The notes under the pieces: generated by a model | Databases searched by the model: none | Told to the model about the DNA's origin: nothing | The model's input: only the letters and a program-made list of their open reading frames with translations | Shown here: in pieces, positions 1 through 64,000 of the stretch | Layout of the letters: each line of letters starts with the position of its first letter | Position numbering within the stretch: the first letter of the stretch is position 1 | NCBI GenBank assembly: GCA_018263115.1 | Contig: JADFDC010000006.1 | Location: 1-64,000 of the forward strand | Length of the DNA: 64,000 nt | Direction: 5' to 3' | From: Thiobacillus sp. | GTDB taxonomy: Bacteria > Pseudomonadota > Gammaproteobacteria > Burkholderiales > Thiobacillaceae | Position numbers and translations under genes: made by a program

Positions 1-940
1 GCGTACTGCGCATGTGGCTCAGGGCCTGTTCGATGCGGCTGACTTCGGCCTGGGCGCCGTAGTATTCGCCTTGCAGCACATTGAAGCGGTCTTGCGCAGC
101 GTAATGTTCGTTGCGCGTGGTTTCCAGCACGGCTTCAATTTCACGCAAACGGGCAACTTCAGCTTCCAGCCTGTTGTTGGCTTCGCCCAGATCGCGCGCC
201 AGCTTGCCGCGCCCGGCCTGCGCGTCGCGCTTTTTCACGTACCACAGCATGTGCTGCGATTCGCTAAGTTGTTCCTGCAAGGCCTTGTATTGTTTGGCAA
301 CTTCTGCCTGGCCAGCGAGCTTTTCGATCTGCTTGTCCAGTTCCTGCCGGATGTCTTCGACGCGGTTGAGGTTGTCGCGGGCGTCCTTCAGGCGGGCCTC
401 GGTTTCCTTGCGGCGTTCCTTGTATTTGGAAATGCCGGCGGCTTCTTCCAGATAGGCACGAAGCTCCTCGGGCTTGGCCTCGATCACTCGTGAAATCATG
501 CCCTGTTCGATAATGGCGTAGGCGCGCGCGCCAAGGCCGGTACCCATGAACAGGTCGGCCACGTCGCGGCGGCGGACATGCAGGTTGTTGATGTAGTAAC
601 TGGAATCGCCGTTGCGTGTTAAAACGCGTTTGACTGAGATTTCACCGTATTGCGACCACTGTCCGGATGCCTTGCCCAGGCTGTTATCAAAAATCAGTTC
701 GACCGAGGCGCGAGAGACCGGCTTTCTGGCCGACGAGCCATTGAAAATCACGTCCTGCATCGACTCACCGCGCAAATGCTTGGCGGATGATTCGCCCAGC
801 ACCCAGCGTACGGCGTCAATCACATTGGACTTGCCGCAGCCGTTGGGGCCGACAACGCCAGTCAGCTGCGCGGGGATGGGGATGGTGGTGGGATCGACAA
901 AGGATTTGAAACCGGCGAGTTTGATGGATGTGAGTCGCAA
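1..940 (-). CDS. smc: Chromosome segregation protein SMC (N-terminal part; gene runs off the window)
   Basis: SMC is the long coiled-coil ATPase that compacts and segregates the chromosome with ScpA and ScpB. Only the first 313 codons lie here. They begin with the typical head sequence (RLTSIKLAGFKSF) and a Walker A loop GPNGCGKS at about residues 31-38. The conserved DAVRWVLGE stretch follows, then the start of the coiled coil, rich in Glu, Lys, Arg and Gln. The start is a TTG at 940, chosen because family homology begins exactly there and an AGGAAA ribosome-binding site lies just upstream. No ATG is available. The gene is divergent from queF across 83 bases. The C-terminal head and hinge are outside the window, so intactness cannot be judged. 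Confidence 0.95.
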   Translation of the reverse strand, partial: MRLTSIKLAGFKSFVDPTTIPIPAQLTGVVGPNGCGKSNVIDAVRWVLGESSAKHLRGESMQDVIFNGSSARKPVSRASVELIFDNSLGKASGQWSQYGEISVKRVLTRNGDSSYYINNLHVRRRDVADLFMGTGLGARAYAIIEQGMISRVIEAKPEELRAYLEEAAGISKYKERRKETEARLKDARDNLNRVEDIRQELDKQIEKLAGQAEVAKQYKALQEQLSESQHMLWYVKKRDAQAGRGKLARDLGEANNRLEAEVARLREIEAVLETTRNEHYAAQDRFNVLQGEYYGAQAEVSRIEQALSHMRST

Positions 941-976
941 GATGATTTCCTGTTGCTTATATAATTGGCTGAAACC

Positions 977-998
977 AACCGGCCTCCTCCAGCCGGTT
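977..998. other. Perfect 7-bp inverted repeat in the smc/queF divergent gap
   Basis: AACCGGC at 977-983 pairs with GCCGGTT at 992-998 around an 8-base loop. It lies in the leader between the divergent starts of smc and queF. Only a short T run follows, so it is a weak terminator candidate. It could instead be a leader hairpin of queF. There is no match to the preQ1 riboswitch consensus. Function unknown. Confidence 0.3.
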
Positions 999-1023
999 TT
1001 CCAAATTTTACCCGAGCCTGACC

Positions 1024-1443
1024 ATGCCGTCCCAATCTTCAAAAACCCTGGAAACCTTCCCCAACCCAAAACCTGAACGTGACTTTCATATTCACATGGA
1101 AGTGCCTGAATTCACGTGTCTTTGCCCCAAGACCGGACAGCCCGATTTCGCGACCTTGTACCTCGATTACATCCCGGACAAGACCTGCGTGGAACTGAAA
1201 AGCCTGAAGCTCTATATCTGGAGCTTTCGCAATGAGGGACACTTCCACGAAGACGTGACCAACCGCATCCTGGATGATCTTGTGAAAGCGACTAAGCCAA
1301 GATTCATGAGGCTGACCGCCAGGTTCTACGTGCGCGGCGGTATTTTTACCAACGTGGTAGCCGAGCACCGCAAAAAAGGCTGGAAACCAGCGCCAAAAGT
1401 TGAACTGAGCCAGTTTGAATCCCAGTCCAACACGCGTGGCTGA
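1024..1443 (+). CDS. queF: NADPH-dependent 7-cyano-7-deazaguanine reductase QueF
   Basis: QueF reduces the nitrile preQ0 to preQ1 with NADPH in queuosine biosynthesis, in the cytoplasm. The 139-residue protein is the short, single-domain (YkvM-like) type. The active site [14 protein letters not shown] is visible, with the thioimide-forming cysteine at about Cys34 and the catalytic aspartate at Asp41. The NADPH signature ELKSLKLY and the downstream FRNEG..HED segment are intact. The start ATG matches the family N-terminus (MPSQ...FPNPKPERD). The stop overlaps the next gene. Another queuosine gene, queD, lies far away at 50840-51196, so the pathway is dispersed. Confidence 0.96.
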
Positions 1444-2869
1444 ATTCTTCCTTGGCCTGGATTTCGGCACCTCTGGCGCCCGGGCGGCAGTTCTGGACGA
1501 AGCCGGCCATTTGATATTTGAATTGCGTGCTGACTATGCCGACACGGCCAACCCTCAACCTTGGCGTCAGGCGCTTTTTGATCTGATCGGCGGATTGCCG
1601 GCGGAAATTCGCTGCGGGCTTTCCGCGCTGGCCATCGATGGCACTTCCGGCACCCTGCTGGCAACCGATTCACGGTTCGAACCTGTAAGCTCTGCCTTGC
1701 CTTACAACGATGGGCGGGCAGTTGAAGAATCCAAAGAAATCGCAGCGTTACTCCCCCCTTGTCAAAGGGGGTGGCCCGGAGGGCCGGGGGATTTTGTGGT
1801 CACAGTGGAATCCCCCACACCCCCCCTTTATCAAGGGGGGCCTGAAGATACCCCCTTGTCAAAGGGGGTGGTGAGCTTGCGAACCGGGGGATTTTCTACG
1901 GAAGGCGAAATCCCCCCTGCCCCCCCTTTATCAAGGGGGGTACCAAGCCCCTACGGTCCCACTTCGGGCCTTGCAAAGCGGTTATGGCTAGCCAGATATC
2001 TTCCCGTTGCAGCCTTCTGTTTTCATCAGGCCGACTGGCTGTTGGCACTGCTGACTGGCAAGCCTGGCATCACGGATTATCACAACGCGCTGAAGTCCGG
2101 CTACGACGTTGAAGCCATGCAATGGCCGGACTGGGTGACCCGGCTGCCTGGCGGGCACTGGCAGCAAACAGTTTTGACACCGGGAGAAGCAATCGGAACG
2201 GTCAGCCAGGAATCGGCGAAGCGCTTCGGCCTCAATCCTGCCTGCACCGTGCGCGCGGGCACCACGGACAGCATCGCGGCCTTCCTTGCCTCGGGCGCCA
2301 ATGCTCCCGGCGATGCGGTAACTTCATTGGGTACCACCCTGGTGTTGAAGTTGTTGTCGGAAACGCGCGTGGACGATTCAGCCAGCGGCGTTTATTCGCA
2401 TCGCTTTGGCAAGCTGTGGCTGGCAGGCGGCGCTTCCAACACCGGCGGCGGCGTGCTCAGACAGTTTTTCAGCAATGAAGAATTGATTGCTTTCTCAGCC
2501 AACATTGATCCGGATACGCCCAGCGGCCTCGATTACTACCCGCTCCCGAAACCCGGCGAACGCTTTCCCAGCAACGACCCGAATCTTGAGCCATGCATGG
2601 AACCGCGCCCGAAGGATGATGCGGCGTTTCTGCACGGCCTGCTGGAAGGCATGGCCAAAATTGAATCAAAGGGTTATCGCAAGCTGGAAGCGCTGGGCGC
2701 AAGCCCGCTCAAGCGGGTCCTGACCGCAGGCGGCGGCGCGCAAAACGAAACCTGGCAGCGCATTCGGCAAAACTTGCTGGGCGTTCCTGTGACCGCTGCA
2801 ATCCATGCGGAGGCCGCCCATGGCACGGCACAACTGGCGAGGCTTGGTAAGAACCTGTTACCCGTCTGA
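1436..2869 (+). CDS. FGGY-family carbohydrate kinase (D-ribulokinase-like) with an internal repeat insertion
   Basis: FGGY kinases phosphorylate sugars such as ribulose, xylulose or glycerol. The N-terminal ATPase motif [12 protein letters not shown] and the later DGTSGT, GTTDS and AGGGAQN motifs identify the family. The sequence resembles the cyanobacterial/plant D-ribulokinase branch, but the substrate is inference. I prefer the GTG at 1436, close to where family homology begins; a TTG at 1415 in the same frame is an alternative. The protein is 477 residues from this start. About 63 of them (roughly residues 106-168, rich in Pro and Gly) come from a GC-palindromic repeat at 1751-1940 that keeps the frame open. 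It lies between [16 protein letters not shown] and SGLAKRLWL, which are normally close together, so activity may be altered. It overlaps queF and the convergent gene downstream. Confidence 0.85.
1751..1940. repeat. Two-unit palindromic repeat (about 90 bp each) inside a coding region
   Basis: Two similar units occupy 1751-1840 and 1851-1940. Each starts with a small palindrome of C and G runs around TTGTCAAA. Each then has a GGGGGATTTT arm and a matching AAATCCCCC arm, and ends in CCCCCCTTTATCAAGGGGGG. The two copies of the last 20-base motif are exactly 100 bases apart. The structure looks like a miniature mobile or REP-like element of the kind seen scattered between proteobacterial genes. 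Here it sits within a kinase gene without a stop codon. No transposase is nearby. Confidence 0.85.
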
Positions 2870-4444
2870 GGCAGGCGAGTTTCTGCCCGTGGCATTGAGC
2901 TGCGCCGCCACCGATTCAACCGTTGCAGCAGGAATTACGAACATCAGTTCATCTGCTGTAAGCGGCTCGCAGGTTTTCAACTGATTTTCCAGCACCGCCA
3001 CATCCGCTTCGGAAGCGTCCCTGCCAGTCGCGCTGCGTGCCCGGACGCGCTGGCGGAGTTCGTCCTCGGGCACGTTGAAGTCCAGGATATGGAAAGCTGC
3101 GCTACAGCGTGAAGCAAGCTGCCGGAACAGATTGCGCTGCCAGCGCGCGATGAAAGTGGCATCAACCAATACGCGCCAGCCAGACTGCAAAAGCGATTCG
3201 GCAAGTTGCGCCATATATTCATAAGTACGCCGCGAAAAATTGCGCGTGTAGATGCCGCTCTCGACGCCCGATCCACTTTTAGCCAGCGCATCCAGCCCTG
3301 CCAGCCGCTTGCGCTCGATGTCGGAACGCAAGGTGATCATGCCGAGTTGGGCGACCAGCTCCTGGCTGAACGTGGTTTTGCCGGAGCCCGAAAGCCCGTG
3401 TGCGATGACCAGACTGGGCGCATCGGACCGGGAAAGTTTCAAAGCCAGCCTGAGATAATCCAGGCATTCCTGCTTCTCTCGTGCAGTGTCGATTGCGGAC
3501 TGTCCCGATTGGCCTGACCGGATGCTTGCCACTTTGGCGCGCACCATCGCACGGTACACGGCGTAAAAACGCAGCAGCTTCATTCCTGCGTAATCGCCAG
3601 TGCGTTCCAGATAGCGATTCAGGAAGCGGCTGGCGATATCGGGATGCTCGCGATTCAACAAGTCCATGTAGCAGAATGCGACTTCAGACATCACGTCGAT
3701 CCAGCGCAACGCGGGGTTGAATTCAATGCAGTCGAAAATCAGCAGCCTGTCGTTTTCCCAAGCCATGTTGGCCAGATGCAGGTCGCCATGGCATTCGCGC
3801 ACGAATCCCTGCACGCGGCGTTGCTCGAAGTCCGTGCGCAGTCGCGCATGTTCTGCTTCGCTCCACTGGCTGATTGCTTCCAGCAACGCGCGTTCTTCGT
3901 TATCGTTGCCAATGCGTGCGGCGATCTGCTCGAAATTCTGTGCCACCGGTTGCCAGATGGCTTCGGCCTTGCCCCACTCTGAATCTAGCGGTACCGGGGG
4001 AATCCGCGCATGAAAATCTGCAATGGTTTCGGCCATCGCATCCGCATGTTGGGAAGTTAACCGCCCCTGCTCTTCCAGCTGATCCAAGCCTGAAGCCGGA
4101 TCGAACTGTCGCATTTTGACCGCGTATTCCAGCACAGGACCTGCGCCATTGATGCGCGGCGACCCGAGCTCGCCATTGATGCTGACAACTTCCAGATACA
4201 CATCCGGCGCCAGCCGGCGATTGAGCCGCAATTCTTCCTCACAGCAAAAGCGACGCTTGTCCAGTGTGCTGAAATCGAGAAAGCCGAGATTGAGCGGTTT
4301 CTTGAACTTGTAGGCGAATTGCCCGGTTAAAAGCAGATGGGAAATATGCGTCTCAATATGCCGAACTGAGTTGATTGCATGGGGATAACACGCCGGATCA
4401 TGCAATGCCTCGATAATCCGGTTGAGGGTGGCAGCCTCACTCAT
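2858..4444 (-). CDS. Bifunctional aminoglycoside phosphotransferase-like/AAA P-loop kinase protein
   Basis: This 528-residue protein joins two kinase-like domains. The N-terminal two thirds resemble aminoglycoside phosphotransferase/choline-kinase folds, with a catalytic-loop segment HGDLHLANMAW and a following IFDCIEFNP metal-binding segment. The C-terminal part is a P-loop NTPase like small-molecule or polynucleotide kinases, with Walker A GLSGSGKTT (lysine at about 356) and a DATF motif. This arrangement is a known, widespread family of unknown substrate (AAA family ATPase, COG0645/COG2187). It is the last gene on this strand before the convergent sugar kinase, which it overlaps by 12 bases. 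It follows the DksA-like gene with a 33-base gap. No specific role can be assigned. Confidence 0.85.
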   Translation of the reverse strand: MSEAATLNRIIEALHDPACYPHAINSVRHIETHISHLLLTGQFAYKFKKPLNLGFLDFSTLDKRRFCCEEELRLNRRLAPDVYLEVVSINGELGSPRINGAGPVLEYAVKMRQFDPASGLDQLEEQGRLTSQHADAMAETIADFHARIPPVPLDSEWGKAEAIWQPVAQNFEQIAARIGNDNEERALLEAISQWSEAEHARLRTDFEQRRVQGFVRECHGDLHLANMAWENDRLLIFDCIEFNPALRWIDVMSEVAFCYMDLLNREHPDIASRFLNRYLERTGDYAGMKLLRFYAVYRAMVRAKVASIRSGQSGQSAIDTAREKQECLDYLRLALKLSRSDAPSLVIAHGLSGSGKTTFSQELVAQLGMITLRSDIERKRLAGLDALAKSGSGVESGIYTRNFSRRTYEYMAQLAESLLQSGWRVLVDATFIARWQRNLFRQLASRCSAAFHILDFNVPEDELRQRVRARSATGRDASEADVAVLENQLKTCEPLTADELMFVIPAATVESVAAQLNATGRNSPASDG

Positions 4445-4477
4445 GCCGGCCCGATTTGTTCTGCTTTGCGAAAACTC

Positions 4478-4876
4478 TCAAAGCCCCGGATGCGCGCCAT
4501 GGGCATAAATATGCTCGTGTTTTTCCTGGCAAGCGACGCAACGCATCGCTGTTGGGTAGGCCAGCAGCCGCTGCAAACCAATCGGCTTGCCGCAGTCGAC
4601 GCATTCATTCGCGGTCCCTTCGCGCACTTGGGCAAGTTTGGTTTCGATCTCTCGCAGTTCGCGAATCTGGCGGTCCACGCGAAGGATGTTCAGGTCAGCA
4701 AGCCAGTCAGCCAGCGAAACATCGCCGCTATCGCCGGGATGATTGCCCATCACGGAAGCCAGATGCTGGTTTTCCCGCTGATCCAGCTCCTTGCGCACCT
4801 CCTCCAGCAAGGCTGACTGCCTTTCGCGCAGTTTCATTTCCACTTGAGCAAACTCGTTTTTGGTCATTTGCGACAT
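4478..4876 (-). CDS. TraR/DksA-family C4 zinc-finger protein
   Basis: The 132-residue protein has the layout of short DksA-like proteins. An N-terminal Glu/Lys/Arg-rich coiled-coil helix pair spans about residues 5-85, and a C4 zinc finger (Cys92, Cys95, Cys113, Cys116) spans about 90-118. Canonical DksA binds in the RNA polymerase secondary channel and works with ppGpp. This protein has acidic residues between its helices (GDSGD near 49-52, in place of the DxxDxA tip), so a similar role is possible but unproven. The start has ATG and is followed by the expected family N-terminus. It lies between the kinase protein and a VOC protein on the same strand. Confidence 0.85.
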   Translation of the reverse strand: MSQMTKNEFAQVEMKLRERQSALLEEVRKELDQRENQHLASVMGNHPGDSGDVSLADWLADLNILRVDRQIRELREIETKLAQVREGTANECVDCGKPIGLQRLLAYPTAMRCVACQEKHEHIYAHGAHPGL

Positions 4877-4950
4877 GATTAACCCTTCAGACGATTGAAA
4901 ACAAGAGAACTCCCTCTTTTTATCATAGGCGAGTCAGGCATTGCGGCAAG

Positions 4951-5325
4951 CTAATCGGTGGCCTCTATAAACTCAAGCGCGTTATTGTCGGGATCCCTTG
5001 AGAATAGTGCTGCCCGCCCAGACTGACTGCGGGTGAAGGGTATTCCAGCGGCTTCAAGCTTCATGGCTAGTTCATCAATGGACGACACGCCCATTGCGAC
5101 ATGCCGGTCGCGACCGCCATGCCTGGGCCGAACGACATCCCTGTCCGGATTCGGCAGGCACAACAGATGAATCTGCTGTGCACCCAGTTCATACCAAACC
5201 CCGTCAAAATTCATGGCTGGCCGTCTGGGACTCGGCGTCAGGCCGAGTATGCCCTCATAAAACGCACGGGCTCGAGTCAGGTCTTCGGTAATGAGTGAGC
5301 AATGCAGCAGACTATGAATTTTCAT
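4951..5325 (-). CDS. VOC-family (glyoxalase/bleomycin-resistance fold) protein
   Basis: At 124 residues this is a single-chain VOC protein with the paired beta-alpha-beta-beta-beta modules expected of the fold. The first half contains HCSLITEDLTRARAFYEGILGL and the second DPDNNALEFIEATD. The N-terminal His and the C-terminal Glu are typical metal-ligand positions. Family members are glyoxalases, dioxygenases or binding proteins, and the substrate cannot be read from sequence. Its start overlaps the end of the upstream EamA transporter by 14 bases, so the two are probably co-transcribed. Confidence 0.85.
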   Translation of the reverse strand: MKIHSLLHCSLITEDLTRARAFYEGILGLTPSPRRPAMNFDGVWYELGAQQIHLLCLPNPDRDVVRPRHGGRDRHVAMGVSSIDELAMKLEAAGIPFTRSQSGRAALFSRDPDNNALEFIEATD

Positions 5326-6193
5326 GTTTGTGCTCCATTTGCCCGGAGAACAGACTGCCCGCGATGATCATGGCGGCGCCCGTCCATTCACGCAGGCTCA
5401 AGGCCTCGTCGGCCAGAAAATAAGAGGCGATCGCAGCTACCACCAGTTCAAACAGGAAAATGATGATGGCCTGATTGGCGGAGGTGTGAGACAAGCCATA
5501 TTGCACCGCCAGCGTCATGGCGCCGATGGCCAGGCCCACGCCCAGCAAGATGATCCAGGTTTTATTGTTGGCGGCATCTGTAAACGCGAATGGCTCGGAC
5601 TCAAGCAACAGCGCGGCCAGCGCAATGACAGTCACACCCGCCCAGATGGCCAGCGACTTGGCCCAGGCGTCAGCGCCCGCCACCTTACGGGTAACCACGT
5701 TTGAAAAGGCGAAAGTCGCCCCGGCGGAAAGCGCGATCCATTCGGCCTGGTTCGCTGGCAGCGGCATGCCACCCTCTTCCGGCCACAGCATGGTAAGCGC
5801 TCCGGCAAAGGAAAAGGCCATGATCAGGACTCCCCAACCAGAAAGTTTTTCGCCCAGCAACCAGCGCGCGAAGATTACCGTCCACACCGGGGCGAGATAA
5901 AACAGCAGCACCACACGCATGACTTCGCCACCGATCACCGCCAGCACATAGCCCATGTTGGTCCAGCCTGCCGCCAGGCCAAGCAGGGCCAGCCAGCCGA
6001 AATGCTCGCGCGCGGTCAGGAAATGTCGCCACAGAAACGGCAAGACCAGCAGCAGTGGAATGACATAGGACGCCAGCGAAGACACTACGCCTCCCACCCC
6101 GGCTTCCTCCAACAAACGGTAGGGATACCAGATCAAGCCCCACATGGTGGCGCCAAATAGCAGACCGGAAACAGGCAGCAGACGGGATGTCAT
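5312..6193 (-). CDS. DMT-superfamily transporter (EamA domains)
   Basis: This 293-residue inner-membrane protein has about ten hydrophobic helices in two repeated EamA modules. Examples are GLLFGATMWGLIWYPYR near the N-terminus and ASYFLADEALSLREWTGAAMIIAG near the end, which is the conserved second-module signature. Family members export amino acids and related metabolites, and the substrate is unknown here. It is divergent from dapC with a 40-base gap and overlaps the VOC gene downstream. The ATG at 6193 is the only start that keeps the first helix complete. Confidence 0.88.
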   Translation of the reverse strand: MTSRLLPVSGLLFGATMWGLIWYPYRLLEEAGVGGVVSSLASYVIPLLLVLPFLWRHFLTAREHFGWLALLGLAAGWTNMGYVLAVIGGEVMRVVLLFYLAPVWTVIFARWLLGEKLSGWGVLIMAFSFAGALTMLWPEEGGMPLPANQAEWIALSAGATFAFSNVVTRKVAGADAWAKSLAIWAGVTVIALAALLLESEPFAFTDAANNKTWIILLGVGLAIGAMTLAVQYGLSHTSANQAIIIFLFELVVAAIASYFLADEALSLREWTGAAMIIAGSLFSGQMEHKHENS

Positions 6194-6233
6194 ATAAAAT
6201 TCAAGGTTTCCAAAGTGTAGTGGCTCATTTGTA

Positions 6234-7418
6234 ATGAATTCGAGGCTCGATCAGCTCCACCCCTATCCGTTCCAGAAACTGCGGGAACTGTTTGCCGGTG
6301 TCACGCCCAACCCTGATTTTGCGCCCATCAACCTGTCGATTGGCGAGCCCAAGCATCCGACTCCGGAGTTTATCAAACAGGCGTTGATGCAAAACCTTGC
6401 CGGCCTTGCGACTTATCCCCTCACCCAAGGGACGGAAGCACTCAGAAAAAGCCTTGCAGCCTGGTGCCAGCGCCGCTATGGCGTAGAACTCGATCCGGCG
6501 ACAGAAGTGCTACCGGTCAATGGCAGCCGCGAAGCGCTGTTCGCGTTTGCCCAGGCCGTGGTAGACCCAAGCAAGCACAAAAAGCGCGTGGTTTCACCCA
6601 ATCCGTTTTACCAGATCTACGAAGGTGCGGCACTGCTGGCCGGCGCTACGCCCTATTACCTCAATACCACGCCGGAAAATGGTTTCCGTATGACCTGGGA
6701 AACCGTGCCTGAGGATATGTGGGAAATGGTGCAACTGGTTTACGTTTGCTCGCCCGGCAATCCCACCGGCAAGGTCATGTCGCTGAAAGACTGGAAGGCG
6801 TTATTCGAACTGTCCGACCAGCATGGTTTCGTCATTGCCAGCGACGAATGCTATTCGGAAATATATTTCGATGAGACCCGTCCTCCGCTGGGCGCACTGA
6901 CTGCGGCTAAACAGCTTAATCGCGGCCACAAAAACCTTGTCGTGTTCAACTCGCTATCCAAGCGCTCCAACGTACCCGGTTTGCGCTCCGGCCTGGTGGC
7001 GGGCGATGCCGAGGTGCTGAAGAGATTTCTGCTCTATCGCACCTACCATGGCAGTGCCATGAGTCCGATGGTGCAGGCGGTGTCGGCCATTGCCTGGGAC
7101 GATGAGGCGCACGTGATCGAAAACCGCCGCCAGTACGCAGGCAAGTTCGCTGCGGTTCAGCCTGTGCTGAATCAGTCCATGGATGCGCCCATGCCTGATG
7201 CCGCGTTCTATCTATGGGCCAAAGTGCCAGGAGGAGACGACACAGACTTTGCACGTGAGCTATACAGGGATTACCACGTTACTGTTTTACCCGGCAGTTT
7301 TCTCGCCCGCGATGCAAAGGGCATCAATCCGGGCAAAGGTTTTGTGCGCATTGCACTGGTGGATGGATTGGAGCAATGCGTGGCAGCAGCGGAACGCATC
7401 ACCAAATTTCTTCGATGA
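6234..7418 (+). CDS. dapC: Succinyldiaminopimelate transaminase DapC
   Basis: DapC is a class I/II PLP aminotransferase that makes N-succinyl-L,L-diaminopimelate from N-succinyl-2-amino-6-ketopimelate in lysine and peptidoglycan-precursor biosynthesis. The 394-residue sequence begins in the family manner (MNSRLDQLHPYPFQKLREL). It carries CSPGNPTGKVM, ASDECYSEIYF and the PLP-binding SLSKRSN with the Schiff-base lysine at about 243. The location two genes before dapD supports DapC rather than a generic aspartate aminotransferase. Its stop overlaps the next small gene as ATGA, suggesting translational coupling. Confidence 0.94.
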   Translation: MNSRLDQLHPYPFQKLRELFAGVTPNPDFAPINLSIGEPKHPTPEFIKQALMQNLAGLATYPLTQGTEALRKSLAAWCQRRYGVELDPATEVLPVNGSREALFAFAQAVVDPSKHKKRVVSPNPFYQIYEGAALLAGATPYYLNTTPENGFRMTWETVPEDMWEMVQLVYVCSPGNPTGKVMSLKDWKALFELSDQHGFVIASDECYSEIYFDETRPPLGALTAAKQLNRGHKNLVVFNSLSKRSNVPGLRSGLVAGDAEVLKRFLLYRTYHGSAMSPMVQAVSAIAWDDEAHVIENRRQYAGKFAAVQPVLNQSMDAPMPDAAFYLWAKVPGGDDTDFARELYRDYHVTVLPGSFLARDAKGINPGKGFVRIALVDGLEQCVAAAERITKFLR

Positions 7419-7687
7419 AAAGTTTTCTCCTGGCATTGCTGTTCAGTCCCTCCGTCTGGGCCGCCACTTCCTCCCAGACTGAATACACCATCCAGCAAAT
7501 TCTGGCGCAGGAAGGTACGCTATTTGTCAATTACAGCATCGGTGATAGCGGCAAGGTCATCATGCTGTTCGGCATCAATGAACCCGACTGGCGCATCGAT
7601 AAGGCCGTCAAGGCATTACAATCGCACCCTGACATTTCAGACCTTACCTGGATCAAGACCGATACCGATTTCTGTCCAATTCGTTAA
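7415..7687 (+). CDS. Small secreted protein of unknown function between dapC and dapD
   Basis: A 90-residue ORF starts with ATG overlapping the dapC stop (ATGA). It has a short N-terminal hydrophobic stretch ending in Ala residues ([16 protein letters not shown]), which looks like a Sec signal peptide. The mature part is about 74 residues, mixed in charge, with a single Cys near the C-terminus. I do not recognise a family. Its tight coupling and open frame support it being real. A role tied to lysine biosynthesis is not implied by its sequence. Confidence 0.65.
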
Positions 7688-7718
7688 TCAACCCCTCAAT
7701 CAATCAACGGGAAACACC

Positions 7719-8558
7719 ATGCAAGAACTCCAGCAACTCATTGAAGAAGCTTTTGAGCGCCGCGCCGAGATCACGCCCCGCAATGCGGAAGCCAAGGTCA
7801 AGGACGCGGTCAACGAAGTGATCAGCTTGCTCGACAAGGGCCAGATTCGCGTGGCCGAACGCGCCAAGGTTAATGGCGTGGCGGGCCAGGAATGGAAAAC
7901 CAATCAGTGGATCAAGAAAGCCGTGCTGCTGTCTTTCCGCCTGGAAGACAACAGCTTCATCAAGGGCGGCTTCACAAATTACTTTGACAAGGTGCCGAGC
8001 AAGTTCGCCGATTACAACAGCCGCGACTTCCGGGAAGGCGGCTTCCGCGTTGTCCCACCCGCTGCAGCCCGCCGTGGTTCCTTCATCGCCAAGAACGTGG
8101 TGCTGATGCCTTCCTACGTCAACATCGGCGCGTATGTCGACGAAGGCACGATGGTCGACACCTGGGCCACTGTCGGCTCCTGCGCCCAGATCGGCAAGAA
8201 TGTGCACCTTTCCGGCGGCGTCGGCATCGGCGGCGTGCTGGAACCGGTTCAGGCCGGCCCCACCATCATTGGCGACAATTGCTTCATTGGCGCGCGTTCG
8301 GAAGTAGTCGAAGGCGTGGTGGTCGAAGACAACAGTGTCATCTCCATGGGTGTGTACATTGGCCAATCGACCAAAATCTACGACCGTGAAACCGGAGAAG
8401 TAACCTACGGCCGAGTACCTGCAGGCTCAGTGGTAGTGTCCGGCAACCTGCCGTCCAAAGACGGAAAATACAGCCTGTACTGCGCCGTGATCGTGAAAAA
8501 GGTAGATGAGAAAACGCTGAGCAAGGTCGGCATCAACGAACTGCTGCGCGGCGTTTGA
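7719..8558 (+). CDS. dapD: 2,3,4,5-tetrahydropyridine-2,6-dicarboxylate N-succinyltransferase DapD
   Basis: DapD transfers succinyl from succinyl-CoA to tetrahydrodipicolinate in the succinylase branch of lysine/diaminopimelate synthesis. The 279-residue protein has the alpha-helical N-terminal domain ([17 protein letters not shown]). It then has the left-handed beta-helix of hexapeptide repeats ([38 protein letters not shown]). Its length fits the usual size of about 275 residues. The ATG at 7719 gives the family N-terminus. It follows dapC and a small secreted ORF on the same strand. Confidence 0.97.
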
Positions 8559-8680
8559 CCCCTGCCTTTCTCTTTCCCTTGCTGGAGGCAGGACAGACAG
8601 GACACATTGATTTTCAGTCAATCCTGTTTGCCTGCTTGCAACAGTCTGTCCAGTTTTTTGGCCAAATTCTGAACATTTGG

Positions 8681-8709
8681 TTAATCATTTGGCGCGATTT
8701 GCTGATAAT
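8681..8709 (+). promoter_or_regulatory. Candidate sigma-70 promoter for the OmpA-like lipoprotein
   Basis: TTAATC at 8681-8686 and GATAAT at 8704-8709 are separated by 17 bases, 33 bases before the start codon. The -10 element is good and the -35 weak. The call is from pattern only. Confidence 0.35.
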
Positions 8710-8742
8710 AGATACCAAAGTCTTTAAATAGGGATACGCAAA

Positions 8743-9378
8743 ATGAACAAATCGCTCATTGCCTTAGCCGTTGCACTGGCGCTCTCTGGCTGTGCTACCA
8801 AGGAATTTGTCAACGAACAGGTATCTGGCGTCAACAAGCGCATGGACGGCCAGAATGCAGAACTCAGCGGAAAGCTTGACAAGCAGAGCCAGGAATTTTC
8901 CAGTCGTTATTCAAGCCTCGACGGTCGCCTGAATAACCAGCAGGCGGCGCTGGACGGCACGTCCAAAACCGCCAAGGAAGCCCTGGATCGCGCTCTAGCC
9001 GCAGGAAAGCTGGCCGAGGGAAAATTCATGTACGAAACGACTTTGTCCAGCCAGATTGCCTTCCCGTTTGAAGGCAACGAACTGACCGAGGACGCCAAAA
9101 AAGCGCTCGACGAGTTTGCCGGCAAGATCAAATCAGACAACAGGAATGTCTACATCGAAATTCAGGGCCATACCGATAACTCCGGCCCCGAATACACCAA
9201 CCTGAAAATCGGCGAACAGCGTGCGGAAATCGTACGTCGCTACCTTGCCATGAAACATGGTTTCGCCCTGCACCGCATGAACGCGATGTCCTACGGTGAA
9301 TCCGCGCCGGTTGCCGACAACAAGACTCGCAAGGGCCGAATCGAAAACCGTCGCGTGACGCTGGTCGTGTTGCAATAA
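8743..9378 (+). CDS. OmpA-family outer-membrane lipoprotein
   Basis: The 211-residue precursor has a lipoprotein signal peptide ending at a lipobox (LALSGC, Cys17). A Gln/Lys-rich helical linker spans about residues 20-90. The C-terminal OmpA peptidoglycan-binding domain spans about 95-211, with IEIQGHTDNSGPEYTNLKIGEQRA and RIENRRV, the positions that contact diaminopimelate. Pal-like proteins of this kind anchor the outer membrane to peptidoglycan. It is not clearly Pal itself, since no tol genes adjoin. It stands alone between dapD and a strong terminator shared with the convergent L,D-transpeptidase. Confidence 0.9.
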   Translation: MNKSLIALAVALALSGCATKEFVNEQVSGVNKRMDGQNAELSGKLDKQSQEFSSRYSSLDGRLNNQQAALDGTSKTAKEALDRALAAGKLAEGKFMYETTLSSQIAFPFEGNELTEDAKKALDEFAGKIKSDNRNVYIEIQGHTDNSGPEYTNLKIGEQRAEIVRRYLAMKHGFALHRMNAMSYGESAPVADNKTRKGRIENRRVTLVVLQ

Positions 9379-9400
9379 TTCAAGCGGTCGGGCCACATGA

Positions 9401-9428
9401 AAATGCCCGCTTATGCGGGCATTTTTTT
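9401..9428. terminator. Strong intrinsic terminator, bidirectional
   Basis: A 10-bp perfect stem (9401-9410 with 9415-9424) with a TTAT loop is flanked by A bases on one side and T bases on the other. It lies between the convergent OmpA-like lipoprotein and L,D-transpeptidase genes and can serve both. Confidence 0.9.
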
Positions 9429-9922
9429 CAGCTGATCAGGACTTCCGTCCCTTCTTCCACCAAATCGAACAGCTCAGCCACATCGGAATTCTTCATGCGG
9501 ATGCAACCGTGTGAAACCGGTTGGCCGATGAGGTGTTCTTCGTTGGTGCCGTGGATGTAGATATAGCGGTCGTGCGTATCCACCTCGCTGCCTTTGTTCC
9601 TGCCCTCCTCATCGCCATCAAGCCAGAGGATACGCGTAAGAATCCAGTCTCTGTCTGGATTTTCCGCCGCCAGATCGCGCGACCAGATTTCGCCGGTCGG
9701 CACACGCGCCTTGAATACCGCGAACATTGGCTGGCCCGCCCCAATTTTCTCGGCGATGCGATGTCGGCCTCGCGGGGTACAGTAACTGCCGCATTGTTCG
9801 CCCAGCCCGTTTTTTGCGGTTGAGATGGGATATTCACGGATCAGCATATCGCCGTCCGGATAAGGCTCCCAAAGATATAAACGTTGCAGGCGGGAATCGA
9901 TATCAATGCGATAAGGGGTCAT
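9428..9922 (-). CDS. L,D-transpeptidase (YkuD domain) family protein
   Basis: L,D-transpeptidases cross-link peptidoglycan or attach proteins to it through a catalytic cysteine. The 164-residue protein is essentially a YkuD domain, with the signature [20 protein letters not shown]. It has the catalytic Cys in SHGCIRM and the paired His upstream. There is no clear signal peptide with the ATG at 9922, which is unusual for a periplasmic enzyme. An upstream in-frame extension would run into tadA and still lacks a signal. It follows tadA with an 11-base gap on the same strand. Confidence 0.88.
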
Positions 9923-9933
9923 GGCGATTCCAC

Positions 9934-11234
<1,301 letters not shown>

Positions 11235-11241
11235 AATTTTC

Positions 11242-12021
11242 CTAGCCAAAGATGAGCTTCAGACCAATCAGGATGGTCACAACTTCAAACGAACGCTTGA
11301 TCCAGAGATTACCCTTTTTGATGGCGATGTGGCTGCCCACATAGCCGCCGATAATCGAGCCGGCCAGCAGCGCCGGCATCCAGTTCCATGCAATCGTACC
11401 AAGATAGCCAAGTACCAGCGCCCCGGTGCCGTTCCAGAACAGACCGCACAGCACCAGGGTATAGGCGACGGCGCGTTTGTAATCCAGCCCGAAATGCCGG
11501 ATCAGCCAGATGGTGAGAAAAAGGCCCGTGCCCGAGGTTATCGAGCCATTAAGAAATCCCACAGTAAATAAACCGGCCACGCCGGTATAAAGACCTGCCC
11601 CCTGCCAGTTACGCGGCTCGTGCGCCATGCCCAATTGAGGCTTGATTACCGAATACACACCAAGGCCCAGCGTCAGCATACCAAGCAGCAGCGTGGCAAT
11701 TTGCTCGGGCACCTTGAGGATGGTAGAGGCACCCAGTATCACACCAGGGAGCCCAGCTCCCAGAATGATGAGCGACTCGCGCCGTGCCAGATGGCTTTCC
11801 TTCAAATGCCGGATCGTCGCGCCCAAACCCAGGGCAACGCTGGCAACCTTGTGCGTTGCCAGTGCCACACCGAAAGGCAGACCCAGAAAAATCAGAATGG
11901 GAAACTGGATCAGACCTGCACCTCCACCTGACAAAGCTGAAAAGAAATTCGCCGCCAGCGAAGCGGCGAACAGGATTAACTGCCCAGGCCAGTCCAGTGG
12001 CCACTGCAGGGCCGGATTCAT
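11242..12021 (-). CDS. TSUP-family transporter (TauE/SafE)
   Basis: This 259-residue inner-membrane protein has about eight hydrophobic segments and the TSUP signature glycines near the N-terminus (FFSALSGGGAGLIQFPIL), repeated in the second half (GFLNGSITSGTGLFLTIWL). Family members move sulfite, sulfoacetate, taurine breakdown products or other small anions. A second, different TSUP gene lies at 15426-16160. It ends 7 bases before the DUF4349 gene, and is divergent from the ModE-like regulator at 12103. Confidence 0.88.
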   Translation of the reverse strand: MNPALQWPLDWPGQLILFAASLAANFFSALSGGGAGLIQFPILIFLGLPFGVALATHKVASVALGLGATIRHLKESHLARRESLIILGAGLPGVILGASTILKVPEQIATLLLGMLTLGLGVYSVIKPQLGMAHEPRNWQGAGLYTGVAGLFTVGFLNGSITSGTGLFLTIWLIRHFGLDYKRAVAYTLVLCGLFWNGTGALVLGYLGTIAWNWMPALLAGSIIGGYVGSHIAIKKGNLWIKRSFEVVTILIGLKLIFG

Positions 12022-12102
12022 TTCGTCATCAATGCCAGCATTGTCATTCCTGCATTGTAATCTTCACAGCTTACTGCTCCGGCTGTTTGTTAAACTCCAT
12101 GC

Positions 12103-12456
12103 ATGATCAAAAACCTGAAACTCCACGGCAGGATGTGGCTGACGCTGGACGGAAAAAACGTGGTAGGACATGGCCGGGTTGAACTCCTTCGCAAGATCGG
12201 CGAAACGGGATCGATTTCCAAGGCCGCGAAAGCCATGAAAATGAGCTACAAGGCAGCCTGGGATGCGGTCGATGCGATGAATAACGCGATGGGAACGCCT
12301 GTCGTGGATAGCGCAACGGGCGGATCCAAAGGGGGCGGAAGCCAGTTGACCGAATCCGGCCAGCGACTGATTACCGAATTCGAATTCATGGAATCACGTC
12401 ATCGTGAATGGCTAGAACTCATGTCACGGGAATTGCCCAAACGGTTCAAGTCTTGA
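12103..12456 (+). CDS. ModE-like winged-helix regulator, DNA-binding domain only
   Basis: The 117-residue protein matches the N-terminal DNA-binding domain of ModE. It has a lead strand (LKLHGRMWLTLDGKNVVGHGRVELL), then a helix-turn-helix (GSISKAAKAMKMSYKAAWDAVDAMNN) and a wing rich in Gly and Ser. The C-terminal molybdate-binding (Mop) domains of full-length ModE are absent, as in many proteobacterial short forms. It probably regulates molybdenum genes. A ModE-type inverted repeat lies before moaA at 16189-16210, about 4 kb away. Whether it senses molybdate, and how, is unclear. Confidence 0.88.
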   Translation: MIKNLKLHGRMWLTLDGKNVVGHGRVELLRKIGETGSISKAAKAMKMSYKAAWDAVDAMNNAMGTPVVDSATGGSKGGGSQLTESGQRLITEFEFMESRHREWLELMSRELPKRFKS

Positions 12457-12477
12457 TGCAATCTTTTTTTGATGGGC

Positions 12478-12506
12478 TTGCACGATATGGAAAAGGACAT
12501 TAACAT
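12478..12506 (+). promoter_or_regulatory. Candidate promoter for the cytochrome c lipoprotein
   Basis: TTGCAC at 12478-12483 and TAACAT at 12501-12506 are spaced by 17 bases, 44 bases before the cytochrome start. It lies after the ModE-like gene, so the cytochrome may have its own transcript. Confidence 0.35.
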
Positions 12507-12550
12507 TTGCTTATATTCCGCTTTCCCTGAAACTTCCACTGGAGAATCTC

Positions 12551-12937
12551 ATGCGCAATACCCTGTTGATTTCGCTTGTTCTGGCGCTTGGCCTGTCTGC
12601 CTGCGGCAAAAAGGAAGAAGCCGCCCAGCCCGCCGTTCCCGCCATGGAACCTGCTCCGGCTGCAGCCCCCGTGCCTGAAGCTGCCGCGCCTGCCGCCATG
12701 GATCCGGTCGCCCAGTACACTTCTCAATGCGCAAGCTGCCACGGCCCCAGCGGTCAGGGTCAGGGCGCCTTCCCGAAACTGGCGGGCCAGGCTGCCGACG
12801 CCATCAAGGCCAAGCTGGCGGATTACAAGGCCGGCAAGCAGGTAGGTGCGCAATCCGCGCTGATGTTCCCGGTTGCGCAGAAGCTGAGCGACGAGGAAAT
12901 CGACGCGCTGTCGACACATATCGCCACTTTGCAGTAA
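12551..12937 (+). CDS. Class I c-type cytochrome lipoprotein
   Basis: The 128-residue precursor has a lipobox (LALGLSAC, Cys18), then a low-complexity Ala/Pro/Glu linker at about 22-50. A small cytochrome c domain follows, with the haem motif CASCH at 60-64 and a likely distal Met ligand in ALMFPVAQKLS. It resembles cytochrome c553/c552-like electron carriers tethered to a membrane by lipid. The redox partner is not evident from the neighbours, a ModE-like regulator and molybdenum-cofactor genes. An intrinsic terminator follows. Confidence 0.9.
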   Translation: MRNTLLISLVLALGLSACGKKEEAAQPAVPAMEPAPAAAPVPEAAAPAAMDPVAQYTSQCASCHGPSGQGQGAFPKLAGQAADAIKAKLADYKAGKQVGAQSALMFPVAQKLSDEEIDALSTHIATLQ

Positions 12938-12965
12938 CCCCACCAGGCATGTAAAAGCCAACAGG

Positions 12966-12993
12966 AGACCCGGCTCAGGCCGGGTCTTTTTTT
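12966..12993. terminator. Intrinsic terminator after the cytochrome gene
   Basis: A 9-bp GC-rich stem (12966-12974 with 12979-12987), a TCAG loop and a run of seven T form a strong plus-strand terminator. The T run overlaps the 3' end of the convergent moaE coding sequence. Confidence 0.9.
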
Positions 12994-13448
12994 GATGATT
13001 GCTGCCAGCGTTCCGCCACTTCGTCATCAGTGGCGCGGGCTTCAACCCAGCGGTCGCCTTGTGGCGTGCCCTCCTTCTTCCAGAACGGCGCGCGGGTTTT
13101 CAGAAAATCCATGATGAATTCGCAGGCGGCGAAGGCCTCGCCGCGATGACCGGAAGCCACCCCCACAAAAACGATTCGATCGAGCGGATTGAGCAAACCA
13201 ACTCGGTGAATGACGGTTACATCGAGCAGAGACCATCGGCCCATGGCCTCATCAACGATGCCGCGCAGGGATTTTTCCGTCATGGCGGGATAATGTTCCA
13301 GCGTCAGCGTGTTTATGGCATCGCCTTCGTTGACATCCCTTACCAAACCGACGAAGCTGGTCACCGCACCCACCCTGGGCTGCCCGGCATGCAGCGCGGC
13401 GATTTCCGCGCCAGGATCGAAATCTGTTTCCTGAACGAGGATTTTCAT
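12975..13448 (-). CDS. moaE: Molybdopterin synthase catalytic subunit MoaE
   Basis: MoaE and MoaD form molybdopterin synthase, which adds the dithiolene sulfurs to precursor Z. The 157-residue protein has the typical GAVTSFVGLVRDVNEG start region, LEHYPAMTEKSL, and HRVGLLNPLDRIVFVGVASGHR. It also has the active-site region KTRAPFWKKE, with lysines that contact the substrate and the MoaD tail. It is the last gene of a mobB-moeA-moaD-moaE run. It starts at the very end of moaD (1-base overlap). Confidence 0.96.
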   Translation of the reverse strand: MKILVQETDFDPGAEIAALHAGQPRVGAVTSFVGLVRDVNEGDAINTLTLEHYPAMTEKSLRGIVDEAMGRWSLLDVTVIHRVGLLNPLDRIVFVGVASGHRGEAFAACEFIMDFLKTRAPFWKKEGTPQGDRWVEARATDDEVAERWQQSSKKDPA

Positions 13449-13705
13449 CAGCCACCCGTCACCGGCGGAAAGATCGCTACTTCGTCACCATTCTGAACCG
13501 GCGTGACCAGCCCGGCCAGCGTCTGATTCACGGCCATGCGGTAGCCCGCATCCAGGCCCAGTTCCTTCGCCCAGGGATCGCCGCGCTTGCGCAGCATATC
13601 TACAATGGCTGCCACATAGGCGTGTTCTCCCGGAAGATCGAGTACTTCAGACTCCACGCCAAACTTTTCGCGCAGCCTGGCGAAATACAGAACTTTGACT
13701 TTCAC
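13448..13705 (-). CDS. moaD: Molybdopterin synthase sulfur carrier subunit MoaD
   Basis: MoaD is the ubiquitin-like sulfur carrier, thiocarboxylated at its C-terminal Gly-Gly by MoeB. The 85-residue protein begins KVKVLYFARLREKFG and ends FPPVTGG, the two family hallmarks. The start is GTG at 13705, the only start that gives the family N-terminus. It lies between moeA (10-base gap) and moaE. Confidence 0.95.
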   Translation of the reverse strand: MKVKVLYFARLREKFGVESEVLDLPGEHAYVAAIVDMLRKRGDPWAKELGLDAGYRMAVNQTLAGLVTPVQNGDEVAIFPPVTGG

Positions 13706-13715
13706 GCTGCCACCT

Positions 13716-14921
13716 TCAATCCACTAATTCAGAAAAAGGAATAAACCGAACCGATTCGCCGCAGATAACAGTCTGGCCGATTTCGATGTCCACCAGCCCA
13801 TCCGCCCACACGGCCGAGGTCAGCACACCCGAGCTTTGATTGGGATACAGGCGCACTTCGCCCACGCCGTCTCTTCCCTTGACCACGTGGCCGCGCAGAA
13901 ACTCCCGGCGCTTGCCCGGCTTGCTCCAGTCAAACGCTGCACGTACAGGATATGCGCGGTAAAGTGTTTGATTCGCACCCATGCGCTTCAACAGGAAGGG
14001 CCGCGCAAACAGGCAGAACGTAACAAATGCCGAAACCGGATTGCCCGGCAGGCCAATGAAATCGGCGTCTCCCACCCGCCCGTACACCACGGGCTTGCCC
14101 GGCTTCATCGCCACTTTCCAGATGTCGATGTGGCCCAGTTCCTCAACCGCCGCTTTGACGTGATCTTCCTCACCCACCGACACGCCACCCGTGGTCAGGA
14201 TGACATCCGCCAGCCTCATGGCCGACTCGATGGCCTTGATCGTCGCATCACGGGTATCGGCCACCACGCCCAGGTCCACGATCTCAACGCCCAGCCCGGT
14301 CAACAAGCTCTTGAGCGTTGCGCGGTTGGAGTTATAGATTTGCCCGGGTTTGAGTGGCCGGCCTGGCTCGGCCAGTTCATCGCCGGTGGAAAACATCGCT
14401 ACCCTCAATTGCCGGAAGACTTTTGCTTCCGTGCGTCCAATCGAGGCAGCCAGACCCAGTTCGGGTCCTTTCAATCGTGTTCCCGGCGTCAACACGCTGG
14501 AGCCGGGCTGAATGTCCTCGCCAGCGCGGCGTATGTGATCGCCAGGATGAGGCACCTTGTAAACTGTCACCATCTCGCCTTCCAGCGAAGTGTCTTCCTG
14601 CATGACGATGGCATCCGCGCCCGGCGGCACCGGCGCGCCGGTGAAAATTCGCGCGGCTTCGCCCTTGTGAAGCTGCCTGCCTACCTGCCCGGCTGCAATA
14701 CGCTGCGTCACCTTGAGTGTCGCATCAGGCAGCTTGCAGTCGTGGCTGCGCACGGCGTATCCGTCCATGGCAGTGTTGTCCATCGGCGGTACGCTGACGT
14801 AAGACGTTAGGCCTTCCGCGAGTATGCGATTACGGGCATCCGCAAGCCCGATGGTTTCAGTTTCATCCAGCGGGCGAGCCCGGTCTAGCAATTCCTGTAA
14901 CAACTCGGCGGCACTAAGCAT
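13716..14921 (-). CDS. moeA: Molybdopterin molybdenumtransferase MoeA
   Basis: MoeA inserts molybdate into adenylylated molybdopterin to form Mo-cofactor. The 401-residue protein shows SVPPMDNTAMDGYAV with the substrate-binding Asp, then AARIFTGAPVPPGADAIVMQED. It also has MFSTGDEL, the MoCF-fold TTGGVSVGEEDHV, and KPGKPVVYGRVGDADFIGLPGNPVSA. All domains of a normal MoeA are present. I chose the ATG at 14921 (MLSAAELL), which begins after the mobB stop. A longer version would overlap mobB and lacks homology. Confidence 0.96.
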   Translation of the reverse strand: MLSAAELLQELLDRARPLDETETIGLADARNRILAEGLTSYVSVPPMDNTAMDGYAVRSHDCKLPDATLKVTQRIAAGQVGRQLHKGEAARIFTGAPVPPGADAIVMQEDTSLEGEMVTVYKVPHPGDHIRRAGEDIQPGSSVLTPGTRLKGPELGLAASIGRTEAKVFRQLRVAMFSTGDELAEPGRPLKPGQIYNSNRATLKSLLTGLGVEIVDLGVVADTRDATIKAIESAMRLADVILTTGGVSVGEEDHVKAAVEELGHIDIWKVAMKPGKPVVYGRVGDADFIGLPGNPVSAFVTFCLFARPFLLKRMGANQTLYRAYPVRAAFDWSKPGKRREFLRGHVVKGRDGVGEVRLYPNQSSGVLTSAVWADGLVDIEIGQTVICGESVRFIPFSELVD

Positions 14922-14937
14922 ATAAACCCATGGGCAT

Positions 14938-15429
14938 TCAAACCCCGATTTCCTGTTTGATAAAGGCGCGAATCTTAACGACATCATTCAGCTCGATCCA
15001 GTGTTTGTTGTCCGGCGGCGGCACATCACTCGCTACCGCCAGAACATGCGGATCCTCCGGATACAACCAGGGCTTGTCATTGGCTGCCCGGTGTACCTCG
15101 ATTTTCGGAATGGGATCGCGTTTCCAGCCTTCCACCAGCACAAGATCGCAGGGTGAGAGATTGACAATCAACTCCCTCAGATCAGGTGGCGTTGCGGTGC
15201 GGTTTTCATGCATTAAAGCCCAGCGTTCATCGCATGCCACCAGCACTTCGCCCGCGCCAGCCTGACGCTGCCGGTAACTGTCCTTGCCGGGCTGATCGAC
15301 ATCAAATCCGCAATGCGCATGCTTGATCACCGAAACGGAAACGCCTTCTTCGACAAGCATCGCAATCAGCTTTTCCAGCAAGGTCGTTTTCCCCGCGCCG
15401 CTGTAGCCGGTAATGCCCAACACTTTCAT
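14938..15429 (-). CDS. mobB: Molybdopterin-guanine dinucleotide biosynthesis protein MobB
   Basis: MobB is a GTP-binding partner of MobA that helps make the bis-MGD form of the cofactor. The 163-residue P-loop protein has Walker A GYSGAGKTT at about residues 8-16. It then has the family VIKHAHCGFDVDQPGKDSYRQRQAGA and the DLVLVEGWKRDPIPKIEVHR segment. Length fits. mobA itself is not in the window. The gene overlaps the TSUP transporter upstream (ATGA) and sits 16 bases before moeA. Confidence 0.95.
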   Translation of the reverse strand: MKVLGITGYSGAGKTTLLEKLIAMLVEEGVSVSVIKHAHCGFDVDQPGKDSYRQRQAGAGEVLVACDERWALMHENRTATPPDLRELIVNLSPCDLVLVEGWKRDPIPKIEVHRAANDKPWLYPEDPHVLAVASDVPPPDNKHWIELNDVVKIRAFIKQEIGV

Positions 15430-16160
15430 GTCAGTATCATCTTGGTGCCTGCCAGCGCCAGCACCACGGCAAGCAGATTCCGTATCACCGGCAGTCGAAA
15501 ACGGCGGCTGCCAAGTTCCGCTCCCAGCCAGCCGAGTACGGCTACTACCGCCATCCAGATCGGGAAATTCGCGGGCAAGGCTGAAAGATCGCCATGGCCT
15601 GCCAGACCGGCCAGTGAATTCACCAGAATGAACAGTGCTGCGATTCCGGATGTTTCCCGTGTGCCTGCCCAGCCCAGCATCAGAATCAATGGGCTGAGAA
15701 AAATGCCGCCTCCCACGCCAGTCATGCCGGATAGCAGTCCCATCGCGGCACCTGCAATGAACGCGGGAATCAACCTCAACTCCCTTCGTGCCACCTCCGT
15801 CTGGCGTGATGAAAGCACCATGCGCCAGGCCGCGAACAGCAGGGCAACCCCAACCAGCGGCTTGAAAACGCCGGGCGGGATGTGAAGGCTTCCGCCCACA
15901 TAGGCAAGGGGAATCGACACGACCGCAAACGGCCAGAATACCTTCCAGTCAAAAGCGCCCGCCCGGAGATATTTCCATGTGCCGATGCCCGCGACCACGA
16001 CATTCAAGGCCAGTGCGGCGGGTTTCATGGTGGCAGGCGCCAGTCCGGCGAATGCCATGACGGCCAGGTAGCCCGATGCCCCGCCATGTCCAACCGAGGC
16101 ATACAAAAAGGCGGCAACTGCCAGACCCGCCAACAATAAATAATCCTGCAAGGTTTCCAT
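15426..16160 (-). CDS. TSUP-family transporter (TauE/SafE), first gene of the mobB-moeA-moaDE run
   Basis: The 244-residue membrane protein has about eight hydrophobic segments and TSUP glycine motifs in both halves (LYASVGHGGASGYLAVMAF and GLLSGMTGVGGGIFLSPLIL). The ATG at 16160 was chosen because the next upstream start would overlap the operator region before moaA. Its stop overlaps mobB, which suggests co-transcription with the cofactor genes. Substrate is unknown. A molybdate or sulfur-oxyanion role is only an inference from this location. Confidence 0.88.
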   Translation of the reverse strand: METLQDYLLLAGLAVAAFLYASVGHGGASGYLAVMAFAGLAPATMKPAALALNVVVAGIGTWKYLRAGAFDWKVFWPFAVVSIPLAYVGGSLHIPPGVFKPLVGVALLFAAWRMVLSSRQTEVARRELRLIPAFIAGAAMGLLSGMTGVGGGIFLSPLILMLGWAGTRETSGIAALFILVNSLAGLAGHGDLSALPANFPIWMAVVAVLGWLGAELGSRRFRLPVIRNLLAVVLALAGTKMILT

Positions 16161-16188
16161 TTGCAAGCTGACAAAGTCAAAAAACTTG

Positions 16189-16210
16189 GTTATATTTTGG
16201 CATATATAAC
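16189..16210. promoter_or_regulatory. ModE-type inverted repeat between moaA and the TSUP-mob-moe-moa operon
   Basis: GTTATAT at 16189-16195 and ATATAAC at 16204-16210 form a perfect 7-bp inverted repeat around 8 bases. ModE boxes are known as TATAT-rich inverted repeats ending in AAC/GTT, so this fits well. It is 15 bases before moaA and 28 before the divergent TSUP gene, so it could control both transcripts. Binding by the ModE-like protein at 12103-12456 is inference. Confidence 0.7.
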
Positions 16211-16225
16211 GCGAGTCTGTCATCC

Positions 16226-17197
16226 ATGCTCACCGATCCTTTTGGCCGCACCATCGAATATGTCCGTCTTTCCGTGACAGACCGCTGCGATTTGCGCTGC
16301 ACCTACTGCATGCCCGAAGGCTTCAAGAATTTTGAGGAGCCGGATCACTGGCTGACATTTGACGAAACGGAACGGCTGATCGGCGCGTTTGCCCGCCTCG
16401 GCGTTAAACGCGTTCGATTGACCGGCGGGGAGCCTCTGCTCCGGCGCAATCTTCCTGAACTGGCCGCCCGGCTTTCCGCCCTGCCCGGCGTGGAAGACCT
16501 GTCGCTGTCCACCAATGCCACGCAACTTGCCAAACATGCACGGGACCTGAAAGAGGCGGGCGTCACCCGACTGAATGTCAGCCTCGATTCCCTGCAGCGT
16601 GATCGTGTCGAAAATATCAATGGCCGCGATGTCTTCGACAAGATCATGTCAGGACTAAACGCCGCAAAAGAAGCTGGCTTCCGCAAAATCAAGCTCAACA
16701 TGGTGGCGATTGCCGGCAAGAACGATGACGAGATCGACGCCATGGTCGAATTTGCCATGGCCGGGGATTTCATCCTGCGCCTGATCGAAACCATGCCCAT
16801 GGGCGATACGGGAAGAGCCAACGGCTATCTCGACTTGCAGCCGGTGAAAGCCCGCCTCGCTGAAAAATATGGTCTCGCGGAAACCAGCTGTCCGGGCGGC
16901 GGGCCCGCGAGATACCTTGGTACGCCGGATGGGAAATTTTCCATCGGCTTCATCACCCCGCTTTCCCAGCACTTCTGCGAAACCTGCAACCGCGTGCGCA
17001 TCTCGGTCGATGGCACGCTATATCTGTGCCTGGGACAGGATGACAAATTTGAATTAGGCCCCATGCTGAAAGCAGGCGCAAGCGACAGGGAAATCGAACA
17101 GGCGATCCTGCAGGCCGTCGCGCTCAAACCCCAACGTCACGAATTCCGCGAAGCACCAAAAAAACTTGTCAGGTTCATGTCCATGACCGGAGGCTAG
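16226..17197 (+). CDS. moaA: GTP 3',8-cyclase MoaA
   Basis: MoaA is the radical-SAM enzyme that, with MoaC, turns GTP into cyclic pyranopterin monophosphate, the first step of molybdopterin synthesis. The 323-residue protein has the radical-SAM cluster CDLRCTYC (Cys21, 25, 28) and the LTGGEPLLRR segment. The second, C-terminal 4Fe-4S site has Cys251, Cys254 and Cys268 (FCETCNRVR...C). It ends in Gly-Gly, as active MoaA requires. It is divergent from the other cofactor genes. moaC is not in the window. Confidence 0.97.
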   Translation: MLTDPFGRTIEYVRLSVTDRCDLRCTYCMPEGFKNFEEPDHWLTFDETERLIGAFARLGVKRVRLTGGEPLLRRNLPELAARLSALPGVEDLSLSTNATQLAKHARDLKEAGVTRLNVSLDSLQRDRVENINGRDVFDKIMSGLNAAKEAGFRKIKLNMVAIAGKNDDEIDAMVEFAMAGDFILRLIETMPMGDTGRANGYLDLQPVKARLAEKYGLAETSCPGGGPARYLGTPDGKFSIGFITPLSQHFCETCNRVRISVDGTLYLCLGQDDKFELGPMLKAGASDREIEQAILQAVALKPQRHEFREAPKKLVRFMSMTGG

Positions 17198-17205
17198 CCG
17201 GTCAT
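17183..17205. other. Perfect 8-bp hairpin at the moaA 3' end
   Basis: ATGACCGG (17183-17190) pairs with CCGGTCAT (17198-17205) around 7 bases that include the moaA stop codon. It lies in the convergent moaA/transaldolase gap. No T run follows on either strand, so it is at best a factor-dependent terminator or an mRNA-stabilising hairpin. Confidence 0.4.
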
Positions 17206-17242
17206 ACATCAAACCTAGCACGGCGGCAAGCCGTTCACTCTG

Positions 17243-18331
17243 TTATTTCATTGCTTCAATCAGCTTGTCATAAGATTCCGCGAACAGCCTCAAGCCATCC
17301 GCCTGCAAGGTTTCACCCACTTTATCCAGATCAACCCCCTGCGCTTCGAGTGCCACCATGTGCGCCTCAGCTTCAGGCACGCCAAAATCCAGCGAGGGAT
17401 CAATCTTTCCATGATCCAGCAATGCCGCCAGCGTTTTGTCCGGCAAGGTGTTGATGGTTTCAGGCCCGATCAGTGGTTCAACGTACAGCAAATCGGAATA
17501 GTCCGGGTTCTTGGTACCGCTGCTGGCCCACAAAAGATATTGCGGACGGACATCCGCCTTGCGCAGTGTTTCAAATGCCACGCCATGAAAAAACTCCCGG
17601 TAACGCTGATAGGCCAACTTTGCCATGGCCACAGCGGCTTTGCCGCGCAGCGCCAGCGATTCTGGCGTATTGATTGTTTCCAGCTTATTGTCCACCAGGG
17701 TATCCACGCGCGACAGGAACAGGCTGGCCACCGCTTTCATCCGTACCGGATTTCCGCCCGATTCCAGCCAGCGCCGAGCGCCTCGAATATAAGCCTCGAA
17801 TATCCGCACGGTCTGGCGCAATGAAAACAGCAAGGTCACGTTGACGCGCAAGCCTTCCGAAGTCAGCAGTTCAAAAGCTTCCAGGCCTGCTGGCGTGCCG
17901 GGAACCTTGATCAACAGGTTCTCGCGTTTCACGAGGCCTGTTAGCCGCTTTGCTTCAGCAACGGTACTGGCAGCATCATGCGCGTGACGCGGCGCGACCT
18001 CGAGACTCACATAACCGTCATCGCCCTGGCTGGCTTCGTGAGCCGGCCGCAGCAAATCGCAGGCACGCTGGATATCCTCGATAACCAGCGACTCATAACG
18101 TCGCTCGGGATCGGCTTCCGATGACCTTAGTTTTTCAAGCGCAGACTGGTAATACGGGCTTTCCGTAATGGCTTTGTGGAAAATGGCCGGGTTGGATGTG
18201 ATGCCGGACACACCCCGAGCAATCAGCTCAGCGAGCTTGCCTTCCTCAAGATGGGTGCGGGTCAGATTGTCCAGCCAGATGCGCTGGCCATATCGCGTTA
18301 CTTCAGAAATGCTTGTCATCGTTTTGTCCAT
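17243..18331 (-). CDS. tal: Transaldolase
   Basis: Transaldolase moves a dihydroxyacetone unit between sugar phosphates in the pentose phosphate pathway. The 362-residue protein is the longer, TalA/Tal-like type used by cyanobacteria and many proteobacteria. It has GVSGITSNPAIFHKAI, the active-site segment ENLLIKVPGTPAGL with the Schiff-base lysine at about 142, and FLSRVDTLVDNKL. I chose the ATG at 18331 because a GGAAG ribosome-binding site sits just before it. An ATG four codons later is also possible. The next gene upstream, a DoxX protein, is 34 bases away. Confidence 0.94.
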   Translation of the reverse strand: MDKTMTSISEVTRYGQRIWLDNLTRTHLEEGKLAELIARGVSGITSNPAIFHKAITESPYYQSALEKLRSSEADPERRYESLVIEDIQRACDLLRPAHEASQGDDGYVSLEVAPRHAHDAASTVAEAKRLTGLVKRENLLIKVPGTPAGLEAFELLTSEGLRVNVTLLFSLRQTVRIFEAYIRGARRWLESGGNPVRMKAVASLFLSRVDTLVDNKLETINTPESLALRGKAAVAMAKLAYQRYREFFHGVAFETLRKADVRPQYLLWASSGTKNPDYSDLLYVEPLIGPETINTLPDKTLAALLDHGKIDPSLDFGVPEAEAHMVALEAQGVDLDKVGETLQADGLRLFAESYDKLIEAMK

Positions 18332-18365
18332 ACAGCGCTTCCAAACCATCAGTGTAGACAACGCA

Positions 18366-18827
18366 TCATTTCATTGCCGTGAATTTCCTGATCCAGTGAT
18401 CCAGCGAAAAATTCCCGGGACCCTGGAACAGCAGCGGCAGAAACAGAACCAGATAAATCAGAGGGAGTTGATAGCCGTTGTCGCAGACGTTATAGCCATT
18501 GCCCGCATGCACGCTGGCCCAGGCCACAATGGTCAGGATTACCAGCGCCGCACTCGCAAAACGTGTACCCAGCCCTATTACCAGCAAAACCGGGCCAATC
18601 AGTTCCGTCCAGGTGGCAAGCTGCCAGCTGATTTCTGTTGGTACCACATTGAATGGGAATGGAAATTTGTCCTGAATATCCGTGAACCAGTTATCCCCTT
18701 TCAGTTTCTGGAGGCCCGCCGTCCAGAATTCATATGCCAGCAGAAGGCGAATCGCAAGATTGGGCAGCCAGGCGCCAATTCCATCCAGTGCTCCAAGGCC
18801 GCGGTGCAAGCAATTTGTACAAGTCAT
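18366..18827 (-). CDS. DoxX-family membrane protein
   Basis: The 153-residue protein has four hydrophobic helices and family landmarks: LAIRLLLAYEFWTAGLQKL in helix 1, ELIGPVLLVIGLGTRFASAALVILT in the middle, and a short amphipathic C-terminus. DoxX proteins relate to thiosulfate:quinone oxidoreductase subunit DoxD and to reductive-stress proteins; catalytic partners are not seen here. The ATG at 18827 follows an AGGAG ribosome-binding site. It reads toward the transaldolase gene on the same strand. Confidence 0.88.
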   Translation of the reverse strand: MTCTNCLHRGLGALDGIGAWLPNLAIRLLLAYEFWTAGLQKLKGDNWFTDIQDKFPFPFNVVPTEISWQLATWTELIGPVLLVIGLGTRFASAALVILTIVAWASVHAGNGYNVCDNGYQLPLIYLVLFLPLLFQGPGNFSLDHWIRKFTAMK

Positions 18828-19021
18828 GGGTGTTCTCCTCTGTTGTCCTGAATGCCTTTGGTCGCCGGGATAATCCATTGCTTACAGCATTCAAGTTGCT
18901 CTCATGGAAATAGTGTGTCGCAAAATATCTGTCCATCCCCTTTGACGAACAGCCAGAATTCAGCGACCATGCACCCACTGCCCGTTTGGGCCAAGGAAAT
19001 CTCTGTCCGCAGCTCGTTCTG

Positions 19022-19753
19022 ATGTTTTCTACGCAAATCCTGTTCCGTTTTTTTGTTGTTCTCCTGTCCGTCAGTTTTCTCGCTTCCTGCGGTGGCCAGG
19101 CCATCAAGCGCAAGGATGGCAAAACCACCGCCAAGCCCTGGAGTGTGGCGGGTCTGGCCAAGGGCGACATCGATGATGTGGTCGAACTCCACCAGAAGGA
19201 AACCCTTGCCAGCCTGAAACTGCTCACGGAAAAGCTATACAAGCGCAATCCGGTCGAAATGAGCAAGAGCGGCATCACGGATGTCCAGGCCGCCGTCGCG
19301 AAAATCTTCAACCCGGTCAACCACTGGCATCTGTCACCGCAGCGCGAACTCGACTGGGCGGCCGCCATCAACAATGCCTTCCGCGAAGACTTTGCCGGTG
19401 ACCGCATTCATTCGCTGATGACCGGCGTCCTGACCATGGTCATGTCTTCATACAACCACAAAACCGAGGTCTACCTGCTTGACAGCATGGACCCGCAAAA
19501 ACTCTACAACGCCGCACGAAATATCGAAATCGTTGCCTGGCGGCTGTCCAACACGAAAAAACCCACGGGTGAGGTAATGTTCCTCACCAATGGCGTGGAT
19601 CACGAGGGCATACAGAATCTCAGCTTCGAGCGTGAATACGGCAAGCTCATCGCCACCCAGGATCTGATCGCCCGTGTCGTCGAAGACAAAACCAATCGCA
19701 GTATCCGCTTCGGCGTCTTCAACGCCGCCAGTTTCGTTTTACTACCCATCTGA
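19022..19753 (+). CDS. Lipoprotein of unknown function
   Basis: The 243-residue precursor starts with a strongly hydrophobic signal ending in a lipobox (VSFLASC, Cys23). The mature part is mostly helical and charged, with no transmembrane segment. Features include [23 protein letters not shown] and [26 protein letters not shown], and [24 protein letters not shown] do not recognise a named domain. It resembles conserved lipoproteins of betaproteobacteria of unknown role. The FKBP gene follows after 10 bases, so the two may be co-transcribed. Confidence 0.8.
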
Positions 19754-19763
19754 AGGAATCAAA

Positions 19764-20090
19764 ATGTCCGGACTCATCATTGAAGAACTCACCACCGGCC
19801 AGGGCGACGAAGCCGCTGTCGGTAAAACCGTTGTCGTCCACTACACCGGCTGGCTCACCGATGGCACCAAGTTCGATTCCAGCAAGGACCGCAACGACCC
19901 CTTCGATTTCCCGCTGGGTGCCGGCCACGTCATTCGCGGCTGGGACGAAGGCGTGGCCGGCATGAAAGTCGGCGGCACCCGCAAGCTCACCATTCCGCCG
20001 GAAATGGGCTATGGTTCGCGCGGCGCGGGTGGCGTCATTCCGCCCAATGCAACACTGGTGTTCGAGGTGGAATTGCTGGCGGTGAGATAA
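19764..20090 (+). CDS. FKBP-type peptidyl-prolyl isomerase
   Basis: This is a minimal, single-domain FKBP of 108 residues. It has [18 protein letters not shown] near the start, then [26 protein letters not shown] with the active-site Trp, and [28 protein letters not shown]. It catalyses cis-trans isomerisation of X-Pro bonds. There is no signal peptide, so it is cytoplasmic or moves by another route. It follows the lipoprotein gene closely. The ATG at 19764 has an upstream GAAGGAAT ribosome-binding site. Confidence 0.96.
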
Positions 20091-20194
20091 AACCGGGGAA
20101 AGCGTACATATCTTCCCCAGCTCACGTTTGCGGGACTCCACAAGCGAATCCTTTTGCAGATCACCTTATAGTTTCCTGTGTGTTCAAGAGTGCT

Positions 20195-21259
20195 TCATCG
20201 CTTATCAGGATCAGTTTGTACCGACGTTTCCACCCTAACGGCCACCCAGCGCAATTCGCACATGGCTGCCTCGCCCGCTGTCAGTTGCAGGCAGTCACGC
20301 AACTTGCCCGGTACATCCAGACACTCGCAATAAAGCCCTTCCACAGGATCGAGTTCCGCGAGCCGTAAAACCGGCGTCTCGCGCCAGGCCAGAAGCCGGG
20401 CAAAGAGCGGCTCTCGTGTGACTTGCGGCCGACCCGATTCGATGCGCAAGTAATACATCAGACGTGGCGGAAATCCATTTCGCAGGCGCACAGGATTTTC
20501 GTAGCGTGCCACGGTGCGCGCTTCCCCCAAGGGGTGCCCCGCGCTTTTGGGATCGCCATAACGGCTGTGACCAAACTCATGCGACAGAATGGCAAACGGG
20601 TCGACTGCATCGCCGCTCAACTGGAATTGACAGCGAAAGCCCTTGCTGCCCATGCGCACGCTGGCTGCCCCGGCCTGAGAGCCCATGCCCTCGAATGCGA
20701 AGATGCGGAATACCGTTACTTCCTGCGAAAAAAGCCCGGTCTCGGACAAGCGGCCGGTGATGAGCTCGGACAGCCGGGGGCGCGGCCCGCCTTCCAGGAA
20801 TGCCCGCCACCGCGCAGCGTCATATTCCAGATAACCCTGGTTGAATAGCCGCAGCGTGTCATCCGCCACCGCGCGAAACCACACCGCGCCGGCATCGGTA
20901 TGGGCGAAACGTTCCAGCAGCGTGACCTGTTCTTCCGACAGCGGCAGGGCCATGGGCGCAACCCGGGGCTGGGTCACCAGGTTGAGCTTGCGCGCCAAGG
21001 AGAAATGTTCGGCGCGGCGTGTCTGTTCTTCCGTGGCATCGGCTGGTGGCGCGACAAGGCGTCCGGCGCGGGGTGCTCTGTCGGCACTGGCAAATACCAC
21101 AATCTCGCCCCCCGCCTGCCAGGGCGCTTTCAGTTCCCGTTCCAGATCAACCGGTGTGCGGTTCTCAGAAGGCAGTTGGATATCATCCGCCACTGACTGG
21201 GCCCAAGCCACTGCAAGCAATGAGGTTAGCCCAAACAGGAAAACCCGGCCAGGATTCAC
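20195..21259 (-). CDS. Secreted protein with HEXXH zinc-protease motif, coupled to the Mrp operon
   Basis: The 354-residue precursor starts at a GTG (21259) that overlaps the stop of the upstream antiporter gene as GTGA. It has a signal peptide (GRVFLFGLTSLLAVAWA). The mature protein contains AILSHEFGHSRYG, an HEXXH zinc-site candidate (His227, Glu228, His231) with a fitting ILSH helix. The flanks do not match a family I can name. Four Cys residues are clustered near the C-terminus (residues about 315-345). No third zinc ligand can be assigned by eye. The position as last gene of an ion-transport operon is unusual. Confidence 0.7.
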   Translation of the reverse strand: MNPGRVFLFGLTSLLAVAWAQSVADDIQLPSENRTPVDLERELKAPWQAGGEIVVFASADRAPRAGRLVAPPADATEEQTRRAEHFSLARKLNLVTQPRVAPMALPLSEEQVTLLERFAHTDAGAVWFRAVADDTLRLFNQGYLEYDAARWRAFLEGGPRPRLSELITGRLSETGLFSQEVTVFRIFAFEGMGSQAGAASVRMGSKGFRCQFQLSGDAVDPFAILSHEFGHSRYGDPKSAGHPLGEARTVARYENPVRLRNGFPPRLMYYLRIESGRPQVTREPLFARLLAWRETPVLRLAELDPVEGLYCECLDVPGKLRDCLQLTAGEAAMCELRWVAVRVETSVQTDPDKR

Positions 21260-22758
21260 CGCAGATATTCCCTGCCAGCGATCAACTCGGCCCAGGACAG
21301 CGGAGACCAGCCGGCCTCGGCGAACACCCCCGCCACCAGCACGGCGGCGGCGGTGATGAGGGGTGGCAGCAGGAGCAGCCAGGCGGTCTCCCGACGCCCT
21401 TTTGCTGGGATGTGTTCCTCCGGCCAGACGGCGGGGGCGGGCCGCATCCAGGCCCGCCACAGGATGGGCAGAAAATAGGCGGCGTTGAACACGCTGGAAG
21501 TCCACAGCACTCCGGTCACCCAGCCCATGTCGGCGGCCCGGGCGCCATCCATGAGCCAGGCCTTGGAGACCGCCCCGGCGGTCAGCGGCACCCCCATCAT
21601 GCCCAGGGCAGCGATGGTGAAGGCTGCGGTGGTCAGCGGCATGCGCCGCCCGGCCCCGTTAATCTCGCTCACCTTGTGGATGCCCAGTGCTTCCGCATAG
21701 TTGCCGGCGCAGAAGAACAGGGTGATCTTCATGATGCCCTGGTGCACCAGATGCACCAGCCCGCCGATGGTGCCGATGGGGCCGAACAGCGCCACCCCCA
21801 GGACGATGTAGGACACCTGGCTCACCGTGGAATAGGCCAGGCGCTTTTTCAGGTCGTCCTGGAACAGGGCGCGGAAGCTGCCCCAGACGATGGTGATGGC
21901 CGCCGCCACCGCCAGGGGGGCTAGCAGATCCAGGGACTGGGCGAACTCCACGCCGTACACTTCATAGACGATGCGCACTACGCCGAAGGCCCCCGCCTTC
22001 ACCACCGCCACAGCATGCAGCAGGGCAGACACCGGCGCCGGCGCCACCATGGCCTGTGGCAGCCAGCCGTGCAGGGGCACAAGGGCGGTCTTCACCCCCA
22101 CCCCGGCGATCAACAGAAAAAACACCCACTGCAACTGCCCGGCCTTTTCCGACCCAAGGACCGCGAGGTAGCCGCCGTGGGCGAAATCCGCCGCGCCGGT
22201 CAGGCCGTACAGCCAGACGATGCCAGTCAGCAGTAGCGCGCCGCCACCTAGGGTGTAGGCCAGATAGACCGTGCCCCCCTTCATGGCCTGGGGCGTGCCG
22301 CGATGCACCACCAGAGGGAAGGTGGCGAGGGTGAGCAACTCGTAAAACACGAAGAAGGTGAACAGGTTGCCGGCCATCGCGATGCCCATCGTCGCCGTGA
22401 CGCACAAGCTGAAAAAGCCGAAGAAGCGGCTGCGATGCGGCGCGCCTTCCAGATAGCCGATGGCATACAGCGTGGTGAACAGCCACAGCACGGTGGATAG
22501 CGTCATGAACAACAAGGCCAGGGCATCGGCCTTGAACACCAGTTCCAGGCCCGGCAGCACTTCATGGCGGAAGCCGTAGTTTTCTCCCGCGCTGACGCCG
22601 GCCAGCAGCAGCCCGACCAGCGCCAGTTTGGCGAAAGCGCCGAAGAGGTTCAGGGTGGTGCGCGTCCCCACCCAATGCTCCGGCAGGGCGAAGATCACCA
22701 GACCCGGCAGCAGCGACGAGGCCAGGACGGCCAGAGGCAGGGCTTCGTTGAGCGTCAT
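21256..22758 (-). CDS. Mrp-type antiporter large subunit (MrpA/MrpD-like, NuoL/M family)
   Basis: This 500-residue membrane protein has about fourteen helices of the proton-translocating NuoL/NuoM/MrpA-MrpD fold. Visible landmarks are FTFFVFYELLTLATFPLV with the key Glu of helix 5, KTALVPLHGWLPQAMVAPAPVSALLHAVAVVKAG with the conserved lysines and HGWLP loop, and KKRLAYSTVSQVSYI. The ATG at 22758 overlaps the upstream antiporter's stop. It lacks the extra C-terminal domains of full MrpA. Their equivalents are separate genes upstream in this operon (25121-25381 and 24456-25124). Confidence 0.88.
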   Translation of the reverse strand: MTLNEALPLAVLASSLLPGLVIFALPEHWVGTRTTLNLFGAFAKLALVGLLLAGVSAGENYGFRHEVLPGLELVFKADALALLFMTLSTVLWLFTTLYAIGYLEGAPHRSRFFGFFSLCVTATMGIAMAGNLFTFFVFYELLTLATFPLVVHRGTPQAMKGGTVYLAYTLGGGALLLTGIVWLYGLTGAADFAHGGYLAVLGSEKAGQLQWVFFLLIAGVGVKTALVPLHGWLPQAMVAPAPVSALLHAVAVVKAGAFGVVRIVYEVYGVEFAQSLDLLAPLAVAAAITIVWGSFRALFQDDLKKRLAYSTVSQVSYIVLGVALFGPIGTIGGLVHLVHQGIMKITLFFCAGNYAEALGIHKVSEINGAGRRMPLTTAAFTIAALGMMGVPLTAGAVSKAWLMDGARAADMGWVTGVLWTSSVFNAAYFLPILWRAWMRPAPAVWPEEHIPAKGRRETAWLLLLPPLITAAAVLVAGVFAEAGWSPLSWAELIAGREYLR

Positions 22759-24188
22759 GGCGCGCCTTGGGCCAACAGTGCCATCAATTCCACTCCGCGC
22801 AACCCCAGCACCACGCTGGCGGCGGCGAGGACAAAGGCGGCCCACTCCATGCTCCGGGGCACGGGCTGGAAGCGGCTATCCTCGGGCGCCAGCAGGAAGG
22901 CCTGGCGCAGCACCTTGAACACATAGGCCGCCGCCAACAGACCGCCGCCGATGACCACCGCCACCCAGCCCCATTGGCCGTGGGAGAGGGCGGCGTCGAT
23001 CAACAGCCACTTGGCCAAGAAGCCCGCCGAGGGTGGCAGGCCCATCAGCGTCACCCCCGCCAGGCCGAAGGCAAACAGGGTCAGCGGCACCCGGTGGGCC
23101 ACCCCCGCCAGGCCTTCCAGGGTGTCGCGGCCGGTGGCCAGCATCAGCACGCCGACGGCGGCGAACATGGCCGCCTTGGCCAGGCCGTGGGCGATGGCCT
23201 GCACGACGCCCGCTTGCAGGGCCAGGCCATCCGGGGCCAGCAGGGGAAAGACCAGGAACAGGTAGCCCAACTGCGCCACCGTCGACCAGGCCACCAGCCT
23301 CTTGATGTGGTGGGTGCGCAGGGCCCGCCAGGAGCCATACAGAATCGCCGCCGCCCCTAACAGCCCAAGGCCCGGCGCGACGAGGGCAGTTAGATTGGGG
23401 AACACATCCAGCGCCAGACGCAGCACCAGATAGAAGGACGCCTTCACCACCAGGGCCGAGAGCAGAGCCGAGACTGGCGCCGCCGCGCCGCCGTGGGCCG
23501 GCGGCAACCAGAAGTGGAAGGGAAACAGCGCGGTCTTGGCCAGCAACCCCGTCAGCATGAGCCCCGCTGACAGCCAGAGGGCCATAGGTGGCGCGCTCCC
23601 CATCAGGGGCGCCAGCGTAGCGATGGACACCGTGCCGTACACGCCATAGATCAGCGCCACCCCCATCAGATACGCGCCGGAGGCAGTGAGGCTGACCAAC
23701 AGGTAGCGCAGCGCCGCCGCCACCTGCGCGGGCTTGCCGCCCAGGGCCACCAGGCCAACCGCAGCCAGGGAGAGCAATTCCAGGGTGACGTAGAGGTTGA
23801 AGAGATCTGCCGACAGGAACAGGGCGTTCAAGGCCGCCAGGAGAAAGCCGGCGAGGGGCCAGAACTGGCCGGCCTCGCGGGAAAAATAAGCCTGGGCGTA
23901 GACCGCCAGGGGCAGGGCCACCGCCTGGGTAAGCAGCAGCATGGCCACGCTCAACCCGTCGGCCAACAGATCGATACCCAGCGGCGCACCCCAGCCGCCG
24001 ACGACGTGGGTCACCGGACCACTTTCAAGTACCTGGGTCGCCAGAATCAGGGCTAGGAACAATTGCATGGCCAGGGCGACGATGGCCAAGCGCGCGCCCC
24101 GCCCGGCCCCCATCAGGAAGGCCATGGCCGCCCAGGCCAAGGGCAGGACGATGAGCCAGGGCAAGGGATCCAGGAAGGCGTCAGTCAT
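22755..24188 (-). CDS. Mrp-type antiporter subunit MrpD-like (NuoN/M family)
   Basis: The 477-residue membrane protein is a second proton-channel subunit of the same fold. It has NLYVTLELLSLAAVGLVAL with the conserved Glu, KTALFPFHFWLPPAHGGAAAPVSALLSALVVKASFYL, and RLVAWSTVAQLGYLFLVFPL. A conserved Lys lies in FLAKWLLIDAAL. Two such large subunits are needed in Mrp complexes (MrpA and MrpD). The ATG at 24188 overlaps mrpC by 8 bases. It probably works with the neighbouring small subunits in a membrane complex that exchanges Na+ (or K+) for protons. Confidence 0.88.
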   Translation of the reverse strand: MTDAFLDPLPWLIVLPLAWAAMAFLMGAGRGARLAIVALAMQLFLALILATQVLESGPVTHVVGGWGAPLGIDLLADGLSVAMLLLTQAVALPLAVYAQAYFSREAGQFWPLAGFLLAALNALFLSADLFNLYVTLELLSLAAVGLVALGGKPAQVAAALRYLLVSLTASGAYLMGVALIYGVYGTVSIATLAPLMGSAPPMALWLSAGLMLTGLLAKTALFPFHFWLPPAHGGAAAPVSALLSALVVKASFYLVLRLALDVFPNLTALVAPGLGLLGAAAILYGSWRALRTHHIKRLVAWSTVAQLGYLFLVFPLLAPDGLALQAGVVQAIAHGLAKAAMFAAVGVLMLATGRDTLEGLAGVAHRVPLTLFAFGLAGVTLMGLPPSAGFLAKWLLIDAALSHGQWGWVAVVIGGGLLAAAYVFKVLRQAFLLAPEDSRFQPVPRSMEWAAFVLAAASVVLGLRGVELMALLAQGAP

Positions 24189-24459
24189 CCCGATGCGCCC
24201 CGTGCAAGCGCCGCACCAGGGCCAGGGCCAGGGCGGTGGCCGCCACGGCCACCACAATGCCGGTCAGCACCATGGCCTGGGGCACCGGGTCCACGCCGCC
24301 GTCCCGCTGGGCCAGACCCACCAGCACCAGGAAGGCACCGCTGCCCATGAGGTTGAAGGCCAGGATGCGGCGCAGGGCATGGCTGAGCATCACCACGCCG
24401 CCCAGGCCCAACACAAACAGCAGCACGCCCGCCAAAGCAAAGACGAGACCAGAGGTCAT
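24181..24459 (-). CDS. mrpC: Na+/H+ antiporter subunit MrpC (NuoK-like)
   Basis: The 92-residue protein has three transmembrane helices and the NuoK/MrpC landmarks LLFVLGLGGVVMLSHALRRILAFNLMGSG and DPVPQAMVLTGIVVAVAATALAL, the DPxPQALVLTAIVI signature. It is part of the membrane core of Mrp complexes. Coupled to mrpB upstream and mrpD downstream by overlapping ends. Confidence 0.9.
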   Translation of the reverse strand: MTSGLVFALAGVLLFVLGLGGVVMLSHALRRILAFNLMGSGAFLVLVGLAQRDGGVDPVPQAMVLTGIVVAVAATALALALVRRLHGAHRDD

Positions 24460-25124
24460 GCCCCGCCCCTTCGCCCGGCCAGCATTAGGAACAGCCCCGC
24501 CAAGATCAGGCCCAGTGAGATCGTCAGGCTCGCTTCAATGAGCAGAATGAGTGCTCCGGCATATTCCGGCGGATAGCGTAGCAACGCCCCCTGCCCCAGC
24601 AGGCCGGCGGCCAGCGCCAGGAAGATCAGGAGGCCGCCCGCTAGCCCCAGGCGTAACAACAGGCCAGGCGAAGACCAGGCCGGCATTTGCCCGGACAGGT
24701 GCAGCAACACTGCCGCCCCCGCCAGCACCGCTGCCGCCTGGAAAGCGCCGCCAGGACGATGGGCGCCTGCCCACAAAAGGTAGCCGGCAGCCAGGATCAG
24801 GAGGGGCGTGAGCAGCCGGGCCAGGGCGGCCAACACCGGATCGCCCTCTGCCCCGCCGTCTTCCGTCTCGCTACCCGCGTGCACGGCTGCCCCTATGCCC
24901 AGCAGAGCCAGCAGCAGCACCGCCACTTCCAGCAGGGTGTCGTAGCCCCGGAAGTTGAGCAGAACGGCGGTGACCGGATGTTCCACCCCGCTCACCGCCA
25001 TGTGGGCCGCCACCGCCGCCGGCAAGGATTGGTTAGCTCCGGGCAGTTCCAGAATAGCCGCCATCAGGGTACCCGCCAGGACCAGGGCGAGCAGAACCAC
25101 AGCCAGGCGGAGGGCTGACTTCAT
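24456..25124 (-). CDS. mrpB: Na+/H+ antiporter subunit MrpB-like (MnhB domain)
   Basis: The 222-residue protein has a first helix, then a section with NFRGYDTLLEVAVLLLALLGI (the conserved RGYDT..E motif of the MrpA C-terminal/MbhE region), followed by an MnhB-type membrane domain with GGAFQAAAVLAGA. It therefore seems to join the MbhE-like tail of MrpA to MrpB. This split matches the Mbh/Mrp variants in which MrpA is broken into separate small subunits. Overlaps both neighbours. Confidence 0.82.
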   Translation of the reverse strand: MKSALRLAVVLLALVLAGTLMAAILELPGANQSLPAAVAAHMAVSGVEHPVTAVLLNFRGYDTLLEVAVLLLALLGIGAAVHAGSETEDGGAEGDPVLAALARLLTPLLILAAGYLLWAGAHRPGGAFQAAAVLAGAAVLLHLSGQMPAWSSPGLLLRLGLAGGLLIFLALAAGLLGQGALLRYPPEYAGALILLIEASLTISLGLILAGLFLMLAGRRGGA

Positions 25125-25381
25125 GACTCGTCGTCCTTGGCGGCGCGCCTCCAGGCCCCCAAGGCGTCCAGCAGCAGGGCGCCGGTGAGGCCGGCGCCGA
25201 TAGCCGCCTCAGCAAGGGCGATGTCCGTTGCCGACAGTCGCGCCCAAGCCAGGGCCAGCAGGAGGCCAAAGACAATGAACATCACCACGGCCCTGGTGAG
25301 GTCCGGCGTGGCCAGGCTGCGCCAGGCGCTCCACAGCAAGGCCAGGGCCAGCAGGAGGTCGAAGGCAAAGCTCAAGGTCAT
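25121..25381 (-). CDS. Mrp/Mbh-type subunit with DUF4040 (MbhD) domain
   Basis: An 86-residue, three-helix protein. RAVVMFIVFGLLLALAWARLSATDIALAEAAIGAGLTGALLL is typical of the MbhD/DUF4040 region, which forms part of the C-terminus of large MrpA. The conserved acidic residues in helices 2 and 3 (TDIALAEAAIG) are present. It stands as a separate gene here, an arrangement also known from Mbh hydrogenases. No hydrogenase genes are present. Overlaps mrpG and mrpB. Confidence 0.85.
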   Translation of the reverse strand: MTLSFAFDLLLALALLWSAWRSLATPDLTRAVVMFIVFGLLLALAWARLSATDIALAEAAIGAGLTGALLLDALGAWRRAAKDDES

Positions 25382-25695
25382 GGTTGTTCTTCCTCCTGCC
25401 CGACAGGCGCGATCCCCAGTTCATGGGCGCGGCGGGCGATGGCGAAGCTCACCACTGCGCTGGCTGCCAGCACCAGGGGCCAGATGAGCAGGATCTTCAG
25501 GGCCAATGCCAGGCTTTCAGCCTGCAGGGCCAGGCCCAGCGCCAGCAGTCCCAGCCCCAGGTTGTCCGCCTTGGTCAGTGCATGCAGACGGGCATAGACG
25601 TCGGGAAATCGCAGCAGGCCCAGGGTGCCGGCCAGATAAAAACCGGCGCCGGCCAGCAGCAACCCGGCGCTGAGCCATTCAAGCAGGATCGTCAT
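25378..25695 (-). CDS. mrpG: Na+/H+ antiporter subunit MrpG
   Basis: From the ATG at 25695 the protein is 105 residues with three helices. It has the MrpG landmarks GAGFYLAGTLGLLRFPDVYARLHALTKADNLGLGLL, the RFPD.Y.R.HA..K.DTLG motif. The C-terminal helix is typical as well. It is a small membrane subunit of Mrp complexes. It overlaps mrpF by 17 bases, which argues against longer starts. Confidence 0.92.
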   Translation of the reverse strand: MTILLEWLSAGLLLAGAGFYLAGTLGLLRFPDVYARLHALTKADNLGLGLLALGLALQAESLALALKILLIWPLVLAASAVVSFAIARRAHELGIAPVGQEEEQP

Positions 25696-25966
25696 GATGC
25701 TCCTCCGTCTTTCGCCATCCCAGCCGCGCGAAGGCCACGCCGGCGATGGCAGCCAGCAGGGCCAGCACCAGGGCGGTATCAACCAGGGGCATGGATACCC
25801 CATTCCCGGCATGGGCAAGCAACAACAGCATCCCTACCCCGGTGGTGCCAAACAGCAGGGCCGTCAGCATGCGGTCCGCCGCCGTGGGGCCGCGTGCCGC
25901 GCGGATCAGGGCCGCCAAAAGATTGAATAATAAAAAAACCGCGAGCGGCCATTCCAGGCTGGTCAT
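25679..25966 (-). CDS. mrpF: Na+/H+ antiporter subunit MrpF
   Basis: A 95-residue, three-helix membrane protein with the MrpF signature RAARGPTAADRMLTALLFGTTGVGMLLLLA and LVDTALVLALLAAIAGVAFARL. It is a subunit of the Mrp cation/proton antiporter. Start ATG overlaps the mrpE stop (ATGA). The genes from here down to 21256 are visibly more GC-rich than mrpE. Confidence 0.92.
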   Translation of the reverse strand: MTSLEWPLAVFLLFNLLAALIRAARGPTAADRMLTALLFGTTGVGMLLLLAHAGNGVSMPLVDTALVLALLAAIAGVAFARLGWRKTEEHHDDPA

Positions 25967-26436
25967 GTTTCTAACCTCAACATCCTGACTATGCGCGATT
26001 CCGCCATGCGCATTTCAGACTCGATATGCATGCGGGAATCAATCACGTGAAGATGAAGTGTGTCGCCCTCGATTCCCACACAAACCGTACCCGGCAACAG
26101 ATTCAGGGTGTATATCAACATCACACGCGCCTTGCCAGGTGGCAAGGCAAGCTGCATTTCCAGCAACGCAGGCGCCATATCCAGACGAGGACGAAGTGCC
26201 ATGAACGCGACCTGAATACCGCCCTGGATCGACTTACTGAGAAAAAAAATCGCGAAATTGAGCGCACCTGTCAGTGAAATGCGCTTCCGAACCGGTGGCG
26301 ACAGGACAAGGCTGACAACGAGCGCGAACATCACGGTAACCGCGCCCACCCCCCAGCTGTCTCCGCGCCCTTCAGTCAACACCCACCAGGCCAGGGCAAA
26401 TGACAGCGTCCTGATTACGATGGCTATGGCATTCAT
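25963..26436 (-). CDS. mrpE: Na+/H+ antiporter subunit MrpE
   Basis: The 157-residue protein has two N-terminal helix pairs and a C-terminal cytoplasmic domain. It shows ALAWWVLTEG, FAIFFLSKSIQGGIQVAFMALRPRL and LLPGTVCVGIEGDTLHLHVID, the last being the strongly conserved MrpE TPGT motif. It forms part of Mrp complexes. It is coupled to the DUF502 gene upstream and to mrpF downstream by 4-base overlaps, which places DUF502 in the operon. Confidence 0.92.
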   Translation of the reverse strand: MNAIAIVIRTLSFALAWWVLTEGRGDSWGVGAVTVMFALVVSLVLSPPVRKRISLTGALNFAIFFLSKSIQGGIQVAFMALRPRLDMAPALLEMQLALPPGKARVMLIYTLNLLPGTVCVGIEGDTLHLHVIDSRMHIESEMRMAESRIVRMLRLET

Positions 26437-27122
26437 TCAGTGATTTTCTCGCTGGACGCAACCTGACCAAAGCGCACCTTGTCCGGTGCATTGGTGCCGC
26501 CTGTCATGACAAAGCTCATGGCTTCTTCCATTGTCCAGTCGGTCATCACCACGTCGGCAAGCGACAGGATTTCAATATAGCCAGAAGTCGGGTTGGGCGA
26601 AGTAGGCACATAGACGGCAGCCAGTTCCTGGCCGGTATTAGTGTCCATCATTACCCTGGTTACAAGACCGACCGCCTTCATTTCCTGCGAAGGAAAGCTA
26701 ATCAGCACCACCCGCTGACCTTGCACGGGCGGGGTTTGCACAGTCTTGAGAAAGCGCTTGGTGGCACTACATATCGTATGCACCAGCGGAACGCGACCAA
26801 GCCAGTTTTCGGCACTCGCAATGAACCGTTTGCCAATAACCAGCGATGCTAGAAGGCCAATCACATAAAGCCCTGCCAGGGTAAAAATGGCTGCTAGACC
26901 ATATTGAACATTCGAATCAAGCAGCCATCTGGAAACCGTATCCGATACAGGCCTTAACAGCCGTGCCAGGGTTCTGAGGAAAGGTGCACCAGTATTGGCG
27001 AGAAGTCCAAACAAAAAGTCGAATACCAGCCATGTCACCCACAACGGCGCCATGGTAAAAAATCCGATCAGCATGTAACGAAAAACATGTGGTTTGCGGC
27101 GCCCCGCTGAATTCTTCTTCAT
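26433..27122 (-). CDS. DUF502 family membrane protein
   Basis: The 229-residue protein has a basic N-terminus, two transmembrane segments (VFRYMLIGFFTMAPLWVTWLVF and LAAIFTLAGLYVIGLLASLVIG) and a soluble C-terminal domain. DUF502 landmarks are WLGRVPLVHTICSATKRFLKTVQ, GLVTRVMM and VYVPTSPNPTSGYIEIL. Family function is unknown. It is followed directly by mrpE with a 4-base overlap and preceded by a Usp gene with a 12-base gap. A second DUF502 gene lies at 31900-32514. Confidence 0.9.
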   Translation of the reverse strand: MKKNSAGRRKPHVFRYMLIGFFTMAPLWVTWLVFDFLFGLLANTGAPFLRTLARLLRPVSDTVSRWLLDSNVQYGLAAIFTLAGLYVIGLLASLVIGKRFIASAENWLGRVPLVHTICSATKRFLKTVQTPPVQGQRVVLISFPSQEMKAVGLVTRVMMDTNTGQELAAVYVPTSPNPTSGYIEILSLADVVMTDWTMEEAMSFVMTGGTNAPDKVRFGQVASSEKITE

Positions 27123-27134
27123 GAACCGGGAGCT

Positions 27135-28025
27135 CTAGGGAAGATGGCCACTAATGAACACATCACTGTTTGAATAGGCCAGAACATGCTTGGTAACGCT
27201 GCCCAGAAATAACTCTTCCACCATCGAGTGTCCACGCTTGCCCATCACGATCAAGTCGGCATCCAGCGATAATTCGTATTCAAGAATTTGTAGCGTGGCT
27301 GGACCATGAACAAAATTTCGCGTTCGTTTTCCGGGCGGCACAATTAATTTTTTCTCGAACTCTTCCATTTCCATCTGGGCCGCATGGCGAGCCTGTATCC
27401 GGTAATGGTTGATCCTATCCGGATCGACGCCAGCCCGTCGCAAGATACTTTCGAGATCAGCCTCGAACGCATGCAATAACACGATTTCCGCATCCGGGAA
27501 CCACTTATGTGCATCGTTAACCGCAGCAGCGGCGTGCGCGGAAAAATCCACCGGAGCCAAGATGCGCTGGTAGGGCATGATTGCCCGCTGCTTGACCGCC
27601 AGCAAGGGACGATGCGTTCTGCGCAGCAAGCGTTCTGTAGTGGAGCCAATCAAAACCTCCCTGACAAAATGCGCGCCTCGTATACCCATCACCATCAGCC
27701 CGGCATCCCTGGCTTCAACCAGTTCCACCAAGGTATCGAGTACCTCGCCTTGCAGAAGGACGGTCTCGGCATCGACACCGAATCTGCCTTTCAGGCTCGC
27801 CGCCATATCGGCCAGAGTTTTTTGCGCCTGCGACAACATGCCCACTTCCACGCCTTCGGCTTCTCCATGAAGTAGTTTGCGCAGAGTGTCCAGCATCGAG
27901 CCGCTGACAGCGTGGGCCAGAGTCAGTTTCGTACCGGGCTGGTTCTGAGCCAGCAAGGCAGCCCGTTCCAGTGCATGGCGGGCGGGCGCGGAAAAATCGG
28001 TCGCGGCAATCACGTTCAGGTTCAT
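27135..28025 (-). CDS. Tandem-domain universal stress protein
   Basis: The 296-residue protein has two UspA folds. Domain 1 is about residues 1-145 (VIAATDFSAPARHALERAALLA and LMVMGIRGAHFVREVLIGST). Domain 2 is about 150-296 (RILAPVDFSAHAAAAVNDA and LIVMGKRGHSMVEELFLGSVTKHVLA). The second GxxG/GS ATP-type loop is well kept; the first is degenerate. Usp proteins respond to stress and bind nucleotides. It is coupled to the CPA2 antiporter upstream (ATGA), suggesting a role with ion transport. Confidence 0.9.
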   Translation of the reverse strand: MNLNVIAATDFSAPARHALERAALLAQNQPGTKLTLAHAVSGSMLDTLRKLLHGEAEGVEVGMLSQAQKTLADMAASLKGRFGVDAETVLLQGEVLDTLVELVEARDAGLMVMGIRGAHFVREVLIGSTTERLLRRTHRPLLAVKQRAIMPYQRILAPVDFSAHAAAAVNDAHKWFPDAEIVLLHAFEADLESILRRAGVDPDRINHYRIQARHAAQMEMEEFEKKLIVPPGKRTRNFVHGPATLQILEYELSLDADLIVMGKRGHSMVEELFLGSVTKHVLAYSNSDVFISGHLP

Positions 28026-29695
28026 GTTGATTCCTTTCCATTTGGCAATTCAGCCACGGCAATACGCGCCGCCAGATCCAGTGCGGCAAAATCCGCTGCA
28101 TGATCAAAAGGCCGCAAGATTTCGACTTTGCCGAACGCTTCCATGCAGCTGGCTTCGGTTTCATCACGCGCTGCCATGGCAATGCTGCCAGCGTACCCAT
28201 GCATACTCAAGGCGTGCATCAGCGCAAGATTGGCCTCATAGCCAGGCAAAGTGCTGACTATCCATGGCACGCCAGTGAGCGGCAGGCTGTCAATAAAATC
28301 ATCCGCCTCGCCATCACCAAACCGCACATGCATTCCATCATGACGATGCGACTTGACCACCTCGGGATCGAAGTCAACGCCAAGCACGCGGATTCCTTGT
28401 TGCTGAAGCGCGCGTGCCAGACGGCCACCATAGCGGCCCAGTCCAAAAATGATGACATCAGGCTTGCCTTCATCCCGGTGAGCATGCTCGACCGCGAGTT
28501 CACGGAATGGATGCCGTCTTTCGAAAGCGCCCAGCCATGGCGAAAGCCACTCATACAGTCGATGTGAATACAGGATCATGTAGGAAGATATCGCGATGGT
28601 AACGAGACCGACCAGAGTCGTCAGACCAAGCGCGCTGGGGCCGACATGTCCCAGGCTAATGCCCATGGCAACAAAAATAATGGAGAACTCTGAAATCTGC
28701 GCCACGGTCAGTCCGGCGAGAAATCCTGTCCGTTTGCGGTAGCCCATGTAACCCATGATGGCCATTACGATCAGTGGATTCCCGATCAACACGAACAGTG
28801 ACAGCACGATAGATGTGCCAATCTCGTCGCCCAGTGTGGAAAAATCCAATTTGGCGCCCAGGTCAATAAAAAAGAACAGCAGCAGGAAATCGCGGATGCT
28901 GGTCAAACGGGCACTTATGGCTTCACGGTAAGCGGTGGACGCAAGTGAAAACCCGGCGATAAAGGCACCGGCTTCCTTGCTGAAGCCGACGGTTTCACCC
29001 AGCGCGGCCAGCGCGGTGCCCCAGGCGATGGCAAAGATCAACAGCAGTTCCTGGGAGCGCGCCAGGGTATCGACAATTCTCGGCAATACATAACGCATCA
29101 GCACGAAAAGCAGGAGCGCGGCGCCCACCAGTCTTGCCAGCAGCAGCACTGCCAGCTTGACGCCGCCAATCGTTTCCGCGCCCATGCCACCCAGTCCGCT
29201 CATCAGCATCATGGCAATGACAACCGCCAGGTCCTGCACAATAAGAAAGCCTACCGCGATGCGGCCATGCAGTGAGTCAAGCTCGCGCTTGTCTGACAAC
29301 AGCTTGACGATAATGATGGTGCTGGAGAAGGTCAGCGCAACCGCCACATACAGCGCGGTTAGCCAGTCCTTTCCCAGCGCGAGGATGATGAAAAAACCGA
29401 ACAGGATGGTGAAAGCCAACTGGCCCAGGCCAGTGGCAAGAGCGACAGGACCTATGTGTCTGACATGTTGAAGATCGAGTTTCAGGCCCACTACAAACAG
29501 CAACACGGTAATACCGATCTGCGCCAGCAAATCGATCTGATCGTGCGCGCTTACCCAGCCAAAACCGGCCGGACCTACCAGGATGCCAACGACAATGTAG
29601 GCTACCAGCAGGGGCTGGCGAAGGCGCACGGCGAAAGCACCCACCAGGGCAGACACCAGCAACAGCAGTGCGAACTCGTGGTAGATGCTGTTCAT
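28022..29695 (-). CDS. CPA2-family cation:proton antiporter with TrkA-N domain
   Basis: This 557-residue protein is KefB/YbaL-like. An exchanger domain of about twelve helices fills residues 1-380 (with GPAGFGWVS and LGETVGFSKEAGAFIAGFSLAST). It is followed by a RCK/TrkA-N nucleotide-binding domain at about 410-530 (DVIIFGLGRYGGRLARAL). The exchanger moves K+ or Na+ for protons and is gated by NAD(H) or similar. It is the first gene of the minus-strand run that continues into Usp, DUF502 and the Mrp operon. No KefF/KefG partner is nearby. Confidence 0.9.
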   Translation of the reverse strand: MNSIYHEFALLLLVSALVGAFAVRLRQPLLVAYIVVGILVGPAGFGWVSAHDQIDLLAQIGITVLLFVVGLKLDLQHVRHIGPVALATGLGQLAFTILFGFFIILALGKDWLTALYVAVALTFSSTIIIVKLLSDKRELDSLHGRIAVGFLIVQDLAVVIAMMLMSGLGGMGAETIGGVKLAVLLLARLVGAALLLFVLMRYVLPRIVDTLARSQELLLIFAIAWGTALAALGETVGFSKEAGAFIAGFSLASTAYREAISARLTSIRDFLLLFFFIDLGAKLDFSTLGDEIGTSIVLSLFVLIGNPLIVMAIMGYMGYRKRTGFLAGLTVAQISEFSIIFVAMGISLGHVGPSALGLTTLVGLVTIAISSYMILYSHRLYEWLSPWLGAFERRHPFRELAVEHAHRDEGKPDVIIFGLGRYGGRLARALQQQGIRVLGVDFDPEVVKSHRHDGMHVRFGDGEADDFIDSLPLTGVPWIVSTLPGYEANLALMHALSMHGYAGSIAMAARDETEASCMEAFGKVEILRPFDHAADFAALDLAARIAVAELPNGKEST

Positions 29696-29867
29696 GAATT
29701 ACCCTGTCTCCCGATCGAGAAAATGTACCTGACAATGAGGGTCAATGCTTGATCCAGGTTCCATTGTGCCGCATCAAGCTGGATTTGCAGAAGCCTGCAT
29801 GAAGTGCTTCAATCTGAACTCGCCCGCGACTTCGAGATTTTTTCTTGCCATATTCAACATACTGAAA

Positions 29868-30941
29868 ATGGACCCTATCTTTACCCCTCTTCAACTCGGT
29901 GAACTGACATTGCCCAACCGCATCCTGATGGCGCCGCTCACGCGTTGCCGGGCGGAAGATGATCACGTTCCTGGCGACCTGATGGCGGAGCAGTATGCAC
30001 AGCGGGCCAGCGCCGGGCTGATCATTGCCGAAGCAACAATGGTGATGGAAGGAAATTCTTCCTTCTGGCGCGAACCGGGCATTTATTCGCAGGCGCAGGT
30101 GGCCGGCTGGAAGAAAACCACCGATGCGGTGCATGCGGCGGGGGGGCGAATTTTCCTGCAACTGTGGCACGGCGGCCGCGCCTGCCATCCCCTGCTCAAC
30201 AACGGTGTGCAGCCGGTGGCGCCGAGTCCGATTGCAATCACCGACAGCGAAGTGTTCACGCCGGAAGGCATGAAGCCTTATGTAATGCCGCGCGAACTGC
30301 GCGACGACGAACTGCCGGACATCGTGGCCGGATTCCGCAGGGCGGCGGAAAACGCCAGGGCTGCCGGTTTTGACGGCGTGGAAGTGCACGGCGCCAATGG
30401 TTACCTGCTGGACCAGTTTCTGCGCGATGGCTCGAACAGGCGCACTGGCCCCTACGGCGGTTCCATCGAAAACCGCGCTCGACTGCTGCTGGAAGTCATC
30501 GAAGCCGTTTCGGGCATATTCGGCAGCAATCATGTCGGCGTGCGACTATCGCCGCTGAACAGCTACAACAGCATGCGGGACAGCGATCCGGTTGGCCTGA
30601 CGACATGGCTCGCAAAGAGGTTGAACGCCTTCAAGCTGGCCTATCTGCACCTGATGCGCAGCGATTTCATGCAACAGCAAAGCGGCGATGTGCTGACGCC
30701 GGCACGCGAACATTACCTCGGCGTGCTGGTGGGCAACATGGGCTACACGCCTGAAGAGGCCACAGCCGCCATTGCCGAAGGCACGCTCGATGCCGTGGCG
30801 TTCGGTACTGCTTTCCTGGCCAACCCCGATCTGCCCGAACGCATCAAGTCGGGCGCCTCGCTCAACATCCCCGATCAGGCCACGTTCTACACGCCAGGCG
30901 CAAAAGGCTATACCGATTACCCGAGGATGCAGGCCGAATGA
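29868..30941 (+). CDS. Old yellow enzyme family alkene reductase
   Basis: The 357-residue TIM-barrel flavoprotein reduces activated C=C bonds with NAD(P)H and FMN. It has TPLQLGELTLPNRILMAPLTRCRA at the start, LQLWHGGRACHP, EVHGANGYLLDQFLRDGSNRRTGPYGGSIENR (substrate/FMN binding) and DAVAFGTAFLANPDLPERI. It is closest to the NemA/xenobiotic reductase group. Start ATG at 29868 (MDPIFTPLQLG). The stop overlaps the next ORF as ATGA. Confidence 0.93.
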   Translation: MDPIFTPLQLGELTLPNRILMAPLTRCRAEDDHVPGDLMAEQYAQRASAGLIIAEATMVMEGNSSFWREPGIYSQAQVAGWKKTTDAVHAAGGRIFLQLWHGGRACHPLLNNGVQPVAPSPIAITDSEVFTPEGMKPYVMPRELRDDELPDIVAGFRRAAENARAAGFDGVEVHGANGYLLDQFLRDGSNRRTGPYGGSIENRARLLLEVIEAVSGIFGSNHVGVRLSPLNSYNSMRDSDPVGLTTWLAKRLNAFKLAYLHLMRSDFMQQQSGDVLTPAREHYLGVLVGNMGYTPEEATAAIAEGTLDAVAFGTAFLANPDLPERIKSGASLNIPDQATFYTPGAKGYTDYPRMQAE

Positions 30942-31282
30942 TTCACCTGCCTGAATCCCTTGCAGCGTGGGGATCTCCAGCGTTCAGTGAAACTTTCAAA
31001 ATTGAAGCCTCGCGCCTGGATGCAGACAGCCTGCCCTTGCAGAAAGGACTGGCACGAAGCAGCCATGTCGCCAGCAGTCCTTTCAGCGTGATCGTGACGA
31101 ATGTGACAGATGATCCCGTTTCGATTCAGGTAAAGGCCGGGATCGTTTATGCGGGAATCATTGCCGGATGCAGCTGCGCGGACGATCCCACGCCCATCAG
31201 CGAGCAAACCGAATATTGCGAAGTGCTGTTTGAAATCAACAAGTTGACTGCCGCAACATTGGTATCACTGTTGAACGAATAG
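30938..31282 (+). CDS. Conserved-looking small protein of unknown function
   Basis: A 114-residue ORF with no signal peptide or transmembrane segment. It contains one Cys-rich spot (GIIAGCSCADDP) and an acidic, hydrophobic-patterned C-terminus (YCEVLFEINKLTAATLVSLLNE). The start codon overlaps the OYE stop (ATGA), so translation is likely coupled. I recognise no family. A small metal- or flavin-related role would be guesswork. Confidence 0.7.
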   Translation: MIHLPESLAAWGSPAFSETFKIEASRLDADSLPLQKGLARSSHVASSPFSVIVTNVTDDPVSIQVKAGIVYAGIIAGCSCADDPTPISEQTEYCEVLFEINKLTAATLVSLLNE

Positions 31283-31390
31283 CGAACTCGCACTGTTTTC
31301 AGGCGTGCCCGGGCGGTCTGGCTTTCGTTCAAATGTGTTGTCATCCATCAAATTTTTAAAAAAATATCTGTAAAACCTTGCTCTGCCTTA

Positions 31391-31419
31391 TTAACAAAGG
31401 GCAAAGACTTGTACATAAT
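31391..31419 (+). promoter_or_regulatory. Sigma-70 promoter for the HU gene
   Basis: TTAACA at 31391-31396 and CATAAT at 31414-31419 are spaced by 17 bases, in an AT-rich stretch 84 bases before the HU start. The long leader ends in a TAAGGAG ribosome-binding site. Confidence 0.6.
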
Positions 31420-31502
31420 GGCAACCAGTTGATCCTTCCGGACAGACACAAAGCCTGTGAACGCTGGTACGATCACACTTCCACTCAACCTAAGGAGACC
31501 AC

Positions 31503-31799
31503 ATGAACAAATCCGAATTGATCGACATTGCCGCCGAAGGCGCCGACATCAGCAAAGCCGCTGCAGGCAAGGCACTTGATGCCGCCATGGGCGCAATCGT
31601 CAAGGCTGTATCCAAGGGTGACACCGTTACCCTGATCGGCTTCGGCACTTTCAAGTCATCCAAGCGCGCCGCACGTACCGGCCGCAACCCCCAGACCGGC
31701 AAGGAAATCAAGATTGCCGCGACCACCGTGCCCCGCTTCACCGCTGGCGCTGGTTTCAAGGCCGCCGTTGCTGGCAAGAAAGCTGCCAAGAAGAAGTAA
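31503..31799 (+). CDS. HU-family DNA-binding protein
   Basis: HU is a small dimeric nucleoid protein that bends DNA non-specifically. The 98-residue sequence begins [36 protein letters not shown] and has the diagnostic [27 protein letters not shown] arm region. It ends with a Lys/Ala tail (KKAAKKK) slightly longer than in E. coli HU. The strong ribosome-binding site, promoter and terminator suggest high expression. Confidence 0.96.
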
Positions 31800-31844
31800 T
31801 AGCAGCAGAAGTAATCGCAACGAAGCAATGTTTCAAGACAGAAG

Positions 31845-31869
31845 TGGCGGCAGCAGTGCCGCCATTTTT
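31845..31869 (+). terminator. Intrinsic terminator after the HU gene
   Basis: TGGCGGCA (31845-31852) pairs with TGCCGCCA (31857-31864) around GCAG, followed by TTTTTGTTTT. Clear rho-independent form, 45 bases after the HU stop. Confidence 0.9.
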
Positions 31870-31899
31870 GTTTTCAGCATCCCCTGACACTTCCATCTG

Positions 31900-32514
31900 A
31901 TGAAACGCATCTACCAGTATTTCTTTCGCGGTCTGATCACGGCCCTGCCGCTGGGCTTGACGGTCTATCTGCTTTACCTGTTTCTGACCTGGTCGGAAAA
32001 GCTTGCGTTTCAACTCATGCGCCCATTCATCGGCGAGTTCTATGTGCCGGGACTGGGACTGGCGATGGGTATCGTCAGCATATTCCTGCTTGGCGTACTG
32101 GTCTCGCAGCCTTTTATGGCCAGGCTGCTGTCCCTGGTCGAACTGCCCTTCACCAACATCCCGGTAATCAAAAGCATTTACTCGTCACTGAAAAACTTTG
32201 CCGATTATTTTTCGCCGCATCCCGGCAAGCCCAGCCAGCAGGTAGTGGTGCTGCGGGTACCGGGCCAGCCGCTGGAGCTTGTCGGGCTCGTCACCCGGCA
32301 GAATGTCGAAGGTCTGCCTGAAGGCTTTCTGCAGGATGACCGCGTGGCGGTTTATCTGCCCATGGGTTACATGATCGGCGGCTACACCGTATTCGTGCCG
32401 CGCGCCTGGGTGCAGCCGATCGACATGTCGGTTGAAGAAGCGATGCGCGCCTCGCTGTTCGCCTGGATGACGCAGAAAGACAGCGGTGGCGAATCGATCA
32501 ACCCCCCCGCTTAA
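31900..32514 (+). CDS. DUF502 family membrane protein (second in window)
   Basis: The 204-residue protein has two N-terminal hydrophobic segments (FFRGLITALPLGLTVYLLYLFLT and LGLAMGIVSIFLLGVLVS) and the DUF502 soluble domain: FTNIPVIKSIYSSLKNFADYF, LVGLVTRQ and VAVYLPMGYMIGGYTVFVP. It is clearly related to but divergent from the protein at 26433-27122. It follows the HU terminator with its own start and overlaps the convergent gene by 4 bases. Function unknown. Confidence 0.9.
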   Translation: MKRIYQYFFRGLITALPLGLTVYLLYLFLTWSEKLAFQLMRPFIGEFYVPGLGLAMGIVSIFLLGVLVSQPFMARLLSLVELPFTNIPVIKSIYSSLKNFADYFSPHPGKPSQQVVVLRVPGQPLELVGLVTRQNVEGLPEGFLQDDRVAVYLPMGYMIGGYTVFVPRAWVQPIDMSVEEAMRASLFAWMTQKDSGGESINPPA

Positions 32515-32963
32515 TGCTTGTGCCCCGCGTGGGGATCCGCCGCCGTCTTCGCCAACGGCGTGAATCGCGCCGGTTCGGTGGTCTTGCCAGGCAGCGTTAC
32601 CGATACCGCAACCTTCATGTCCGGCGTAGACGCATATTTGGCAAAACCCTTCAGCCGGTTGTCACCGTCCGGCACCAGGTTGACGGTTGCCTTGAGCTTG
32701 CCGGCAAGTATCGTCGCCGTGCCGCGCGCGCCTGCCGTGGAAATCTTCGTGCCGCCATGGTCGGTAACATACACCACGACCGGGTTTTCCTTCACTATCT
32801 TGCTGTCCTTTGCCACTACCAGTTCGTAGTGATACGCACCTGCCATGCGCATTTGCCCGCCATTGGGCGTGGGCTGGGTGTCGAGGTATTCATCCGAATG
32901 TGACAACGCCGCGGGGCTGTTCAACGCGGCCAACAGGATCATCAGGGTACGCAGTTTTTTCAT
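32511..32963 (-). CDS. Secreted small protein at the end of the metal-efflux operon
   Basis: The 150-residue precursor has a Sec signal (MKKLRTLMILLAALNSPAALS) and a mature domain of about 127 residues that looks beta-rich, ending in a His-rich tail (DPHAGHKH). No Cys. It follows the RND pump gene with a 24-base gap on the same strand, so it is probably co-transcribed. The terminal His suggests a periplasmic metal-binding or buffering protein. This is inference from location and composition. Confidence 0.75.
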   Translation of the reverse strand: MKKLRTLMILLAALNSPAALSHSDEYLDTQPTPNGGQMRMAGAYHYELVVAKDSKIVKENPVVVYVTDHGGTKISTAGARGTATILAGKLKATVNLVPDGDNRLKGFAKYASTPDMKVAVSVTLPGKTTEPARFTPLAKTAADPHAGHKH

Positions 32964-32987
32964 GGTGCTTCTCCTTCGCAGAAAAAT

Positions 32988-35900
32988 TCAGAATGAGTCA
33001 TTGCCGCGCTGGGCAATCAGGCGTTCCAGCGCCGGACGCCCCCAGCGCAGAAACATGACAGGCGTCAGCACGGTATCGAGCAGGGTCGAACTGACCAGTC
33101 CGCCGAAAATGACAACGGCGACCGGATGCAGTACTTCCTTGCCTGGCGCATCGGCTGCCACCATCAGCGGTGTCAGCGCGAAGGCGGCGACCAGCGCCGT
33201 CATCAGCACCGGCGTCAGGCGCTCGAGCGAGCCGCGCACGATCATTTTTACTCCGAACGTCTCGCCTTCAAACAGGCAAAGATTGATGTAATGACTGATC
33301 TTGAGGATGCCGTTTCGTGCGCTGATACCAGCCAGCGTCACGAAGCCGACCATGGCCGCAATCGAAAGCGGTTGGCCCGAAAGCCACAGCGCGATAACCG
33401 CGCCGACCAGCGCCAGGGGAATATTGCCCATGACGATCCCGGCCAGCACAGCGGACCGGTAGCGCGAGTAAAGCACCAGAAAAATCATCAGCAGCGATAT
33501 GACAGCCAGCATCGTGATCAGTCGTGCCGCCTGTTCCTGCGCCTGGAACTGTCCCTCCAGCGCGGTGAAATACCCCGCCGGCATGGGCTGGGCCGCGAGT
33601 TCAGTACGGATTGCCGCCACGATGCCAGCCATGTCCGAACCATCGGTGTTGGCCGAAATCACGATGCGCCGCCGCGCATTCTCGCGACCAATCTGGTTCG
33701 GCCCGGCACTGTCCTCGATGCTGGCCAGCCTAGACAGGGGAACGGTGCCGGTGGGTGTTTCAATCAACAGATTCGCCAGGCCTTCTCCGCGCCGCGATGA
33801 TTCCGGCAGACGCAGGGTCAGCTCGAACCGTCGGTTGCCCTGAATGACATGGCTGAGGCTTTCGCCTTGCAATAATTGCTCCAGTTCCGCGACGAGCACA
33901 CCCGCCGGCATGCCATGCCGGGACGCGGCATCATGGTCCACGCGAATCTTGTACTGGGGAATCATCACCTGCTTTTCAATCTGCAAATCAGTCACACCGG
34001 GAATGCGTGCCAGGCGCTCGCGCAAGCCTGAAGCCAGCCCGCGCAGAGTATCGAGATCGTCGCCATAAATCTTCAGCGCAATCTGCGCACGCACGCCTGA
34101 CAGCAGGTGATCGAGCCGGTGTGAAATCGGCTGGCCAACGCTAATCGAGGCCGGCAACACGGCAAGCCGCTGGCGGATATCGGCAATGACCACATCCCGG
34201 CTGCGCTCCGATGGCTTGAGATCCACGTCCATTTCCGTGTAATGCACCCCCTCGGCATGCTCATCCAGTTCGGCGCGCCCGGTGCGCCGGCCGACCTGCG
34301 TCACTTCCGCCACTGTCATCACCAGGCGCTCGGCCTCGGCGCCGATGCGGTTCGATTCGGCCAGCGAGGTGCCGGGGTTCTGCAAGACATTGATGGTCAG
34401 CGTGCCTTCGTTGAATGGCGGCAGGAAGGATCGCGGCATGAAAACAAGGCTTGCCGCGGCGAACAGGATGGCCACCGCGGCAATGCCGAGGAGCTGACCG
34501 CCACGTTCGAATGACCAGTGCAGCAGCTTTTCGTCCTGGCGCTTGAGCCAGGCAACCAGCCGGCTGTCGCCATGATCGATCCGCTTCATGTTCGGCAGAA
34601 GGTAGTAGCACAGCACGGGCGTGACAGTCATCGCCACCACCATGCTGGCCAGAATGGAAACGATGTAGGCAATGCCCAGCGGCGTGAACAGCCTGCCCTC
34701 GATGCCGGGCAAGGCAAACAGCGGGACGAAAACCAGCACCACGATCAGCGTCGCGTAGACCACGCCGGAACGGACTTCCTTTGATGCAGCGGCAATCACC
34801 GCCAGCGAGGGGCGTGGCTGCGCGACAAGGCGGTTTTCCTTCAGGCGCCGCAAGACATTCTCGACATCGACCACGGCGTCGTCGACCAGTTCGCCGATGG
34901 CAATGGCCAGGCCACCCAGCGTCATGGTGTTGATGGACAGGCCAAGATAACGGAACACCAGCGCGGCGACCAGCAGCGAAATGGGAATGGCCATCAGCGA
35001 AATGAAGGTGGTGCGGAAATTGGCCAGAAACAGGAACAGGATGACGGCGACCATGATCGCGCCGTCCCGCAGTGCCTCCTCCACATTGCTGACCGAGCGC
35101 TCGATGAACTCCGCCTGCCGGAACAGAAACTGCGGTTTTTCGACGCCAGCTGGAAGCTTGCGCGACAGATCGGCAACCACCGTTTCCAGTTCGCGGGTGA
35201 GCTTGACGGTGTCGGTCGCAGGCTGTTTTTGCACCGACAGGATCACGGCCGGCAGGCCCTTGTAACCGGCATCGCCGCGCTTGATGGCCGGCGCGAAACC
35301 AACGTCCGCCACCTGCTTCAGCACGATCACCTGCCCGTTTCGAGTCTCTACTGGCAGCATGGCCAGGTCCTCGATGCGGCTGTTCTGCCCGATATTGCGC
35401 ACCAGATATTCCCGTCCGCCGGAATCGACAAAGCCGCCCGCCGTGTTGTGGCTGAAGTTTTGCAGCGCTTCCTTCAGCTTGCCGATGGAAATTCCGGCGG
35501 CCATCAGCCGCGCTGGATCGGGCGTAACCCGGTACTGGCGCACCTCGCCGCCGATGGGAATGACCTGCGCCACGCCGGGCACGGTAAGAAGTCTCGGGCG
35601 CACCACCCAGTCGGCATATTCGCGAACCTGCATCGGGTCGATTTTTGCCGGATCGGCCGGCAGCGCGATCAGCAGGATCTCGCCCATGATCGAGGAAATG
35701 GGGCCCACATGCGGCTCGATGCCTGACGGCAACTGGTTGCGCACGAGATTCAATCGTTCTGCCACCTGCTGGCGGTTGAGGTAGATGTCGCTGCCCCAGT
35801 CGAACTCCACATAGACCACCGACAGGCCGATGCCGGAAACCGAACGCACCCGGGTCACGCCGGTCATGCCGTTCATGGCTGCTTCGATCGGGAAAGTCAC

Positions 35901-36092
35901 CAGTTGCTCGACTTCCTCCGGCGCCATGCCGCCCGCCTCGGTCATCAGCGTCACCATCGGCTTGTTCAGGTCGGGGAACACATCGACCGGCGTTTTCATC
36001 GCCGCCAGCGCGCCGTACAGAATCAGGATCAGCGCAAAACCCAACACCAGCAGTCGCTGCCTGAGGCTGGTGTTGATGATGAAATCAAACAT
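32988..36092 (-). CDS. Heavy-metal efflux RND pump (CzcA/CusA family)
   Basis: The 1034-residue inner-membrane proton-driven pump has the HME-RND layout: twelve helices and two large periplasmic loops. Landmarks are TPVDVFPDLNKPMVT, the PIEAAMNGMTGVTRVRS porter region and, in helix 4, AIAIGELVDDAVVDVEN. This last motif differs from the DFGxxVDGAVV motif typical of the Zn/Co/Cd CzcA class, so the metal is uncertain. The gene lies after the adaptor gene with an 8-base gap. Together with the outer-membrane factor it forms a tripartite efflux system. Confidence 0.92.
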   Translation of the reverse strand: MFDFIINTSLRQRLLVLGFALILILYGALAAMKTPVDVFPDLNKPMVTLMTEAGGMAPEEVEQLVTFPIEAAMNGMTGVTRVRSVSGIGLSVVYVEFDWGSDIYLNRQQVAERLNLVRNQLPSGIEPHVGPISSIMGEILLIALPADPAKIDPMQVREYADWVVRPRLLTVPGVAQVIPIGGEVRQYRVTPDPARLMAAGISIGKLKEALQNFSHNTAGGFVDSGGREYLVRNIGQNSRIEDLAMLPVETRNGQVIVLKQVADVGFAPAIKRGDAGYKGLPAVILSVQKQPATDTVKLTRELETVVADLSRKLPAGVEKPQFLFRQAEFIERSVSNVEEALRDGAIMVAVILFLFLANFRTTFISLMAIPISLLVAALVFRYLGLSINTMTLGGLAIAIGELVDDAVVDVENVLRRLKENRLVAQPRPSLAVIAAASKEVRSGVVYATLIVVLVFVPLFALPGIEGRLFTPLGIAYIVSILASMVVAMTVTPVLCYYLLPNMKRIDHGDSRLVAWLKRQDEKLLHWSFERGGQLLGIAAVAILFAAASLVFMPRSFLPPFNEGTLTINVLQNPGTSLAESNRIGAEAERLVMTVAEVTQVGRRTGRAELDEHAEGVHYTEMDVDLKPSERSRDVVIADIRQRLAVLPASISVGQPISHRLDHLLSGVRAQIALKIYGDDLDTLRGLASGLRERLARIPGVTDLQIEKQVMIPQYKIRVDHDAASRHGMPAGVLVAELEQLLQGESLSHVIQGNRRFELTLRLPESSRRGEGLANLLIETPTGTVPLSRLASIEDSAGPNQIGRENARRRIVISANTDGSDMAGIVAAIRTELAAQPMPAGYFTALEGQFQAQEQAARLITMLAVISLLMIFLVLYSRYRSAVLAGIVMGNIPLALVGAVIALWLSGQPLSIAAMVGFVTLAGISARNGILKISHYINLCLFEGETFGVKMIVRGSLERLTPVLMTALVAAFALTPLMVAADAPGKEVLHPVAVVIFGGLVSSTLLDTVLTPVMFLRWGRPALERLIAQRGNDSF

Positions 36093-36100
36093 GCGAAGAA

Positions 36101-37249
36101 TTACCTAACCTGGCCCAGCGCCCGGGCGCCCGTCGTCACCACGCGCTCGCCGCCAGCCAGGCCCTCGATCACCAGCACGCGCTCCGCGTCCAGCGGCAGG
36201 GTTTTCACGCGTCTCGGTACAAAGCGTTCGGCGGTGTCATGCACCCAGACCATGCTTTCATTGGCGTCGTTGCGGCTGATCGCGGCGGCGGGTACGGCAA
36301 CGCCGGGGCGGGTGACACCTGTTTCGGCCAGCACCTTCACGGTCTGTCCGATTGCAAGCAGCGGCACATTCCCCTCGCCCGCCGCCCGCCGGATGCGGAA
36401 CAGCACGGGCAGCGCCTGTTCACGCAGGGCAAGGCCGGCACCGATTAAATCCAACCCGATGCTGACCTCGCCCGTCCGTGCGGTGGCGCGTTTCAGTCCG
36501 GCTGTTGCACGGGCGTCAAACGCCAGGGCTTCGACGACAAGACGGCCGGGATCGACAATCTCGAACAACACCTCTTTAGCATCGACCACCTGGCCGACGC
36601 TTGCCGAACTCGACGCGACCACACCCGAAACGGGCGCAACCAGCGCGATGCGTCCGCCCAGTGCGCCACCGATGGCTTTTTTCCGGGCGTGCAGGCTGTC
36701 GAGTTCAATGCGCGCCTGCTCGATTTCCTTTGCCGGCACGCTGCCTTCAAGCTCCTCCAGTCGCGCCAGACGCTTTTCAATCACGCGGGCCTGTGCAGAC
36801 AATTCAGCCAGGCTGGACTGCTTGTCGGCCCGGCTGGAGGCATCCAGCACGGGCATCAACCAGGCCAGCACCTGTCCGCGCGCCACGCGCTGCCCCACCA
36901 GCGCGATGCCCTTGGGCCCCGTCGTGATGATGCCGGCCTGTGCTACCTGAACGCGCCCGCCCGCATTTGGGTCGGCGATCACGCGGCCGGGAAGCTCGAT
37001 CACGCCGGGGAATTCGCCCTTTTCCGCCACCACGGTGCGAATGCCCAGCGCGCGCTGTGCGGGCTTGGGCACGAAGAGACTGTCGTCAGCCAGGCGCTGG
37101 GAAACCCCAGCCATTGCCGCCCCCGCAGCATTCCCCGGCTTGGCAACGGGAGCCGGCTCGTCGTGGCTGTGATCTTCACCGCCATGCGCAAAGGCCTGGC
37201 CAGCAAGACCATGCAACAGAATCATGGGAAGCAGCAGGCGCATGTTCAT
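36101..37249 (-). CDS. RND efflux periplasmic adaptor (CzcB-like)
   Basis: The 382-residue precursor has a signal peptide (MRLLLPMILLHGLAGQAFA) and a His-rich N-terminus (HGGEDHSHDE), a common feature of metal-exporting adaptors. Next come a beta-barrel/lipoyl region (GRVQVAQAGIITTGPKGIALVGQRVARGQVLAWLMPV), a short helical hairpin at about 145-195 and a C-terminal barrel domain. It links the RND pump to the outer-membrane factor. An ATG at 37243 would lose only two residues. It overlaps the 172-residue protein upstream by 4 bases. Confidence 0.92.
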   Translation of the reverse strand: MNMRLLLPMILLHGLAGQAFAHGGEDHSHDEPAPVAKPGNAAGAAMAGVSQRLADDSLFVPKPAQRALGIRTVVAEKGEFPGVIELPGRVIADPNAGGRVQVAQAGIITTGPKGIALVGQRVARGQVLAWLMPVLDASSRADKQSSLAELSAQARVIEKRLARLEELEGSVPAKEIEQARIELDSLHARKKAIGGALGGRIALVAPVSGVVASSSASVGQVVDAKEVLFEIVDPGRLVVEALAFDARATAGLKRATARTGEVSIGLDLIGAGLALREQALPVLFRIRRAAGEGNVPLLAIGQTVKVLAETGVTRPGVAVPAAAISRNDANESMVWVHDTAERFVPRRVKTLPLDAERVLVIEGLAGGERVVTTGARALGQVR

Positions 37250-37764
37250 TTCCTTCTTCTCATGCGGATGACAATCGCGGCCAGCAGGGCCAGAACTATG
37301 ACCCCTCCGACCCAGGGCAGCCAGTTGACCAAGACATTCTTCGCCGCCGTCGAATCCGCCGCTTTCATGCCAGCTGCGTTCATGTCAAAACGGGCGGTGA
37401 GCAGGTCCGAATCCTCGCCGGCTTCAACCGTAACGGTCAGCGCATGCTGTCCCGGTTCGGCCAGCGCGGGTGCCGAAAGTTTGAATGTTCCATTCTGTGA
37501 GGCAACCGCCTTGCCCTTGAAGGAACCCGATTCAATTTCAATGGACGCCTGCTCGATGGGTTCGTTGCTGTCGGCCTTGTCCAGATACAGCCACAAGGCC
37601 TTGCCGTCCAGGATGCCCACCAGTTCAAACAGATCGCCGCGCGCCTCGAATCGCGGCGCGACGCTGGAGACAGGCGGAGGCGCTTCGTCGCCATGGTCAT
37701 GGCCTTCGTGCGCGTGACTGACCGAGGCAAACAGAAGCAGCATGAAGACAACAGGAAATCTCAC
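37246..37764 (-). CDS. His-rich periplasmic/membrane protein within the efflux operon
   Basis: The 172-residue protein has a signal peptide (FPVVFMLLLFASVSHA), then a HEGHDHGDE patch. A beta-sandwich-like segment of about 95 residues follows. A C-terminal membrane helix (WLPWVGGVIVLALLAAIVI) and basic tail would anchor it in the inner membrane facing the periplasm. The start is a GTG overlapping the outer-membrane factor stop (GTGA). The position between the CzcC-like and CzcB-like genes suggests a metal-handling accessory subunit. I do not know a named family. Confidence 0.8.
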   Translation of the reverse strand: MRFPVVFMLLLFASVSHAHEGHDHGDEAPPPVSSVAPRFEARGDLFELVGILDGKALWLYLDKADSNEPIEQASIEIESGSFKGKAVASQNGTFKLSAPALAEPGQHALTVTVEAGEDSDLLTARFDMNAAGMKAADSTAAKNVLVNWLPWVGGVIVLALLAAIVIRMRRRK

Positions 37765-38954
37765 GGCAACACCCCCCGGGATTGATTGATTTTTGCCTTG
37801 GCCGAGGCGAGCGAGACCCTTGCCCGGGCAGCTTCCAGTTTTGCCTGGCTGGCATTGCCGCGCGCGCGCATCAGCTCGGAAAGCGCGAGTTCGCCCAGAT
37901 CAAACGCCTTTTGCAGCAGCCTCAACCGTTCCGTCGCGGCGGCCACGCGCTCGACCGCGGTTGAATGGGTTGCTTCAGCGTTTTCCAGCAGGGCTTCCGC
38001 CTCGCGCTGATCGGCCTCGATTTCATCCAGAATCTGCCTGCTCTCGGCTTCGGCCTGGATCAGCCCCGCATTGGCCGCCGCCATGCGCGGCGCGTTGCGG
38101 CCCTCGGTGGCGAAGGGAAAGCGCAGGCCCAGGCGCAGGCTGTTGTTGTCGGGCTGGGAACCGGCATCGCGCGATTGCTGCCAGCCTAAGCTCAATTCAG
38201 GCGCATCCCGCCCCGACGTACGGATGAAAGCCAGTTCGGCCCGTGCACGCCCGGCCACCGCCTCTGCAAGTACCTGTCGCGGATGCGGCTGATCTGACTT
38301 GACGGCTTCCTCCTCAATCCTGTCCGGCAAGGTTTCCAGCCCGGTCAGGGCACGGTAGCGGATGTGCGCCTGACGTTCTTTCGTTCGTGCGTCGGCCAGC
38401 ACATTGCTCGCGGCCAGCGTCTCTTCCTTCGCCATCAGTAGATCGGTACGGGCCAGGTCGCCCGCCTTCACCCGCCTGGCCACATCGGCTTCCAGGCGCT
38501 GGGCTGTTTCAAGGCGTTCACTGGCCAGCTCGGCTTCCGAACGCGCGGCCGCAAAGGCCCAGACCGACTCGCGCAGTTTGCCCGCCAGCGCGAGACGGGC
38601 CTCGACGATGGCCGCCTGGCTGTCCGTAGTTTCCTTTTCCGCCAGCCTTTTTTTTGCATTTCTCTGTCCCGGCATCCACAAGGGCAGATTCAGGTCGACC
38701 TCGCGTTCGCGCAGGCCAAGGTTCTCGTTCAGCCGGTCGTCGCGATGGCTGATTTCGACCGAGGGCGCTTCAGGAAACCAGCTTCTGGCTTCGGCGTGGC
38801 GGGCCTCCGCCATCAGCCCGCGCGATTCCGCGATGCGTCCCTGCGCCGCGCGTTCCCAGGCATGGTCCAGCGCCTCGCGCAGCGTGCCTGCCGCCCACGT
38901 TGGCGTGGACACGATAAAGGCAATAACGCACAAGGCAAGGCCGGAAAATTTCAT
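37761..38954 (-). CDS. Outer-membrane efflux factor (TolC/CzcC family)
   Basis: The 397-residue precursor has a signal peptide (ALCVIAFIVSTPTWA) and the repeated helical-hairpin pattern of TolC-family proteins. Examples are LREALDHAWERAAQGRIAESRGLMAEARHAEARSWFPEAPSVEI and LRLGLRFPFATEGRNAPRMAAANAGLIQAEAE. It forms the outer-membrane channel of the tripartite pump. First gene of the operon, divergent from the two-component system, with the palindrome at 39022-39041 between them. Confidence 0.9.
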   Translation of the reverse strand: MKFSGLALCVIAFIVSTPTWAAGTLREALDHAWERAAQGRIAESRGLMAEARHAEARSWFPEAPSVEISHRDDRLNENLGLREREVDLNLPLWMPGQRNAKKRLAEKETTDSQAAIVEARLALAGKLRESVWAFAAARSEAELASERLETAQRLEADVARRVKAGDLARTDLLMAKEETLAASNVLADARTKERQAHIRYRALTGLETLPDRIEEEAVKSDQPHPRQVLAEAVAGRARAELAFIRTSGRDAPELSLGWQQSRDAGSQPDNNSLRLGLRFPFATEGRNAPRMAAANAGLIQAEAESRQILDEIEADQREAEALLENAEATHSTAVERVAAATERLRLLQKAFDLGELALSELMRARGNASQAKLEAARARVSLASAKAKINQSRGVLP

Positions 38955-39021
38955 CGAGCGGGTTTTCTTTTGGCAGATTTATGCAATTTGCCAAAGCCCT
39001 GCCAACAGCGCGCTGACAGGA

Positions 39022-39041
39022 AGATTACAATTTTGTAATCT
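39022..39041. promoter_or_regulatory. Perfect 20-bp palindrome, likely operator of the metal two-component system
   Basis: AGATTACAA and TTGTAATCT flank a central TT and form an exact palindrome. It lies 33 bases before the response-regulator start and 68 before the divergent efflux operon. CusR/CopR-type regulators are known to bind palindromes of the form ACAA-NN-TTGT, which this contains. Binding here is inference. Confidence 0.75.
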
Positions 39042-39073
39042 AGGCCGGTATTCCAGGCGATATAGTTAGCCCA

Positions 39074-39751
39074 ATGAGACTGCTGATAGTTGAAGACGAA
39101 CCCAAGACCGGTGACTACCTGCACCAGGGGCTGACCGAGGCCGGGTTTGTCGCCGACCTGGCGCGTACGGGAACGGATGGCCTGCACCTGGCCCGCACGG
39201 GTGATTACGATCTGGTCGTGCTCGACGTCATGCTGCCGGGCCTGGACGGCTGGCAGGTACTGGAATCCCTGCGCCGGGATAACAACCCAACTCCCGTGCT
39301 GTTCCTGACCGCGCGCGACGATGTCGCCGACCGCGTGCGCGGGCTGGAACTGGGCGCCGACGATTACTTGGTCAAGCCGTTCGCCTTTTCAGAACTGCTC
39401 GCGCGCATCCGCACCCTGCTGCGTCGCGGCAAGATAAAGGAACTGGAACACCTGCAAGTCGCCGATCTGGAACTGGATCACGTCAAGCGCCGGGCCACAC
39501 GCGGCGGACAGCGCATCGACCTTACCGCCAAGGAATTCGCCCTGCTCGCACTGCTGATGCGGCGGCAGGGCGAAGTGCTGTCGCGGGCGCTGATCGCCTC
39601 GCAGGTATGGGACATGAATTTCGACTCCGACACCAACGTCGTCGATGTCGCCATCAAGCGGCTGCGCGCCAAGGTCGACGATCCGTTCCCGGTGAAGCTG
39701 ATCCATACCGTGCGCGGCATGGGCTATGTGCTGGAGATCAGGGAATCGTGA
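39074..39751 (+). CDS. OmpR/CusR-type heavy-metal response regulator
   Basis: The 225-residue protein has a receiver domain with the phospho-acceptor Asp51 in [14 protein letters not shown] and the conserved Lys in [10 protein letters not shown] winged-helix DNA-binding domain follows at about 125-225 ([51 protein letters not shown]), matching the heavy-metal CopR/CusR/IrlR group. It probably controls the divergent efflux operon and itself through the palindrome at 39022-39041. The sensor kinase gene follows with a GTGA overlap. Confidence 0.94.
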
Positions 39752-41142
39752 TTGTCCGGAAACTCGGCCATTCGCTCACCCTGCGTCTGGCGCTGCTTTA
39801 CGCAGCCTCGACCCTGCTGATACTGCTGTCCGTCGGCTTCTACATGATCCATATCATCGACAGCCACTTCGCCAGACAGGACACGGAGGAAATGCGGGGC
39901 AAGCTGGAACTGGCCTCGCGGCTCATCGCCAAGGCCGGGCAGGACAATACCCAGGACCAGTTGCCGCACCAGCTCGATGACGCGCTGGTCGGTCACCATC
40001 ATCTTTCGCTTGCCCTGTTTTCGGGCGGACAGAAAATCTATGGATTCGGCGAAGCCGACTACCCCGCTTCGCTGCTGGCCAGCCCAGCGGACAAACAGGA
40101 TGCGGCAAAGGCTTCAACCTGGACTCAGGGCAACACGCCCTATCGCGGCCTCGCCCTTCGCGTCGGCGCGAAACAGGATGCCAATCCCCTGACCCTGTCC
40201 GTCGCAGTCGAGACCAGCCACCACCGCGAATTCATCGACAGCATCAAGCTCGCCCTGTGGGCCGTCATCGCGCTGGCCACCCTCATCGCCGTGGCGCTGG
40301 GCTGGGCCGTCACGCGCGCCGGGCTCACACCGCTGCGGCAAACCGCGCAGCTGGCCCGGCAGATACGTATCGACCATCTCGACCAGCGCCTGCCCGCCGA
40401 TCGCGTGCCGCCCGAACTCGAGGAACTCACCTCCTCCTTCAACGCCATGCTCGACCGCCTGAGCGGCTCGTTCGAGCGGCTGTCCGCCTTTGCCGCCGAC
40501 CTGGCCCACGAGATGCGCACCCCCGTCAACACCCTGATGATGCAGACGCAGGTGATGCTGACGCAGGCCCGCACGGCGGAGGAATATCGCGAGGTGCTGG
40601 CTTCCAATCTCGAGGAATACGAACGCCTGGCCCGCACTATCGGCGACATGCTGTTCCTGGCCAAGGCCGACAATGGCCTGATTGTTCCCACGCGCGAGCC
40701 GGTCGATCTGGCGGAAGAAATCCGCGACCTGTTCGAGTTTTACGAAGCGCTGGCCGAAGACAGGCACATCAAACTGGAATGCAGCGGCGCCGCAACCATC
40801 CACGGCGACCGCCTCATGCTGCGCCGCGCCCTGTCCAATCTGCTCTCCAACGGCATCCGCCATGCGCCGGAATCCTGCACGGTAAATGTCGGCTTGAATA
40901 CGGCGGATGATGAAGTCGCTATCACCTTCGACAACCCGTGTCTGGACTTGGACCAGAAACACCTCGACCACCTGTTCGACCGCTTCTACCGCATTGACCC
41001 CGCGCGGCGCGACAGCGGCGAAGGCGCCGGCCTTGGCCTCGCCATTACCCGCTCCATCGCCCAGGCCCACGGCGGCGATGTGCAGGCATTACGGATACCG
41101 GGCGGAATACGGTTCGAGTTGAGACTGCCGAAAACGGCCTGA
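39748..41142 (+). CDS. Heavy-metal sensor histidine kinase
   Basis: From the GTG at 39748 (overlapping the regulator stop) the protein is 464 residues. An N-terminal helix and a second helix near 170-190 flank a periplasmic sensor domain of about 130 residues. A HAMP region follows. The H-box has His254 ([14 protein letters not shown]), then come the N-box ([13 protein letters not shown]) and the F/G2 boxes ([25 protein letters not shown]). The G1 position reads [11 protein letters not shown] and lacks the usual glycines, which is a deviation worth noting. It matches the CusS/IrlS/CopS group. Confidence 0.92.
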
Positions 41143-41149
41143 CTGCAAG

Positions 41150-41593
41150 CTACTGCTGAATCTCCGGCTCAACCAGCAGCGCAAGCAAGGTCAGCGATTC
41201 CTGCCAGCCTAGATAACACATCTCCGTCGGGATGGCGTCGGGGATGCCTTCCTGCACGATGCTCAATTCCGTACCGCACGAAACAGGCTTGAGTGAAATA
41301 CTGGTTTGCATCACCCCGGACAGATTGGGGTCATCGAATATGTCGGTGTAGCGAAGCAGCGCATTGGGGATCATCTCAAGATACTTGCCGCCAAACGAAT
41401 GGCTCTGCTGCGTGGTGAAGTTGGTAAACGACATCCTGAATGTTCCGTCCACCCTGGGCTCCAGCTGATGAACCGTGCAAACGAAACCATGCGGCGGCAG
41501 CCATTTGGCCAGGGCTTCCGGTGTGATGAATGCCCGATACACGCGCTCGGTCGGCGCCTTCAGCACGCGGTGAAAACGAACGGTTCCCGGCAT
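41150..41593 (-). CDS. SRPBCC/AHSA1-domain protein
   Basis: The 147-residue protein has the START-like AHSA1 pattern: HRVLKAPTERVYRAFITPEALAKWLPPHGF near the N-terminus, then GKYLEMIPNALLRYTDIFDD, and a C-terminal GWQESLTLLALLVEP helix. Such proteins bind hydrophobic ligands or act in stress responses. No function is implied by the neighbours. It converges on the sensor kinase gene with a 7-base gap. Confidence 0.88.
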   Translation of the reverse strand: MPGTVRFHRVLKAPTERVYRAFITPEALAKWLPPHGFVCTVHQLEPRVDGTFRMSFTNFTTQQSHSFGGKYLEMIPNALLRYTDIFDDPNLSGVMQTSISLKPVSCGTELSIVQEGIPDAIPTEMCYLGWQESLTLLALLVEPEIQQ

Positions 41594-41780
41594 GGCTAAT
41601 CTCCTTGTTGCTGGACTGGTGACCTAATCACAAACTGCCTGAATCAGGTGTTCTCCATCATAGATTAAACAGGATTGAACTGACGGGCCGAATGCGAACA
41701 GCTTGAACCGGGATTGCCAAAACAGCCCGGACTTGCGCTACATTGAATAAAACCGCGCATGACAAAACAAGGAAGCTGCC

Positions 41781-42146
41781 ATGACAAAGGAAAACAACCG
41801 GCTGGACCAGATCGTTCTTGAGGCACGGCGCAATGCCGAAAAACGCGAGGCGGGATACCGCGCGCAGGCGCTCAAGCTGTTTCCGTGGGTGTGCGGACGA
41901 TGCGCCCGAACCTTTATCCACAGCAATCTTCAGTTGCTGGAAGTCCACCACAAAAACGGCAACCACGACGACAACCCGCCCGACGGCAGCAACTGGGAAC
42001 TCCTCTGCACCTACTGCCACGAACATGAACATTCCAAACTGAAAGACATGGCCGGCCGAGGGGATGCAGAAAACACATCATCAGCCGCAACACACAATCC
42101 CTTCGCGGAACTCAAGGCGATGATGGAATCGAAGAAACGGGACTAA
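41781..42146 (+). CDS. yajD: YajD-family HNH nuclease
   Basis: The 121-residue protein has a CGRCART zinc knuckle and an HNH core (LEVHHKNGNHDDNPPDGSNWELLCTYCHEHEH), the usual YajD arrangement. The N-terminal 35 residues are basic and helical. YajD function is not established. The gene lies 163 bases before the dcm operon and is transcribed the same way, so it may be part of the same defence-like island. A GGAAG ribosome-binding site precedes the ATG. Confidence 0.85.
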   Translation: MTKENNRLDQIVLEARRNAEKREAGYRAQALKLFPWVCGRCARTFIHSNLQLLEVHHKNGNHDDNPPDGSNWELLCTYCHEHEHSKLKDMAGRGDAENTSSAATHNPFAELKAMMESKKRD

Positions 42147-42254
42147 GGCCAGGCTTTGACTGGTTTGATGATAGGGGCATCCGAGGCCGCAAGGTGGCCC
42201 AAAGCAGTCATTCAAGCCTGAAACAATTTGTTCGTTTTCGGCCATGCCCAAGAC

Positions 42255-42283
42255 TTGAAAAGAACAGATATAGGGCGTATTGT
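42255..42283 (+). promoter_or_regulatory. Candidate promoter for the dcm operon
   Basis: TTGAAA at 42255-42260 and TATTGT at 42278-42283 are spaced by 17 bases, 26 bases before the dcm start. EcoRII-type methyltransferases are known to repress their own promoter, so an operator may overlap it. Confidence 0.4.
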
Positions 42284-42309
42284 CCTCAAAAATACCCAGA
42301 GGATAGCCC

Positions 42310-43602
42310 ATGCCCGCTCCAACACCCATTGCTACTGTACTTACCACGGGCGGCGATGACGCCGTTCTGGCCTACCTGAAAGCCGCCCGGGAACATCACA
42401 CGCAGGCCAAGATTGCGAAATTCCTGAAAACCACCCCCCGCACGATTCGCCGCTGGGAAGCCCGGCAATCCGTCCCTCCACCCTATGTCATTCACGCCCT
42501 GCAACAGCTTTTGCCACTCGATTTGCCATTCGAGGGTGAGGCCGCATTCAGCTTTATTGACCTGTTCGCGGGTATTGGCGGCATCCGCAGCGCGTTTGAG
42601 AGCATAGGTGGCCGCTGTGTCTTCACAAGCGAATGGGACAGCTATGCACAGAAAACCTATGCAGAAAACTTCCGGGATGGTCATGCACTTAATGGCGACA
42701 TCACGCAGGTGCGGGCCGCGGATATCCCCGACCATGACGTGCTGCTGGCGGGCTTCCCCTGCCAGCCATTTTCCATCGCCGGCGTCTCCAAGAAGAATGC
42801 GCTCGGCAAGGCGCACGGCTTTGCCTGCGAAACCCAGGGCACGCTGTTTTTTGATGTGGCCCGGATCATTGCCGAAAAGCGCCCGCGCGCCTTCCTGCTG
42901 GAAAACGTCAAGAACCTCACCTCACATGACAAGGGCCGCACATTCACCGTCATCAAACGCACTCTCAGCGAAGAACTTGGCTATCACATTCACACCCGCG
43001 TCATCGATGGCGCACACTTCGTTCCCCAGCATAGGGAGCGCATCCTCATCGTTGGTTTTCGTGAGCCAGTTGCTTTCGACTTTGATGCGCTGCCCCTCCC
43101 TCCCAAGGGCCAGCACACACTGAAAGAAATCCTGCACCGCACGGACGGCAGCGAACCGCAACTCCCGTGGGACGACGGCCGCTTCTTCGATCACGTCAAA
43201 AACAAAGTGCAGGACAAATACACCCTTACCGACAAACTCTGGCGTTACCTGCAAAACTACGCCGAGAAACACCGCGCCAAAGGCAATGGATTCGGGTTTG
43301 GCCTTGTAACCAAAGACAATATCGCCCGAACCCTGTCCGCCCGCTACTACAAGGACGGCTCAGAGATTCTGGTCAATCAGGGCAAACGCAAAAATCCACG
43401 CCGACTTACGCCAAGGGAATGCGCAAGACTGATGGGTTTCCCCGACACGTTCCGGATTCCGGTGTCGGATACGCGTGCATACAAGCAGTTTGGCAATTCT
43501 GTCGTAGTTGATGTCATGGTTCATGTCGCAAGACTTATGCAACCTTATCTGGAAGCTGATATCCTGGAACCCGAACTACCCCTTCGTTACGCCACAGCCT
43601 GA
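42310..43602 (+). CDS. dcm: DNA (cytosine-5) methyltransferase, Dcm/M.EcoRII-like
   Basis: The 430-residue enzyme methylates cytosine in DNA. An N-terminal helix-turn-helix ([21 protein letters not shown]) precedes motif I ([16 protein letters not shown]). The catalytic motif [10 protein letters not shown] has Cys at about 151, followed by ENVKNL (VI), [11 protein letters not shown] (VIII) and [10 protein letters not shown] (X). The accompanying vsr and EcoRII-like endonuclease genes suggest recognition of CCWGG, by analogy. It leads an operon of five genes. The 93-residue orphan gene starts 9 bases after its stop. Confidence 0.94.
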
Positions 43603-43611
43603 GGAGAAACC

Positions 43612-43893
43612 ATGCAAACACAATCAAGCATCCCAAAGCTTCACGACACAACATTCGATAGCGCCTTGCGCTGGTTCTCTGAACTGCAATGCAGCGGATT
43701 ACTTTTTCACCCTGAAGATGATCCGGCTACGATTGTTCGAACAGCCAATGGCATACCTGTATTCACAGATACTGAAGTTCAGGAGTTACGCTTTCTCATA
43801 AGAGAACTGGAAGAAAAATTGGGGCACGAGAATATGATTGATGCCGCTTACCCGATTTTTATGAAGGCTGCTGGAGTTCAGCTGGATGCCTGA
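43612..43893 (+). CDS. Orphan small protein between dcm and the DUF262/HNH gene
   Basis: A 93-residue ORF preceded by a strong GAGGAG ribosome-binding site. It is soluble and slightly acidic, with a central EVQELRFLIRELEEKLGHENM helix that could form a coiled coil. No recognisable domain. Base composition is richer in A and T than dcm before it, and resembles the gene that follows. It may be an accessory, inhibitor or antitoxin-like partner of the following endonuclease, but this is inference from position only. Confidence 0.65.
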   Translation: MQTQSSIPKLHDTTFDSALRWFSELQCSGLLFHPEDDPATIVRTANGIPVFTDTEVQELRFLIRELEEKLGHENMIDAAYPIFMKAAGVQLDA

Positions 43894-43916
43894 GTAGCTT
43901 TTGATAAAAATAAAAA

Positions 43917-45488
43917 ATGGCTGCTAGAAAAAAATTTGTAAATCTTGACGCGATGATTGAGCGCGCCGATTTCGCTCTTATTTCGGAGACGAGCGAAGTC
44001 ATTACAGAGAAAATAGACAAAATTTCTCTCCGCGATTTAGAACGTGAAGCGCACTTGCTTCCTAACCTGAGAAAACCCGATTTTCAGCGTGAAACCAATC
44101 ATTGGTCGCCAGAGCAAGTTGCTTCGCTTGTACAGTGTTTTGCTGAAGGTGACCTTATTCCATCAGTAATCCTATGGTCATCGTCGCAATATATTTTCGT
44201 AATTGATGGTGGACATCGACTTAGCGCTTTGCGCGCATGGATTGAGGATGACTATGGTGTCGGACCAATATCCATGAAGTTTTTTGGATATCAGATTACC
44301 GATGACCAGAGAAAAGCTGCTGAAGAGACAAAGCGTCTGATAGAAAAGCGAGTCGGATCATGGCAACACTGGCGGACAAAAAATCAGCAGCCAAACCTGG
44401 CTGAGGCCGACCGCATCAAGGCCAAGAACCTTAGTACCCGTGCAATTCCGGTGCAGTGGGTGCCGGGTGATGCTGAAAGAGCAGAAGCTTCGTTCTACAA
44501 AATCAATACCCAAGGGACACCTCTTGATGACATCGAAGAGTTACTCATTCGAAACAGGAAAAGGCCTGTTCCTATTGCAGCAAGATCAATTATTCGTGCC
44601 GGGATGGGACACAAATACTGGTCACGTTTCACAGAAGCAAACAAAAAACGTATTGAAGAACTGGCAAAGGCGCTCTATCAGGTTCTTTTCGAGCCAGAGT
44701 TAGAGGCCCCAATTAAAACGCTTGACTTACCATTGGGCGGAGTTGCTGGTGTTCGAACAGCACTCTCACTCTTGATTGATTTTGTTTTGGTTGCCAGTCG
44801 AAACCAACAAGGCTTGCCTGCAAAAGTGGAGGACCAGACAGAAGACGAGACTGGGGAATCGACTATTTTGGTGCTAGAAAAATCACTAGCTTTAGCTCAG
44901 CGAATGACAGGCAATGGTTCAGGAAGCCTTGGCCTTCACCCTGCTGTATATTTTTATGGCTCATCCGGCCGTCATTCACCGCCCTTGTTTATGGGTATGG
45001 CCACACTAATTGCCAGAAAAGTGTCGAATAATGACGATGGCTTTTTCCGTACTTTCACAGAAAGCCGAAAAATCCTTGAGGACACTCTCGTTAAAAATAA
45101 ACCGCTTCTGACACCCATTATCCAGCAGCTACGCAGCGGGAAACGCTATGAAGCGATCGCCAATCTACTGGATCAAATGATTAAAAATATCAAAGCAGGA
45201 ATATCGCCCACCGAGCAACAAATAGTCGACTGGGCCGGCGTCAGCGGGAAGGTTTTTGTAGGGGGTGAAATTACTACTGGACGTAATTTCTCTGAAGACA
45301 CCAAAAGTGCTGTATATCTGAAGCAAGCCTTAGAGAAGGCACTCAGATGCCCAATTTGCGAAGGCTATCTCGATCCACAGAAATCCGTTTCTTATGACCA
45401 TCAAATACGCCTTCGCGAGGGAGGCAACGGTAGCGAGGACAACTGTCAGTTGACACATCCCTATTGCAATCAGTCCATAAAAAATTAA
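43917..45488 (+). CDS. DUF262 (ParB-like) and HNH-domain putative endonuclease
   Basis: The 523-residue protein has an N-terminal DUF262/ParB-like part, with the motif VIDGGHRLSALRAW at about residues 95-108, similar to GmrS-type NTP-binding modules. A long helical middle follows. The C-terminal HNH domain begins with CPIC (Cys478, Cys481) and continues SVSYDHQIRLREGGNGSEDNCQLTHPYCN. Such proteins (GmrSD/DUF262 relatives) cleave modified DNA or act in other defence systems. It is the AT-richest gene of the operon and lies between the orphan ORF and vsr. Its stop overlaps the vsr start (TAATG). Confidence 0.8.
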   Translation: MAARKKFVNLDAMIERADFALISETSEVITEKIDKISLRDLEREAHLLPNLRKPDFQRETNHWSPEQVASLVQCFAEGDLIPSVILWSSSQYIFVIDGGHRLSALRAWIEDDYGVGPISMKFFGYQITDDQRKAAEETKRLIEKRVGSWQHWRTKNQQPNLAEADRIKAKNLSTRAIPVQWVPGDAERAEASFYKINTQGTPLDDIEELLIRNRKRPVPIAARSIIRAGMGHKYWSRFTEANKKRIEELAKALYQVLFEPELEAPIKTLDLPLGGVAGVRTALSLLIDFVLVASRNQQGLPAKVEDQTEDETGESTILVLEKSLALAQRMTGNGSGSLGLHPAVYFYGSSGRHSPPLFMGMATLIARKVSNNDDGFFRTFTESRKILEDTLVKNKPLLTPIIQQLRSGKRYEAIANLLDQMIKNIKAGISPTEQQIVDWAGVSGKVFVGGEITTGRNFSEDTKSAVYLKQALEKALRCPICEGYLDPQKSVSYDHQIRLREGGNGSEDNCQLTHPYCNQSIKN

Positions 45489-45934
45489 TGTCTGATATCG
45501 TCGATTCGGAGACACGCAGCCGGATGATGTCAGGCATTCGTGGGCGCAACACCAAACCTGAAATCCTGATACGCAGCTTGTTGCATCGCCGGGGCTTTCG
45601 ATTCCGCCTGCATGTTCGTGATCTCCCCGGAAAACCAGATCTGGTGTTCCCACGTTACCAAGCAGTTATTTTTATTCATGGCTGCTTCTGGCATGGGCAC
45701 GATTGCCCACTGTTCAAGTGGCCGGGCACACGACCAGAATTCTGGCGCAGTAAAATTGGCAAGAACAAGAGTAACGACCATCGAACACGCGCTGCACTCA
45801 TCGCTTCAGGCTGGAGAGTAGGAGTGGTCTGGGAATGCGCCATCCGTGGTGCTGGCAGGGATTTGGATGCGGTCACCCAACGACTGGCCAGCTGGCTGCA
45901 TAGCGACGTACCGTTTATGGAGGAGCGTGGATGA
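45488..45934 (+). CDS. vsr: Very short patch repair endonuclease Vsr
   Basis: Vsr nicks DNA at T:G mismatches that arise from deamination of 5-methylcytosine in Dcm-type sites. The 148-residue protein shows SETRSRMMSGIRGRNTKPEILIRSLLHRRGFRFRLHV, then DLPGKPDLVFPRYQAVIFIHGCFWHGHDC with the active-site Asp and zinc ligands, and FWRSKIGKNKSND. All core motifs are present. The start overlaps the HNH gene; its stop overlaps the restriction endonuclease start (ATGA). Confidence 0.95.
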   Translation: MSDIVDSETRSRMMSGIRGRNTKPEILIRSLLHRRGFRFRLHVRDLPGKPDLVFPRYQAVIFIHGCFWHGHDCPLFKWPGTRPEFWRSKIGKNKSNDHRTRAALIASGWRVGVVWECAIRGAGRDLDAVTQRLASWLHSDVPFMEERG

Positions 45935-47166
45935 AAAGCGGGTATCTGTCGGAATATTTTGTTGGGGTGGCAGCCAAACGTCTTAGTGCCGTTGAGGCTG
46001 ACAGGACTCGCTCCAATCAGCATGAGTATCAGGCTACAAAAAGCATGCTTGCTTTTATGGGCAAGCCGGCCGAATCCACACGCATACCTGCCCGCTTTCT
46101 TTACCTTACTGATGATGAGGCGGAGCCCCTTGTGGAAGACGCCTTTCTAACACTCTATGACAGCCGAAAGGATCAGCCGCACCGGTCGGCTGAATACCGT
46201 TTCTATTTTCCGACAACCGCTGTTTCACTTAGTGCGGCAGAAGGTGATCTGCTAGTAATCGCCAAACGCCATGACGGTAGCCTGCTGGTCGTCATAGCTG
46301 AAAATGGTTCCAGTGTTTCCGCACAGATTGAATGGCTATTCGGCTTTACAGACTTGGCTCATCCGGGTTTTTCTGTCAAATCAGAATTGGAAACCGAGGA
46401 GGACCGTGTTGCTTTTGCTTCCAGGTTCATCCTCGAAAATATTGGCATTGTGGTGGAGGCCACTGCAGAAGATCACCTAGATGCAATGCTGGAGAAATTT
46501 AAGGGAGGATTTCCGACCACGAGAGAATTTTCAGCTTTTGCCCGTTCAACATTGAAAGGCCTTAATCCGTTGGACGATCAGGATGGCGTGTTAATGGCCT
46601 GGATGGAACAGGAAGAAATTCTTTTTCGCACACTTGAACGACACCTGATCGCTGACCGACTTGCCTCGGGATTTATTGGAGGTGACGCGAGTGTAGATGT
46701 AGATGGTTTTTTGTCGTTTTCCCTGTCCGTGCAAAACCGTCGCAAGAGCCGGGTTGGGCTTGCGCTCGAAAATCATCTCGAACTGCTGTTTACCGAATGC
46801 GGCATTCAATACAAGCGCACCGCTGTAACGGAAAACAAGGCCAAACCGGATTTCATTTTCCCCAGCGACACCGCCTATCATGACCCGGCTTTTAACCCCC
46901 TGCGCCTGACCATGCTAGGCGTGAAATCCACCTGCAAGGACCGCTGGCGGCAGGTGCTTGCCGAAGCAGACCGTATCGACCACAAGCATCTGCTTACGCT
47001 CGAAACCTCGATCAGCCGGCACCAGACGGATGAAATGCAGGCGAAAAACCTGCAACTCATTTTGCCGCGCGGACTGCATGGGACATACACGCCAGAGCAG
47101 CAGGCGTGGCTAATGGATGTGGCCTCGTTTACTGCGCTGGTGCGCGAGCGGCAGGATGCCGACTGA
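45931..47166 (+). CDS. EcoRII-like type II restriction endonuclease
   Basis: The 411-residue protein matches EcoRII: an N-terminal effector domain of about 200 residues and a C-terminal PD-(D/E)XK nuclease domain. Visible are NKAKPDFIFPS (Asp at about 307), TAYHDPAF and LGVKSTCKDRWRQVL (Lys at about 332), followed by HKHLLTLETSISRHQTDEM and LILPRGLHGTY. EcoRII cuts before CCWGG and needs two or more sites. Paired with the dcm and vsr genes upstream it forms a complete restriction-modification set. It is the last gene of the operon. Confidence 0.92.
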   Translation: MKSGYLSEYFVGVAAKRLSAVEADRTRSNQHEYQATKSMLAFMGKPAESTRIPARFLYLTDDEAEPLVEDAFLTLYDSRKDQPHRSAEYRFYFPTTAVSLSAAEGDLLVIAKRHDGSLLVVIAENGSSVSAQIEWLFGFTDLAHPGFSVKSELETEEDRVAFASRFILENIGIVVEATAEDHLDAMLEKFKGGFPTTREFSAFARSTLKGLNPLDDQDGVLMAWMEQEEILFRTLERHLIADRLASGFIGGDASVDVDGFLSFSLSVQNRRKSRVGLALENHLELLFTECGIQYKRTAVTENKAKPDFIFPSDTAYHDPAFNPLRLTMLGVKSTCKDRWRQVLAEADRIDHKHLLTLETSISRHQTDEMQAKNLQLILPRGLHGTYTPEQQAWLMDVASFTALVRERQDAD

Positions 47167-47358
47167 ATGCCTGCCCGTCTCACTATCAATCATTATCAAT
47201 TCCGGACAATTTGATAATTGTCACGCAATCAAAGCCCAGACTGCCGCAGCAATCTCCGCCCCGCACCCTGGTCTCGGCTATGACCCTGAGCCCACGCAGC
47301 ACCATTGGCGCTACAAGCCAACTATTTGTTTTTATGAAAGAAACAGGCTATTGTTCAG

Positions 47359-47382
47359 TTAGTAAATTTTTTTGATTACTAA
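47359..47382. promoter_or_regulatory. Inverted repeat before the DUF4143 ATPase gene
   Basis: TTAGTAA (47359-47365) and TTACTAA (47376-47382) form a perfect 7-bp inverted repeat around an AT-rich 10-base spacer, 23 bases before the start. The 239-base gap between the EcoRII-like gene and this gene also holds a GACAATT/AATTGTC hairpin near 47204-47221. Operator function is a guess. Confidence 0.4.
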
Positions 47383-47405
47383 TCCGACGATTCTGGTGAC
47401 AATAT

Positions 47406-48863
47406 ATGGCACTTCGTAAACCTTTTGAAATCCCGCTGCATGAGGTTCAGCGCCGTATGGCGCAGGAAAACCCGTGGTGGGTGGCGGGCGCGGGCATCGA
47501 TCCTGAGCGCCGGGAATGGCCGAAGCGGGCGTATTTCGGCGGGTTTTTCCGGTTGGTGCGCCAGCTAGAGGTGTCGCGGGGGGTGGTGCTGATCGGCCCT
47601 CGCCGGGTAGGCAAGACGGTGATGCTGGCGCAGGCGGTGCAGGCTTTGCTGGACGAGGGGGTGTCGGGGATCGACATCCTGCAGCTGTCGCTGGATACGC
47701 CGCTGTATTCGGGCCGCACGCTTGAAAGCCTGGTGCGGACGTTTATCGATCTGCACCGGCACGATCCCGCCCGCCGTCTGTGGGTGTTTTTCGACGAGAT
47801 CCAGTATGTGCGGGACTGGGAAATTCATCTGAAATCGCTGGTGGACAGTTACCGCCAGATTCGCTTCGTGGCGAGCGGCTCGGCGGCTGCGGCGCTGCGG
47901 ATGAAAAGCCGCGAATCGGGCGCGGGGCGTTTTACCGATTTCATGCTGCCGCCATTAACCTTCGCCGAATACCTGCAGTTTTCCGGGCGCGAGGAGGCAC
48001 TGATTATCGAAATTGCTGGCGCGGGCGCGCTGCCCGAATATCGCGCCCGCTCGATAGATGAACTGAACCGCGAGTTCGTCAATTACCTGAATTTTGGCGG
48101 TTTCCCCGAGGCAGTGATGAATCCGGGTGTGCGTGCCAACCCGGCGCGATTCCTGCGCGAGGACATTGTCGAAAAAGTGCTGCTGAAGGATTTGCCCAGC
48201 CTGTACGGCATCCGCGATACGCAGGAACTGAACCGCTTTTTCAACGTGCTGGCTTATAACACGGGCGACGAAGTTAGCCCTGCCAACCTGATCCAGAACA
48301 CGGGCATCGAACGCAAGGCGCTGATGGAGTATCTGGAATATCTGGAAGCCTCGTTCCTTATCAAACGTATGCACCGGTTGGACGACAACGCCCGGCGCAT
48401 GAAGCGCGCCAGCGCGTTCAAAGTATATCTGACCAACCCTTCGATTCGCGCCGCGCTGTTCGGCTATATCGACGCGAACGATCCGGCCATCGGCTCGCTG
48501 GCAGAAACGGCGGTGTTCAGCCAGTGGCTGCACAGCACACGCACGATCCAGTCGCTGCATTACGCACGCTGGAAGCTGGGGCGCAGCGATCTGGAAGTCG
48601 ATCTGGTGTCGCTCGATCCGCGCACACAGAAACCCCGCTTCGCTGTCGAAATAAAGTGGAGCGATAAGAGCTTCAAGGACTGGCGACTACTGCGCGGCAT
48701 CCGGGCGCTGGCGGCAGAACACAAACTGGCGCGCCCGCCCGTCGTCACCACGCTGACCGCCTCGGGCATGGGCGAGGAAGACGGTATCCAGATCGAATTC
48801 GTTCCCACCAGCCTGCATTGCTACACAATTGCCCGAAACGTGCTGCGCATGGAGGCGGATTGA
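47406..48863 (+). CDS. DUF4143 AAA-type ATPase
   Basis: The 485-residue protein has Walker A VVLIGPRRVGKTVMLAQAV near 61-79 and Walker B RLWVFFDEIQYVRDW near 122-136. It carries the ATPase sensor region and a C-terminal DUF4143 domain with an archaeal-type nuclease-like core (FAVEIKWSDKSFKDW). Proteins of this type are common, often mobile and of unknown role; some are linked with defence or toxin systems. Its stop overlaps, as TTGA, a short reading frame that looks like the start of a UvrD-type helicase. Confidence 0.88.
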   Translation: MALRKPFEIPLHEVQRRMAQENPWWVAGAGIDPERREWPKRAYFGGFFRLVRQLEVSRGVVLIGPRRVGKTVMLAQAVQALLDEGVSGIDILQLSLDTPLYSGRTLESLVRTFIDLHRHDPARRLWVFFDEIQYVRDWEIHLKSLVDSYRQIRFVASGSAAAALRMKSRESGAGRFTDFMLPPLTFAEYLQFSGREEALIIEIAGAGALPEYRARSIDELNREFVNYLNFGGFPEAVMNPGVRANPARFLREDIVEKVLLKDLPSLYGIRDTQELNRFFNVLAYNTGDEVSPANLIQNTGIERKALMEYLEYLEASFLIKRMHRLDDNARRMKRASAFKVYLTNPSIRAALFGYIDANDPAIGSLAETAVFSQWLHSTRTIQSLHYARWKLGRSDLEVDLVSLDPRTQKPRFAVEIKWSDKSFKDWRLLRGIRALAAEHKLARPPVVTTLTASGMGEEDGIQIEFVPTSLHCYTIARNVLRMEAD

Positions 48864-48958
48864 GCCAGCCGCTCGACACGGCCACCGCCCTCGACCCCGT
48901 CCGCTCGGTCGTGGTCGAAGCCTGCGCCCGTAGCGGCAAGACCGGGCCGGTGATGTCG
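48860..48958 (+). pseudogene. Decayed 5' fragment of a UvrD/AddA-type helicase gene
   Basis: From a TTG overlapping the DUF4143 stop, about 28 codons read SQPLDTATALDPVRSVVVEACARSGKTG. This closely follows the opening of UvrD/AddA-like exonuclease helicases (LDPxRSVVVEACAGSGKT). Homology ends around 48943, where the Walker A glycine is already Arg, and the reading frame runs on into the antisense of hipA. The rest of the gene is missing. The fragment looks truncated by the arrival of the hipBA module. Confidence 0.7.
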
Positions 48959-48973
48959 TTGAGGTACCTTCAA

Positions 48974-50332
48974 TCACCGCAACATGGCCTCCGCCATTTC
49001 CTTCCGGATGGCGGGCAGGATTTTTTCCAGTCTGGTCTTCCTTGGCGCCTCGACCGGCGCATCCCCAATCTCTTCAAGATAATGCGCGGTGTTGGTCAGG
49101 GCCTGCTCGATTGCCTGGCGACATTCCGAGGGGGTGTGTCCGTAGGCCAGGCCCAGCCGCCGCATGGCCTGGGGCCAGGTTTCTCCCTCCGCGAAGCTGA
49201 CGGGGATGGCTGACCGGGTGTCGTGCTGCGGCCAGGCGCGCATGGGCGCGGGGTCGTATACCGGCGAAAGCACGGTGGCCCGCTCTCCGCCCAGAAACGA
49301 AATATTCTCCAGGTGCAGGTCGCCGTTTCCGGTCAGCATGGCCATGAGGTAGCGGCGGTAAATTTCCTTCTTGGCCGCCGTGACATCGAGGTTGCAGACT
49401 TCGCCCAGACGGTCCAGCCTGCCGGGCAATTCGTCCATCGCCACGTCTTCGTTTGAGATGAACGAGCGGTCGCCGGAGGCGATGACCGAACGAAAGGTTT
49501 CCTGCGGACGCACGAAGCCTTTTGGCCCGCGGTCGAAGCGCTCGACGGCCAGCACGCGCATGCCGTCGATTTCCCGCAGCCAGTGGCGCGGCACGTCGAA
49601 TCCCGAGCGGGCATGCAGATCGAGGCAGAGGTTTTCCAGCGTCAGCACATCTTTATACTCGGCGGGTTCGATCTTGAGGATGACGTCGATGTGGTCCGGC
49701 GCGCCCGGGCGGGCGATGGCGCCGCTCCACGGGCCGGTGCCGGGATCCTTGATGGAGACCAGCAGCTTGGGGATCATGCCGCCCGCCGTCGGTGTCGGGC
49801 CAATGTAGCGGGCGAGCACGTTGGGATCAAAGGCAGCCTGGTCCAGCGAGATGTCTTCACGAAGCATTCGCCAGAACCGGGAGCGGGTGCCAACGGTGTC
49901 GGTGCTGACGGGACGCTGAAACCATTGGCTGGCCTGCAAGTCGTCCCTGAACAGGAACAGGTGGCCGATGGTGTTGGCGCCAGCCATCAAGGCCATTTCC
50001 CAGTCCGTTTCGAAGCCCGGCGTGGTCGGCTTGCCAAGCTTTGCCAGCATGCTGGCAAATACCCTGCGCTGGATGTTGCGCCGCCCTTCGCCGGGAATAA
50101 TCGACATCAAGCGAGGATGTACCGGGAAGTTTTCTCGGGTGTTGAATTCGATGGGTTGGTCTCCCCAGATGCCGGGGGACGCAAGCAAGGCCATGCCGGG
50201 AAGGCCGCTTGCCAGATAGTCTGCTGTATAGACGAAGAGCGTCCGCTCCCGGGTCACCGTCAGATCGCCCATCTTGACCGGCGTGCCATCCGCGCGCCGC
50301 GACCAGATGCAGTTGTTGAAGACTCTGGCCAT
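48974..50332 (-). CDS. hipA: HipA-family serine/threonine kinase toxin
   Basis: HipA toxins phosphorylate targets such as glutamyl-tRNA synthetase and cause growth arrest. The 452-residue protein has the HipA C-domain. The catalytic loop is MLTGNGDLHLENISF, with Asp and Asn in place. The metal-binding segment is SPVYDPAPM and the family HDTRSAIPV follows. Upstream, VERFDRGPKGFVRPQETF is present. It is longer and more divergent at the N-terminus than E. coli HipA. It follows hipB after 2 bases. Confidence 0.86.
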   Translation of the reverse strand: MARVFNNCIWSRRADGTPVKMGDLTVTRERTLFVYTADYLASGLPGMALLASPGIWGDQPIEFNTRENFPVHPRLMSIIPGEGRRNIQRRVFASMLAKLGKPTTPGFETDWEMALMAGANTIGHLFLFRDDLQASQWFQRPVSTDTVGTRSRFWRMLREDISLDQAAFDPNVLARYIGPTPTAGGMIPKLLVSIKDPGTGPWSGAIARPGAPDHIDVILKIEPAEYKDVLTLENLCLDLHARSGFDVPRHWLREIDGMRVLAVERFDRGPKGFVRPQETFRSVIASGDRSFISNEDVAMDELPGRLDRLGEVCNLDVTAAKKEIYRRYLMAMLTGNGDLHLENISFLGGERATVLSPVYDPAPMRAWPQHDTRSAIPVSFAEGETWPQAMRRLGLAYGHTPSECRQAIEQALTNTAHYLEEIGDAPVEAPRKTRLEKILPAIRKEMAEAMLR

Positions 50333-50334
50333 GT

Positions 50335-50646
50335 TTAGTCGAAGAAGGAGCCCGAGGAAACTCGTTCCGCCCGGTTGGTTTGTTGCGGAACGAGCGTGAT
50401 TTGCAGCCCCACTACGGCGGCCATGCGTTCTACCGCGCCGAAGTCCGCGCTCTTGCGGGCTTTCATGCGGGACAGGGTTTCAGGCGCAAGACCAGCCCGA
50501 ACCGCGATGGCGGCAGCGGTCATGCCCTGCTTTTTGCCTGCCGAGGTGATCTGGTTAAGCAGGTCAAGCAGCAGATCGGATTGAATGAGAGGTTTTCTTG
50601 CCAATTTACGCAAAATCTCCGGGTTAAGATGCTTATAGCCTAGCAC
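50335..50646 (-). CDS. hipB: HipB-like helix-turn-helix antitoxin
   Basis: The 103-residue protein starts at a GTG (50646) and has an Xre-type helix-turn-helix (MTAAAIAVRAGLAPETLSRMKARKSADFGAVERMAAVVGL). The N-terminal 30 residues are helical and hydrophobic. It is the presumed antitoxin and autorepressor of hipBA. The perfect inverted repeat at 50663-50695 lies just before the start. Confidence 0.85.
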   Translation of the reverse strand: MLGYKHLNPEILRKLARKPLIQSDLLLDLLNQITSAGKKQGMTAAAIAVRAGLAPETLSRMKARKSADFGAVERMAAVVGLQITLVPQQTNRAERVSSGSFFD

Positions 50647-50662
50647 TATTAGCTATATAGGC

Positions 50663-50695
50663 AATATTATTCTGAATATTATCCAGAATAATATT
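50663..50695. promoter_or_regulatory. Perfect 12-bp inverted repeat, likely hipBA operator
   Basis: AATATTATTCTG (50663-50674) and CAGAATAATATT (50684-50695) are exact inverted copies spaced by 9 bases, in an AT-rich region 17 bases before the hipB start. HipB dimers bind inverted repeats over their promoter in known systems, so this is a strong operator candidate. Confidence 0.75.
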
Positions 50696-50748
50696 TGTCT
50701 AATTGCGCAAATATAACAGGAATTCGGCTCTCCGCCTGAAGGTTTTGT

Positions 50749-50779
50749 TTAAATAGCCAACCAGAGGCAGGCTATTTAA
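50749..50779. other. 10-bp perfect inverted repeat in the hipB-queD gap
   Basis: TTAAATAGCC (50749-50758) pairs with GGCTATTTAA (50770-50779) around 11 bases. It lies after the 3' end of queD and before hipB, in an AT-rich gap of about 190 bases. Too little T follows for a standard terminator. It may be a terminator for queD, a second hipB site or a remnant of an insertion. Confidence 0.4.
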
Positions 50780-50839
50780 TGACTGCAATTGAAGGGTTTG
50801 GAAGCGTGTTTTAACAACCAAACATGGCCGGGAAAACGC

Positions 50840-51196
50840 CTATTCCCCGCGATACACGCACCCTGACAAATGCGTTTCCTGAATAACGATTTTGCTCAAG
50901 CCGGGTAGCGCGGGTTTGAGCTTTTGCCAGATCCATTGCGCCATGCGCTCGGTGGTCGGGTTTTCCAGGCCGGGAATCTCGTTCAGGTAATGGTGGTCGA
51001 GTTGCGCGTGGATGGGTGAAAACGCCGCATCCAGTTCGGCGAAGTCGACCACCCAGTCCATCTCGGCGTCCATGGGCCCGCTGACGTGAATTTCCACCTT
51101 GAAGGAATGCCCGTGCACGCGCGAACAGGGATGGTCTGCCGGCAGCTTGGGCAGGCGGCGGGCAGATTCGATGTAGTACGTGTTGAAAATTTCCAT
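50840..51196 (-). CDS. queD: 6-carboxytetrahydropterin synthase QueD
   Basis: QueD turns dihydroneopterin triphosphate into 6-carboxy-tetrahydropterin in queuosine/preQ0 synthesis. The 118-residue protein has the zinc-binding CSRVHGHSFKVE and VVDFAELDAAF, plus the active-site LDHHYLNEI and late ETHLSGCVYRG. It is coupled to the upstream zinc-ribbon gene, overlapping by 1 base (ATGA). Its partner queF lies at the other end of the window. Confidence 0.95.
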   Translation of the reverse strand: MEIFNTYYIESARRLPKLPADHPCSRVHGHSFKVEIHVSGPMDAEMDWVVDFAELDAAFSPIHAQLDHHYLNEIPGLENPTTERMAQWIWQKLKPALPGLSKIVIQETHLSGCVYRGE

Positions 51197-51558
51197 CAGT
51201 CTTTTCCAAAAAGTTTGTTCAACGCGTCACTCGCGCTTGATGATGAGGATGAGGTAGAAGCAGCACCGCCGAACAGCGCATCCAGTTCCGAACGCGCCTT
51301 GTGTGCGCCCGTTTGATCGGCCGGCGAGTACGCATGCGGATTGGGTTTGAAGTAGCCGCAGAAATTGGCGCGGTCCTTGTCCTTGACTTCATCGGCCACG
51401 GGTTCGCGGCAGTGTTTGGCCACGCGGGTATCGTAAAACTCGCAGAATCTGCACACATACAACTGCGCGCGGCAGGCCGGACATTCGTCGCGCCGTTCGA
51501 TGGGCGGCGTCAGTTCAGCGAGCGAAGCGCCGCAGCGCCAGCAGTGCAGGTCTTCCAT
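51196..51558 (-). CDS. Cys-rich small protein with zinc-ribbon-like motif
   Basis: The 120-residue protein has four CXXC-like pairs in its first 70 residues (CWRCG, CPACRA, CRFCEF and a further single Cys), which suggests one or two zinc sites. The rest is disordered-looking and Ser-rich (ASTSSSSSSASDALNKLF). No family known to me. It is divergent from the DUF6499-like gene by 23 bases and coupled to queD. Possible role in RNA or Zn handling is speculation. Confidence 0.72.
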   Translation of the reverse strand: MEDLHCWRCGASLAELTPPIERRDECPACRAQLYVCRFCEFYDTRVAKHCREPVADEVKDKDRANFCGYFKPNPHAYSPADQTGAHKARSELDALFGGAASTSSSSSSASDALNKLFGKD

Positions 51559-51581
51559 GACGCTATGTTACCCTCAACACC

Positions 51582-52238
51582 ATGTCGGATTCACCTCTTG
51601 AAGCTCTTGATGTCGGCCAGTGGGCGTGGGAATTCCTGCGCCGCAATCCCGATTACCAGTCGGATTACCGCGAATTCATCACGACCTGGCAGGCGCTGGA
51701 AGTCGAGTATGGCGCGCCGCCAAACCGGGATTTTTTCAGGTGGAAGAACGATCCACGCGCATCGCGCCCGGCATGGGATCCCAGCCAGAGTACCGGCGCG
51801 GCCTGCACGACGGATGACGAAGACCGGCAGTTGATTGAATGCTGGATGGGCGCGAAATGGGGCTTTTACCAGTTTCCGCAGGACCCGGCCCAGCCCGCCT
51901 GGGAACTGGAATCGCCGATCAACTGGCGGCCCGCGCCTGGCTTCCGTTACGAGCGTCCTGCCCGGCCTGAGTTGGACGCTCAGCCGACATTCGATCTGAC
52001 CCTGCCCTTGCCCGCGCAACTGGAAGCGGCAAAGCAATGGCTGATCGGCAAACAGGCCGTGTTGCGCAGGCAGGGTCTGGCCGCGCCCCGTACCTTGCAA
52101 AACCAGCAGGCGCACTGGATGAAACTACTGGAAGCACTGGACAGCCAGTCGGGCAAATTGCAGCAGGAAGCGCGGGAAATGGCCCGGCATGGTTACCGCG
52201 AAATCCTGCATTTACAGCCCAAACCTCAAACCGCCTGA
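51582..52238 (+). CDS. DUF6499-like (transcriptional regulator domain) protein
   Basis: The 218-residue protein begins with WAWEFLRRNPDYQSDYREFITTWQ, typical of the DUF6499/'transcriptional regulator domain' family often found on integrative elements. A Pro-rich middle is followed by a C-terminal helical part (LEAAKQWLIGKQAVLRRQGLAAP). No helix-turn-helix is obvious. No integrase or other element gene is near it. It may be a lone remnant or a chromosomal member of the family. Confidence 0.7.
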   Translation: MSDSPLEALDVGQWAWEFLRRNPDYQSDYREFITTWQALEVEYGAPPNRDFFRWKNDPRASRPAWDPSQSTGAACTTDDEDRQLIECWMGAKWGFYQFPQDPAQPAWELESPINWRPAPGFRYERPARPELDAQPTFDLTLPLPAQLEAAKQWLIGKQAVLRRQGLAAPRTLQNQQAHWMKLLEALDSQSGKLQQEAREMARHGYREILHLQPKPQTA

Positions 52239-52316
52239 AACTTTCACGGGATACAATCGTTCCTGGAAAAGCTTTTATCAACTGTTTCAACTCAGGCAAC
52301 AAAGGAAGAAATCGAA

Positions 52317-53114
52317 ATGGCAATGGATGTCGTTGACTACGAAATTTTTGGCGAAGACATACAGTATGTAGAAGTCGAGCTCGATCCGGGCGAAGCCGCC
52401 ATCGGCGAAGCGGGCGCGATGATGTACATGGATCCCGACATCGACATGGATACGATTTTTGGCGATGGCTCCGACCAGCAGGGGGGTTTCTTCGGCAAAC
52501 TGATGGGCGCGGGCAAGCGCCTGGTGACGGGTGAATCGCTGTTCACCACGGTGTACCAGAACAAGGGCAACGGCAAGCGCCGTGTGGCCTTTGCAGCGCC
52601 CTACCCCGGCCGCATCCTGCCCATGGATTTGAGCTCGCTGGGCGGCACGTTGATCTGCCAGAAGGATTCCTTCCTGTGCGCGGCCAAGGGCGTGTCGCTG
52701 GGCATTGCGTTCCAGCGCAAGCTCGGCGTGGGTTTGTTCGGCGGCGAAGGCTTCATCATGCAGAAACTGGAAGGAGACGGGCTGGCCTTCGTGCATGCCG
52801 GCGGCATGCTGATGGAGCGCAGCCTGGCGCCGGGCGAAACCCTGCGCGTGGACACTGGCTGCATCGTCGCATTGGCGCCCACGGTAAATTACGACATCCA
52901 GTATGTGGGCAAACTTAAATCCGCTCTGTTTGGCGGCGAGGGTTTGTTTTTCGCCACGCTGACCGGTCCGGGCAAGATCTGGCTGCAATCGCTGCCCCTG
53001 TCTCGCCTGGCCAACCGCATCATCATGGCCGCGCCGCAGGCAGGCGGACGTTCTGTCGGCGAAGGGTCGCTGCTGGGGAATCTGGGCGGGTTGCTGGACG
53101 GGGATAATAGTTAA
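52317..53114 (+). CDS. TIGR00266 family (AIM24-like) protein
   Basis: The 265-residue protein has the beta-rich repeated pattern and landmarks of the family: [24 protein letters not shown] at the start, [23 protein letters not shown] and [15 protein letters not shown], then [21 protein letters not shown] and [22 protein letters not shown]. Function is unknown; mitochondrial AIM24 shares the fold. A GGAAGAAATCG segment before ATG is a reasonable ribosome-binding site. Confidence 0.9.
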
Positions 53115-53123
53115 TCAAATGCC

Positions 53124-53203
53124 GGATTGCTTCGTCCCGCCACTTCTTCGCTTGCGGTTCCTCGCAAGACGGTATTGCGAGGCTCGAAGAACCGTGGCAA
53201 TCC
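53124..53203. repeat. Palindromic dispersed repeat upstream of the HlyD-like gene
   Basis: Terminal GGATTGC (53124-53130) and GCAATCC (53197-53203) are inverted copies bracketing an imperfect palindrome with CTTCG and CGAAG arms. It resembles the widespread proteobacterial intergenic repeats with GCAATCC ends. It fills most of the 120-base gap before the exporter operon. Confidence 0.65.
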
Positions 53204-53234
53204 ATTACATCTGCAATAAGAACTGGAGCTAATC

Positions 53235-54392
53235 ATTACTCGCTCAACTCTCATCAAAATCCTCATCGCGCTGCTTGTCGTTGCTGGCGTCGCGTTCGGT
53301 ATCTGGACTGCGACCCGGCCCAAGCCGATCGAGGTCATTCTTTCCACCGTGGATGAAGGTCTGGTGGAATCGACGGTGGTCAATACGCGCGCCGGCACGG
53401 TGGAAGCCTGCCGCCGTTCCAAGCTGGCTCTGCCCGCCGGCGGGCAGATCACCAACCTGTGGGTGAAGGAAGGCGACCGGGTGAAGAAGGGACAAAAGCT
53501 GCTTGAGCTGTGGAATCGCGATCTGTCCGCACAGACGGAACTGGCCACCCGCCAGGTGGTAACCGCGAGGGAAAACCAGCGGCAAGCCTGCATTCTGGCC
53601 GAAAACGCCAAGGCGGATGCCGCTCGCACCGAGGCGCTTGCCGCCAAGGGATTCGTCAGCCCGCAGCGCGCCGAGGACGCCCGGGCGCAGGCGCGGGCGC
53701 AACAAGCCGCCTGTAATGCCGCGAGCGCCGACATCCGACGTGCGCAAAGCCAGACCGACGTGGCCCGTGCCAGCCTGGCGCGCACGGTGCTGTATGCGCC
53801 GTTTGACGGCATCGTCGCGCGCGTGACCGGCGAAGTGGGCGAGTTCACCACGCCCTCGCCGCCTGGCATTCCCACTCCGCCGGCGGTGGACCTGATCGAC
53901 GACAGTTGTCTGTATGTGACCGCGCCAATGGATGAGATCGATGCACCCAAGATCAAGCCTGGCATGCCAGCGCGCATTGCGCTGGACGCGCTGCCCGGTA
54001 GGAGTTTTGCCGGCAAGGTTCGGCGCATTGCACCTTATGTGACGGAGGTAGAGAAGCAGGCTCGGACGGTAGATGTCGAAGTGACCTTTATCGATCCGGC
54101 GGAAGTGCCCAAGAATCTGTTGGCCGGTTACAGCGCGGACGTGGAAATCATTCTGGAAACGCGTGAGAAGGTTTTGCGACTGCCCACCCAGGCCATCCAG
54201 GAAGGCAACAAGGTGCTGGCGCTGGCTCGCGATGGCGACAAGCTGATGGATAAAACCTTCAAGCCGGGTCTGGCCAACTGGGCATTCACGGAAATTTCCG
54301 AAGGCCTGTCGAAAGGCGAGCGCGTAGTGTCCAGCTTTGAGGACGAAGCCATCAAGGCAGGAGCAGTCGCCAAGGCCAAGGCGTCGAAATGA
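53235..54392 (+). CDS. HlyD/MacA-like membrane-fusion protein, apparent ATT start
   Basis: The 385-residue protein has an N-terminal signal anchor (STLIKILIALLVVAGVAFGIW), then a barrel-lipoyl-helical hairpin arrangement at about 35-230 (ALPAGGQITNLWVKEGDRVKKGQKLLELW). A C-terminal barrel follows (RTVDVEVTFIDPAEVPKNLLAGYSADVEI). The anchor is only encoded if translation starts upstream of the GTG at 53349. The best start is an ATT at 53235, six bases after a GGAG ribosome-binding site, since the frame has no ATG, GTG or TTG between there and its upstream TAA stop. It pairs with the ABC/FtsX genes as a MacAB-like exporter. Confidence 0.82.
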   Translation: MTRSTLIKILIALLVVAGVAFGIWTATRPKPIEVILSTVDEGLVESTVVNTRAGTVEACRRSKLALPAGGQITNLWVKEGDRVKKGQKLLELWNRDLSAQTELATRQVVTARENQRQACILAENAKADAARTEALAAKGFVSPQRAEDARAQARAQQAACNAASADIRRAQSQTDVARASLARTVLYAPFDGIVARVTGEVGEFTTPSPPGIPTPPAVDLIDDSCLYVTAPMDEIDAPKIKPGMPARIALDALPGRSFAGKVRRIAPYVTEVEKQARTVDVEVTFIDPAEVPKNLLAGYSADVEIILETREKVLRLPTQAIQEGNKVLALARDGDKLMDKTFKPGLANWAFTEISEGLSKGERVVSSFEDEAIKAGAVAKAKASK

Positions 54393-55060
54393 TCCAGCTA
54401 AGTGCCATCTCCCGCGTCTTCACAATGGGAGACCAGGAAGTGCGGGCGCTGAACCACATCGACCTGACCATCACCGCCGGCGAATACGTTTCGGTCATGG
54501 GACCATCGGGTTCGGGAAAATCGACGCTGCTCAACATCGTCGGCCTGCTTGATCAGCCCGACAGCGGCACCTATCTTCTGGAAAATCGCGACGTGACCGC
54601 GCTTTCAGAAAGCGAACAGGCGCGGGTCCGGCGCGAACGCATCGGCTTCATCTTCCAGTCGTTCCATCTGATTTCCCGCCTGACCGCTGCCGAAAACATC
54701 GAGCTGCCGCTGATTCTGGAAGGCTTGTCGGTCGCAGAACGCCAGGCAAGGGTCAAGGCCGTGCTCGATCAAACCGGCCTTGCCGATCGCGCGAATCACC
54801 GGCCGGCGGAACTCTCCGGCGGTCAACGCCAGCGTGTGGCCATCGCCCGCGCCACCATCCTCAATCCCGCCGTACTGCTGGCCGACGAGCCGACCGGCAA
54901 CCTGGACCACAAGACCGGCGCGGAAGTGGTCGCGTTGCTGGAGAAACTGCATCACGCAGGCACAACCGTCATTGTCGTCACCCACGACCGCGAACTGGGT
55001 GGCCGCGCGCATCGCAGGATACAGATGCGCGATGGCGAGATTGTGGAAGATGAGAGATGA
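54389..55060 (+). CDS. ABC transporter ATPase (MacB/LolD-like)
   Basis: The 223-residue ATPase has Walker A MGPSGSGKSTLL, Q-loop GFIFQSFHL, signature ELSGGQRQRVAIARA, Walker B LLADEPTGNLD and H-loop VVTHD. It matches the MacB/LolD/FtsE-type ATPases that drive FtsX-fold permeases. The start overlaps the HlyD-like gene (ATGA). It would energise the two permeases that follow. Confidence 0.94.
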   Translation: MIQLSAISRVFTMGDQEVRALNHIDLTITAGEYVSVMGPSGSGKSTLLNIVGLLDQPDSGTYLLENRDVTALSESEQARVRRERIGFIFQSFHLISRLTAAENIELPLILEGLSVAERQARVKAVLDQTGLADRANHRPAELSGGQRQRVAIARATILNPAVLLADEPTGNLDHKTGAEVVALLEKLHHAGTTVIVVTHDRELGGRAHRRIQMRDGEIVEDER

Positions 55061-55154
55061 GTTACAAGATGCAAGATACAAGAGCGGCGCTTCGCGCCTT
55101 CAAGAACTTTGCACCTTGAATCATGAGCCTTGCACCTTGAGTCTTGAATCTTGA
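55061..55154. repeat. Hairpin-forming repeat that supplies the next gene's start codon
   Basis: The gap after the ATPase gene holds repeated copies of CTTGCACCTTGA and CTTGAATCTTGAA, partly inverted relative to ACAAGATGCAAGATACAAG. It has a small central GGCGC-TTC-GCGCC stem. The last unit ends in TTGAAAC, the start of the FtsX gene. Confidence 0.65.
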
Positions 55155-56353
55155 AACTTTCCGACGCCCTCTCCCTCTCCTTCCGCACGGTCGTCAGCTA
55201 CCGGCTGAGGGCGCTGCTCATCCTGCTGGCTATGGCCTTGGGCGTGGCCGCCGTGGTGACGCTGACTGCGCTGGGAGAAGGTGCGCGGCGTTTTGTCGTC
55301 AACCAGTTTGCTTCGCTCGGCACCAATCTCATTATCGTGTTGCCGGGCCGGGCGGAGACTTCCGGTGGATTTCCCGGCGCAATCGTTGGCGAAACTCCGC
55401 GTGACCTTACCCTGGGCGATGCCGCCAGTCTGCAGAACCTGAGCGGTGTTCTCCGTTACGCTCCGCTGAATGTTGGGGTGACCGAGATCAGCACGGGCGG
55501 CCGACTGCGCGAAGTCACCATTCTGGGCAGCACCGCTGGCCTCATTGCCATCCGCCACATGAAACTCGCTCAGGGCAACTTTACGGCCGGCAATGGCCCC
55601 AATCCGGCGGAGATCGTGCTGGGCGCAAAACTCGCGCGGGAGCTTTTCCCGGCGGGAAATGTGGTCGGTCAGCGGATTCGGCTGGCGGATCGACGATTCC
55701 GCATCACTGGCATATTTGCCACGCAGGGTGAAAGCATGGGTTTCAACACCGACGAAATTGCCATGATTCCGATCGATCATGCACAGGCCTTGTTGAACAC
55801 CGAATCGCTTTTCCGCATTCTGGTGGAAGCTTCCAGCCGCAATGCCATCGAACCTGCCAAGACGGCCATCCGCGAAGCCATCAGGCTGCGGCACGACGGC
55901 GAGGATGACGTTACCGTGATTACACAGGATGCCGTGCTGGCCACCTTCGACCGTATTCTCAGGGCATTGACGCTGGCGGTATCCGGCATCGCTGCCATCA
56001 GTCTGGCGGTAGCCGGCATCCTGGTCATGAATGTGATGCTGGTAGCGGTCAGCCAGCGCACTGCTGAAATCGGCCTGTTGAAGGCCCTGGGCGCCACCCG
56101 CAAGAACATCAAGCGGCTGTTTCTGCTGGAAACCCTTTGGCTCTCGCTGGCAGGCGCGGCAACTGGCATCGCACTGGGCTATGCGGGAAGCTTCATACTT
56201 CGCCTCGTTTATCCGCAACTGCCAGCCTACCCGCCCGCCTGGGCCAGCCTGGCTGCCATCGCCACCGCGCTGCTGACCGGCATTGTCGCCAGCCTGCTGC
56301 CTGCCAGCCGCGCGGCAAAACTCAATCCTGTGTTGGCGTTGTCACGTCGATGA
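55151..56353 (+). CDS. FtsX-fold ABC transporter permease, first of two (TTG start)
   Basis: The 400-residue protein has the MacB-type layout: a first helix (LRALLILLAMALGVAAVVTLTALGEG), a periplasmic domain of about 200 residues and three C-terminal helices in the FtsX domain (VSGIAAISLAVAGILVMNVMLVAVSQRTAEIGLLKALGATRKNIKRLFLLE). The start is TTG at 55151, since an in-frame TGA lies two codons before it. The alignment with the paralog's MKLSD supports this. The TTG is embedded in the preceding repeat. Pairs with the second permease as a likely heterodimer. Confidence 0.88.
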   Translation: MKLSDALSLSFRTVVSYRLRALLILLAMALGVAAVVTLTALGEGARRFVVNQFASLGTNLIIVLPGRAETSGGFPGAIVGETPRDLTLGDAASLQNLSGVLRYAPLNVGVTEISTGGRLREVTILGSTAGLIAIRHMKLAQGNFTAGNGPNPAEIVLGAKLARELFPAGNVVGQRIRLADRRFRITGIFATQGESMGFNTDEIAMIPIDHAQALLNTESLFRILVEASSRNAIEPAKTAIREAIRLRHDGEDDVTVITQDAVLATFDRILRALTLAVSGIAAISLAVAGILVMNVMLVAVSQRTAEIGLLKALGATRKNIKRLFLLETLWLSLAGAATGIALGYAGSFILRLVYPQLPAYPPAWASLAAIATALLTGIVASLLPASRAAKLNPVLALSRR

Positions 56354-56366
56354 GAACAAAAAATGC

Positions 56367-56440
56367 AAACCATCAAGTACACGAAGGACAGCAAGAAAAA
56401 CAAATGAAAAAACTTCGTGCCCTTTGTGTCCTTTGTGGTT
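56367..56440. repeat. Dispersed AACCAC/GTGGTT palindromic repeat, copy 1
   Basis: Imperfect inverted repeat: AAACCATCAAGTACACGAAGGACA on the left and CCTTTGTGTCCTTTGTGGTT on the right, with A-rich centre. It sits between the two permease genes. Two related copies occur at 57711-57786 and 63549-63614. Confidence 0.7.
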
Positions 56441-56486
56441 CAGGATTTGATGCCTGAATCAGTTGCATGAAAAATGAGCCTTTGAA

Positions 56487-57686
56487 ATGAAGCTCTCCGA
56501 TGGTTTCCTTTTTTCATGGCGTGCGCTGACCGCGCACAAGCTGCGCACCGGCCTTTCCGCTGGCGGCATCGCCGTAGGCATTGCCGCCATCATCCTGCTC
56601 ACATCCATCGGCGAGGGCATCCATCAATTTGTTCTGGCGGAATTCACCCAGTTCGGCACCCACATCATCAACATCACGCCTGGCAAGACGCAAACACACG
56701 GCGGCTCGGTTGGTTCCATTGGCACTACCCGGCCTTTGACGCTGGAAGATGTTGATGCGCTGAAGGATGTGCCCTATGCGAGATTTACCAACGGCGGTGT
56801 GATGGGCAACGCAGAGATTCGCGCCGGGAACAAGAGCCGCCGCGTCATGGTGTACGGCGAGGGGCCGGATTTCTCGCGCGCATTCAGCATGCGCGTCGCA
56901 GCAGGTCAGTTTCTGCCGCATGACAGTTCCGCTTCCGCCCGCGCTTTCGCCGTGCTGGGTTCCAAGGCGAGGCAGGAGCTTTTCGGCGCAGAGAATCCTC
57001 TGGGCGCCGTCATCCAGGTGGGCGGCAACCGCTTTCGTGTCATCGGCGTCATGGCATCCAAGGGACAGATCCTTGGCCTCGATCTCGATGACACGGTGTA
57101 CATTCCCACCGCTCGCGCGCTTGAACTCTTCAACCGCGAAGGCGTGATGGAAGCGCATGTAGTCTACCGGCCCGGCGCGTCCGTCGACACAGTGGTGGAA
57201 GGCATCAAGAAAATATTGCTGGCACGGCACGGACGTGAAGATTTCACCGTCACCCCGCAACAGCAGATGCTGTCCACGCTTTCCACCGTACTGGATGTGC
57301 TGACCTTCGCCGTCGCTGCACTGGGCGGCATTTCGCTTCTGGTCGGCGCGGTAGGCATCATCACCCTGATGCATATTTCGGTGAACGAGCGCGTGTCCGA
57401 AATCGGCCTGCTCAAGGCCCTGGGCGCAACCCGCACGCGCATTCGTACACTCTTTCTGTTTGAGTCTGCCGGACTGTCGCTGCTGGGTGGCATCATCGGA
57501 CTCGCGGTGGGAGGCGGTCTCGCATGGCTGCTGCAAACCTTTGTTCCCGCCTTGCCGGTACAGGTACCCTGGACATATGTCGGCGGCGCCCTGGTGGCCT
57601 CCATGCTGATCGGACTCGCGGCGGGCGTCATGCCCGCGTGGATGGCCTCTCGGCTGGATCCGGTGGAGGCTTTGAGGACAGAATGA
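56487..57686 (+). CDS. FtsX-fold ABC transporter permease, second of two
   Basis: The 399-residue protein is a paralog of the first, beginning MKLSDGFLFSWRALTAHKLRTGLSAGGIAVGIAAIILL. It has a periplasmic domain and the C-terminal FtsX region with VGIITLMHISVNERVSEIGLLKALGATRTRIRTLFLFESAGLSLLGG. Normal ATG start at 56487. Two different permeases driven by one ATPase suggest a heterodimeric exporter. What it moves is unknown. Confidence 0.9.
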   Translation: MKLSDGFLFSWRALTAHKLRTGLSAGGIAVGIAAIILLTSIGEGIHQFVLAEFTQFGTHIINITPGKTQTHGGSVGSIGTTRPLTLEDVDALKDVPYARFTNGGVMGNAEIRAGNKSRRVMVYGEGPDFSRAFSMRVAAGQFLPHDSSASARAFAVLGSKARQELFGAENPLGAVIQVGGNRFRVIGVMASKGQILGLDLDDTVYIPTARALELFNREGVMEAHVVYRPGASVDTVVEGIKKILLARHGREDFTVTPQQQMLSTLSTVLDVLTFAVAALGGISLLVGAVGIITLMHISVNERVSEIGLLKALGATRTRIRTLFLFESAGLSLLGGIIGLAVGGGLAWLLQTFVPALPVQVPWTYVGGALVASMLIGLAAGVMPAWMASRLDPVEALRTE

Positions 57687-57710
57687 TGTGGTCAGCAAAC
57701 CCAGGAGCGA

Positions 57711-57786
57711 AGCCACAAAGTGCATCAAGACCACCAAGAAAAAAATGGTACGAATGACTTCGTGTCCTTAGCGCCCTTCGTGGTTT
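57711..57786. repeat. Dispersed AACCAC/GTGGTT palindromic repeat, copy 2
   Basis: Left arm AGCCACAAAGTGCATCAAGACCACCAAGAAA and right arm CTTCGTGTCCTTAGCGCCCTTCGTGGTTT are imperfect inverted copies around an A-rich centre. Lies in the gap between the second permease and the M48 protease gene. Confidence 0.7.
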
Positions 57787-57811
57787 TGCTTTCCTTGCTT
57801 AAACTTTTTCC

Positions 57812-58906
57812 ATGACTGAATTCGACATTCTTCTTTTCACGCCACACCTCCCATCACACGGTGAAAAAGCACGTGCGGTCTTTACGAATGGCGCGCTGGT
57901 CATCAATGGCAATCGCGTCGATGTGCCGCTGGATGAAATCGGCGTCACGCTCGGTGGCTTCAATCACAATCAGGTCTATCTTTTCTGGCATCAGGAAGAA
58001 GGCCGCTGGGCGTTCAGTCCGGCGGATGAAAACGCGCTGGCGCAATTGCGGGCCAGCGCTCCCCCACCCCTTTCAAATTTGCTGAAAGGTGCGGCAACAG
58101 ATGTTTCCAGGCAACAGCGCCGCTCTCGTTTCGGGCTGGGCTTGCTGGGGCTGTTTATCGCCCTGCCGCTGCTGCTGCTCGCGCTGCTGTTCTGGCAGTC
58201 GCACAACATCGCCGGATGGATAGCCGGCCATATCTCGATTGAAAACGAGCAGAAGCTGGGCGAGCTTGCCTTCAAACAAGCCACTGCGGGATTGAAGCTC
58301 AGGCAAAGTGGTCTGGATGCAGCCGCCATCAAGGAAATGGGTACCAGACTGACAAAGGGGTCGAAGTACAGCTATCAGTGGTATGTCGCCGACGATCCCG
58401 CCATCAATGCTTTTGCCGTTCCCGGCGGCTATGTAGTGGTCAATACCGGTTTGATCCGCGCGGCGGATACGGCCGAGGAAGTGGCCGGCGTGCTGGCTCA
58501 TGAAGTGCAGCATGTCGAGCTGCGCCACACGCTCAAGAATCTGGTGCATTCGCTGGGCCTGCGCGCCGCGCTGGCGATGGCCCTGGGCGACATCAGTGGC
58601 AGCGCGCTGGGTGATTTGGCTGCCACACTCGGCGAACTGAAATTCAGCCGCGACCTGGAAAGCGAAGCTGATAAACTCGGGCTGGCCGCGCTCAGGCAGG
58701 CGGACATCACGCCTCAGGGCATGGTGGCATTTTTCTCCAAACTGCACGAACAGGAAGCAGGTGTTACCCCGCCTGCCCTGCTCTCGACTCATCCAGCCAG
58801 CGATGATCGGATGCAATCACTGCAGGAGATGATCCGGCAACAGGGCAACTGGCCTTCACAGCCGCTGCCGTATGACTGGGCGACAATCAAGAAAACCACC
58901 AGATGA
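57812..58906 (+). CDS. M48-family zinc metallopeptidase, membrane-anchored
   Basis: The 364-residue protein has an N-terminal soluble domain of about 100 residues (beta-rich, with NGALVINGNRVDVPLDEIGVTLGG). One transmembrane helix follows (GLGLLGLFIALPLLLLALLFW), then an M48 protease domain with zinc site LAHEVQHVELRH and the third-ligand segment RDLESEADKLGL. Related proteins (HtpX/BepA/YcaL-like) act in envelope quality control. Follows the exporter operon after a repeat, and is coupled to the next gene (ATGA). Confidence 0.9.
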   Translation: MTEFDILLFTPHLPSHGEKARAVFTNGALVINGNRVDVPLDEIGVTLGGFNHNQVYLFWHQEEGRWAFSPADENALAQLRASAPPPLSNLLKGAATDVSRQQRRSRFGLGLLGLFIALPLLLLALLFWQSHNIAGWIAGHISIENEQKLGELAFKQATAGLKLRQSGLDAAAIKEMGTRLTKGSKYSYQWYVADDPAINAFAVPGGYVVVNTGLIRAADTAEEVAGVLAHEVQHVELRHTLKNLVHSLGLRAALAMALGDISGSALGDLAATLGELKFSRDLESEADKLGLAALRQADITPQGMVAFFSKLHEQEAGVTPPALLSTHPASDDRMQSLQEMIRQQGNWPSQPLPYDWATIKKTTR

Positions 58907-59208
58907 AGCGGGTTTACATCGCCGCCAACCTGATGGATGCGCAAATGATGGTTGATGTTTTGGGCACACAATCCATCAAGGCACACATCTTCAACGCGAA
59001 TGCTTCAGGTGGTGTGGGGGAACTTGCTGCCACGCAAATCTGGCCGGAAGTCTGGGTGGAAGATAATGAACTTGCCGCGCATGCCGCGCGTCTGCTGCGT
59101 GAAATCCACTCGGCGGATAGCAGCGAAAACAAGCCCTGCCCGCATTGCGGCGAGCTCAACCCAAGGAATTTTCTGAGCTGCTGGAACTGTGGCGGTATCT
59201 TAGGCTGA
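58903..59208 (+). CDS. DUF2007-domain small protein with zinc-ribbon tail
   Basis: The 101-residue protein has a DUF2007 domain (MKRVYIAANLMDAQMMVDVLGTQSIKAHIFNAN...) and a C-terminal zinc ribbon (CPHCGELNPRNFLSCWNCGG). DUF2007 is found in putative signal-transducing proteins. The start overlaps the M48 stop, so the pair is probably translated together. It overlaps the convergent gene's end by 9 bases. Confidence 0.85.
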   Translation: MKRVYIAANLMDAQMMVDVLGTQSIKAHIFNANASGGVGELAATQIWPEVWVEDNELAAHAARLLREIHSADSSENKPCPHCGELNPRNFLSCWNCGGILG

Positions 59209-59556
59209 GCGTTCAGCCGAATGTGTTTCGTAATGCCGCCGGAAAATGATTTCCAGCTCGTCGATCACTTCCCTCGCCGGCACGCCCTGCATCACGTGCT
59301 TGGTCATCTGCACGGACGTTTCCTGAAACAGCTTGTTGCGGTCCAGCATGGGGTAGCTGGACATCAGACGCTGGATGGCCTTTACGACTGATTCCTGATC
59401 GGGACGCGGAATTGGCTGAGGTTCCTGCGGCACCGCATTATCCCCTTCGATGCGCTCGCGGCTGGCAAGAAATTCTGCATACTCAAGCAATGCCGCCTGC
59501 CTGACAGGTGACAACTCTCGGAACAGACGCAACAGACTTTTGCTTTCAGCGCTCAT
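59200..59556 (-). CDS. Conserved-looking helical protein after the LysR gene
   Basis: The 118-residue protein is helical and soluble (SLLRLFRELSPVRQAALLEYAEFLASRERIEGDN near the N-terminus, then TKHVMQGVPAREVIDELEIIFRRHYETHS). The ATG at 59556 overlaps the LysR stop by 4 bases. I know no characterised family. Tight linkage to the regulator suggests joint function, but nothing in the sequence shows what. Confidence 0.72.
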   Translation of the reverse strand: MSAESKSLLRLFRELSPVRQAALLEYAEFLASRERIEGDNAVPQEPQPIPRPDQESVVKAIQRLMSSYPMLDRNKLFQETSVQMTKHVMQGVPAREVIDELEIIFRRHYETHSAERSA

Positions 59557-60497
59557 TTTGCGCTTTTGCCGGCCGCCGCTTTCTTCATGGGAATAATGGT
59601 GTCGCAAATGCTGAAGCGTTCTTCAACAAAACCGATGAACGCATCCAGCAGCTTGCTGCGGAACTTGTCGGGCGAATACACCAGTGACAGAGGTCGGCGC
59701 AGCGGCGGATCGAGCGGAATGGCAACCAGCTCGCCGAGTTTGATTTCCTTGCTGACCGTTGCGGCGGAAAGAATGGCGACACCGAGGCCCGCCTGCACCG
59801 CGCCCTTGATCGCTTCCGGGCTGCCCAGTTCCATTTCCACATGCAGGTCATCCGGGTTGATGTCATGCTCACGCAGATATGAATCGATAACTTCTCTCGT
59901 GCCCGAACCCATCTCGCGCGAAACATACGGCTGTATGGCCAGTTCCCTGGCCGACACCTTGCCCTTTTTGGCGAGCTTGTCCTCCGGCGAGCAGATCATG
60001 ACCAGTTCGTCATCACAGCATGCGTGAACTTTCAATGTCGGGTGGTGTGGCACGGACTCAATCAGGCCGACGTCCAGGCTGTGGTCCGCGACCTTGTTTT
60101 CAATGGTCTCGGAATTGGCCACCATCAGGCGCGCCTGCACTTCCGGATATCGTTCCTTGAACTTGCCAAGTATGCGCGGCAGCTGGTATTCGGCAATGGT
60201 GGTGGATGCGCCGATCATCAGCGGCCCCGTCACCTGGCCGGTCAATTCGCCCACGCGCGCTTCCATTTCCTGCGACATGGCGAGAATGCGTTCTGCATAG
60301 CCCATGACCAGATGGCCCGCCGGCGTCAGCGATATCCTTCCGTGGCTGCGCTCGAACAGGCGCGTATTGAAATGTTCCTCGAGCTGCTTGACCTGAAAAG
60401 TGACCGCGGGCTGGGTCATGTAAAGTGTCTCGGCAGCCTTGGTAAAACTGAGTTGCCTGGCAACGGTGTAGAATACTTGCAGTCTGCGGTCGGCCAT
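59553..60497 (-). CDS. LysR-family transcriptional regulator (CbbR/CysB-like)
   Basis: The 314-residue protein has the LysR helix-turn-helix (LQVFYTVARQLSFTKAAETLYMTQPAVTFQVKQLEEHFNTRLFERS) and an effector-binding domain (GASTTIAEYQLPRILGKFKERYPEVQARL, then VSREMGSGTREVIDSYL). The closest look is to the CbbR/CysB-like subgroup of autotrophic and sulfur-using proteobacteria. Effector unknown. It is divergent from lplT across a 238-base gap, where its sites would be expected; I could not identify a clear T-N11-A box by eye. Confidence 0.88.
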   Translation of the reverse strand: MADRRLQVFYTVARQLSFTKAAETLYMTQPAVTFQVKQLEEHFNTRLFERSHGRISLTPAGHLVMGYAERILAMSQEMEARVGELTGQVTGPLMIGASTTIAEYQLPRILGKFKERYPEVQARLMVANSETIENKVADHSLDVGLIESVPHHPTLKVHACCDDELVMICSPEDKLAKKGKVSARELAIQPYVSREMGSGTREVIDSYLREHDINPDDLHVEMELGSPEAIKGAVQAGLGVAILSAATVSKEIKLGELVAIPLDPPLRRPLSLVYSPDKFRSKLLDAFIGFVEERFSICDTIIPMKKAAAGKSAK

Positions 60498-60735
60498 GAT
60501 GGTATTCCTTTAGGGCCCCGAAATAATTGGCTATAGAAAAGTTTTTTATTTAACCATAAACGCGACTATTCCGCTACCAATATCCTTTTGAAACTGCTTC
60601 CTGAAAATCCGGAGTTCGCCCAAATGCACGGCGCGTTAAAAATTTCGCAGCGCCACCTATGCATAATATGCAAGCTAGAAATTTTTTATGGCAACGCTGC
60701 AGTTGGGATGAAATCCGGGTTTTAAGGGAGCAGTT

Positions 60736-61953
60736 TTGAATCGTGTCTTCTATACCGTTCTCGTCGCGCAATTTCTTTCCGCGCTGGCAGACAATGCCCT
60801 GCTGTTCGCCGCCATCGGCCTACTCATGTTCTATGGCATGCCCGACTGGCATCATCCCCTGCTGCAAAGCGTTTTCGTCGTCGCCTACATTGTGCTGGCG
60901 CCCTTTGTTGGGCCTTTCGCCGATGCTTTACCCAAGGGTCGCGTGCTGTTCATTGGCAACGCCATCAAGTTTCTGGGCAGCGCGACCATGCTCATGGGGC
61001 TGCCTCCATTGGCCGCGTACTCCATCGTCGGTATCGGCGCGGCGACCTATTCACCCGCCAAGTACGGCATCCTCACCGAAATCCTGCCGCCGGAAAAGCT
61101 CGTCGCCGCCAACGGCTGGATGGAGGGAACAACCGTTGCCGCCATCGTGCTGGGCGCGATCATCGGCGGCGTGTTGATCAATCCCGACATTGCCACCGCC
61201 GGCATCGCAAATTTCAGAATGCAGGATGACATCGCGCCGCCCATGTTCGCCATCGGCGTCATCACCGTGCTTTATCTGCTGGCCGCGATCGTCAACCTGT
61301 TCATCCCGCGCCTGCCCATCGACCACAGGCTGGCCAGCAAAAAACCCGGTTATGTGCTGCACGATTTCTGGCACAGCTTCGTGCTGCTGTGGAAAGACCC
61401 TCTGGGTCAGGTATCACTCGCCGTCACCACCCTGTTCTGGGGAGTGGGCGCCACGCTCCGGCTCATGATCATCGCCTGGGCGGCGCTCAATCTCACATTT
61501 GAACTCGACAAGGCGACCCAGCTCACCGGCCTGGTCGCGCTGGGCATCGCCATCGGCTCCGCGTTGGCTGGCTGGCTGGTACCGCTGAAGAAATCCGTTC
61601 GCGTGCTGCCTGCCGGCATTGCCCTGGGGTTTCTGCCCATCGTGCTCACCGGGGTAACCGATTTCTGGGCTGCCGCCATCCTGCTGACCCTGCTGGGAGT
61701 GCTTTCTGGGTTCTTTGTCGTCCCGCTCAACGCCCTATTGCAGCATCGCGGGCATTTGCTCATGGGCGCGGGCCACTCTATCGCCCAGCAGAACTTCAAC
61801 GAAAACATCAGCATACTTTTACTGACCGGCGCCTATGCCTTGATGATCAAGGGCGACTGGCACATCCACACCATCATGATCGTCTTCGGTGTCTTCATCA
61901 GCGGCATCATGGCCATGATCTGGAAACGCCACCACAACGACGTGGTGCACTAA
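60736..61953 (+). CDS. lplT: Lysophospholipid transporter LplT
   Basis: LplT is an MFS transporter that flips lysophospholipids for re-acylation by Aas. The 405-residue protein has twelve helices and family landmarks: FLSALADNALLFAAIGLLMF, AYIVLAPFVGPFADALPKGRVLFIGNAIK, YSPAKYGILTEILPPEKLVAANGWMEGTTVAAIVLG and FVVPLNALLQHRGHLLMGAGHSIAQQNFNEN. It starts at a TTG (60736) after AAGGGAG. No aas gene is present. Its stop is directly adjacent to the convergent methyltransferase stop. Confidence 0.93.
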   Translation: MNRVFYTVLVAQFLSALADNALLFAAIGLLMFYGMPDWHHPLLQSVFVVAYIVLAPFVGPFADALPKGRVLFIGNAIKFLGSATMLMGLPPLAAYSIVGIGAATYSPAKYGILTEILPPEKLVAANGWMEGTTVAAIVLGAIIGGVLINPDIATAGIANFRMQDDIAPPMFAIGVITVLYLLAAIVNLFIPRLPIDHRLASKKPGYVLHDFWHSFVLLWKDPLGQVSLAVTTLFWGVGATLRLMIIAWAALNLTFELDKATQLTGLVALGIAIGSALAGWLVPLKKSVRVLPAGIALGFLPIVLTGVTDFWAAAILLTLLGVLSGFFVVPLNALLQHRGHLLMGAGHSIAQQNFNENISILLLTGAYALMIKGDWHIHTIMIVFGVFISGIMAMIWKRHHNDVVH

Positions 61954-62544
61954 TCAGGCGGGTTTTTTCGCCACCAGCGTATGGAATTTCTTGACGCTGT
62001 TTTCTGGCGCGGAAAATTTGTCGTGTTGCGAATACAGGATTTCCCAGCCTTCAAACTCCTTGGTCAATTCGTTGTCATCGAATAAATAGTAGTGGCCAGG
62101 CTCGAACATGCCCATGAAGGTGGTGCCTTCAATCAACACATTGACCGCAGCAACGCCGCCGGGTTTGGTGTGCGCAATGATGTCAGCCAGCATGGCGCGA
62201 GCCTTGTCCTGTGGAAAGAACATCAACAGTCCGATGGCGACGATGCTGTCGTAATCGCCGTCGATGGCGTAGTGGCTTAGGTCGGCTTGATACGCGGCCA
62301 AGCCCAGCCCCAGTTTGTTTGCTGCTTCGTTCACCCGGTCAACGCCGGTGCGGCTGGCGTCCAGCGCGGTGACTGCACAACCCAGCCTCGCGGCGGCAAT
62401 GGCCAGATTGCCCAGCCCGCAACCGAGGTCGAGCACGCCGCCTGACAGGTGCGGCAGCACGGCCTGCTCAAAAGGATTGAGCGCGAATTCGCCCTTGGCG
62501 ATTTGCTGCTGGAATTGCGCGTCGAAGAAGTGGATGGATTTCAT
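61954..62544 (-). CDS. Class I SAM-dependent methyltransferase
   Basis: The 196-residue protein has motif I VLDLGCGLGNLAIAAARLG, an acidic motif II (VTALDAS), LSHYAIDGDYDSIVAIGLLMFF and a C-terminal domain with FEPGHYYLFDDNELTKEFEGWEILYSQ. It resembles TehB/tellurite-resistance-like methyltransferases. Substrate unknown. It abuts lplT without a gap. Confidence 0.88.
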   Translation of the reverse strand: MKSIHFFDAQFQQQIAKGEFALNPFEQAVLPHLSGGVLDLGCGLGNLAIAAARLGCAVTALDASRTGVDRVNEAANKLGLGLAAYQADLSHYAIDGDYDSIVAIGLLMFFPQDKARAMLADIIAHTKPGGVAAVNVLIEGTTFMGMFEPGHYYLFDDNELTKEFEGWEILYSQHDKFSAPENSVKKFHTLVAKKPA

Positions 62545-62548
62545 GACC

Positions 62549-62586
62549 CCTCATCCCTACCCTCTCCCACAAGGGGAGAGGGGGCG
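62549..62586. repeat. CCCTCTCCC/GGGAGAGGG palindromic repeat
   Basis: CCCTCTCCC (62560-62568) and GGGAGAGGG (62574-62582) form a perfect 9-bp hairpin with a 5-base loop, inside a longer pyrimidine-purine tract. It belongs to a repeat type common between genes in many proteobacteria. Lies between the methyltransferase start and the end of qmcA, where it may act as terminator. Confidence 0.65.
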
Positions 62587-62587
62587 T

Positions 62588-63505
62588 TCATTTGGCTTCA
62601 CCGCTTTGTGTCTTCACCACCGTCATCGCGCTGGCGACAAGGCTGGAAATGTCCGCCATGTTGGAGGGCACGATCAAGGTATTGTTGGTTTTCGCGAGAT
62701 TGCCGAAGGCATCGACATACTTTTCGGCCACTTTCAGATTGACTGCCTGCATGCCGCCGGGTGCCTGGGTAGCCTGCGCCACCATGTACAGCGCCTTGGC
62801 AGTCGCTTCTGCCACCAGTTTGACGGCTTCGGCCTCGCCCTGCGCACGGTTGATGGCGGCAAGTTTCTCGCCTTCTGATTCGCGCACAGCGGCTTCGCGC
62901 TCGCCGGTGGCGATGTTGATCTGTTCCTGCATGCGGCCTTCGGATGAGGCAATGAGCGCGCGCTTTTCGCGTTCGGCGGTAATTTGCGCCTGCATGGAAT
63001 GAAGGATTTCCTTCGGCGGCGTCAGATCCTTGATTTCGTAGCGCAGAACTTTCACGCCCCAGTTGAGCGAGGCTTCGTTCAGCACTTCCACCACGCCACG
63101 ATTGATGTGGTCACGTTCCTCGAATGTCTTGTCCAGTTCCATGCGGCCAATAAGCGAGCGCAGCGTGGTCTGCGCAAGCTGTGTGATGGCGGCGATGTAG
63201 TCGCTGGAGCCGTAGGATGCCAAGCGCGGGTCGGTTACCTGGAAATACAGCACGCCATCGACGGCAAGCTGGGTATTGTCCTTGGTGATGCAGACCTGGC
63301 TGGGGACATCGAGCGGAACCTCTTTCAGGATGTGCTTGTAGGCAACGCGGTCAACAAACGGAATGACCAGATTGAGGCCGGGTGCCAGCACCCCGTGAAG
63401 GCGGCCCAGGCGCTCGATGACCCAGGCGTGCTGCTGTGGCACCACGCGCACGCCCTTGGCGATGATGATGAGGACGACGATGACCAGCGCGAGAGCGATT
63501 TCCAT
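62588..63505 (-). CDS. qmcA: SPFH-domain membrane protease-associated protein, QmcA-like
   Basis: The 305-residue protein has an N-terminal membrane anchor (MEIALALVIVVLIIIAKGVRVVPQQHAWVIERLGR) and an SPFH/band 7 domain (LEVPLDVPSQVCITKDNTQLAVDGVLYFQV region). A coiled-coil tail follows (GEREAAVRESEGEKLAAINRAQGEAEAVKLVAEATAKALYMVAQAT). QmcA/stomatin-like proteins scaffold membrane proteases. It follows NfeD-like gene with a gap of 138 bases containing a repeat. ATG at 63505 is chosen to begin at the anchor. Confidence 0.93.
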   Translation of the reverse strand: MEIALALVIVVLIIIAKGVRVVPQQHAWVIERLGRLHGVLAPGLNLVIPFVDRVAYKHILKEVPLDVPSQVCITKDNTQLAVDGVLYFQVTDPRLASYGSSDYIAAITQLAQTTLRSLIGRMELDKTFEERDHINRGVVEVLNEASLNWGVKVLRYEIKDLTPPKEILHSMQAQITAEREKRALIASSEGRMQEQINIATGEREAAVRESEGEKLAAINRAQGEAEAVKLVAEATAKALYMVAQATQAPGGMQAVNLKVAEKYVDAFGNLAKTNNTLIVPSNMADISSLVASAMTVVKTQSGEAK

Positions 63506-63548
63506 TTTTTTCCTTCGATTGTCAGTGACCAATAAGCAAAAAATCCCG

Positions 63549-63614
63549 AACCACAAGGGACACAAAGTTCATTTTTATCATTTTCCTTGGTGTTCTTTGT
63601 GTACTTGGTGGTTT
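63549..63614. repeat. Dispersed AACCAC/GTGGTT palindromic repeat, copy 3
   Basis: Left arm AACCACAAGGGACACAAAG and right arm CTTGGTGTTCTTTGTGTACTTGGTGGTTT are imperfect inverted copies around a T/A-rich centre. It occupies about half of the qmcA/nfeD gap. Related to the copies at 56367-56440 and 57711-57786. Confidence 0.7.
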
Positions 63615-63643
63615 GGCTATTGTTATATTGATTGGTTTTCGGT

Positions 63644-64000
63644 TCAGTTGCCTACGACAAGTAGCGTTCCGCGAACGGCACGGATATACAGCGGCTTTGA
63701 TACATCCACACTGGCATCGCGCGCTTCGGCATCCCACAGCGCGCCCCGGTATTTGACCTGGCCGCGCCCGTCTTTCCAGTTTTCCACCATCACCAACTGA
63801 CCAATATCTAGATCCTGCAAATCTTCATCGGTGCCCCCTGCACGACGCCATTTCCTGAGCGCCAGCGTGCCGGCGATGCCGATGATCGCCGCGATGACCA
63901 GTTGCGCGACCAGCCCCATGCCCAGCCAGGCCGCTATGCCTGCGGCAGCGGCGGCCAGTCCATAGACCAGAAGATAAAACGTGCCGGTGGTCAGTTCCAG
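63644..64000 (-). CDS. NfeD-family membrane protein (N-terminus outside the window)
   Basis: The last 118 codons of an NfeD-like protein are visible. Two hydrophobic helices (LLVYGLAAAAAGIAAWLG and VAQLVIAAIIGIAGTLAL) are followed by an OB-fold C-terminal domain (DLDIGQLVMVENWKDGRGQVKYRGALWDAEA and IRAVRGTLLVVGN). NfeD proteins partner SPFH proteins such as QmcA, and the order nfeD-qmcA fits. The start codon lies beyond 64000. Confidence 0.88.
   Translation of the reverse strand: MELTTGTFYLLVYGLAAAAAGIAAWLGMGLVAQLVIAAIIGIAGTLALRKWRRAGGTDEDLQDLDIGQLVMVENWKDGRGQVKYRGALWDAEARDASVDVSKPLYIRAVRGTLLVVGN

Follow-up and report, generated by a model that had tools for sequence, protein, structure and literature searches.

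Palindromic repeats inserted in frame in a carbohydrate kinase gene of Thiobacillus sp. and their possible connection to DUF559 nucleases

Results

The kinase gene and its insert

An FGGY carbohydrate kinase gene occupies positions 1436–2869 of the plus strand in the 64,000-nucleotide stretch of Thiobacillus sp. DNA analyzed here (the window), as identified from its open reading frame, Pfam and PDB searches, and a structure model, with the GTG start read from the sequence. This start overlaps the stop of an upstream open reading frame at 1024–1443 (overlap 1436–1443), suggesting coupled translation of the kinase with the upstream gene, which we take to be queF. The kinase frame continues without a stop through all four palindromes found within it (1753–1771, 1822–1840, 1851–1871, and 1922–1940), and Pfam recognized FGGY_C (1e-14) and FGGY_N (2e-7) in its translation, in agreement with a preliminary description that had placed C/G-run palindromes in frame within an FGGY kinase gene.

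The insert lies in the region 1745–1954 (plus strand), where 70 codons separate the conserved EIA and GPTSG motifs compared to 4 codons in seven congeners. The net gain is 66 codons (198 nt) and not the approximately 63 residues of the preliminary description, which was correct in reporting added residues and two units but not in calling the units near-identical; the palindromes form two direct units of approximately 100 nt with an identity of 73% over 74 nt. Four half-units can be distinguished between 1753 and 1940. Half-unit A' no. 1 (1753–1793, minus strand) consists of AATCCCCC, the 13-nt hairpin GGCCCTCCGGGCC, and the palindrome CCCCCTTTGACAAGGGGGG, as read on the minus strand, and is followed by half-unit B no. 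1 (1809–1840, plus strand), in which a short link joins AATCCCCC to the palindrome CCCCCTTTATCAAGGGGGG. The arrangement recurs with A' no. 2 (1851–1893, minus strand), consisting of AATCCCCC, the 16-nt hairpin GGTTCGCAAGCTCACC, and the palindrome CCCCCTTTGACAAGGGGG, again read on the minus strand, and with B no. 2 (1909–1940, plus strand), consisting of AATCCCCC, the short link, and CCCCCTTTATCAAGGGGGG. The layout of the insert is A'-15-B-10-A'-15-B, two outward pairs. In each copy, the palindromes of the two half-units point outward and the GGGGGATTT / AATCCCCC ends point inward, 15 nt apart. The hairpins of the two copies belong to different subclasses, each of which resembles other copies in the genome, and this makes the earlier proposal of local duplication after insertion, at least of recent date, unlikely.

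Both A' half-units bear the minor core TTTGACAA, and TTTGAC is found in 7 of the 57 half-units parsed in the genome. As read from the sequence, the common core would introduce stop codons in the frame of the first copy, so that a filter against stops is visible. When folded as single-stranded DNA, each of the two kinase units performed better than all 200 of its shuffled versions (z −4.1 and −4.5). Inspection for a target-site duplication was confined to the borders of the kinase insert, where no clear one was seen.

A kinase match was found in 39 of the 61 genomes searched, this number including the window's own genome, and in seven of eight congeners, the exception being G005 (75% complete). 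The alignment took in the 29 relatives with a listed locus, and the insert is missing from all 29, seven of them congeners. Another scan, partly of the same genomes, covered 80 further kinase loci and revealed no insert of at least 15 residues at the site occupied in the window. The empty sites anticipated in relatives are thus present, and nothing in these loci indicates that the stretch is a conserved domain shared with other genera.

Condition of the kinase

The PDB match of the kinase was 5htn (E 3e-107), and its closest solved relatives are SePSK from Synechococcus elongatus and AtXK-1 from Arabidopsis. Judged from its sequence, the kinase is a relative of these proteins, with a predicted assignment to the D-ribulose kinase type. 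D-ribulose kinase activity is reported for SePSK, as is the importance of its residues D8, T11, and D221 (PMC4880283). The aligned residues of the window kinase (D9, T12, and D278) are invariant across 55 sequences. Compared to SePSK and AtXK-1, the window kinase shares the predicted fold and the catalytic residues, but differs in carrying the net 66-residue insert, predicted to be disordered, between the parts aligned to PDB chain residues 99 and 116.

An AlphaFold2 model based on the 55 sequences has a mean pLDDT of 87.8, with 382 of 477 residues at 90 or above, and is nearest to 5htp/5htn (TM 0.92–0.93 by target length). A pLDDT below 50 is found only at residues 112–157 and 163–170, which lie between two helices, so that long predicted disorder is confined to the insert. 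According to this model, the kinase appears to tolerate a loop of mobile-element origin, as had been suggested earlier. The dN/dS of the window kinase against seven congeners is 0.12–0.23, similar to the 0.10–0.30 obtained between congeners; these values, like those given below for trpC, recJ, and mutL, are pairwise, with dS often above 1 and the time since insertion not isolated. Given the low dN/dS, the retention of catalytic residues, and the confidently predicted fold around a disordered loop, the kinase looks functional and not decaying, and the protein would be active despite the loop. The alternative raised in the preliminary description, a gene on its way to becoming a pseudogene, was rejected based on the dN/dS values and the conserved catalytic residues.

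The palindrome family in the genome

The pattern CCCYTTNNNNAARGGG has 60 matches per strand in the 2.35-Mb genome of the window and a reversed control has none, indicating that the palindromes are not a product of chance. We determined the anatomy of the family from 36 clusters in 24 stretches of the genome, using a half-unit pattern that parsed 57 half-units and misses degenerate ones. In a half-unit, AATCCCCC precedes the palindrome, the most frequent form of which is CCCCCTTTATCAAGGGGG; between the two lies a short link in type B or a hairpin of approximately 11–17 nt in type A. The pairs formed by neighboring half-units are inward in 16 cases (gaps mostly 8–12 nt), tandem in 7, and outward in 4, the last with gaps of 14, 15, 15, and 389 nt, the 389-nt gap containing a nuclease gene. 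Because inward pairs outnumber outward pairs, the outward pair is an uncertain candidate for the true mobile unit. On average, 4.9 of the six frames of a half-unit are open, compared to 4.4 for shuffled letters.

The family has no fixed GTAG or CGTC tag. GTAG followed the palindrome within 8 nt in 5 of the 57 half-units and preceded the unit in 1 of 57, and CGTC followed the palindrome in 1 of 57 and preceded the unit in 0 of 57. A search for the Y1 (RAYT) transposase family PF01797 gave no match in the window's genome, which is 96% complete, and gave matches in 5 of 14 control genomes. The palindromes are frequent in the window's genome (G000) and, among its congeners, frequent in G005, rare in G006, and represented by 0–1 matches in the other six.

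Insertions in other genes

Eleven of the 36 clusters are spanned by an open frame that extends 40 codons or more beyond the cluster in both directions. The Pfam scan of these spanning frames took in all except L057, L058, and L065; it recognized no family in L046, L049, and L060, and the genes recognized were five: the kinase, trpC, recJ, an MmeI-like methylase, and mutL. Since four genes besides the kinase carry the palindrome family in frame, an assembly artefact appears an unlikely source of the kinase insert.

In trpC, 16 of the 18 aligned relatives have no such insert at site 1, one of the 16 (G037) having a short unrelated extension. The trpC of the window's genome (L048, 541–1560) contains a second in-frame insert, which belongs to the CCCTCTCCCC repeat family and precedes the conserved VVTESGI motif. 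The trpC of G005 has inserts of the CCCTCTCCCC type at both sites, and in that of G004 site 1 is occupied, in frame, by an entire DUF559 domain. The recJ site is free in 16 of 17 aligned relatives, the exception being G006, in which an identical 40-nt repeat is found in the same loop as in the window's genome, at a slightly offset position. We considered a shared ancestral insert and found it doubtful, because the repeat is identical although the dS of the gene is 0.94, and because G003, which is nearer to G006 by recJ distance, is free of the insert. Parallel insertion or conversion fits the two repeats better than shared ancestry.

The linker of mutL contains a window-type palindrome in both the window's genome and G005. 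This linker is variable among relatives, and that of G008 (L170) encodes a PLPSREGGEG-like peptide that resembles a further insert of repeat origin; for these reasons the comparison shows no clean free site in mutL. Two contigs of G005 (L181, which is G005:C55, and G005:C12) end inside the palindromic insert of mutL, raising the possibility that such inserts are under-reported in draft genomes.

Purifying selection is indicated by sequence comparison for all the host genes compared (kinase, trpC, recJ, and mutL), with dN/dS of 0.107 for trpC (G000/G005), 0.207 for recJ (G000/G006), and 0.092 for the N-terminal half of mutL (G000/G005). In-frame insertion into unrelated genes that are free of the insert in their orthologs is observed for the kinase, trpC site 1, and recJ.

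DUF559 nucleases and their flanking repeats

The window's genome contains two DUF559 genes. One of these (C41:8584–8943) is enclosed by outward half-units of the window's palindrome family at distances of 11 and 18 nt, and lies inside a 37-bp exact inverted flank that holds the palindrome. The short copies of the family thus share inverted ends with a nuclease-bearing copy, a relationship also seen in MITEs. This copy is the only nuclease-bearing one of the family found in the genome and is outside any recognized gene. The second DUF559 gene, near trpC, has another type of repeat beside it.

We examined the flanks of DUF559 genes in three sample sets. The class set comprises 30 loci with homologs of the C41 nuclease, from among the matches listed (85 of 369 genomes of the class had a match), and was analyzed with 350-nt flanks. 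The family set comprises 36 loci, 30 of them returned by a family search in which 51 of 117 genomes had a match and 6 drawn from 9 further loci, and was analyzed with 300-nt flanks. For the third set, 12 plasmid records were chosen from 31 matches (Gammaproteobacteria, Alphaproteobacteria, Deinococcota, and Cyanobacteriota). L213–L215, the three weaker of 14 loci, were excluded from the flank counts, and because L220 and L231 are the same place, the class and family sets together contain 65 distinct loci.

The two flanks shared an exact inverted match of 12 bp or more at 11 of 30 class loci compared to 0 of 24 distal windows, at 28 of 36 family-set loci compared to 0 of 31 distal windows, and in 7 of 12 plasmid records compared to 0 of 12; loci without such a match numbered 19, 8, and 5, respectively. 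Controls in which flanks of different loci were paired gave inverted matches in 8 of 120 cases for the class set and 46 of 150 for the family set, because repeat families and GC runs are common to several genomes. A window-type palindrome is present within 300 nt of DUF559 at 22 of the 65 loci (distal windows, 2 of 53), and an arm of the CCCTCTCCC type, for which the pattern was written after the loci had been seen and the distal windows serve as control, at 51 of 65 (distal windows, 4 of 53). One or the other type of GC-run repeat is found within this distance at 62 of 65 loci. At locus L242, a near-copy of the window's A unit is found on either side of the nuclease gene, and at L207 (G004:C91) the DUF559 gene that precedes sdhE lies between the arms of an exact inverted repeat of 119 bp.

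The distribution among congeners is uneven. Four (G001, G002, G003, and G007) have neither DUF559 nor palindromes. G004 and G008 have DUF559 genes and yet only 0–1 palindromes of the window's family, and the palindrome-rich G005 (75% complete) has one DUF559 gene, which is associated with the other type of repeat. These observations argue against a simple story of one nuclease.

A profile of 63 DUF559 sequences matched the PDB entries 3hrl and 3r3p, the latter named 'Mobile intron protein' (E 3e-4), other hits being weaker (above 0.01). Residues E29, D56, H73, and D82 are invariant in the 63 sequences. The profile match indicates that DUF559 is related to the mobile-intron endonuclease 3r3p, which we take to be I-Bth0305I, a homing endonuclease belonging to the EDxHD/Vsr group. 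Homing endonucleases of the EDxHD/Vsr type are mentioned in PMC12350094, and PMC12907096 concerns a Vsr-like protein, VsrA of Caulobacter.

At 20 of the 65 loci, DUF559 is in frame with a recognizable gene, host gene and nuclease forming one open frame. The family set accounts for 16 cases in its 36 loci, confirmed by Pfam for 12 and by reading of the translation for four ygiQ cases; names such as ygiQ, cobT, bioA, and selD are our reading of Pfam families and sequences. In ygiQ-type radical SAM genes, DUF559 is found at the same position in six genomes from five genera. The other hosts in this set are trpC (2), sdhE (2, N-terminal), cobT, recG, bioA, hsdR, and two methylase-type genes. In the class set, four of the 30 loci have such hosts, these being a type III-like methylase, selD (C-terminal), hsdS, and hsdM. 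We also considered that these might be intron or intein insertions, and found neither; no intein family is among the Pfam matches of 16 DUF559 reading frames, and Rfam at its gathering score gave 0 matches to intron RNA at 14 DUF559 loci.

Discussion

In-frame palindromic inserts are already known. The Rickettsia palindromic elements (RPE) are repeats of approximately 150 bp found in frame in unrelated genes (PMC10969869), and a CGTC tag is reported for the RPE sequences of R. conorii (PMC3733652). The palindromes of the window are likewise in frame in unrelated genes, but they belong to another lineage, lack a fixed CGTC tag, and have a nuclease-bearing version. They also resemble GTAG REPs and REPINs, short palindromes that occur as singles, pairs, and clusters and sometimes within genes; intragenic REPs are described for several species, many of them lying in genes for replication and repair; REPtrons are not always present, and CGTC REPs apparently have no dedicated transposase (PMC3733652). 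The window's family differs from the REPIN-RAYT systems in the lack of a fixed GTAG tag and of a Y1 transposase match in the genome. The resemblance to MITEs is that short copies share their ends with a longer gene-bearing copy, but the gene carried is a DUF559 nuclease, not a transposase, and the kinase borders have no clear target duplication. With EDxHD/Vsr-type homing endonucleases the system shares the profile match to 3r3p and the position of nuclease genes within conserved genes; it differs in that no intein or intron was detected and that host and nuclease share one frame. In a literature search on DUF559/PF04480, homing, and palindromic in-frame elements, which had most subscription journals outside its scope, no title connected DUF559 with repeats of this kind or with insertion in frame. 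The connection to a nuclease appears new. What is probably novel is the mover, a putative homing-like DUF559 nuclease, with its palindromic ends, when left alone, forming loops in host proteins such as that of the kinase.

We consider it probable, with considerable reservation, that the kinase stretch represents two copies, acquired separately and lacking a nuclease, of a homing-like selfish element with palindromic ends, and that they are tolerated as a loop. In this model, copies of the element inserted into the kinase gene and would have survived because they kept the frame, contained no stop, and lay at a loop position. The DUF559 nuclease would cut target DNA, and repair of the cut would copy the element in, causing it to spread; the short palindrome-only copies would be non-autonomous derivatives of a nuclease-bearing element. 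Support for the model comes from the C41 nuclease gene, which is enclosed by the same outward arrangement as the kinase copies, and from the observation that DUF559 genes of other bacteria are often accompanied by inverted GC-run repeats. Mobility, the order of events, and the activity of the protein are inferred. Whether the element exemplifies a widespread and undescribed selfish class seems to us evenly balanced. Such a class would consist of DUF559 genes between inverted GC-run palindromes that invade conserved genes in frame and require no splicing, nuclease and palindromes being translated within the host protein, and its palindrome-only derivatives, the two in the kinase included, would litter the genome.

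An ordinary family of intragenic REPs could also account for the kinase insert, if a transposase, of the RAYT type or another, mobilized the repeats and has since disappeared or is encoded in sequence absent from the assembly, and if DUF559 landed among the repeats by chance. The precedents for intragenic REPs and missing REPtrons cited above are in keeping with this, and recJ and mutL are hit here too, but we regard the explanation as unlikely in view of the Y1 search of the 96%-complete genome, the rarity of either tag near the palindrome ends, the DUF559 gene located 11–18 nt from half-units in the window's genome, and the pairing of DUF559 with inverted repeats in three sample sets. That the kinase is instead a decaying gene accumulating repeats is very improbable; the 66 additional residues and their predicted disorder would suit a decaying gene, but the open frame, invariant catalytic residues, and dN/dS would not, and the same palindrome family is found in trpC, recJ, and mutL. 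We give just as little credence to domestication of the insert as a loop with a function in the kinase, such as the binding of a partner. The frame is preserved, and other repeats are found in frame in two cyanobacterial members of the kinase family, but the loop is predicted to be disordered, is found in one species only among the aligned relatives and the 80 further loci, and has similar peptides in unrelated proteins.

The recurrence of inserts in the same loops of trpC (site 1), recJ, and ygiQ bears on a narrower question, since it might reflect survival at permissive sites or shared descent with no targeting by a nuclease. This is a substantial possibility, though one to which we give less than even weight. 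Selection alone would favor loops, and trpC site 1 is common to inserts of different repeat families; weighing on the other side is the presence of DUF559 at one and the same position of ygiQ in six genomes from five genera, for which shared descent is itself possible.

If the proposal of a DUF559-borne selfish element is correct, then the question of what moves these palindromes becomes directly testable, and a kind of mobile DNA exists that needs no splicing, its insertion being simply translated. It also carries a warning for annotation, since mobile inserts may be behind DUF559 'fusions' and behind the SPxPxGRG or PPLxxGG loops of housekeeping proteins.

Additional irregularities were observed among the orthologs of the kinase. 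One ortholog (L221, G029:C148) contains a different in-frame insert of approximately 200 nt with CAGCCTGTC... inverted ends, which adjoins a kinase motif. Two cyanobacterial orthologs (L112 and L119) contain other in-frame repeat inserts, encoding PPLTRGG... and PSPIGRG..., in different loops. In the Okeania sp. kinase (L118), an apparent partial second copy of the kinase start, which is not a palindrome, lies upstream of the intact gene.
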